A DNA stretch of 26,960 nt from a virus. A program made the translations under genes and the position numbers. This document shows positions 1-26,960 of this stretch, piece after piece. The stretch's first letter is position 1. Every line of letters starts with the position of its first letter. Location of the stretch: IMG/VR virus record IMGVR_UViG_3300022888_000031, positions 1-26,960 of that record; one strand, given 5' to 3'. The notes beneath the pieces are model-generated. The model was not told the DNA's origin. It searched no databases and was given only the letters and a program-made list of their open reading frames with translations.

Positions 1-172
1 TTTCAATAAGAAAGCTTTGTATATTCTTATTCGTGAAATGACAGGTTCTAATACTCAACATATTACTAGAGTTATTAATGTAATGAAAAAACATTATAAA
101 GATATGATATATGATTATCAAAACTTAGGACAAATAGACACCACCAATACAGGTTCTATATTTAACGCTTAA
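1..172 (+). CDS. C-terminal fragment of an unrecognised phage protein
   Basis: An open frame runs in from the left edge (reading from base 2) and ends at TAA 170-172, giving the last 56 residues of a protein whose start lies outside the window. The visible part is mostly basic and helical, with residues such as REMTGSNTQH and MKKHYKDMIYDYQN, and it ends in SIFNA. The next gene begins 29 bases later on the same strand, so the two are probably co-transcribed up to the terminator at about 785. I cannot assign a family from this fragment. Confidence 0.7.
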   Translation, partial: FNKKALYILIREMTGSNTQHITRVINVMKKHYKDMIYDYQNLGQIDTTNTGSIFNA

Positions 173-201
173 TTCTATTTAATTTATGAAAAACCAAGGT
201 T

Positions 202-759
202 ATGCAAGAAATTAAATTAAAAAAAAGACAAGAATCAGAGCTTGTTAATCTTATCGATCAATTTGAACTGGTCTGGCGAAAAAAACATTTAGTATATAAT
301 GGTGATCAAATTGCAAGATTTGAACGAACCATAAGTAATTTACTATATGAATTTTCTATTATTGGATTTCCTTGTGGATTAAAATCTAAGGGTTTAATAA
401 TTCCTAAAGGAAAGAGCCCCACATATGACCATGTTTATTCAAGAAAATTAGTTTCTAAATATCTTATGGATGAATATATAAAAGAACCAATAACAATCGA
501 AAAGTTAAAAGAGATATTACCACCATTACTTACGAGTATAATTTTATCAAAAGAAGATAATAAGAAATTATCTACTATAGTAAAGAAGAAAAAGTATACA
601 CTTAAAGATTTGATGAAAATGAAACATTACAAAAAGGCCAATATATCTTTGGAATATAAGAATGGTAATGGTTATTATAGAGAATTAGTTACTGAAGAAA
701 TGAACAAACTTATAGGATTAAATAATACTAATTCGTTTTGGGACGATGATTCTATCTAA
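202..759 (+). CDS. Hypothetical phage protein, 185 aa
   Basis: A lysine-rich, probably cytoplasmic protein with no signal peptide or membrane segment. The middle (about residues 62-125) has a PTYDHVYSRK stretch followed by helices and SKEDNKKL. This faintly recalls a group of small phage proteins with a DHv...eN..L pattern whose function is unknown to me; the similarity is too weak to call. The last codons, FWDDDSI, are acidic. It is the final gene before a strong terminator, so it closes the upstream transcription unit. ATG is the first in-frame start and follows CAAGGTT, a modest ribosome-binding site. Confidence 0.75.
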   Translation: MQEIKLKKRQESELVNLIDQFELVWRKKHLVYNGDQIARFERTISNLLYEFSIIGFPCGLKSKGLIIPKGKSPTYDHVYSRKLVSKYLMDEYIKEPITIEKLKEILPPLLTSIILSKEDNKKLSTIVKKKKYTLKDLMKMKHYKKANISLEYKNGNGYYRELVTEEMNKLIGLNNTNSFWDDDSI

Positions 760-771
760 CTTATAAAAACA

Positions 772-798
772 AAAAACCCCGACTAAATCGGGGTTTTT
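772..798. terminator. Bidirectional rho-independent terminator
   Basis: A perfect inverted repeat: AAAAACCCCGA (772-782), loop CTAAA (783-787), TCGGGGTTTTT (788-798). The GC core is six pairs, and the A and T flanks give a U-tract on either strand. It sits between two convergent genes, the + gene ending at 759 and the minus gene ending at 836, so it can stop both transcripts. Confidence 0.92.
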
Positions 799-805
799 CA
801 TGCAT

Positions 806-832
806 AGATGTGAGTGACGGGATGTCACATCT
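806..832 (-). other. Hairpin just after the stop of the minus-strand gene
   Basis: AGATGTGA (806-813) and TCACATCT (825-832) are perfect reverse complements. Inside them GTGAC (814-818) can instead pair with GTCAC (824-828), so two alternative folds exist. It lies four bases past the stop codon of the minus-strand gene and just before the bidirectional terminator. It could stabilise the 3' end of that mRNA or act as a first terminator; there is no U-tract next to it, so the second role is doubtful. Confidence 0.55.
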
Positions 833-835
833 CAT

Positions 836-1057
836 TTACTTGCGAAATAAACCCACCAACACCAATAGCGCGACTAATCCAGCAAAGCCAGATTCTCCGA
901 AACCATTTATAATAGATGTTAGGTTACTAATAACATTAACACCAAAGAAACCACTGCCGAATAATACTTCGCCTATGGCTCCGATGGCTACAAAGGATAA
1001 CAATAGAGACGCTATGTCTTCTACCCATCCTTTGACCATTGTTACTACTTCACTCAT
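836..1057 (-). CDS. Small membrane protein on the opposite strand, 73 aa
   Basis: The protein is largely hydrophobic. It has a segment around residues 16-35 (ASLLLSFVAIGAIGEVLFGSG), a glycine-rich middle with GFFGVNVISN, and a second hydrophobic stretch near the C-terminus (GFAGLVALLVLVGLF) that ends in RK. That pattern suits one or two membrane helices or a membrane-active peptide. The start is supported by CTGGAG about ten bases upstream of ATG on the minus strand. The longer + strand reading over the same bases is proline- and threonine-rich and unconvincing. I have an impression that related small proteins occur in other marine T4-like phages, but I cannot name a family or role. It could be a small virion protein or a holin-like peptide. 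It has its own promoter-like boxes and terminator, so it is expressed separately from everything around it. Confidence 0.8.
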   Translation of the reverse strand: MSEVVTMVKGWVEDIASLLLSFVAIGAIGEVLFGSGFFGVNVISNLTSIINGFGESGFAGLVALLVLVGLFRK

Positions 1058-1093
1058 TGGTTTTTCTCCAGTTAGTTTAGTATTGCATTAATT

Positions 1094-1111
1094 AGGACTA
1101 TAAAAAGTCCT
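1094..1111. other. Small hairpin in the leader of the minus-strand gene
   Basis: AGGACT (1094-1099) pairs with AGTCCT (1106-1111) around a six-base loop. It would lie in the 5' untranslated region of the minus-strand mRNA if transcription begins from the TATAAATA box at 1122-1129. Its role is unknown; leader hairpins of this kind can stabilise mRNA. Confidence 0.4.
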
Positions 1112-1121
1112 CTTATATAAC

Positions 1122-1129
1122 TATTTATA
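1122..1129 (-). promoter_or_regulatory. T4-late-type promoter box (TATAAATA) for the minus-strand gene
   Basis: Read on the minus strand the sequence is exactly TATAAATA, the late-promoter -10 consensus of T4-like phages recognised by gp55-type sigma factors. It lies 65 bases upstream of the start codon at 1057, which leaves a leader of about 55 bases. Two more copies on the same strand lie at 1155-1162 and 1187-1194. The region is very AT-rich, so chance matches are possible, but three in 75 bases just upstream of a lone gene is suggestive. Confidence 0.5.
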
Positions 1130-1185
1130 TATGAGAATTTCTTTTTTTAGTATATATTTATATAAAACAGAATAAATTTAAAGTT

Positions 1186-1194
1186 ATATTTATA
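1186..1194 (+). promoter_or_regulatory. ATATTTATA motif ahead of the first structural operon
   Basis: ATATTTATA lies 37 bases upstream of ATG 1232, the first gene of the long structural operon. The same nine bases occur on the + strand at 13495-13503 and 17825-17833, the only other two + strand intergenic regions longer than about 100 bases in the window. Its reverse complement is TATAAATAT, so here it could serve either the divergent minus gene or the + operon. An inverted repeat, ATTAGA-GTCAA-TCTAAT (1194-1210), follows immediately. Confidence 0.4.
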
Positions 1195-1231
1195 TTAGAG
1201 TCAATCTAATTCAAACAACACGAGAAAACAA

Positions 1232-1618
1232 ATGTCAGATTTTAAAGTATTTGAAGGAAAATCGTTATCCGATGTATTCAAAGACATCTATGATAATTCA
1301 ACAACTAATAAGAAACAGTTAGATATTCTTATAAAAGAGATAGTGGGATTCATTAAAGATGGTGATACTGCAGTACAGTTAATCCCTGCGGTTAAAGAAT
1401 ATTTAGAAATTAAAGTAAAAAATGATGAACAATTGGTAAAGATGGCATCAATAGTTCAACGATTAGTTAGTTCTGAAAGTAAAGGTTCAGAAGATGAATT
1501 TGGGTTATCTGATAAAGAAAAAGAACAATTAGTAGGTTCGATAGAAAAAGTTGCACAAGAAGCACAAGAATACACAGATGTAGTAAACAGTAAAGAAAAA
1601 GTAAATGCCGATAATTGA
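1232..1618 (+). CDS. Probable structural or assembly protein, 128 aa
   Basis: First gene of the long baseplate operon. It begins FKVFEGKSLSDVFKDIYDNS and continues as an acidic, mostly helical protein with likely coiled-coil segments (about residues 18-75 and 90-115) and a serine- and glutamate-rich linker. There is no signal peptide or membrane span. Its place at the head of the baseplate genes suggests a virion or assembly role, but no named T4 gene is recognisable. CACGAGAAAACAA precedes the ATG, a weak ribosome-binding site. The next gene starts inside its last codons (14-base overlap), so the two are translationally linked. Confidence 0.75.
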   Translation: MSDFKVFEGKSLSDVFKDIYDNSTTNKKQLDILIKEIVGFIKDGDTAVQLIPAVKEYLEIKVKNDEQLVKMASIVQRLVSSESKGSEDEFGLSDKEKEQLVGSIEKVAQEAQEYTDVVNSKEKVNADN

Positions 1619-2711
1619 AAATAATACTGTAGTAGTAGATAAAGGTATTGATGGATTTGTAAATCAAAATCAGGCGTATCATATGATACGAAAGTATTCC
1701 GATGCGTATCGTTATATTCAGTTTGATATATGTGAAGTTAAAGAAGTATATATTGTAGGTAACAATTCAGATGCCGGATTATATGGAGCAATACAAGGTA
1801 GGTTAGTTACTTCTGAAAAAAATACTACATTAAAGAATAGATGGATAAAACCATTTTCACTTAGAGATTTTGATTTACCTTCTGAAAATGAATATGTTAT
1901 GGTATTTGAATATGGAGTTCCACCAGAAGCAACAGAACTTTATTATATAAGAGATTGGAGTGCAAATAGAAGTTTAAATTTTAATATTTTTTCTCCAGCA
2001 CTTTCTGGTAATGCAACTACATCAGAAATGGAAAGAGCAGCTATAATTCAAGATACCAAAGTTACAAAGACTGTACCATTACCAAGATATAAAGATGGGG
2101 ATAAATTTATTAATGGTAGATTCGGCCAAACTATACAATTTACCAGTAAGAATGAAACCCAGCCTTGTTTGAGAATAACAAATAATACAAATAAATTTAA
2201 TGAGGATGGTTTATTTACACCATATTTCGATAATGAAGGAAGTGTTATTTATTTAGAAGGTAGTAGAATACCTTTAGATTTAAAACAAAGAGTTAAAGGG
2301 GTAGATGAATTTCCAGAATTAACAGGAGACCAAATAGTAATAGAAAGTGATAGGTTGATTTTTCAATCTAAAAAAGAAGAAATATTTATCAATGGGTTTA
2401 AAAAAGTCTCTATTAATTCTCCTGAGATATTTATTAATGGACAACCATATGTTCATGGAAATTTTATAAGAGACTTAGTAGATCAACTTGTTAGTATAAT
2501 GGATAAATTTGTTAGTGGTGTCCAGGTAAATACTGTATCAGGCGGACCTGTACAGGGAGCCGTTTTCAGTTCAGAGACAGCAATTTTAAAAAGTATACAA
2601 CGACAAATATTTAATTCGAAATATAAGAATGAAACAAATCCAGAAGGTAATCCACCCACGAAGAAATCTGATGAAGAACTTAACGATTATATAACCAATT
2701 CAGGATATTAG
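1605..2711 (+). CDS. Virion protein, probable baseplate or tail-hub component, 368 aa
   Basis: A β-rich protein. Around residues 168-200 it has a KFINGRFGQTIQF stretch followed by PCLRITN, then SVIYLEGSRIPL. This DGRFG.SI-type motif, with IYL nearby, is typical of OB-fold-like baseplate and hub proteins of T4-like and other contractile phages. A later part (about 240-300) has QIVIESDRLIFQSKKEEIFINGF followed by SPEIFINGQP, which looks like short β repeats of the sort found in spike or hub proteins. The C-terminal 70 residues are polar and probably helical. It lies three genes ahead of gp25 and gp6, which fits a baseplate role. The exact T4 equivalent (for example part of gp5) cannot be fixed from sequence alone. 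It overlaps the preceding gene by 14 bases. Confidence 0.72.
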   Translation: MPIIENNTVVVDKGIDGFVNQNQAYHMIRKYSDAYRYIQFDICEVKEVYIVGNNSDAGLYGAIQGRLVTSEKNTTLKNRWIKPFSLRDFDLPSENEYVMVFEYGVPPEATELYYIRDWSANRSLNFNIFSPALSGNATTSEMERAAIIQDTKVTKTVPLPRYKDGDKFINGRFGQTIQFTSKNETQPCLRITNNTNKFNEDGLFTPYFDNEGSVIYLEGSRIPLDLKQRVKGVDEFPELTGDQIVIESDRLIFQSKKEEIFINGFKKVSINSPEIFINGQPYVHGNFIRDLVDQLVSIMDKFVSGVQVNTVSGGPVQGAVFSSETAILKSIQRQIFNSKYKNETNPEGNPPTKKSDEELNDYITNSGY

Positions 2712-2714
2712 AAT

Positions 2715-3182
2715 ATGCCGAAAACAGAACAATTAGTAAAAACAGTAACTATAGATGATAACGGTGAACGACAAATAATTTGGGAAACCCATATGGTTGA
2801 AGAAAATACTATACGAGTACTAGAGACTCCACTGGGAATCATAACATTACCTTTGGGAAAAGTAACTGTAAATGGTACAAAAGGCAAGCCTAAACATAAA
2901 TTATACAATGGGGATATAATTAAAACTGGATCTAAATCAAGAGTGGAAATTAAATTACCAAGTGGTGGAGAAGTTGGAGAAAGATGGAAAGTTAGAATAG
3001 GAGAAAATTCCGAGTTTGGAATCACTACAAATAATTTAAGAACGGCGGCAAAAAGTTTCGGAATCCAACAAAAGCATGGAAATTTATATGATACATTCGC
3101 TAGTGGGGTAGCTGGAGTCTTTAGTAAAGGCCCAACAGGTAAAGTACGAACACCAACCGCCGTAGCAGCTATTAGAGGTTAA
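2715..3182 (+). CDS. FecR-domain protein in the baseplate operon, 155 aa
   Basis: Residues about 45-155 match the FecR domain pattern. It starts with GKVTVNG, then LYNGDIIKTGSKSRVEIKL (63-81), RIGENSEFGI (94-103), and the C-terminal VRTPTAVAAIRG (144-155), which corresponds to the conserved VRTPTAVAgVRG end of the family. In bacteria FecR domains occur in iron-transport sensors and, in a wider set, in secreted β-structured proteins; here there is no membrane helix or signal peptide. The gene ends exactly at the conserved RG, without the usual extension. Its place among baseplate genes suggests it is used as a β-rich structural module in the tail rather than as a signal transducer. That role is inference; the domain assignment is fairly secure. 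Confidence 0.75.
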   Translation: MPKTEQLVKTVTIDDNGERQIIWETHMVEENTIRVLETPLGIITLPLGKVTVNGTKGKPKHKLYNGDIIKTGSKSRVEIKLPSGGEVGERWKVRIGENSEFGITTNNLRTAAKSFGIQQKHGNLYDTFASGVAGVFSKGPTGKVRTPTAVAAIRG

Positions 3183-3184
3183 TT

Positions 3185-3628
3185 ATGGCAAAAACACCAT
3201 TAGGTAAACAATTAGAAAAGTATTTACAATCAAAGCTAAATGGAATATATGCGGTAGAGGCAAAAATTTCTGTTGGGGAATATGAAGGTACTCTCACCAG
3301 GGAAGATATTGAGAAGTTAAGAAAAGACTTGAATAATAAAACTGAAGATTTAGAAGAGATAGAAAAAAGGCTAGACTCTAATGAAAAGATTATAAAGGGA
3401 TTAGATACTACTATTAAAACTCAAGAGGGGTTAGCACTTGCACCAATTATAACACCAACTGGCCCAGCCCTTTCACCGGGAGTGGCACTTATAGTAAGAG
3501 AAAAATCTAAAGAACAGGCGGATGATCTTAAAGAAGTAGTTAAAGAACAAGGTAAGAGTGCAATCAAGCAGGCATTAGACGGATTAAAAAGTGCCAGAGA
3601 AACTTTAAATAACATAGGTAAAAAATAA
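3185..3628 (+). CDS. Coiled-coil phage protein, 147 aa
   Basis: Residues 36-80 form a strong charged heptad-rich coiled coil (for example KLRKDLNNKTEDLEEIEKRL). It is followed by an unusual proline- and alanine-rich stretch of small residues (about 82-106, LALAPIITPTGPALSPGVAL) and a second amphipathic helix to the C-terminus. The apolar middle could be a hinge or a membrane-interacting loop. TTAGAGG just upstream of ATG 3185 is a good ribosome-binding site. It lies directly after the FecR-domain gene in the baseplate operon and probably takes part in assembly or structure. No family recognised. Confidence 0.72.
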   Translation: MAKTPLGKQLEKYLQSKLNGIYAVEAKISVGEYEGTLTREDIEKLRKDLNNKTEDLEEIEKRLDSNEKIIKGLDTTIKTQEGLALAPIITPTGPALSPGVALIVREKSKEQADDLKEVVKEQGKSAIKQALDGLKSARETLNNIGKK

Positions 3629-3651
3629 GTTACAAACTAGGAGATAATAAA

Positions 3652-4122
3652 ATGAAGTTAGAAGGACTTAAAAAATATATAGCTAAAACTGTACGAGAAG
3701 AAGTACAAAAAGAAATAAATAAAATATTTATTACTGAAGGTAAATCTATTAAAACCAAAACAAAACCAAAGGTAGTTTCAACACCTAAAGTTACTGAAGA
3801 ACCTGTAGTTTATTCTAAAGATAAAACTCTTAATAAAATTTTAAATGAGACAGCCGGATTTAAAGGAGCACCAAAAGAAGGTTTTGAAGATTATCCTACT
3901 CTAAGCGGAGAAACTTTTGATTCATCAAGAACAGCAGAATTATTAGGATATGGTGATATTCGTGGTGCAGGAAGTGATGAACAAAGGAGAGAAATAGGAG
4001 CGGTTCAGACTATCAAAAGTGTACCAGGAGTTAGAGTGGAAGATGTACCTCAAGCAACACAAGATGCATTAACACGAGATTATAGTTCTTTAATAAAAGC
4101 AATGGATAAGAAAAATAAATAA
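3652..4122 (+). CDS. Hypothetical structural or assembly protein, 156 aa
   Basis: The N-terminus (LKKYIAKTVREEVQKEINKI) is an amphipathic basic/acidic helix of a kind often seen at the start of small T4-like phage proteins. A proline- and lysine-rich linker follows (about 35-55), then a motif LNKILNETAGF (59-69) and a mostly helical C-terminal half. There is no membrane span. AGGAGATAATAAAATG gives an excellent ribosome-binding site. The next gene, gp25-like, begins two bases after the stop, so the two are made together. It may act at the baseplate, but that rests on position only. Confidence 0.72.
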   Translation: MKLEGLKKYIAKTVREEVQKEINKIFITEGKSIKTKTKPKVVSTPKVTEEPVVYSKDKTLNKILNETAGFKGAPKEGFEDYPTLSGETFDSSRTAELLGYGDIRGAGSDEQRREIGAVQTIKSVPGVRVEDVPQATQDALTRDYSSLIKAMDKKNK

Positions 4123-4123
4123 A

Positions 4124-4531
4124 ATGGGGAGTTCAAGAGAAAAAGACCAAGATCCAGATACCTTTATAGGTTTAGCATTTCCATTGGGATTTGCTAATGA
4201 TGGTATTTTTAGAAAAACTAAAACTACCTTGGAACAAGCTAAACATAATTTAAAAAATCTTTTATTAACTATGAAAGGTGAGAGATTGGCTCATCCAGAA
4301 TTTGGATGCGATATACATACGTTGATATTTGAAAACATAGGTACAGATATACCTGATAGAGTTGAAGAAATGATTAAAGAGGCGGTTGATATTTGGCTAC
4401 CATATATATCCGTTAATGAAACGGTTATTGAACAAATTGATAATAGATTGAATGTTGATGTAAATTTTAGTTTAAAAAATGATTTAACAAGTGGTGAAGA
4501 AGTTTCTTTAACCTACGAGACAGGAGAGTAA
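4124..4531 (+). CDS. gp25: Baseplate wedge protein, gp25-like (GPW/gp25 family)
   Basis: At 135 residues it is close to the T4 gp25 length (132). The family core is clear: FRKTKTTLEQAKHNLKNLL, then LLTMKGERLAHPEFGCDI (about 48-65) and HTLIFE, matching the gp25 pattern of LL.T..GER..nPefG..l...lFe. gp25 is the small wedge protein that sits at the junction of baseplate and sheath and templates sheath polymerisation; the same fold occurs as TssE in type VI secretion. The following gene is gp6-like, the usual partner in the wedge, and starts two bases after this stop codon. I am confident of the assignment. Confidence 0.93.
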   Translation: MGSSREKDQDPDTFIGLAFPLGFANDGIFRKTKTTLEQAKHNLKNLLLTMKGERLAHPEFGCDIHTLIFENIGTDIPDRVEEMIKEAVDIWLPYISVNETVIEQIDNRLNVDVNFSLKNDLTSGEEVSLTYETGE

Positions 4532-4532
4532 A

Positions 4533-6440
4533 ATGGCTGAATTTGATAAACAGGTAAAATATTTAGGAAAGGACTTTGGAAGCTTAAGAAATAATTTAGT
4601 TGAATTTGCAAAAACATACTACCCTACAGTTTATAATGATTTTAATGAAACCTCACCTGCTATGATGATGGTGGAAATGGCAGCATATGTGGGAGATGTA
4701 TTAAATTATTATATTGATGATACTTTTAAAGAAAGTTTATTACCATTTGCACAAGAAAAAAATACGATTTATAATATAGCACAATCGTTAGGATACAAAC
4801 CAAGATTTATTACACCGGCAATAGTAGAATTAACTTTAACACATACGGCACCTGCCAGTACAGACGATAATTTAGAACCAGATTGGGATTATGCACTTAA
4901 TATTAGATATAATTCTCGTGTTTCAAGTGATACTACTGGAGTGGATTATAGATTATTGGAAGATTGTAATTTTAAAGTAAATAGTTCTTCGAGTCCAAGA
5001 ACGTTTGAAGTATCAGCAACTGATAGTACTGGAACTCCAACCCGATATAAAATAACAAAACGAGTTAAGGCAATTAGTGGAGAGGTTACTTCGGAAACAT
5101 TCCCATTTGGTGCAGCTACAAAGTATGATAGTATTTTATTAGGTAAAACTGATATCACAGAAGTAATTTCAATAACAGATAGTGACGGAAATACTTGGTA
5201 TGAAGTTCCATTCTTAGCACAAGATACTGTATTGAGTGATTTTGAGAATAATATAGATAATGATAAAAATTTAGTACAATTTGCAGGTACATCTCCATAT
5301 GTTTTAAAATTATTAAAAACTTCTAAACGATATGTAACATTTCGTAGACCCGATAAAAAAACAGAATTAAGATTTGGTGCAGGAATATTGGTTGCACCCG
5401 ACGAAGAAATAGTACCAAACCCAACTTCAGTAGGTAGTAATATATCAGGGTCACCAACTAAATTGGGAGTTACTTTTGACCCATTGAATTTTACTAACAC
5501 GAGAGCATATGGAGAAGCACCTACCAATACTGTATTGACAGTCACATATGCACATGGTGGTGGTGTAGGACATAATGCTAAAGTAAGAGATTTAAATGCG
5601 TGGTCTAATTTGGTCTACGCGGCAGTAGATTCTACATTAACTACATCAGAAGTTACTACTGCTAAAAATTCATTAACCGTGACCAATCCGAGCCAGGCTA
5701 CTGGAGGACAGAGTGAAGAATCAGTTGAAGAAATTAGAAATAATGCATTGGCATTCTTTCAGGCACAAAGTAGGTCAGTAACAAAAGAAGATTATGTGAT
5801 TAGAGCATATACACTTCCACCTAAATATGGTTCTATTGCTAAAGCATATGTGGTACAGAATGATTTATTAGAAATAGGTAATAATATAGAGTCAAATCCA
5901 TTAGCATTAAATATGTATGTTCTTGGATACACGGCTTCGAATAAATTAACTCTTTGTAATAATTTGGTTAAACAAAATTTAGCCAGATATCTTGGAGAAA
6001 CAAGAATTTTGACTGACGCTATTAATATTAAAGATGCATATATTATTAATATAGGAATAAAATATACTATATTGGTTAATAGGAATTTTAATAAATCTGA
6101 AGTATTATTACGGGCAACAAAGGCTATACAAGACCATTTTAGAATTGAGAAATGGCAAATCAATCAACCGATAGTAACAACCGATATAGCAAATCTTATA
6201 AGTGATGTAGACGGGGTTGCCGGAGTTGTACCACCAAAGACAGACAACCCATTTAATCTACCAGTTGTTATAGAAAACAAATGGAATACTGCTAAAGGAT
6301 ACAATGAAGTATTATATGACTTTACTGATCCCACGGTAGTTAAAAATGGAGTAATATATCCAGCTAGAGATCCATCAATATTTGAAATTAGATTTCCAAA
6401 TGTAGATATTGAGGGTAAAATAGTTGGTGATGTATATTAG
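4533..6440 (+). CDS. gp6: Baseplate wedge protein, gp6-like (Baseplate_J family)
   Basis: 635 residues, near the 660 of T4 gp6. The N-terminal 90 residues have the family's helical start with GSLRNNLVEFAKTYYP, ETSPAMMMVEMAAYVGDVLN and the YYIDDTFKES.LPFAQ stretch. The middle has the Baseplate_J signature, including GGQSEESVEEIRNNALAFFQ (about 386-405) and SVTKEDYVIRAYTLPP, followed by an α/β C-terminal half. gp6 dimers form the ring that joins the six wedges and controls baseplate opening. Directly downstream of gp25 and upstream of further tail genes, as expected. The stop codon forms a TAGGAG junction that also supplies the ribosome-binding site of the next gene. Confidence 0.92.
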   Translation: MAEFDKQVKYLGKDFGSLRNNLVEFAKTYYPTVYNDFNETSPAMMMVEMAAYVGDVLNYYIDDTFKESLLPFAQEKNTIYNIAQSLGYKPRFITPAIVELTLTHTAPASTDDNLEPDWDYALNIRYNSRVSSDTTGVDYRLLEDCNFKVNSSSSPRTFEVSATDSTGTPTRYKITKRVKAISGEVTSETFPFGAATKYDSILLGKTDITEVISITDSDGNTWYEVPFLAQDTVLSDFENNIDNDKNLVQFAGTSPYVLKLLKTSKRYVTFRRPDKKTELRFGAGILVAPDEEIVPNPTSVGSNISGSPTKLGVTFDPLNFTNTRAYGEAPTNTVLTVTYAHGGGVGHNAKVRDLNAWSNLVYAAVDSTLTTSEVTTAKNSLTVTNPSQATGGQSEESVEEIRNNALAFFQAQSRSVTKEDYVIRAYTLPPKYGSIAKAYVVQNDLLEIGNNIESNPLALNMYVLGYTASNKLTLCNNLVKQNLARYLGETRILTDAINIKDAYIINIGIKYTILVNRNFNKSEVLLRATKAIQDHFRIEKWQINQPIVTTDIANLISDVDGVAGVVPPKTDNPFNLPVVIENKWNTAKGYNEVLYDFTDPTVVKNGVIYPARDPSIFEIRFPNVDIEGKIVGDVY

Positions 6441-6451
6441 GAGATAATTAA

Positions 6452-7681
6452 ATGCATTATTTTATATACGCAGATGCAGACGCTACACTTTATGAGGGTA
6501 GTGCAACACAAAGTAGAAATACTGGATTAGATGAAATATTAGAAGTTCGTAAAGATATGAATGATAGCGCTACCGTTATCAATGTATCTCGAGCTTTAAT
6601 TAAATTTGATTTAACAGAAATTTCAAATTTTATTTCGGATGGTTTAATTCCAAGTAATGATAAATCTGAACCAAGTGCTTCATATTTTTTAAATCTTTAT
6701 GATGCTGGTTCTACTGGATTGACCTCAACTTCACAACTTTTATATGCACACATTGTTTCACAATCTTGGACAGCCGGTGAAGGTACATTTCACGATGACC
6801 CAGAAACTACTGATGGTGTTAGTTGGAGATATAGAGTTGGACAGAATGATGGCACTCAATGGATAAGTGGTAGTAATGATGTAGGTGGAACTTGGTATGG
6901 AGATTTTGATACCACTGGTAGTGTTAATTGGGATTTATTAGGAGAATATCCTTCAACTCACATGACTGCAAGTGCTGGAAAGTTAGGACGTTTGAGATAT
7001 GCTTCTCAATCTTTTGATTATGGTAGTACAGATATGAGAATGGATGTTACTGAACCTATTAGTATATTACTTGATTCGAGTTCAGCTTATCCAAATGAGG
7101 GGTTTATTATAAAGAGAAGTGGTAGTGTGGGTAATGAAGATTCAAATTGTCCCGAAGGAGATTCATCTGAATATGGACAATTTAAATTCTTTTCAAGAGA
7201 TACGAATACAATTTATCAACCAAAGTTAGAAGTAGTTTGGAAAGATTTTGTATATTCGACCGGTTCTACAGCTTTAACTTTAATGAGTGGTTCTCAATTA
7301 GACGATATAGTTTTTTATATGAAAGGTATGAGAGATTCATATAAAGAAAATTCAAAAATAAAATTTAGATTAGCGGGTAGGCAAAGATATCCTGCAAAAA
7401 CTTATGAAACTACACCACGTGCATTACAAGTAACTACATTTCCAAGTGGAACTCTATTTTATTCTGTTAAGGATGCACTAACCGAAGAAACTATAATACC
7501 TTTTGATCAATATACTGCAGTGAGTTGTGATTCATCTGGACATTACTTTAATCTTTGGATGAATGGATTACAGGCAGAAAGGTATTACAAAGTGTTATAC
7601 AGATTTGTAAGTGGTAGTGGGACTATAGGAGAAATTAATGATATTCATGATAATGACTTTACATTCAAGGTTGAGAAATAA
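6452..7681 (+). CDS. Virion protein with DNRLRE-like N-terminal domain, 409 aa
   Basis: The first 60 residues read like a DNRLRE/CBM96-type domain: YADADATLYEGS, a middle with ILEVRKD, and SRALIKFDLTEI (46-57), followed by further β-strands and LNLYDA. These domains are jelly rolls found mostly in surface and polysaccharide-binding proteins. The rest is rich in serine, glycine and threonine with repeated W and Y, typical of β-structured tail or fibre proteins. It lies right after gp6, where T4 has gp7 and gp8, so a peripheral baseplate or fibre-attachment role is likely. The next gene starts within its stop codon (TAATG). The structural role is well supported by context; binding activity is inference. 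Confidence 0.72.
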   Translation: MHYFIYADADATLYEGSATQSRNTGLDEILEVRKDMNDSATVINVSRALIKFDLTEISNFISDGLIPSNDKSEPSASYFLNLYDAGSTGLTSTSQLLYAHIVSQSWTAGEGTFHDDPETTDGVSWRYRVGQNDGTQWISGSNDVGGTWYGDFDTTGSVNWDLLGEYPSTHMTASAGKLGRLRYASQSFDYGSTDMRMDVTEPISILLDSSSAYPNEGFIIKRSGSVGNEDSNCPEGDSSEYGQFKFFSRDTNTIYQPKLEVVWKDFVYSTGSTALTLMSGSQLDDIVFYMKGMRDSYKENSKIKFRLAGRQRYPAKTYETTPRALQVTTFPSGTLFYSVKDALTEETIIPFDQYTAVSCDSSGHYFNLWMNGLQAERYYKVLYRFVSGSGTIGEINDIHDNDFTFKVEK

Positions 7682-7983
7682 TGCCATATAAACAAAGTGA
7701 ATTACCTAATGTTCCTTTATATAGTTCATTAAAACAAAAACAATTTTCTGATAATTTTGATAAAATGATGACGTATGTTGATAACTATATAGAAGAAACT
7801 AGCCAACAAGATACAAAGTATCCCACGATAGAAAATGATTCAGGACAATTATTATTTTTTGGTTCTGGAAGTGGAGAAAATTTTGATACAAATTGGCAAA
7901 AGGTTGTAGTTCCAAACACTATACCAGATATAGATGAAGATTTAATACCATTACATATTAATACAGACTTCGAAAACTTCTAA
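7681..7983 (+). CDS. Small hypothetical protein between tail genes, 100 aa
   Basis: An acidic soluble protein with a helical part (about 16-45, LKQKQFSDNFDKMMTYVDNY) and an apolar glycine/serine segment (LLFFGSGSG, 58-66). It overlaps the preceding and following genes by one base each (TAATG at both ends). Such tight coupling to the 1831-aa protein suggests a small adaptor or chaperone for it, or a minor wedge component. No family recognised. Confidence 0.72.
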   Translation: MPYKQSELPNVPLYSSLKQKQFSDNFDKMMTYVDNYIEETSQQDTKYPTIENDSGQLLFFGSGSGENFDTNWQKVVVPNTIPDIDEDLIPLHINTDFENF

Positions 7984-10900
7984 TGTCAAGTATTTTATTA
8001 CAAGAAGATCTTCAAAATTTATCTCAAGGTAAAGTCACATCGGGTGGAACTAACACTACTGGATTTGGTACTTCTGTTACAGATTTACTTATAGTAGGTG
8101 GCCAACCGATTTTAAATGATTTTGCAATAATTAAAGTTATAGATTCTGGTGGTACAGAGATTTTATTATCACAAACATTTAAATCTACTGCATTTGATTT
8201 AGATTCAGACGGTAAAGTTATCTTTAATATTGGTAATCATTTAAGAACACTTGGATTCGATCAAGGAACTTATAATGTACAATATGAATTTTTAAGAAGA
8301 AAAAGTGGATTACCAGGTGCTCGTTCAATTGATCTAAGCGGTGAATTTTATTCTGGCCCCACTACAACTACAGAAGATGGTAATATATATAAGGATGTGT
8401 TAGATGAGACCACCATATTGGGTTCGGTTGATGCAGGATTAGAAATTAATAATATCTCAACGTTACGAGATGAAGTTATTATATCACCCAATGTAGATAT
8501 TACTAATGAAAAGTATTTAGAAGAAACAGATACATTATTTAATCCAACTTATACCTATTATTTAAGAACTCAAAGCCCAAACTCACTTAAGATAGACGAT
8601 ATAGACCTAATAACAGAACAAAATTTTGGTACATCTGGAATAGGAGTAAGGTCTGGACAAATAGCACACGGCGATAATTCTATAGAGTTTGGTACGGCTT
8701 CCCCCACCAACGTAGTTACACGAGAACAATTTGATAAATTTTATGTTGAAGGAACTACCAATGTTATATTACGAGATATGTTTGTTACCACCGTTGAACA
8801 AGTACCAAAGACAGAAATTGTAACGAAAACTGAAGTAGAGGCAAGACCACTCATACCACCCGTGGGATCTCAAACAGGAACAATTAGTGATTTGGCACAA
8901 TGGATATATGATGGAGCTGCAGATTCTTGGCTTCCTAATCTTGGTGTATTACAACAAGATGCATCAGGGGAGTTTTTAAGTAATGTGTTGATTGTTGGAA
9001 TGTCTTTAAAACAGGCAATTCAACAGAACCATATAACTCCTATCATTGATATGTGGGAAGAATTGCAGCACGAAGCAAGGGATCATGATAACTCCGTAGA
9101 GGTAGAATATCATAATAGGGCTCAAGAGTGGTGGATTAAAAATAGAGACGTATTAAGAAAATTTAAAGATATTAATGGTCTGACTATGAATTGGGATGAT
9201 TATGGTATCTTAGCAAGTGCCGCTAGTACTATAACAGAAACCCAGATTGGGAATTATATTAGTGATTGGGGTGCTTTAGATGGTACTGTAAATGATTTAG
9301 CAGGTTATTTTTATATGACGGATGATTATAATTTAGGAGATTTACAAGCAAGACAAGACACAGTAACAACTTTTGAAGAAGTAAAAAGATACGCTGATTA
9401 TACAGGAAAAATTTCAAGTGTTAGTTATGACGGAGAGTTTCTTAATAGAATAGTATTAGAAGAAACACCAAAAGACTACGCTAAAAGAAATGGTTTATTT
9501 TTATTCGAAGCACCAACCAGTGATACAGTTTATATAGATAGACCAATGTTTTTTATAACAAATAAATCTACTGTGAGTAATCTTAGAACATATATGTATT
9601 TTAGGGATGGTTATAGAAGTTTAATAGTTAATAATAAAAATGGCGGACACGCAGGAATTTTAAAATTATATCAACCGTTACCAGAACGATATAATATAGG
9701 AAGTACTTGTCAAATAGTAGAAGAAGTAATACCTAATAAGAGTTTTGGTGTAGAGTTAATTCCTTGGATAGAGACTCCATTACCCTCAACTATATTATTG
9801 CCCCCTACTTCGGATGGAGTATCAGAACAAATACAGCCAGTCACAACTGAATATAAAAATTGGTCAGAATTATCTTTTCAAAGTAGTTCTCTTTATAGGG
9901 ATATTATAAATAAAGTAATTAGTGGTAGTATAAATGAAACAGAATTAAATGTTGATTATTCGGAGTATGATAATTTTGTACATTTTAGTTCAGCTGAAAA
10001 AAGATTATCAAATTTTAAATATAAGTTAGAAAAACTTGAAGGATACGAACAAGAAAGTTCTTCTATTAGTGGATTATATACAGGCTCGGGAGCATTAGGA
10101 AATGATCCTAACACGGTAGTGACTGGTTCTCAACAAAAATTAGATTCATTAGAATTACAAATAGATGAATTAAAGAATAATTTTGATGGGTATGAGAAAT
10201 ATCTTTATTATGAAAGTGCTTCTTTTACCACAAGTAGTTTTGGAATGCATTTTGATGCTACTTGGCCCAAACAGAATACTTCAAAACCATATGTTCTATA
10301 TCATTCAACACAATCTGTAGCAGATACTTGGTATGAAAATCAAAAAGTAAGTGCATCAAATTATGATTATTATAATAGAGATTATTTAATTTATCATATG
10401 CCTGAACATATATCACGAGATAGTGAAAATGAAGTATTTTTAAGATTAGTAAAAATGTTAGGACAACATTTTGATAACATTAAAAATTATATTGATGAAT
10501 TACCCTCAATTTATGATAGAGAAGAATCATTAACTAAAGGATTACCTAAACAGTTAGCTTCTACGATAGCTAAATCTCTTGGTTGGCAATTATATGATGG
10601 TTATGATTTAGTACAATTAGATGAATATACAACTGGTAAATTAGTTGCTCAAGATAATACTATAACATCCTCTTCATCAGTACCATTGGGAGATGTTAGT
10701 AAGGAAGTATGGAAACGAATATTAACAAATATGCCATTGTTTTTAAAGGCTAAAGGAACGTTAAAGGCATTAAAAGGATTGATAACTTGTTATGGTATTC
10801 CATCTACAATATTACGAGTAAGAGAATATGGTGGCCCAACTAAAAATGAAGTTAATCCCAACTATGAAGCAGTTCGTAGATTTTCAAAGGCGTTAGATTT

Positions 10901-13478
10901 TAAAACATCGCAATATGTTCATACAAAGTGGAAGGATTCTACCGATACTGGTATGAAACCAAAGACAGTTGAGTTTAGATTTAAGGCAGTATCAAGTTCT
11001 AATATGCAGTTGGTTCATATGGATAGAGGCTCCCGTGAAGCTGGATGGGGAATACATTTAAAAGATAATGGTTCAGTAGATAATATGGCCTCCATAGTAT
11101 TTTCACTTAGTGGCTCTCAGGCATCTGGTGCACCAGCTGAAGAAATTAAAGAAGTTACAAGTTCTGCACTACCATTTTTTAATGGTGATTATTGGTCGGT
11201 GATGTTACGGAAAGAATTGGTTAATGATGAGATATTCTCTACAAGAATACATTCTGGTTCTGTAGGAATGGTAACAGGTTCATACAATTTTGAAACAGGA
11301 AGTTTACAAACACCATTTGAATCGGTAGGAGATGGTGGAACATTAGAAGTTGTTTCACAAAGTTCTTATATTTTTGATGGTCTTTATAGTTTAGGATTTA
11401 AAAATACAAAGTCAAGTGGAGAGGCATACACTTATCCATTTACAAATAATGATGATGGTACTAATGTAAGTACTTATGGAGATGCAAGAGTAGCATCCGC
11501 ATCATTTGCCGAGGAATTTGATTTTAGTGTTTATGCACGGTCTAAAACTGGTGGTGCTAATATGCAAATGTGGATTATGGAGTTGGGTGAAAAAGGAAAT
11601 ATATTAGAAGAAAGTTATACATATTATCCATCTCAAAAGAAAAATTGGGGATATGGAGCATTACATCCAGCATCATATGGAATAGGAACTAAGTGGGAAA
11701 AATATACCGTTAGGGCAAAAATATCACACCCACAAACAAAATTTATTGGTGTGAGATTAGATAATGAAACAAACGGACAAACAATATATTTCGATAAAGG
11801 AGAGTTAAGACAAATAGGAACTGGAGCATTAAAGTTTGATTTGATTGCTAAACAATTTGATGCGGGTAGAGATGTTATTCAATACCAAACTCGTGAATCA
11901 CTTATTATTGATGGTTTATCAAACGCAGCATCTGCATCTTATTCTGGTAGTTGGGAACAAGATGGAGATTTATATGTTGGTGGCGGAGGCGTTTCTCACG
12001 GAGGATTTGTATCAGGCTCAGTACATGAAGTGCCGAGTGATAATATGCGATTGAGTGGCTCAATGATGGAATTTAGATTGTGGAGTACTCCATTAGATGA
12101 ACAACATTTTGATACACACGTGGAAACACCACAATCTTTTGTAGGAAACAATTTTACAGGTTCAATGAACGAGTTAGTACAACGATTATCTTTTAATGAA
12201 GATACAAATCATGGAACGGGAGCAGATAGTGAGAAGTCTATTAGGAATACGGCAGCAAATTCTAATTATCCATATACGGGGTCTGCAAAAGGTTTTGCAA
12301 GTGAGAACAATTATTCAAATGTAGTAGATAGATTGAAAATGCCATTACCAACAATTGGTGGAATAAGACGAAGTGCAAATAAAGCAAGGATTTCACCTCG
12401 ACAATTAAAAGATGAGTTTAAAGGTAGTTTGAATTTATCAACAAAATACAGAGTTGAGAAAAGTGTAGGTTCAATAGAGACAAAAGATTCAGAAAGATTA
12501 GGAATATATTTCTCTCCAGTTGATGTTATTAATGAAGATATTATTTTTACTTTATCAGATTTAGATTTAGAAGATAAATTAGGTGACCCAAGAGATAATG
12601 CAAGAGAAACCTATGATAAGTATGGTGGATTGAAACAAACTGCAGATAAGTATTGGAGAAAATATAACGGAAGTAATAATTTTTGGGATTATTTGAGATT
12701 AATAAATTATTTCGACCATAGTGTTTTCAGTCAAGTTAAGAAATTGATACCTGCTAGAGCTAAAGCAACCGTAGGTGTATTGATTGAAAATAATATATTA
12801 GAACGTAATAAAATTGCACGAGAAAAAACTTTTAGAGAATATCCAGTATTTGAAGATACATTAACTAAATTGAGAAATAGTGGTAGTGATGTATTTGAAT
12901 TACATGGGGAAAATCCCGTAATAGAGAATGAAATAGAATATATGGGAATATTGAGTGGTGATAATTTAGCCGAATTAAAATATTATGAGGATTATATAGA
13001 GAGAAAGGCAAGTCATTTTGGTTCAATAATGAGTTTTGGACATATGACAAGAGGTTATGGAAGTGATTTTTCAGGAAGTTATGTGAGTCAAGGTGGTGTT
13101 AGTTCAATATTTACTGAAAGTATTGCTATGATTGACGAACAGAGAACATCTAAATTTAATAAAAAGAAAGTATTTACTTATAGTACTAAAGAACATTTTT
13201 TACAAGGAAGTGCAAGTGGAGTATCGTTTAATTCATCAAGTTATGAAAATCAGGCGGATGATGTTTTAGCATTAGAACGATTACAATTTGTAGGATGTAG
13301 AAATACTAAAGAAACTGCACTACCTTCTAAGGATTTAAGTGGTCAAATTGTCTATGATGCAGTTACTATGGTATTAACCAATCCATATGTTGCCACTACT
13401 TTTGATTCGGCAAATGTTAAATTAACAACTGAATTAGATACTGGAGCAGATACATTGGATATTGCAAAAGATGACTAA
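7983..13478 (+). CDS. Giant multidomain tail/baseplate protein, 1831 aa
   Basis: The largest gene here. Residues 1-800 are a mix of β-rich and helical regions without a family I can name. About 810-955 resembles phage tail protein I: it includes FLRLVKMLGQHFDNIKNYID, ELPSIYDR, an LA.tIAKSLGWQL stretch, then MPLFLKAKGTLKALKGLI and TCYGIPSTILRVREYGG. About 970-1110 looks like a LamG/concanavalin-like β-sandwich (LDFKTSQYVHTKW, VEFRFKA). About 1170-1285 is like a carbohydrate-binding CBM4/9-type module, with FDFSVYAR, WEKYTVRA, IGVRLDN and IYFDKGELRQ. About 1290-1400 is a second LamG-like domain ending MEFRLWSTPLD. A helical C-terminal region follows. It occupies the position of T4 gp7 (1032 aa) but is far longer. 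It probably links the baseplate to surface-binding modules. Domain calls are from motifs only. Confidence 0.82.
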   Translation: MSSILLQEDLQNLSQGKVTSGGTNTTGFGTSVTDLLIVGGQPILNDFAIIKVIDSGGTEILLSQTFKSTAFDLDSDGKVIFNIGNHLRTLGFDQGTYNVQYEFLRRKSGLPGARSIDLSGEFYSGPTTTTEDGNIYKDVLDETTILGSVDAGLEINNISTLRDEVIISPNVDITNEKYLEETDTLFNPTYTYYLRTQSPNSLKIDDIDLITEQNFGTSGIGVRSGQIAHGDNSIEFGTASPTNVVTREQFDKFYVEGTTNVILRDMFVTTVEQVPKTEIVTKTEVEARPLIPPVGSQTGTISDLAQWIYDGAADSWLPNLGVLQQDASGEFLSNVLIVGMSLKQAIQQNHITPIIDMWEELQHEARDHDNSVEVEYHNRAQEWWIKNRDVLRKFKDINGLTMNWDDYGILASAASTITETQIGNYISDWGALDGTVNDLAGYFYMTDDYNLGDLQARQDTVTTFEEVKRYADYTGKISSVSYDGEFLNRIVLEETPKDYAKRNGLFLFEAPTSDTVYIDRPMFFITNKSTVSNLRTYMYFRDGYRSLIVNNKNGGHAGILKLYQPLPERYNIGSTCQIVEEVIPNKSFGVELIPWIETPLPSTILLPPTSDGVSEQIQPVTTEYKNWSELSFQSSSLYRDIINKVISGSINETELNVDYSEYDNFVHFSSAEKRLSNFKYKLEKLEGYEQESSSISGLYTGSGALGNDPNTVVTGSQQKLDSLELQIDELKNNFDGYEKYLYYESASFTTSSFGMHFDATWPKQNTSKPYVLYHSTQSVADTWYENQKVSASNYDYYNRDYLIYHMPEHISRDSENEVFLRLVKMLGQHFDNIKNYIDELPSIYDREESLTKGLPKQLASTIAKSLGWQLYDGYDLVQLDEYTTGKLVAQDNTITSSSSVPLGDVSKEVWKRILTNMPLFLKAKGTLKALKGLITCYGIPSTILRVREYGGPTKNEVNPNYEAVRRFSKALDFKTSQYVHTKWKDSTDTGMKPKTVEFRFKAVSSSNMQLVHMDRGSREAGWGIHLKDNGSVDNMASIVFSLSGSQASGAPAEEIKEVTSSALPFFNGDYWSVMLRKELVNDEIFSTRIHSGSVGMVTGSYNFETGSLQTPFESVGDGGTLEVVSQSSYIFDGLYSLGFKNTKSSGEAYTYPFTNNDDGTNVSTYGDARVASASFAEEFDFSVYARSKTGGANMQMWIMELGEKGNILEESYTYYPSQKKNWGYGALHPASYGIGTKWEKYTVRAKISHPQTKFIGVRLDNETNGQTIYFDKGELRQIGTGALKFDLIAKQFDAGRDVIQYQTRESLIIDGLSNAASASYSGSWEQDGDLYVGGGGVSHGGFVSGSVHEVPSDNMRLSGSMMEFRLWSTPLDEQHFDTHVETPQSFVGNNFTGSMNELVQRLSFNEDTNHGTGADSEKSIRNTAANSNYPYTGSAKGFASENNYSNVVDRLKMPLPTIGGIRRSANKARISPRQLKDEFKGSLNLSTKYRVEKSVGSIETKDSERLGIYFSPVDVINEDIIFTLSDLDLEDKLGDPRDNARETYDKYGGLKQTADKYWRKYNGSNNFWDYLRLINYFDHSVFSQVKKLIPARAKATVGVLIENNILERNKIAREKTFREYPVFEDTLTKLRNSGSDVFELHGENPVIENEIEYMGILSGDNLAELKYYEDYIERKASHFGSIMSFGHMTRGYGSDFSGSYVSQGGVSSIFTESIAMIDEQRTSKFNKKKVFTYSTKEHFLQGSASGVSFNSSSYENQADDVLALERLQFVGCRNTKETALPSKDLSGQIVYDAVTMVLTNPYVATTFDSANVKLTTELDTGADTLDIAKDD

Positions 13479-13590
13479 CTTAATTAAAAACTTAATATTT
13501 ATACTTGAAGGATTAACTTTTAATAAACGGTTTCACGTAGACAATTCAAGTATTTCTATGGAAATAAACAGTAAAATCAGGAATTAATAT
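13479..13590 (+). promoter_or_regulatory. Intergenic region with ATATTTATA motif
   Basis: The 112-base gap between two structural operons holds ATATTTATA at 13495-13503, the same motif found before the genes at 1232 and 17906. It lies 87 bases upstream of ATG 13591. After it comes CTTGAAGGATTAAC, which resembles the TGTAAGGAATAAAT that follows the copy at 17825. CAGGAATTAATATATG provides the ribosome-binding site. I see no convincing terminator for the upstream operon. A late-promoter role is inferred from recurrence only. Confidence 0.42.
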
Positions 13591-14286
13591 ATGGGATATT
13601 TAAACAAAACAACACAAGTATTAGATGCTATTCTAACAACAAAAGGTCGTGAGTTGTTAGCTAAGGGTGATGGTAGCTTCAATATAACAAAATTCGCATT
13701 AGGTGATGATGAAATAGATTATACCTTATGGAATCCAGGACACCCATCTGGTTCAGATTATTATGGGGCAGTATTGGAAAATATGCCAATTTTGGAGGCT
13801 GTAACTAACGAAGCGTCAGTTATGAAGTTTAAAATTCTTGCAGATACTACACATTTACAAGGTTCACCAGACCCAACTCAAATGGCATATTTGAGTGGTA
13901 TAGAAGACCAAGTAAATAATGGTATTTCATTATCATTTAACCAAACAGGTAATGATGGTAGAGGAACAAGAACAGCAGTTACTATAAATCCAACAACTGA
14001 AAATTTAAAACAGGCGGAAACGTATTCTTATACTTTATTGAATACCAATGTAGCATTCTTATATCTTAATGGTGACGAAACGGATTCAGGTGGATTTAAT
14101 AGTGAGTCAAGAACAAAATTTAGAAGTTCTCAAACTATTACTACCAGGGAAAAGGGAGATACTATTAATATTAAGTGTAAGGCAATTAGTTCCACGATTT
14201 CACCCGCTAAAACTACATTGATAGTTAGAGGTAGAACAAGTGGTGCAACAGCCAGTATAACTGTAACAGTAACGTCAGCGAGTTAA
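13591..14286 (+). CDS. Virion structural protein with Ig-like C-terminus, 231 aa (paralog A)
   Basis: The N-terminal 55 residues carry a distinct motif, DAILTTKGRELLAKGDGSFN then ITKFALGDDEIDYTLWN, which is shared with the next gene. I recall similar LT.rGR..L...L.I.kFALgDDEidY stretches in structural proteins of other large phages. The C-terminal half (about 135-231) is a threonine- and serine-rich β-sandwich of Ig-like character (YSYTLLNTNVAFLYLNGDE, KGDTINIKCKA, ASITVTVTSAS). Such domains often decorate capsids or tails. It starts the second structural block after a promoter-like region. Its role is probably surface decoration or tail structure. Confidence 0.72.
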   Translation: MGYLNKTTQVLDAILTTKGRELLAKGDGSFNITKFALGDDEIDYTLWNPGHPSGSDYYGAVLENMPILEAVTNEASVMKFKILADTTHLQGSPDPTQMAYLSGIEDQVNNGISLSFNQTGNDGRGTRTAVTINPTTENLKQAETYSYTLLNTNVAFLYLNGDETDSGGFNSESRTKFRSSQTITTREKGDTINIKCKAISSTISPAKTTLIVRGRTSGATASITVTVTSAS

Positions 14287-14292
14287 TAATAT

Positions 14293-14790
14293 ATGAGTTT
14301 TTTAGATAAATCCCAAGCAATATTTGTAGACGCCGTATTAACTGATAGAGGTAGACAACTTTTATCTAAAGGTGACAATTTAAATATAGTTAAATTTGCA
14401 CTATCTGATGATGGAGTGGATTATTCTATGTTTAATGTTACTGATACACGGGGTCCTGATTATTTTGATTCTTCTATTTTAGGAATGCCTGTATTAGAGG
14501 CATTTACAAGAACAGCGGCAGCTACAGAAGATGGAACAAGTTCTACTATGAAAACACTTTTAACAAGTGAAATAAATCAGAGTAGATTTGAGCAAGAAAT
14601 TACTGGATTGCCCGATGTATTAAATTTAGAAGGTGCATTATCAAATATAGTTCTTTCACCCGAAACATTAAATTTAGGTGGAAATGAAAACTATACAATA
14701 ACTTTGAGTGATGATTCTTTTGTTGATATATTTGTTGAAGGAGATACGATAGCATCACCGTATGTACGATCCGAGAAAAGGCCTACTTAG
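14293..14790 (+). CDS. Paralog of the preceding structural protein, 165 aa, Ig-like domain cut short
   Basis: Its first 50 residues align with the preceding protein: VDAVLTDRGRQLLSKGDN then IVKFALSDDGVDYSMFN. The β-rich C-terminal part (NENYTITLSDDSFVDIFVEG) aligns with the start of the Ig-like domain there, but the frame ends at an in-frame TAG (14788-14790) after SEKRPT. The matching second half of the Ig-like domain is found at the start of the next gene, in the same frame. The protein is therefore either a half-domain or part of a longer readthrough product. The TAG is part of a TAGGAGG that serves as a strong ribosome-binding site for the next ORF. Confidence 0.72.
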   Translation: MSFLDKSQAIFVDAVLTDRGRQLLSKGDNLNIVKFALSDDGVDYSMFNVTDTRGPDYFDSSILGMPVLEAFTRTAAATEDGTSSTMKTLLTSEINQSRFEQEITGLPDVLNLEGALSNIVLSPETLNLGGNENYTITLSDDSFVDIFVEGDTIASPYVRSEKRPT

Positions 14791-14805
14791 GAGGACAATA
14801 ATAAA

Positions 14806-15492
14806 ATGCCATTATCAGTAAAACAAGGAAGAAAAATAGGAATATTTCTTAAACCCAATGTTCCAACAGATAAAAATTCTTTTGTTGAAAGAGAAGTATA
14901 TGTAACTTTACAAGGTTCAAAAACTGGTAAAGAAACAAAAGTTAAATTAAAAATTAAGGCGGGTAGGAGACACGCACCAATACAGAGTAATAGTGGGGCG
15001 GTTACATTAAGTGAAAGTGGACAAATTGTAGAAACCTTTAACCCAAATCAAGTACCAGAGGAACTTATAGAAATAATAAAAGAAGAAAAAATTATAGAAA
15101 AACTTGACTTAATAGAAGAAGAAAAAATACTGGATATTCCAGATATAATGGATGAAGTGGAGCCACCCCTACCTTCCAACATAAAGGAAATAAGGGATAT
15201 GATAGATACAGACGCATTAAAGAAGTTAGCTGGATCGGGTGGAATATCGAATTTAGCTAATTTAGGTAATTTGGGTAATTTAGGCAACCTAAACCTAGGA
15301 CTAGGTAAGGATCCTGCACCAAAGAAAAAGAAAAAGGCATCCCCATCGGTAGCAACTGCAGCCACAACATCCGCATTAGCCGCAGCCGCCGCCGCAGCAG
15401 CAGCGAAAAAGAAAGCAGCAGCACTTATGGCAAAATTATCAAGTAAAGGAATTGGTAAAACGACCGGGCCAAGAAACCCAGTAGAGAGATAG
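14806..15492 (+). CDS. Low-complexity structural protein, 228 aa; N-terminus continues the Ig-like domain
   Basis: Residues 4-55 (SVKQGRKIGIFLKP, REVYVTLQGSKTGKETKVKL) look like the missing second half of the Ig-like domain of the gene before, in the same reading frame. After that the protein is low in complexity. It has an acidic Ile/Glu/Leu helix (about 82-115), a NLGNLGNLGN repeat near 150-160, KKKKK (about 173-177), a run of alanines in SALAAAAAAAAAKKK (about 188-203), and a basic C-terminus. No membrane helix is convincing: the alanine run is flanked by lysines and reads as a charged helix. It could bind DNA or act as a flexible linker. AGGAGGACAATAATAAAATG gives a very strong start. Confidence 0.7.
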   Translation: MPLSVKQGRKIGIFLKPNVPTDKNSFVEREVYVTLQGSKTGKETKVKLKIKAGRRHAPIQSNSGAVTLSESGQIVETFNPNQVPEELIEIIKEEKIIEKLDLIEEEKILDIPDIMDEVEPPLPSNIKEIRDMIDTDALKKLAGSGGISNLANLGNLGNLGNLNLGLGKDPAPKKKKKASPSVATAATTSALAAAAAAAAAKKKAAALMAKLSSKGIGKTTGPRNPVER

Positions 15493-15548
15493 TAAATATT
15501 GAGTAGGGTAATGACAAAAAAATTAAATTATTATAACAGGAGTTAAAA

Positions 15549-16622
15549 ATGGCAGTATTTGTTGAATTCGACGGCCAAAGTGATGTACAAGAAACAACAT
15601 CAACGGTATCTACTGGAATGTGGTCTGGTGGAGCAATTAAATTAGATGCTACATCCACAACAGCAGGGATGTTTACATCATCCTTACAAAGTGGAAGCAG
15701 TGGTGAATATTATTTAGATATTCACAACGAAGTAACATCTTCAACTACATCAGAGGTACAATTTAGTATTGCTTACGGACACTTCGCAGGAAGTGGTTCA
15801 AAGAATGCTCAATCAGGTAATAATCCAAGTCAGGCAATTTATAGACAATTTAAGAATCTGATACTTCCCCCATCCCAAACATATTTTAAAATTGGGGCAA
15901 CGGGAGCAGAATCAAGTTCTACTGATGGATATTTTCTTAGTGTGGCAAGAGCCCGAATGAGAGAGAAAATGGATCCAGGTAACTGGCAAATAGATTTACG
16001 AACGCCAGCTGGTGCTGAAGGATTAAGCCTAATTGATGATAGTGATGCAACTACAAACCCTGAAACTGGAAAGGCATCTACATATTTTAATGTAGTGTCT
16101 GGTTCAATTCAAGGTGGAGCATCCGCATACCGATATAGTACTGGAACTACTAAGAAATATTATGGTAGATTCTATCCATATTTAGGTGTGATTTATCTTG
16201 ATAGAAAACTCTTAGATGATGCACCAGCAGAAGCCGCAGGCACGGTAAGTGGTGTAAGTTTAGGAACTGCATATTCAGATAACGCGGATGACTTTAATCA
16301 TAGTAAGTTGTTTAAAGCATTTAAATCAGATTCATCTGGTACGGGATATTTTCAAGCAAGACGTGAAGAAGAAATTAAATCAACTCATTATTTCTGTAGA
16401 GTTAAAAACAATATGTTTAATTATAGTCAAAATCCAACATATTTTACAGGAAGTAATGGAGATTTAACTAATCCTAATTTCTTAACCGATCCTCGTTCTT
16501 ATGTAACTACAGTTGGTTTGTATAATGGTACAGATGAATTATTAGCAGTCGCTAAACTTTCCAAACCATTCTTAAAAACACCCTCAAGAGAAGCAACAGT
16601 AAAAGTCAGATTAGACTTCTAA
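15549..16622 (+). CDS. Virion structural protein, 357 aa (paralog B1)
   Basis: A β-rich Ser/Gly/Thr protein. Residues about 95-115 contain AIYRQFKNLILPPSQTYF and about 310-357 contain YVTTVGLYNGTDELLAVAKL followed by SKPFLK and a final VRLDF. The C-terminal motif is repeated almost exactly in the next gene. I recall this YVTTVGLYN..neLLAVAKLskP ending in structural proteins of other T4-like marine phages. It follows a CAGGAGTTAAAAATG start. The pair probably forms part of the tail or neck; a specific T4 equivalent is not evident. Confidence 0.75.
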   Translation: MAVFVEFDGQSDVQETTSTVSTGMWSGGAIKLDATSTTAGMFTSSLQSGSSGEYYLDIHNEVTSSTTSEVQFSIAYGHFAGSGSKNAQSGNNPSQAIYRQFKNLILPPSQTYFKIGATGAESSSTDGYFLSVARARMREKMDPGNWQIDLRTPAGAEGLSLIDDSDATTNPETGKASTYFNVVSGSIQGGASAYRYSTGTTKKYYGRFYPYLGVIYLDRKLLDDAPAEAAGTVSGVSLGTAYSDNADDFNHSKLFKAFKSDSSGTGYFQARREEEIKSTHYFCRVKNNMFNYSQNPTYFTGSNGDLTNPNFLTDPRSYVTTVGLYNGTDELLAVAKLSKPFLKTPSREATVKVRLDF

Positions 16623-16634
16623 GGGAGATACAGG

Positions 16635-17747
16635 ATGTTTAAGAACCTTGGTGTTGGGGATTATAAATTCACACCCTTTAAGGTTCATAAGGCATATTCC
16701 TTTACAGAAGTAGATTCTGGAAGTGGTGTCTTTGTTCTTGAAGGACATAGTGGAAGTTTGTTGGGGTTTAACTCTGCCAGTGCGGCCTCACAATCAATTG
16801 GTGCATTTAGTGAAGAATCTAAATCTTTAGGACACGGAAAAGATGAATGGTATAGTGTTGGTACTTGGTATCATAAACCAATATGGAGATCAATTCATCA
16901 CTTATATGTAAAAGGTGAAGAAACACCTAATCCATGGTCTGCAAACTGTCCACAACCCGATAAAACTTTTGATGATTTAGAACTTGCTTGGCCAAGACCT
17001 AATGAAACAACTCTTTCTACACCTCGTAGACGACAATTACACGATTCAGTACAAGTATTTAATGTTCCCCGTAAATTTTTTGGAGAACAGATATATCCAG
17101 GTAGTGTAAGAATACTTGATAATAGTACATCACAAACACTTGTGTTGGTTGATGATGGTTATGGCAATATGTACGATACTGCATTTAGTTCAAGTTATGC
17201 AGCAGGAACTCCAGACAGTAATAATAGTGGTAGTTTAGTTGGAAATGTTTTTTATCAACATGGATTAGTTTGTATAACAGATACAGGTAGTTATAATGAA
17301 GTGGGTTTAGGTTCTGGTTCTGATGGTTGGGAATTAGAATTTGAAAATTCTCAAACAATATACGAACACGAATATTTAGTCATAGCAAAGAAAAATGAAT
17401 TTAACACCCCAACAAATAAAAGTGCAACTTTTGAAGGTTCTGGTTCTGATTGGGTAGGTTCTAATTTAGAATATTTTCCAGACGTTAGACAAGGGTTAGA
17501 AAGAACTTCAAGTGCATATCCTGCAATTGGTCATTATACAAAATATGAAGAGTATCAAGAAAATACTTTAATAAAACCTACATTTAAGTTAGAAAATTTT
17601 GTATCACATTCAGATTTTCATACTTATGTAACTACGATAGGGTTATATAACGATAATGATGATTTATTAGCAGTTTCAAAACTTGCCAAACCAATAAAAA
17701 AATCAAAAAAATATGACATGGCATTCACTATTAGGTTTGATTTATAA
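16635..17747 (+). CDS. Virion structural protein, 370 aa (paralog B2)
   Basis: Its C-terminal 50 residues (YVTTIGLYNDNDDLLAVSKL, AKPIKK, final IRFDL) are a close match to the preceding protein, while the N-terminal parts have diverged. The middle holds a QLHDSVQVFNVPRKFFGEQI stretch, then YPGSVRILDNST and repeated short β motifs ending NEVGLGSGSDGW. The two genes are a tandem duplication whose shared C-terminus probably marks a common docking or oligomerisation surface. GGGAGATACAGGATG provides the ribosome-binding site. It is the last structural gene before the envelope cassette. Confidence 0.75.
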   Translation: MFKNLGVGDYKFTPFKVHKAYSFTEVDSGSGVFVLEGHSGSLLGFNSASAASQSIGAFSEESKSLGHGKDEWYSVGTWYHKPIWRSIHHLYVKGEETPNPWSANCPQPDKTFDDLELAWPRPNETTLSTPRRRQLHDSVQVFNVPRKFFGEQIYPGSVRILDNSTSQTLVLVDDGYGNMYDTAFSSSYAAGTPDSNNSGSLVGNVFYQHGLVCITDTGSYNEVGLGSGSDGWELEFENSQTIYEHEYLVIAKKNEFNTPTNKSATFEGSGSDWVGSNLEYFPDVRQGLERTSSAYPAIGHYTKYEEYQENTLIKPTFKLENFVSHSDFHTYVTTIGLYNDNDDLLAVSKLAKPIKKSKKYDMAFTIRFDL

Positions 17748-17905
17748 GTAATTTTGTTGTGAAATTCGACACAAATTAATACAAATTAATACATCCAATA
17801 AACTAATTATAACTTATATATATAATATTTATATGTAAGGAATAAATCAAAACCCTTTTTATTCTAAAAGGTTACTTAACTTAGAACATAACGAGGAGAT
17901 TTACA
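17748..17905 (+). promoter_or_regulatory. Promoter-like intergenic region ahead of the envelope cassette
   Basis: This 158-base gap holds a weak hairpin (TTGTG 17757-17761 with CACAA 17770-17774), a tandem ten-base repeat ACAAATTAAT (17771-17780 and 17781-17790), and an AT-rich run ending in ATATTTATA (17825-17833). That motif also precedes the two structural operons. A possible leader stem with AACC...GGTT follows around 17850-17873, then GAGGAG at 17893-17898. It separates virion genes from the cassette of exported proteins, so the cassette probably has its own promoter. TATAAT occurs at 17821-17826 but no -35 box lies at the right distance. Confidence 0.5.
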
Positions 17906-20677
17906 TTGCGTAAATTTTTATTAAGCCTCTTGATGGTGATGAGTTTCGTATATACTCAGACACCAATAATTAGACTTATGCAATCAAGGGAGTATAACAC
18001 ACCAAAGTATTGGTGGGGAGCACAAGAAAATTTTAAGCTAAGAGGATTTTTAGCAGATGATACTACTGGTTTAGCTAATCCAACTAACGGTACTTATAAA
18101 AGTAAGACTAGAGGTGTTGCGTATAAGAATAATAACTTTGATGCTTGGAGAGATTCAGTAATGACAATTGCTGTTACACTTGATGACAACGATGCCGATG
18201 TAACTGCTTTTCGTTTAGATTTAGTATTTGATAATGATTTAATAGATTGGACTCACGATTCAACCCACGTAGAGAAAGGTGCATATATAAATGGTTGGAC
18301 TGAAGGAGATAGTGCAGCAGCTGCACATTACTCTTACGAAGTTGTTAGGTATGCTGATGTAGGATATGCTGATTCATTAGCCGCAGGTGGAACACAAGAT
18401 ACTTCAAAATCTATTACAGATGCTCGATATGATTGGTTAAGAATCACAATGGTTTCTCATAATGGAAATACGCACACATTTGGTAATGGAGATTCTACTC
18501 AAACAGAATTATTAAAATTACATTTTAGAATAAAAGATGTTGTAGATAATTTTTCTGCTAAATCATTTAGAGTAGCAACTAAATATTTAGCTGGAACTGG
18601 ATATTATACTTATGTAACAAATGGAAATTATCTAACTACATATCAAATTTATATAGATGGTAACACAGGACAAGATGGAGTTGGTATAGGTGGTGCACGT
18701 GGTGATATTACATTACATCCAAAGTTAGTAGATGTAGAGGGTTATTTAAGATATGTTCAAGGTAAAGGTAGAGCCGTTGCAGCAGCATTCACTACAGCAA
18801 CAGACAACACATATCCATATTGGAAAATAAAATTTGAATTAGACCAAAGTAATCCACATTCTTATTCTAATTGGTATAACATAGAATCAATTACAGATGC
18901 TACTACAACAACAGAAACTAATACTACCGATGACGTTATTGGTAATTATCAATCAGGAGCTCCAGGATATTTTTATCTTAAAAAAACAACAATAGCAGAC
19001 CAAGTAGTGCCCGCAGAGGGATTTCTTGGTATATCTTATTATGATTCAACTTATACAGATTCTAATGGATATTATAATATACAGTTACCAAGAAACAATG
19101 GATACCGAATGTCATTTTGGCCTCCTGATGCAAGTGATGATATTGAAAACCACGTTCAACTTGAATTAGATAGAAATCAAATTACAAATGTAACCGATGC
19201 TATAATGTCATTTAACTTCCAATCAGGTAAACATCACAATTATAATAGTGGTGGTGGTAGAATAGACACATTAAATTCTATTGAATACTTTATTGGTGAT
19301 GTTGACGGAGATGATTTATTTCAGTTAAACGACACTTATATATTATGGAGTTATGTATCAGGAATAATGAATAACTATACACACCATAATGGAAACTCTT
19401 ATGAGGATTGGTCTACAATAGATACGTTTCACGTAGCTGGAACACCAACAGCTCGTGGATATTATCAAACTTTAAATGGACAATCAAGACTACAAAAATA
19501 TGAGTTTACAGTATTTGAAGATGGAGATTTTAATCAAGCTCAAGCTTTAACATATAACCCTATAGAAACTTTAAATCCATTGATGGATGATGTTATAACT
19601 GGATTAGACACGATACATTATAATGTTGGAGCTGGAACTTCTACGTGGCACGCAGATAAAGTAACAAATGATGTAAATCCAGATTACACGATTGATAGTT
19701 TATCATATTTCTTTACAGGTGATATAAACACTACAGGTACAAAAGTTGGTAGTGATGCATATCAGACACAAACTAATACCACAACATATTATCGGTGGGG
19801 GGCGGTAGGTAATGCACCAGCTAACTGGAATCAAAAAATTAATATAGGAGATAATACACCAGGAATATTAAGTAAATCTAAGAATGTTGACGTTATTCTT
19901 TCTTTACCCGCTGATTCTACAGTTAGAGTTCAATCAGGTAATCAGATAGAAGTTCCGTTAACTATTACACCGAGAGCGGGAGTTCTTATATCTGGTTTTG
20001 AATTTGAAGTTGAGTTTGATACAACGGTATTACATTTTATAGATATGAAAACAGATATTTTACCAGGCCCGTGGATGACATATGTAAATGTTCACGAACC
20101 CGTAAATAATTGGCAAAGGGTTTCGTTTGGTGGTGTAGATTATTCACCAAGTAATGCACCAGAAAGATATTGGATTGATAAAGAGATTGTAGGATTAAAT
20201 TTAGTATTTGAAGCAGCGTTTCCTGATACTGAGTGGACACAAGCTCCAATAAATTTTATTGGTAAGCACGCAGCTGGAACACCTGCAGGTAGAGACTTAA
20301 CTATGAGTAAGAGTGATGGTGAAGTATGGGTATGGAATAAGTATTGGGCATTTGGTGGTGGAAAACCAGATGAAGAAGCAATAACATATAACTATCCAAA
20401 CCCATTTATAGAGAATACTAAATTTCAATTCTTTTTAGATGAACCAAAAGATGTTCAATTATATATTTTAAATTCTATTGGACAAAGAATAGGAACACTT
20501 TTAAATGAACACGTGTTGACTGGATTACATACATTTGATTTTACAAATGAACCAACGGTTTGGTTGCCTGATGTGAGTGTGTATGAAAATCATCAAAAAT
20601 TAGAACCAGGAGTTTATATCTTTGTAATGCAAACAGATAATAGAATTAAAGCTAATAAATTTACGGTGGTGAAATAA
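17906..20677 (+). CDS. Secreted multidomain protein with T9SS type A sorting domain, 923 aa
   Basis: Predicted to be exported by Sec and then across the outer membrane by the type IX system. Residues 1-17 are a signal peptide (RKFLLSLLMVMSFVYTQ). About 84-210 is a cohesin-like β-sandwich. About 260-420 contains a carboxypeptidase-regulatory-like region (DSNGYYNIQLP). GDVDGDDLFQLND (464-476) is a calcium-loop motif like half a dockerin. About 660-800 is a second cohesin-like domain (VPLTITPRAGVLISGFEFEV). Residues 829-923 are a classic T9SS sorting domain: NYPNPF, then VQLYILNSIGQRIGTLL, GLHTFDF, LEPGVYIFVMQT and a final KFTVVK. The start is TTG, supported by GAGGAG seven bases upstream and by the signal peptide that begins there. 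The following PorV/PorQ-like gene starts in its stop codon (TAATG). The architecture is typical of host surface proteins, so it was probably acquired from a host. Confidence 0.88.
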   Translation: MRKFLLSLLMVMSFVYTQTPIIRLMQSREYNTPKYWWGAQENFKLRGFLADDTTGLANPTNGTYKSKTRGVAYKNNNFDAWRDSVMTIAVTLDDNDADVTAFRLDLVFDNDLIDWTHDSTHVEKGAYINGWTEGDSAAAAHYSYEVVRYADVGYADSLAAGGTQDTSKSITDARYDWLRITMVSHNGNTHTFGNGDSTQTELLKLHFRIKDVVDNFSAKSFRVATKYLAGTGYYTYVTNGNYLTTYQIYIDGNTGQDGVGIGGARGDITLHPKLVDVEGYLRYVQGKGRAVAAAFTTATDNTYPYWKIKFELDQSNPHSYSNWYNIESITDATTTTETNTTDDVIGNYQSGAPGYFYLKKTTIADQVVPAEGFLGISYYDSTYTDSNGYYNIQLPRNNGYRMSFWPPDASDDIENHVQLELDRNQITNVTDAIMSFNFQSGKHHNYNSGGGRIDTLNSIEYFIGDVDGDDLFQLNDTYILWSYVSGIMNNYTHHNGNSYEDWSTIDTFHVAGTPTARGYYQTLNGQSRLQKYEFTVFEDGDFNQAQALTYNPIETLNPLMDDVITGLDTIHYNVGAGTSTWHADKVTNDVNPDYTIDSLSYFFTGDINTTGTKVGSDAYQTQTNTTTYYRWGAVGNAPANWNQKINIGDNTPGILSKSKNVDVILSLPADSTVRVQSGNQIEVPLTITPRAGVLISGFEFEVEFDTTVLHFIDMKTDILPGPWMTYVNVHEPVNNWQRVSFGGVDYSPSNAPERYWIDKEIVGLNLVFEAAFPDTEWTQAPINFIGKHAAGTPAGRDLTMSKSDGEVWVWNKYWAFGGGKPDEEAITYNYPNPFIENTKFQFFLDEPKDVQLYILNSIGQRIGTLLNEHVLTGLHTFDFTNEPTVWLPDVSVYENHQKLEPGVYIFVMQTDNRIKANKFTVVK

Positions 20678-21513
20678 TGAAAAAAATACTATTGACATTA
20701 CTACTTTTTAGTAGTATATTCGCACAAGCAAATAGAATATTAACCTTAGCACCAACTGCTCAAGTAAGTTCTATTGGTAATGTAATGTTACCAATGATGA
20801 ACCCAGCCCGTAATCTTTTTGATAAAGACCATTTCAGTTTTAGTAGAGTAAATTGGATGACTAATATTGTAGATGATATGAGTTATAATTTCTTAAATAT
20901 TGATAGAGGCCCATTTGGAGTTAATATTATGTTCTTTAATTATGGAGAACAAAATCAAACAAATGAAAGTGGAATTATAGAAGGACAATTCACACCATTA
21001 AGTGCAGTATATGGTTTTAGTTATGCACGTAAGGTTAGTAAATATAACTTAGGGTTAGATGTAAAACTAATAACACACGACTTACATACTCAAAAAGCAA
21101 ACGGTTTAGTATTTGGAGTTGGTGGTTATTTTCCTAAAGTGTATAAAGATTTAGATTTAGATGTTATGGTTCGTAACTTTGGATTTGCACCTAAGTTCGG
21201 TAGTTATAAATCAGAACTACCCACAAGTGTAAATGTGGCTGGAACATATCCATATAAAGATTTTATGTTTTATGGTCAATTTAATAAAATGGAAAAACAT
21301 CAAACATTTGGTGTTGGAACAAGTTATAATTATAAAAATATGTTGTGGGGAAAAGTTGGATATTATATGGATGATATGCACGAATTAACTTATCCCACAT
21401 TTGGATTAGATTTTAAATATGACAAGTATATTGTTGGTATGAGTTATATTTATGGAGACAAGACGTTACCGTTGAGTAACACAATTAGATTAACAATAAA
21501 CCTGGAGTTGTAA
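20677..21513 (+). CDS. PorV/PorQ-family outer-membrane protein of the type IX secretion system
   Basis: 278 residues with a signal peptide (KKILLTLLLFSSIFAQ) and then the family's opening, ILTLAPTAQVSSIGNVMLPM, followed by NPARNLF. The middle matches the PorQ pattern closely: GPFGVNIMFFNYGE, EGQFTPLSAVYGFSYARKV, YNLGLDVKLITHDL, and VRNFG. It then runs as repeated amphipathic strands to an apolar C-terminus (TIRLTINLEL), as in a β-barrel. PorV and PorQ work with the PorU sortase to remove the sorting domain and attach cargo to the surface lipid; PorV shuttles cargo from the translocon. It is shorter than usual family members (about 330-390). Its one-base overlap with the T9SS cargo gene implies they are a functional pair. 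Whether it is closer to PorV or PorQ I cannot decide. Confidence 0.78.
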   Translation: MKKILLTLLLFSSIFAQANRILTLAPTAQVSSIGNVMLPMMNPARNLFDKDHFSFSRVNWMTNIVDDMSYNFLNIDRGPFGVNIMFFNYGEQNQTNESGIIEGQFTPLSAVYGFSYARKVSKYNLGLDVKLITHDLHTQKANGLVFGVGGYFPKVYKDLDLDVMVRNFGFAPKFGSYKSELPTSVNVAGTYPYKDFMFYGQFNKMEKHQTFGVGTSYNYKNMLWGKVGYYMDDMHELTYPTFGLDFKYDKYIVGMSYIYGDKTLPLSNTIRLTINLEL

Positions 21514-21514
21514 A

Positions 21515-21907
21515 ATGGCGAAAAATAAAGTAGTGGATGCAGAATCCGCTGTAGAAGAGATGAAGAATAAAAAGTTTGGATTATCAATCCAAAATATCAT
21601 AGCTCTTGTAACGGTTCTATCCACAGGAATAGCAGGTTGGTATTCGTTTACTGGTCGTATTGATGGATTAGAAGAAATAGTAACAGGATTTGCAGATGCA
21701 AGTGATATAGAATTGGTAACTTCTAAACTTGATTCATATGATGAAGACATCAAGTATCTTCGTGATAAACTTGATAACTTAAAAACACCTAAAGTTAAAT
21801 CTTATGATAAAGATGTAGCTAACTTAACCAATGAAATCAAAGGTTTGAAAAGAGAAATTAAGAAGTTAGAAGAACTACTTAAAGACCCTTTAGCAGATTT
21901 TAAATAG
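21515..21907 (+). CDS. Membrane-anchored coiled-coil protein, 130 aa
   Basis: A basic N-terminal tail (about 1-22) is followed by one membrane helix (about 25-46, IQNIIALVTVLSTGIAGWYSF) and then a long acidic/basic coiled coil (about 65-122). The most likely topology is inner-membrane anchor with the coiled coil in the periplasm, which resembles an inner-membrane spanin. It could equally be a scaffold for the secretion cassette around it. The start lies one base after the PorV/PorQ-like stop. No named family recognised. Confidence 0.75.
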   Translation: MAKNKVVDAESAVEEMKNKKFGLSIQNIIALVTVLSTGIAGWYSFTGRIDGLEEIVTGFADASDIELVTSKLDSYDEDIKYLRDKLDNLKTPKVKSYDKDVANLTNEIKGLKREIKKLEELLKDPLADFK

Positions 21908-21916
21908 GAGATAACA

Positions 21917-22579
21917 ATGAAAAACAATTATCGTTTTGTATTGTTTGTTGTTTTAGGATTCGTAATGTCTAATATAATTGGGTGTGCGGCTTCCGTTCAA
22001 ACAGAACAATATGTAGGTGAGTATGAAAAAGAAAAATCAATGGATGAAGTTGTCGTAACTAAAGTAGATGGATTAAAAATACTTGAAGTAAGAGCTAATA
22101 AAGATATGGAAGAACGATATCCTGAACTAGCAGAGAAGAGAGTTGCTTTCGGTCTAACACAAGAACTTCAGAACGTTGTATCTTATATCGGTAGATTTAA
22201 TATGATTGAAGCCGACAGAGATATGCAGTTAGCTATCAGAAATGATTTGAAAGCTAATAAGGCTAAAATCACAACGGCAAAGTATTCTGGTTATGTAACC
22301 ATTTATGATTTTGCTGTCAATCTAAAAGAAGAAATAAAAGCTGGTAAGGTGGAGACTATCAATGAAACAATAGTTGGTATTCAGGTTAAGTTGATTAACA
22401 ATGAGAATACACAGTATGTTGTTGGTAGTGGTCAAGGAAGAGCTTCAACCGTAGGTAGAGGATTTCTTATGAATCCTAATATGGCTTGGAATCAATCTTC
22501 TTTAAGTTCCGCATCAAATAAAGCTATGGAGACAGCCGTAGTCAATGTTATAAAAGCAATTGACCGTAGGGGTTGGTAA
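21917..22579 (+). CDS. CsgG-like outer-membrane lipoprotein, 220 aa
   Basis: The signal peptide ends in a lipobox, IIGC, with the lipidated Cys at residue 23 and Ala after it. The mature part has the layout of the CsgG superfamily: a helix with RVAFGLTQELQNVVSYIGRF then NMIEADRDM (about 75-104), a β-strand segment YSGYVTIYDFAVNL, a second strand pair around VGIQVKLINNENTQYVVGSGQG, and a closing helix AMETAVVNVIKAIDRRGW. CsgG forms the outer-membrane pore that exports curli subunits. The N-terminal CsgG signature motifs are not obvious, so this is a superfamily call rather than true csgG. TAGGAGATAACAATG gives a strong start overlapping the previous stop. Curli-type genes have, as I recall, been reported in some marine phages. 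Confidence 0.65.
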   Translation: MKNNYRFVLFVVLGFVMSNIIGCAASVQTEQYVGEYEKEKSMDEVVVTKVDGLKILEVRANKDMEERYPELAEKRVAFGLTQELQNVVSYIGRFNMIEADRDMQLAIRNDLKANKAKITTAKYSGYVTIYDFAVNLKEEIKAGKVETINETIVGIQVKLINNENTQYVVGSGQGRASTVGRGFLMNPNMAWNQSSLSSASNKAMETAVVNVIKAIDRRGW

Positions 22580-22584
22580 AATGG

Positions 22585-23619
22585 ATGTGGCAGAAACTAA
22601 TATTAATTTTTTTATTGTGGAGTAGTGTTTCTGCCCAATCCTTTTTCTATTCATACGTAGACCCTTGTCAACAAACTGTAGTTCGTAGTAATTATACAAT
22701 TACAGGAGATCAAAAAGGATTTCAAGTAACTTATTATAACCGTACTAAGTTTTTTACCTTAGAAGAGGCATTAGAAATAGTAAGACGTGATCCAATAACT
22801 GGTGTACCAATATATGCCATAGAAGATTGGGCACAAAATGTCTTTAATGATTTTGAAGATTTATTTCCATGTGCAGTTAAAGTAGCAGAAGAGTTATTAT
22901 CTTCAGTACTTGCAGAAAATGTTAGTGAGCAATTTAGTAAGGATGAAGGTGGTGGAGAAGATATTTCATCTACACCACAACAGGTTAATTATGCTATTCG
23001 TTCTACACAAGGTGATGAAAGGTGGATAACATCTTTCAATAGTGTTTATACTGCAACAAGTTTTGATGGTAGAAAAAGACACGATGGTAATTTTAATTTT
23101 ACTAATGATTTCAGAAAAGGTTCTCTCACATATGGTCAAGGATTTAAGTTCAAAGCCAAAAAACAAAATGTAGTATTGAATGGAAGTGCTTTAACATATC
23201 AAACATTTGAGGGATGGGATTGGTTATTATCTACTTCATATGCCAAATCATTACAAAAGAAAAATGCTGAAGCATTTGTTTTTTCAGGCACATATGGAAG
23301 AGTTAGTGGTAATAATTTTGGAAATTTAACGATGGTATATGGACAAAGATTTCCATTTAAGATAATGGGTGGAAATACAATTACATTTTCTAACTATATT
23401 GCCTATACTCTAATGAGATATTATGAAGGTAATAATCCAGGAGATAGATATTTATTACTGAGAAGTCCTGTTATTTTTATGCCAACCATATCAATGGATT
23501 GGAAATTAGGAACGGCTTTCTCATTTAATTTAGGTGTTTCAATGGGATATAACACCGTAGTTAATGATTATGGGGAACGAGGTAAGAGTTTCAGTATATT
23601 ATTTGGAACTTATTTTTAG
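22585..23619 (+). CDS. Outer-membrane β-barrel protein, 344 aa
   Basis: Signal peptide in residues 1-18 (WQKLILIFLLWSSVSAQ). The mature N-terminal part has two cysteines, at 28 (YVDPCQQ) and 96 (LFPCAVK), with YYNRTKFFTLEEA between; they could form a disulfide. From about 130 on, the protein is a run of alternating amphipathic strands with aromatic belts and it ends in a phenylalanine (ILFGTYF), a usual end for outer-membrane barrels. I chose ATG 22585, not an upstream in-frame TTG at 22573: the TTG lies directly on the AGGGG site, while the ATG is 12 bases downstream of it and starts the signal peptide cleanly. It sits between two CsgG-like genes, suggesting a shared outer-membrane complex. 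I recall similar YVDPC-type proteins in marine phages but cannot name a family. Confidence 0.75.
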   Translation: MWQKLILIFLLWSSVSAQSFFYSYVDPCQQTVVRSNYTITGDQKGFQVTYYNRTKFFTLEEALEIVRRDPITGVPIYAIEDWAQNVFNDFEDLFPCAVKVAEELLSSVLAENVSEQFSKDEGGGEDISSTPQQVNYAIRSTQGDERWITSFNSVYTATSFDGRKRHDGNFNFTNDFRKGSLTYGQGFKFKAKKQNVVLNGSALTYQTFEGWDWLLSTSYAKSLQKKNAEAFVFSGTYGRVSGNNFGNLTMVYGQRFPFKIMGGNTITFSNYIAYTLMRYYEGNNPGDRYLLLRSPVIFMPTISMDWKLGTAFSFNLGVSMGYNTVVNDYGERGKSFSILFGTYF

Positions 23620-23629
23620 GAGAAATAAA

Positions 23630-23698
23630 ATGAAAAACGTATGTGATAATCCAAATTGTGAATGTGAAAATTGCACTTGTGAAAATTGTAATTGTTAG
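23630..23698 (+). CDS. 22-aa cysteine-rich microprotein, metallothionein-like
   Basis: A short frame, ATG 23630 to TAG 23698, encoding 22 residues of which seven are cysteines (5, 10, 12, 15, 17, 20, 22) in a CxCxxCxCxxCxC array. The Cys spacing is like metal-binding metallothionein clusters. The start has the same AGGAGAAATAAAATG context as its neighbours, and its stop forms a TAGGAG that supplies the ribosome-binding site of the next gene, so it is fitted into the operon as a real gene. The DNA shows a 15-base repeat (TGTGAAAATTG twice). No signal peptide. It could bind zinc or copper, or serve as a redox or folding aid to the exported proteins. The function is inferred from Cys spacing only. 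Confidence 0.72.
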   Translation: MKNVCDNPNCECENCTCENCNC

Positions 23699-23707
23699 GA
23701 GTATACA

Positions 23708-24346
23708 ATGAATGAACTAAAAAGTAAGGTTACAAAATGGGGAATTAAGTTACTTACTTTTGGAGTGTTGGCAGTGATGATGTGTAGTGTAGCTAATGGT
23801 CAAGTAGAAATAGAAAGATTAAAAAATGCAGCTAAAGAACGTAGAGAAGCTGCAAAAGCAGAAGCTAAAGCTAATAATCTACCAGTGCCTGCAATTGTAG
23901 ATGCTGATTTAATTAGACCAACATTAACCGTATCTAAATTTGTTGGAACAAGTGAGAATGTTGGTATAAAAGATGATAGAATCACTATGGGAATACAACA
24001 ATTACTACAGGAACAATTTCAAGAAAGTGATTATATTCTAACTGATGATAGTGATGCTAATTTTACTGTATCTGCTGAGATAGTTTACATTGGTAGACCT
24101 AACGAAGCATTTAGTATTATTGGTATATTCAATCGCAGAAAAGATAAAACACAAGTAAGAATGAATGTGTTGTTGACAGAGAATGCGACTGGTAAAGTAA
24201 CCACAGGTAGAGGTATGGGTGAGATTGAAACAAAAATATCTGCTATGGGTTTACAAATTGAAGAAGATGGTGTTCCTTTTAGTAATAGTGAATTGGGTGG
24301 TGCTTTAAGAAAAGCAATTGATGACGCGACGGCAAGTTTAAAATGA
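23708..24346 (+). CDS. Periplasmic CsgG-superfamily-like protein, 212 aa
   Basis: Residues 12-32 are a signal peptide (GIKLLTFGVLAVMMCSVANG); the Cys at 26 is not in a good lipobox, so the product is probably soluble in the periplasm. An alanine/lysine helix follows (about 37-56). The rest resembles CsgG-like or related lipoprotein folds: RPTLTVSKFVG, ITMGIQQLLQEQFQESDYIL, ANFTVSAEIVYIG, a strand pair with VRMNVLLTENATGKVTTGRGMGEI, and a closing helix LGGALRKAIDDATASL. It echoes the lipoprotein at 21917 in overall plan. The two may be partners, with the barrel between. Overlaps the next gene by ATGA. Confidence 0.6.
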   Translation: MNELKSKVTKWGIKLLTFGVLAVMMCSVANGQVEIERLKNAAKERREAAKAEAKANNLPVPAIVDADLIRPTLTVSKFVGTSENVGIKDDRITMGIQQLLQEQFQESDYILTDDSDANFTVSAEIVYIGRPNEAFSIIGIFNRRKDKTQVRMNVLLTENATGKVTTGRGMGEIETKISAMGLQIEEDGVPFSNSELGGALRKAIDDATASLK

Positions 24347-25062
24347 CGAGAAATACCTTATTGGGTATAGCTTTAAATGTTATATTTGTTTTAAGTATTT
24401 TTAGTATTAGATATTACTATGCTAAAGAAGAGTATGACTTTTTAAAAGAAGATAGTGCAAGACAAGAACAACTAATAAATACTAATGAAGTTTTAATTGA
24501 TAGTTTATCTGCAGTTACAATAAGATTACAAATAGATAATGATACTAAAGAATCACAAATTAAGAAACTATCCACAGATTTATATGATTTAGTTCGATGG
24601 AGTAACGAATATGAACAAAGATTAGAAAACTTAATAGATACTGTAGAATCTATGAGGTTAGAGTTATTAACTGTAGAATCTTCAACCATACCTTTTTTAC
24701 AGGAATTTGGAACACAAGATAATTATATTAAAGTATTCGGTAGAACTGGGTTGCGGATTCGAGATAATAAAGTGGTTGAATCTAAAACTATAACTGACTT
24801 TGAGGGTGAGATTACTTTAGGTTCACCTGAAATAGAACAATTGGATAAATATGAATTTAAAGCTGTTTATCCTGATAGTGAATTTTTGAATTTGAGAATA
24901 AAAGGTGGTCAAAGTGAGGTGATTAAATTAACACCACCAAGAAATCAAATTTCAATAGGGCCTGTATTGGGTATCACATACGATAGTAATACAGGATTAA
25001 CATCGCCTATATATGGATTTGGAATAACTTATAATATGGTCAAACTTTGGGATTGGAAATGA
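24343..25062 (+). CDS. Spanin-like protein: TM anchor, coiled coil and β C-terminus, 239 aa
   Basis: One N-terminal membrane helix (about 5-23, LLGIALNVIFVLSIFSIRY), a long coiled coil (about 28-115), then a β-rich C-terminal part that ends in ISIGPVLGITYD and PIYGFGITYNMVKLWDWK. This layout recalls phage proteins of Bacteroidota phages thought to be spanins (DUF6808-type proteins end with a GP.iGyg...gvgvsYn segment). Spanins join inner and outer membranes in the last step of lysis. It lies just before small TM and holin-like genes, which fits. It overlaps the preceding gene by four bases (ATGA) and the next gene by four bases. Whether it really fuses membranes is unknown. Confidence 0.66.
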   Translation: MTRNTLLGIALNVIFVLSIFSIRYYYAKEEYDFLKEDSARQEQLINTNEVLIDSLSAVTIRLQIDNDTKESQIKKLSTDLYDLVRWSNEYEQRLENLIDTVESMRLELLTVESSTIPFLQEFGTQDNYIKVFGRTGLRIRDNKVVESKTITDFEGEITLGSPEIEQLDKYEFKAVYPDSEFLNLRIKGGQSEVIKLTPPRNQISIGPVLGITYDSNTGLTSPIYGFGITYNMVKLWDWK

Positions 25063-25196
25063 AAATAGAAACAATTTTAAATACTATTGAATATTTATTA
25101 CTAATGGCTGCAGGAAGTATTTTACTGTATATTATGTATGGATTTGTAAGATTTATGGATGCATGGAGTAAATTGGACGTTTGGAGTAAATTATAA
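25059..25196 (+). CDS. 45-aa single-pass membrane peptide
   Basis: A short frame from ATG 25059 to TAA 25196, overlapping the preceding stop by ATGA. Residues about 12-30 form one hydrophobic helix (YLLLMAAGSILLYIMYGFV), followed by a polar tail with two WSKL repeats (WSKLDVWSKL). It lies between the spanin-like and holin-like genes, so a role in lysis timing (pinholin or antiholin) is possible. No family recognised. Confidence 0.62.
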   Translation: MKIETILNTIEYLLLMAAGSILLYIMYGFVRFMDAWSKLDVWSKL

Positions 25197-25216
25197 TAGA
25201 AAAATAGGAAGATAAA

Positions 25217-25477
25217 ATGGCATTTAAAGACATTTTTAAAGACAAGAATGAATTTAATGAAAAAACAATAATAGGTTTTATGTCATTTGCTGTAATGACT
25301 ATGTATAGCATTATGGATTTAGTAACAGGCTATATGGGTATGGATTTACCCATTAATGATTTTGTGTATAATAGTTTTCTATATATTACATTGGGTTGTT
25401 TCGGAATAGCTGGAATAGAGAAAGTTATGGGTGGTAAAACAGAAGAGAAAACAGAAGAGAAAGTTGAAGAAGAATAA
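25217..25477 (+). CDS. Holin-like protein with two membrane helices, 86 aa
   Basis: Two predicted membrane helices, about 17-36 (TIIGFMSFAVMTMYSIMDLV) and 48-68 (DFVYNSFLYITLGCFGIAG), with a short polar hairpin between and a charged C-terminal tail made of repeated EEKTEEK units. Size, two helices and charged tail fit class II holins, which make the membrane lesion at lysis. The neighbours (spanin-like gene, small TM peptide) support this. AGGAAGATAAAATG is a good start. No endolysin is recognised next to it, which leaves the lysis assignment incomplete. Confidence 0.66.
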   Translation: MAFKDIFKDKNEFNEKTIIGFMSFAVMTMYSIMDLVTGYMGMDLPINDFVYNSFLYITLGCFGIAGIEKVMGGKTEEKTEEKVEEE

Positions 25478-25632
25478 TGCCAAATAGTAAAGCTAAACAA
25501 AGAAAACGTAAGAAAGCACTTTTAAATAAGAAGTGGTCAGTTGAAGGTAGAACTGCAGCTCAACATAAAAAATGGGTATCTAAACAACAAGAACAGAAGT
25601 CATCATTACCTATTTATGGAGTGAGAGTATAA
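25477..25632 (+). CDS. Very basic 51-aa protein
   Basis: A frame from ATG 25477 to TAA 25632 that overlaps the preceding stop codon by one base (TAATG). The product begins MPNSKAKQRKRKKALLNKKW and is rich in Lys, Arg and Gln, with two Trp. No signal or membrane segment. Small basic proteins of this sort are common in T4-like phages and may bind nucleic acid or be packaged. The tight overlaps on both sides make it a credible gene. Confidence 0.65.
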   Translation: MPNSKAKQRKRKKALLNKKWSVEGRTAAQHKKWVSKQQEQKSSLPIYGVRV

Positions 25633-25633
25633 A

Positions 25634-25948
25634 ATGCCAAACGGTGATTGTTACGCAGCAAATGGTAGATGGATGATTGGTAAAGATGATTCTTATCGAT
25701 TGGTTCACGGCGTTGCAATATTACCAAGAGATGGAAAACCATTTGGACATTGTTGGATTGAAAAGGGTGGTACGGTATTGGATTTCAGTAATGGAAAAGA
25801 TATTAAAATATCTAAAAAGAAATATTATGAGTTAGGTGAGATACCAGTTAAACCACATAAACTTTATAAGTATACTTCTGAACAAATGGGACTACAAATA
25901 TTAAAACAAAAACATTGGGGGCCTTGGGATTATAATCCACCGAGATAA
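25634..25948 (+). CDS. Small protein with ordered Cys, His and Asp (possible papain-fold enzyme), 104 aa
   Basis: The order DCYAANG (Cys 6), YRLVHG (21-26), FGHCWIE (His 39) and VLDFSNG (Asp 50) matches a conserved family found in phages and bacteria with a DCY..NGR...LVHG...HaWVE..d.V.D.sng pattern. The Cys-His-Asp order and spacing suggest a compact transglutaminase- or papain-like fold, though the catalytic role is not proven. The second Cys beside the His (Cys 40) is a local peculiarity. No signal peptide is present. It lies after the holin-like gene, so a peptidoglycan- or protein-cleaving role is conceivable but unproven. Confidence 0.68.
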   Translation: MPNGDCYAANGRWMIGKDDSYRLVHGVAILPRDGKPFGHCWIEKGGTVLDFSNGKDIKISKKKYYELGEIPVKPHKLYKYTSEQMGLQILKQKHWGPWDYNPPR

Positions 25949-25951
25949 ATT

Positions 25952-26332
25952 ATGAAAACATTCAATATAGATGAACCGAGAGAAATCGGAAAAAAGAGAA
26001 TTAGAGTATCCAAAAATGATTTATTGGCCGCTAAAGATGAACTATCTGAAATTGTGGTAAGAAAAAAAATTAGAGAAATGGTTAAAAAAGAATTAACCGA
26101 AGAAACTATTGGAGTTTCGAAATCAGAAATAACAAAGATGGAGAAACTTTCTGAAAAAATCATTAAGGATTCAGAAACACTATTAAAGATGTTTAGACAA
26201 AAACATAAAGTTTCTACACGTGATTCTGTATTATATAACACCAGTAAAGATTGGGAACAGGCTATTCGTGCATTGAAAATGAAATTTGGTGGATGGTTTG
26301 GATTTGTATATGATAGTGAGTATTTAAAATGA
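25952..26332 (+). CDS. Hypothetical basic helical protein, 126 aa
   Basis: A lysine- and glutamate-rich helical protein. VVRKKIREMVKKELTEE (about 35-51) resembles the amphipathic helix at the start of the 156-aa protein at 3652. The C-terminal part has DWEQAIRALKMKFGGWFGFVYDSE, with aromatic residues near the end. No membrane helix or signal. The next gene begins in its stop codon (ATGA). No family recognised. Confidence 0.7.
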   Translation: MKTFNIDEPREIGKKRIRVSKNDLLAAKDELSEIVVRKKIREMVKKELTEETIGVSKSEITKMEKLSEKIIKDSETLLKMFRQKHKVSTRDSVLYNTSKDWEQAIRALKMKFGGWFGFVYDSEYLK

Positions 26333-26652
26333 TTAAATTAAAAGATTTATTAAATGAACAATCTGTAGAAGTAGGAAGCGCTTACGATAACAATAAACAG
26401 ATAGAGTTGGTGATAGATAGATTCTCAAGTGGTAAGTGGAAAGTTATTGATTTTGATTTGGTTCAAAACTTTTATGCTGGTGGGGGTACATCACCAGAAA
26501 ATATATTAAAAAAACAAAAAAAAGTAAAATTAAAACCATCTCAAATTAATAAAATAAAAAAAATTATCAAGAATCCTGAGGATAAACACTATCTTGAAAA
26601 AGATAATTTTACAATTTATCAAGTATTAGCGGCACTAAAGAGAAACAAATAG
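26329..26652 (+). CDS. Hypothetical protein with MIKLKDLL N-terminus, 107 aa
   Basis: It begins MIKLKDLLNEQS, nearly the same as the start of the following gene (MIKLKDLLVERV). The rest is basic, with a LVQNFYAGGGTSPENILKKQ stretch and a lysine-rich C-terminal helix. The shared N-terminal peptide ends in a Leu-x-Glu site, which resembles the targeting and cleavage signal of T4 internal head proteins. It overlaps the preceding gene by ATGA. No domain recognised in the body. Confidence 0.7.
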   Translation: MIKLKDLLNEQSVEVGSAYDNNKQIELVIDRFSSGKWKVIDFDLVQNFYAGGGTSPENILKKQKKVKLKPSQINKIKKIIKNPEDKHYLEKDNFTIYQVLAALKRNK

Positions 26653-26661
26653 GGTATTAAG

Positions 26662-26960
26662 ATGATTAAACTAAAAGATTTACTTGTAGAAAGAGTGGAT
26701 TACCATGAATTAGCAAGTGAATTGGTTAGGTCATATGGGTTAAGGTCTAAAATTAAATTTGGATCAAGTAAAGTATATGGGGAATATATACCAGAAAAAG
26801 ATTTGATTACTTTACGACCATCTTATAGGACAATTAAAGAATTTTTATTAACAGTATTACACGAAATTAGACACGCATTAGATGCAAAACAACTGGGTGT
26901 TAAAAAATATATTAAAAAGTATGTACAGGCTGGAACAATGGCCAATTATGATGGATTAGA
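26662..26960 (+). CDS. Putative zinc metallopeptidase with HExxH motif (partial, cut by window end)
   Basis: The visible 99 residues start MIKLKDLLVE, identical over eight residues to the gene before. The region 60-75 holds EFLLTVLHEIRHALDAKQ, with HEIRH at 67-71, the zinc-binding and catalytic motif of gluzincin/metzincin peptidases. The preceding TVL and following ALD fit an active-site helix. The third zinc ligand would lie beyond the end of the window, so the clan cannot be set. AGGGTATTAAGATG gives a start signal. The shared N-terminal tag raises the possibility that it is packaged in the head and injected. Confidence 0.68.
   Translation, partial: MIKLKDLLVERVDYHELASELVRSYGLRSKIKFGSSKVYGEYIPEKDLITLRPSYRTIKEFLLTVLHEIRHALDAKQLGVKKYIKKYVQAGTMANYDGL

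Follow-up and report, generated by a model that had tools for sequence, protein, structure and literature searches.

The gene at positions 23630-23698 (forward strand) of an uncultured marine phage encodes a 22-residue cysteine-rich protein, one of a large family of very short proteins, carried by phages, that appears to be undescribed. We propose, with a probability of about two in three, that its product resembles a metallothionein in miniature and serves as a soluble sink or shuttle of thiophilic metal, made late in infection from an accessory cargo gene. The window, that is, the whole stretch of DNA analysed, is 26,960 bases long and is a virus record of IMG/VR, and the microgene has a syntenic homologue in one close relative (L003) and homologues throughout the family.

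Translation of the window yields the frame that an earlier note had described: the product, MKNVCDNPNCECENCTCENCNC, has 22 residues, seven of them Cys, zero aromatics and zero His, and its cysteines are spaced C5-x4-C10-x-C12-x2-C15-x-C17-x2-C20-x-C22. Codons 23642-23695 (forward strand) make up an 18-codon module, C-x-N-P-x-C-x-C-x2-C-x-C-x2-C-x-C, whose Cys, Asn and Pro columns are invariant both in the family alignment and in orthologues found through neighbouring genes. Within the module, TRF identifies 2.9 copies of a 15-bp tandem repeat encoding a CENCx unit (23653-23695, forward strand); given this period, copies can differ by whole units, and the unit number does vary in relatives, with extra whole units in L003, L289 and L301. 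The ribosome-binding signals and the overlap that had been claimed are also in place, as an AGGAG at 23618-23622 (forward strand) overlaps the upstream gene's TAG stop at 23617-23619 and a second AGGAG at 23697-23701 (forward strand), belonging to the downstream gene (ATG at 23708), overlaps the microgene's own TAG stop at 23696-23698. On neither strand of the window is there another short Cys-rich frame; simulation of 300 windows under a Markov model gave 8 such frames altogether, or ~0.03 per window. That it is a real coding gene and not a product of chance is settled by its homologues elsewhere.

The module is found in at least 119 IMG/VR viral stretches, compared with 1 for the motif read backwards, and the same seven-Cys N-P module occurs in 65 stretches of the genome collection. 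Most of its translations come from short frames that stand alone and start a few residues ahead of the first Cys. Among the 104 distinct viral proteins of at most 60 residues in the family, the median length is 33 residues and 36 fall below 30; their cores are 35% Cys and hold only 13 aromatic and 11 His residues among 2423, with no His at all in 93 of the 104. A strong Shine-Dalgarno-like motif precedes 64 members (62%), as against 7.9% of random ATGs. The viral evidence comes exclusively from metagenome contigs, and since many of these are partial, the absence of the gene from a contig is weak evidence.

The family is selected as protein, on its cysteines, and this was found in two phage groups. 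Both searches for loci used a neighbouring protein as bait in place of the motif, and so avoided circularity. With the first bait, a 420-residue barrel-like protein of phage L016, a Cys-rich microgene was recovered in 14 of the 17 loci that include the downstream flank (about 11 of 13 after near-identical contigs were merged). When ten N-P orthologues from these loci were placed on the tree of the bait protein, the seven Cys columns showed 3 silent and 0 replacement changes and the other eleven columns 23 replacements; if all 18 columns are assumed to be replaced at equal rates, the seven Cys columns would all escape with a probability of ~(11/18)^23, or near 1e-5. The frame filter (at least 5 Cys and at least 20% Cys) would still show copies that had lost one or two Cys, and none appeared in the loci of this bait. 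With the second bait, a 139-residue protein adjoining the microgene in another phage group, the microgene was present in 23 of 23 loci at bait identities down to 46%; its eleven distinct DNA versions keep nine of nine Cys invariant, and TGT and TGC are exchanged in 6 of the 9 Cys columns. It is because both searches find the cysteines kept and other positions free to change that we conclude selection on Cys, in line with the purifying selection on the Cys codons for which the earlier note had proposed to test: only TGT/TGC changes are seen at Cys, with replacements elsewhere.

The left part of the window encodes structural proteins of contractile-tail type, including a baseplate wedge protein that matches PHROGs, and the right part a series of exported or membrane protein genes, with the microgene between the last two. 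Its upstream neighbour is a 348-residue exported protein that resembles an outer-membrane barrel (22573-23619, forward strand), its downstream neighbour a 212-residue CsgG-like exported protein (23708-24346, forward strand), and the gap between the two is here called slot B. Slot A, which is empty in the window, lies between a 278-residue PorV-like outer-membrane protein (20677-21513, forward strand) and a 130-residue transmembrane coiled-coil protein (21515-21907, forward strand); a lipoprotein-like protein (21917-22579) also falls in the right part of the window. The labels barrel-like, lipoprotein-like, PorV-like and CsgG-like were assigned by eye, these proteins having zero matches in Pfam or PHROGs. 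Next to the PorV-like gene, positions 17906-20677 encode an exported protein of 923 residues, which matches a cohesin domain and, below threshold, a type IX secretion tail, and these two are possibly host-derived surface proteins. Matches to the PorV-like protein occur in 99 of 100 genomes of Neomarinimicrobiota (best E 8e-14) and, with mostly weaker scores, in 38 of 61 genomes of Bacteroidota; the lipoprotein-like protein has no match in 199 Neomarinimicrobiota genomes. We lean towards a Neomarinimicrobiota host, as a lean and not as a finding.

In this phage group the Cys-rich microgene comes, goes and changes place within one cassette, as is seen from slot B being mostly empty and slot A being filled in several relatives. 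Among the four closest relatives, slot B is occupied only in L003, with an extra CENCQ unit; L002, L004 and L005 keep both neighbours and lack the frame, with clean junctions, from which it follows that the microgene is accessory at slot B. In a wider search by the upstream gene, slot B was empty in all further relatives with a visible junction. Slot A holds a different Cys-rich microgene in L264 and L265 (MCECKQCECESCNCSCCEC), and others in L266, L267 and L272 (MCECKECKCGSTCECKCCEC), in L271 (MCKCKNCKCEECNNCNCCDC) and in L263 (MRDCECMCCGDGCICDSCC); in L044 it holds one of the N-P form (MCNNPECKCENCNCENCNCK). Some close relatives carry no Cys-rich microgene anywhere on their partial contigs. 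At L263 (2496-2555) and L292 (4286-4363), Cys-rich microgenes without the N-P signature sit in slots that hold N-P types in related phages. The expectation that related phages would have the same frame at the same place was accordingly borne out in L003 and failed in three of the four closest relatives, other relatives using slot A. The earlier note had taken as refuting either loss of the frame beside retained neighbours or a broken Cys pattern; the former does occur, in L002, L004 and L005, and the Cys pattern is eroded in no orthologue examined.

When ten family members were compared with PHROGs, no match was obtained up to E = 1, nor was any obtained to E = 1 with Pfam and NCBIfam, metallothionein models included, a comparison in which the composition filter of HMMER may hide weak matches. 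Solved-structure chains gave one meaningless match and none of meaning. Among cultured phages, tblastn returned nothing for the window's downstream protein, no relative of the 139-residue gene of the second phage group and, for a 37-residue family member, one weak match to an unannotated record (40% identity, E 0.9). DNA searches around four members reached, among cultured phages, Pelagibacter phage HTVC115P alone, which has a relative of one neighbouring gene and no Cys gene there, and the motif is absent from HTVC008M; the masking of Cys-rich queries limits these cultured-phage searches. No described phage metallothionein was found in the open literature. The statement that no phage family of this form had been described therefore holds for Pfam, PHROGs, NCBIfam and the open literature.

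Fungal copper metallothioneins have roughly 25 residues and 7 Cys. The window family resembles these, other metallothioneins and MymT in being very small, about one-third Cys arranged in CxC pairs, poor in aromatics and His, stand-alone and missed by annotation, and it has the composition by which metallothioneins are recognised: a high share of Cys in CxC and CxxC (7 of 22 residues in the window protein, about a third in the cores) and few aromatics. It differs from them in being phage-borne, in its fixed C-x-N-P-x-C-x-C start and in having no Pfam or NCBIfam match, and its metal binding is putative. MymT of Mycobacterium tuberculosis, which was found as an unannotated frame, is a protein of 4.9 kDa with a predicted capacity of up to six Cu(I) ions (PMC7558416); it is larger than the 22-residue window protein, and the two are likened by description. 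SmtA-type proteins use about nine Cys together with His ligands in a zinc-finger-like fold (PMC7387436, PMC7558416). SmtA and PmtA, of cyanobacteria and Pseudomonas, are likewise small Cys-rich prokaryotic proteins, whereas the window protein contains 7 Cys, lacks His and is matched by no Pfam model, and is set apart from them by sequence and not by fold. More than two million unannotated small phage genes have been reported, and these share with the microgene their shortness and lack of known function; the review mentions neither cysteine nor metal (PMC11323111). Metallothioneins are thus a known kind of protein, and it is the phage-borne, roughly 19-40 residue, slot-hopping version with a signature of its own that appears to be new.

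Several of the module's cellular relatives, which are rare, connect it to metal handling. An HMA-domain protein of L131, L153 and L189 ends in the module (Pfam 3.5e-13 for the HMA domain in L131), and in L189 its gene adjoins a cation-efflux gene (3.4e-43) and a gene for a P-type ATPase that itself bears HMA (4.3e-54 and 3.4e-12); these CopZ-like HMA proteins are possibly chaperones with a built-in store. In L127, L146, L155, L163, L167 and L177 the module is N-terminal to a repressor of the BlaI/CopY family (2e-16 for L127, the one scanned), five of the six genomes being titled Acidimicrobiales or Acidimicrobiaceae and one Dormiibacterota. No recognised copper gene is adjacent to these fusions in the regions viewed, and a DUF5134 gene adjoins the one in L155. 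The fusions may represent an undescribed metal sensor. CopY itself belongs to the Pfam family Penicillinase_R, to proteins of which the module is found fused. In other bacteria CopY has a CxCxxxCxC tail by which it binds Cu(I) (PMC7558416). That tail resembles the module in its CxC pairs, which bind Cu(I) or Zn; CopY, however, has two such pairs only and is a DNA-binding regulator, whereas the window gene is the Cys module alone. A Tenericutes ferredoxin carries two modules behind it (1.2e-12), and a stand-alone copy in L135 lies in an island with Cation_efflux, HMBD (heavy-metal-binding) and HMA proteins. Such an island is not the rule for cellular copies, being present in 1 of 6 Chitinophagaceae genomes, and most stand-alone copies are not beside metal genes. 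In three Chloroflexota MAGs of SAR202/Dehalococcoidia type (L140, L159 and L175), the microgene lies inside an alternative complex III locus (ActD, NrfD).

It is the cellular fusions and neighbours, the Cu(I)-binding tail of CopY and the composition of the family, taken together, that make a metal-thiolate role the best explanation. The likeness to metallothionein clusters suggested by the earlier note is upheld to the extent that the cysteines are conserved, the remaining positions vary, aromatics are few and some cellular relatives are fused to or beside metal-handling proteins; for its suggestion of interference with a host metal-dependent step, we found no evidence.

In phages, family members neighbour Fe-S biogenesis proteins, PAAR spike-tip proteins, membrane proteins and a ferredoxin, and because these neighbours differ from phage to phage, context singles out no metal or pathway. 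PAAR tips hold a metal ion. One phage group (L014, L024, L034, L041, L056, L104, L106 and L122) has the microgene close to a gene for a PAAR spike tip, and a link between the metal of the tip and the Cys-rich microgene is conceivable. Other neighbours raise the possibility that the Cys array holds iron or an Fe-S cluster, or passes it to phage or host enzymes, in place of buffering copper or zinc. In one phage group, that of L147 (699-1768) and L313-L335, the microgene directly follows Fe-S genes, two of HesB type and one of IscU type standing shortly before it in L147 and relatives (Fe-S_biosyn/HesB and NifU_N/IscU matches); L044 (9679-9966; Fer4 E 2.8e-11) and L265 (6267-6554) encode a ferredoxin in the same envelope cassette; and cellular ferredoxins bear the module as a tail. 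We nevertheless consider this unlikely. In the partner-specific fusions the module is joined to an HMA domain, with a P-type ATPase alongside; no ferredoxin or other Fe-S gene was seen in the cassette of the window itself; and an array rich in CxC that has no further ligands is typically found in Cu/Zn thiolate clusters. It is the HMA and P-type ATPase links that lead us to favour Cu(I) or Zn over Fe.

We regard it as quite improbable that the protein is a thiol redox buffer or reductant, a metal-free and sacrificial pool for the oxidative stress of infection. Its thiol content is very high, and in L034 and L122 the members lie downstream of genes judged by eye to be ribonucleotide reductase-like and glutaredoxin-like, but such a pool would have no need of the strict C-x-N-P-x-C-x-C spacing that phage and cellular members share, and no need to be fused to a CopY-type repressor or an HMA domain. 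Still less probable is a leader peptide, inert in itself, whose Cys codons would let translation of the frame sense cysteine supply and control the downstream gene. As in a leader, the frame is short and rich in Cys codons, and it stands close to the next gene, with which it is probably coupled; yet RNA structure and attenuation were rejected for the microgene, its RNA folding no better than shuffled sequences (z 0.27), with no terminator near 23600-23740 and no Rfam match, and the downstream gene varies by phage (slots A and B plus many other neighbours), the non-Cys residues N and P are kept too and the module is also a domain within larger proteins. That the 15-bp tandem repeat merely reads as Cys-rich by accident, through chance or repeat slippage, is refuted by the conservation data, in which Cys columns take no replacements while others vary, and by homologues across many phage groups and the Shine-Dalgarno-like excess (62% against a background of 8%).

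For a miniature metallothionein-like protein, the following course may be envisaged. The microgene would be translated in the infected cell, probably late and together with the structural and envelope genes. We infer a cytoplasmic location, there being no evident signal peptide. The 22-residue chain would be unstructured without metal, and its seven cysteines, as CxC pairs, would wrap a small metal-thiolate cluster, with Cu(I) or Zn(II) a likelier occupant than iron. As a soluble sink or shuttle it would act, to the presumed benefit of the phage, while the envelope of the host is being remodelled and the cell dismantled. As accessory cargo, the gene would pass from one intergenic slot to another and gain or lose 15-bp units encoding CxxCx.

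More broadly, we judge the odds to be about even that unrecognised, mobile micro-metallothioneins of ~19-40 residues are encoded by auxiliary genes of phages in many groups, marine and other, sited wherever late genes leave a gap, and that they hold or redirect the copper, zinc or iron of the host during infection. If so, phages would commonly handle metals when they infect, a trait overlooked to date and encoded by genes whose shortness puts them beyond standard gene callers (of the 104 distinct viral versions, 36 have fewer than 30 residues), and C-x-N-P-x-C-x-C would serve as a marker motif for annotating the family in phage and bacterial genomes.
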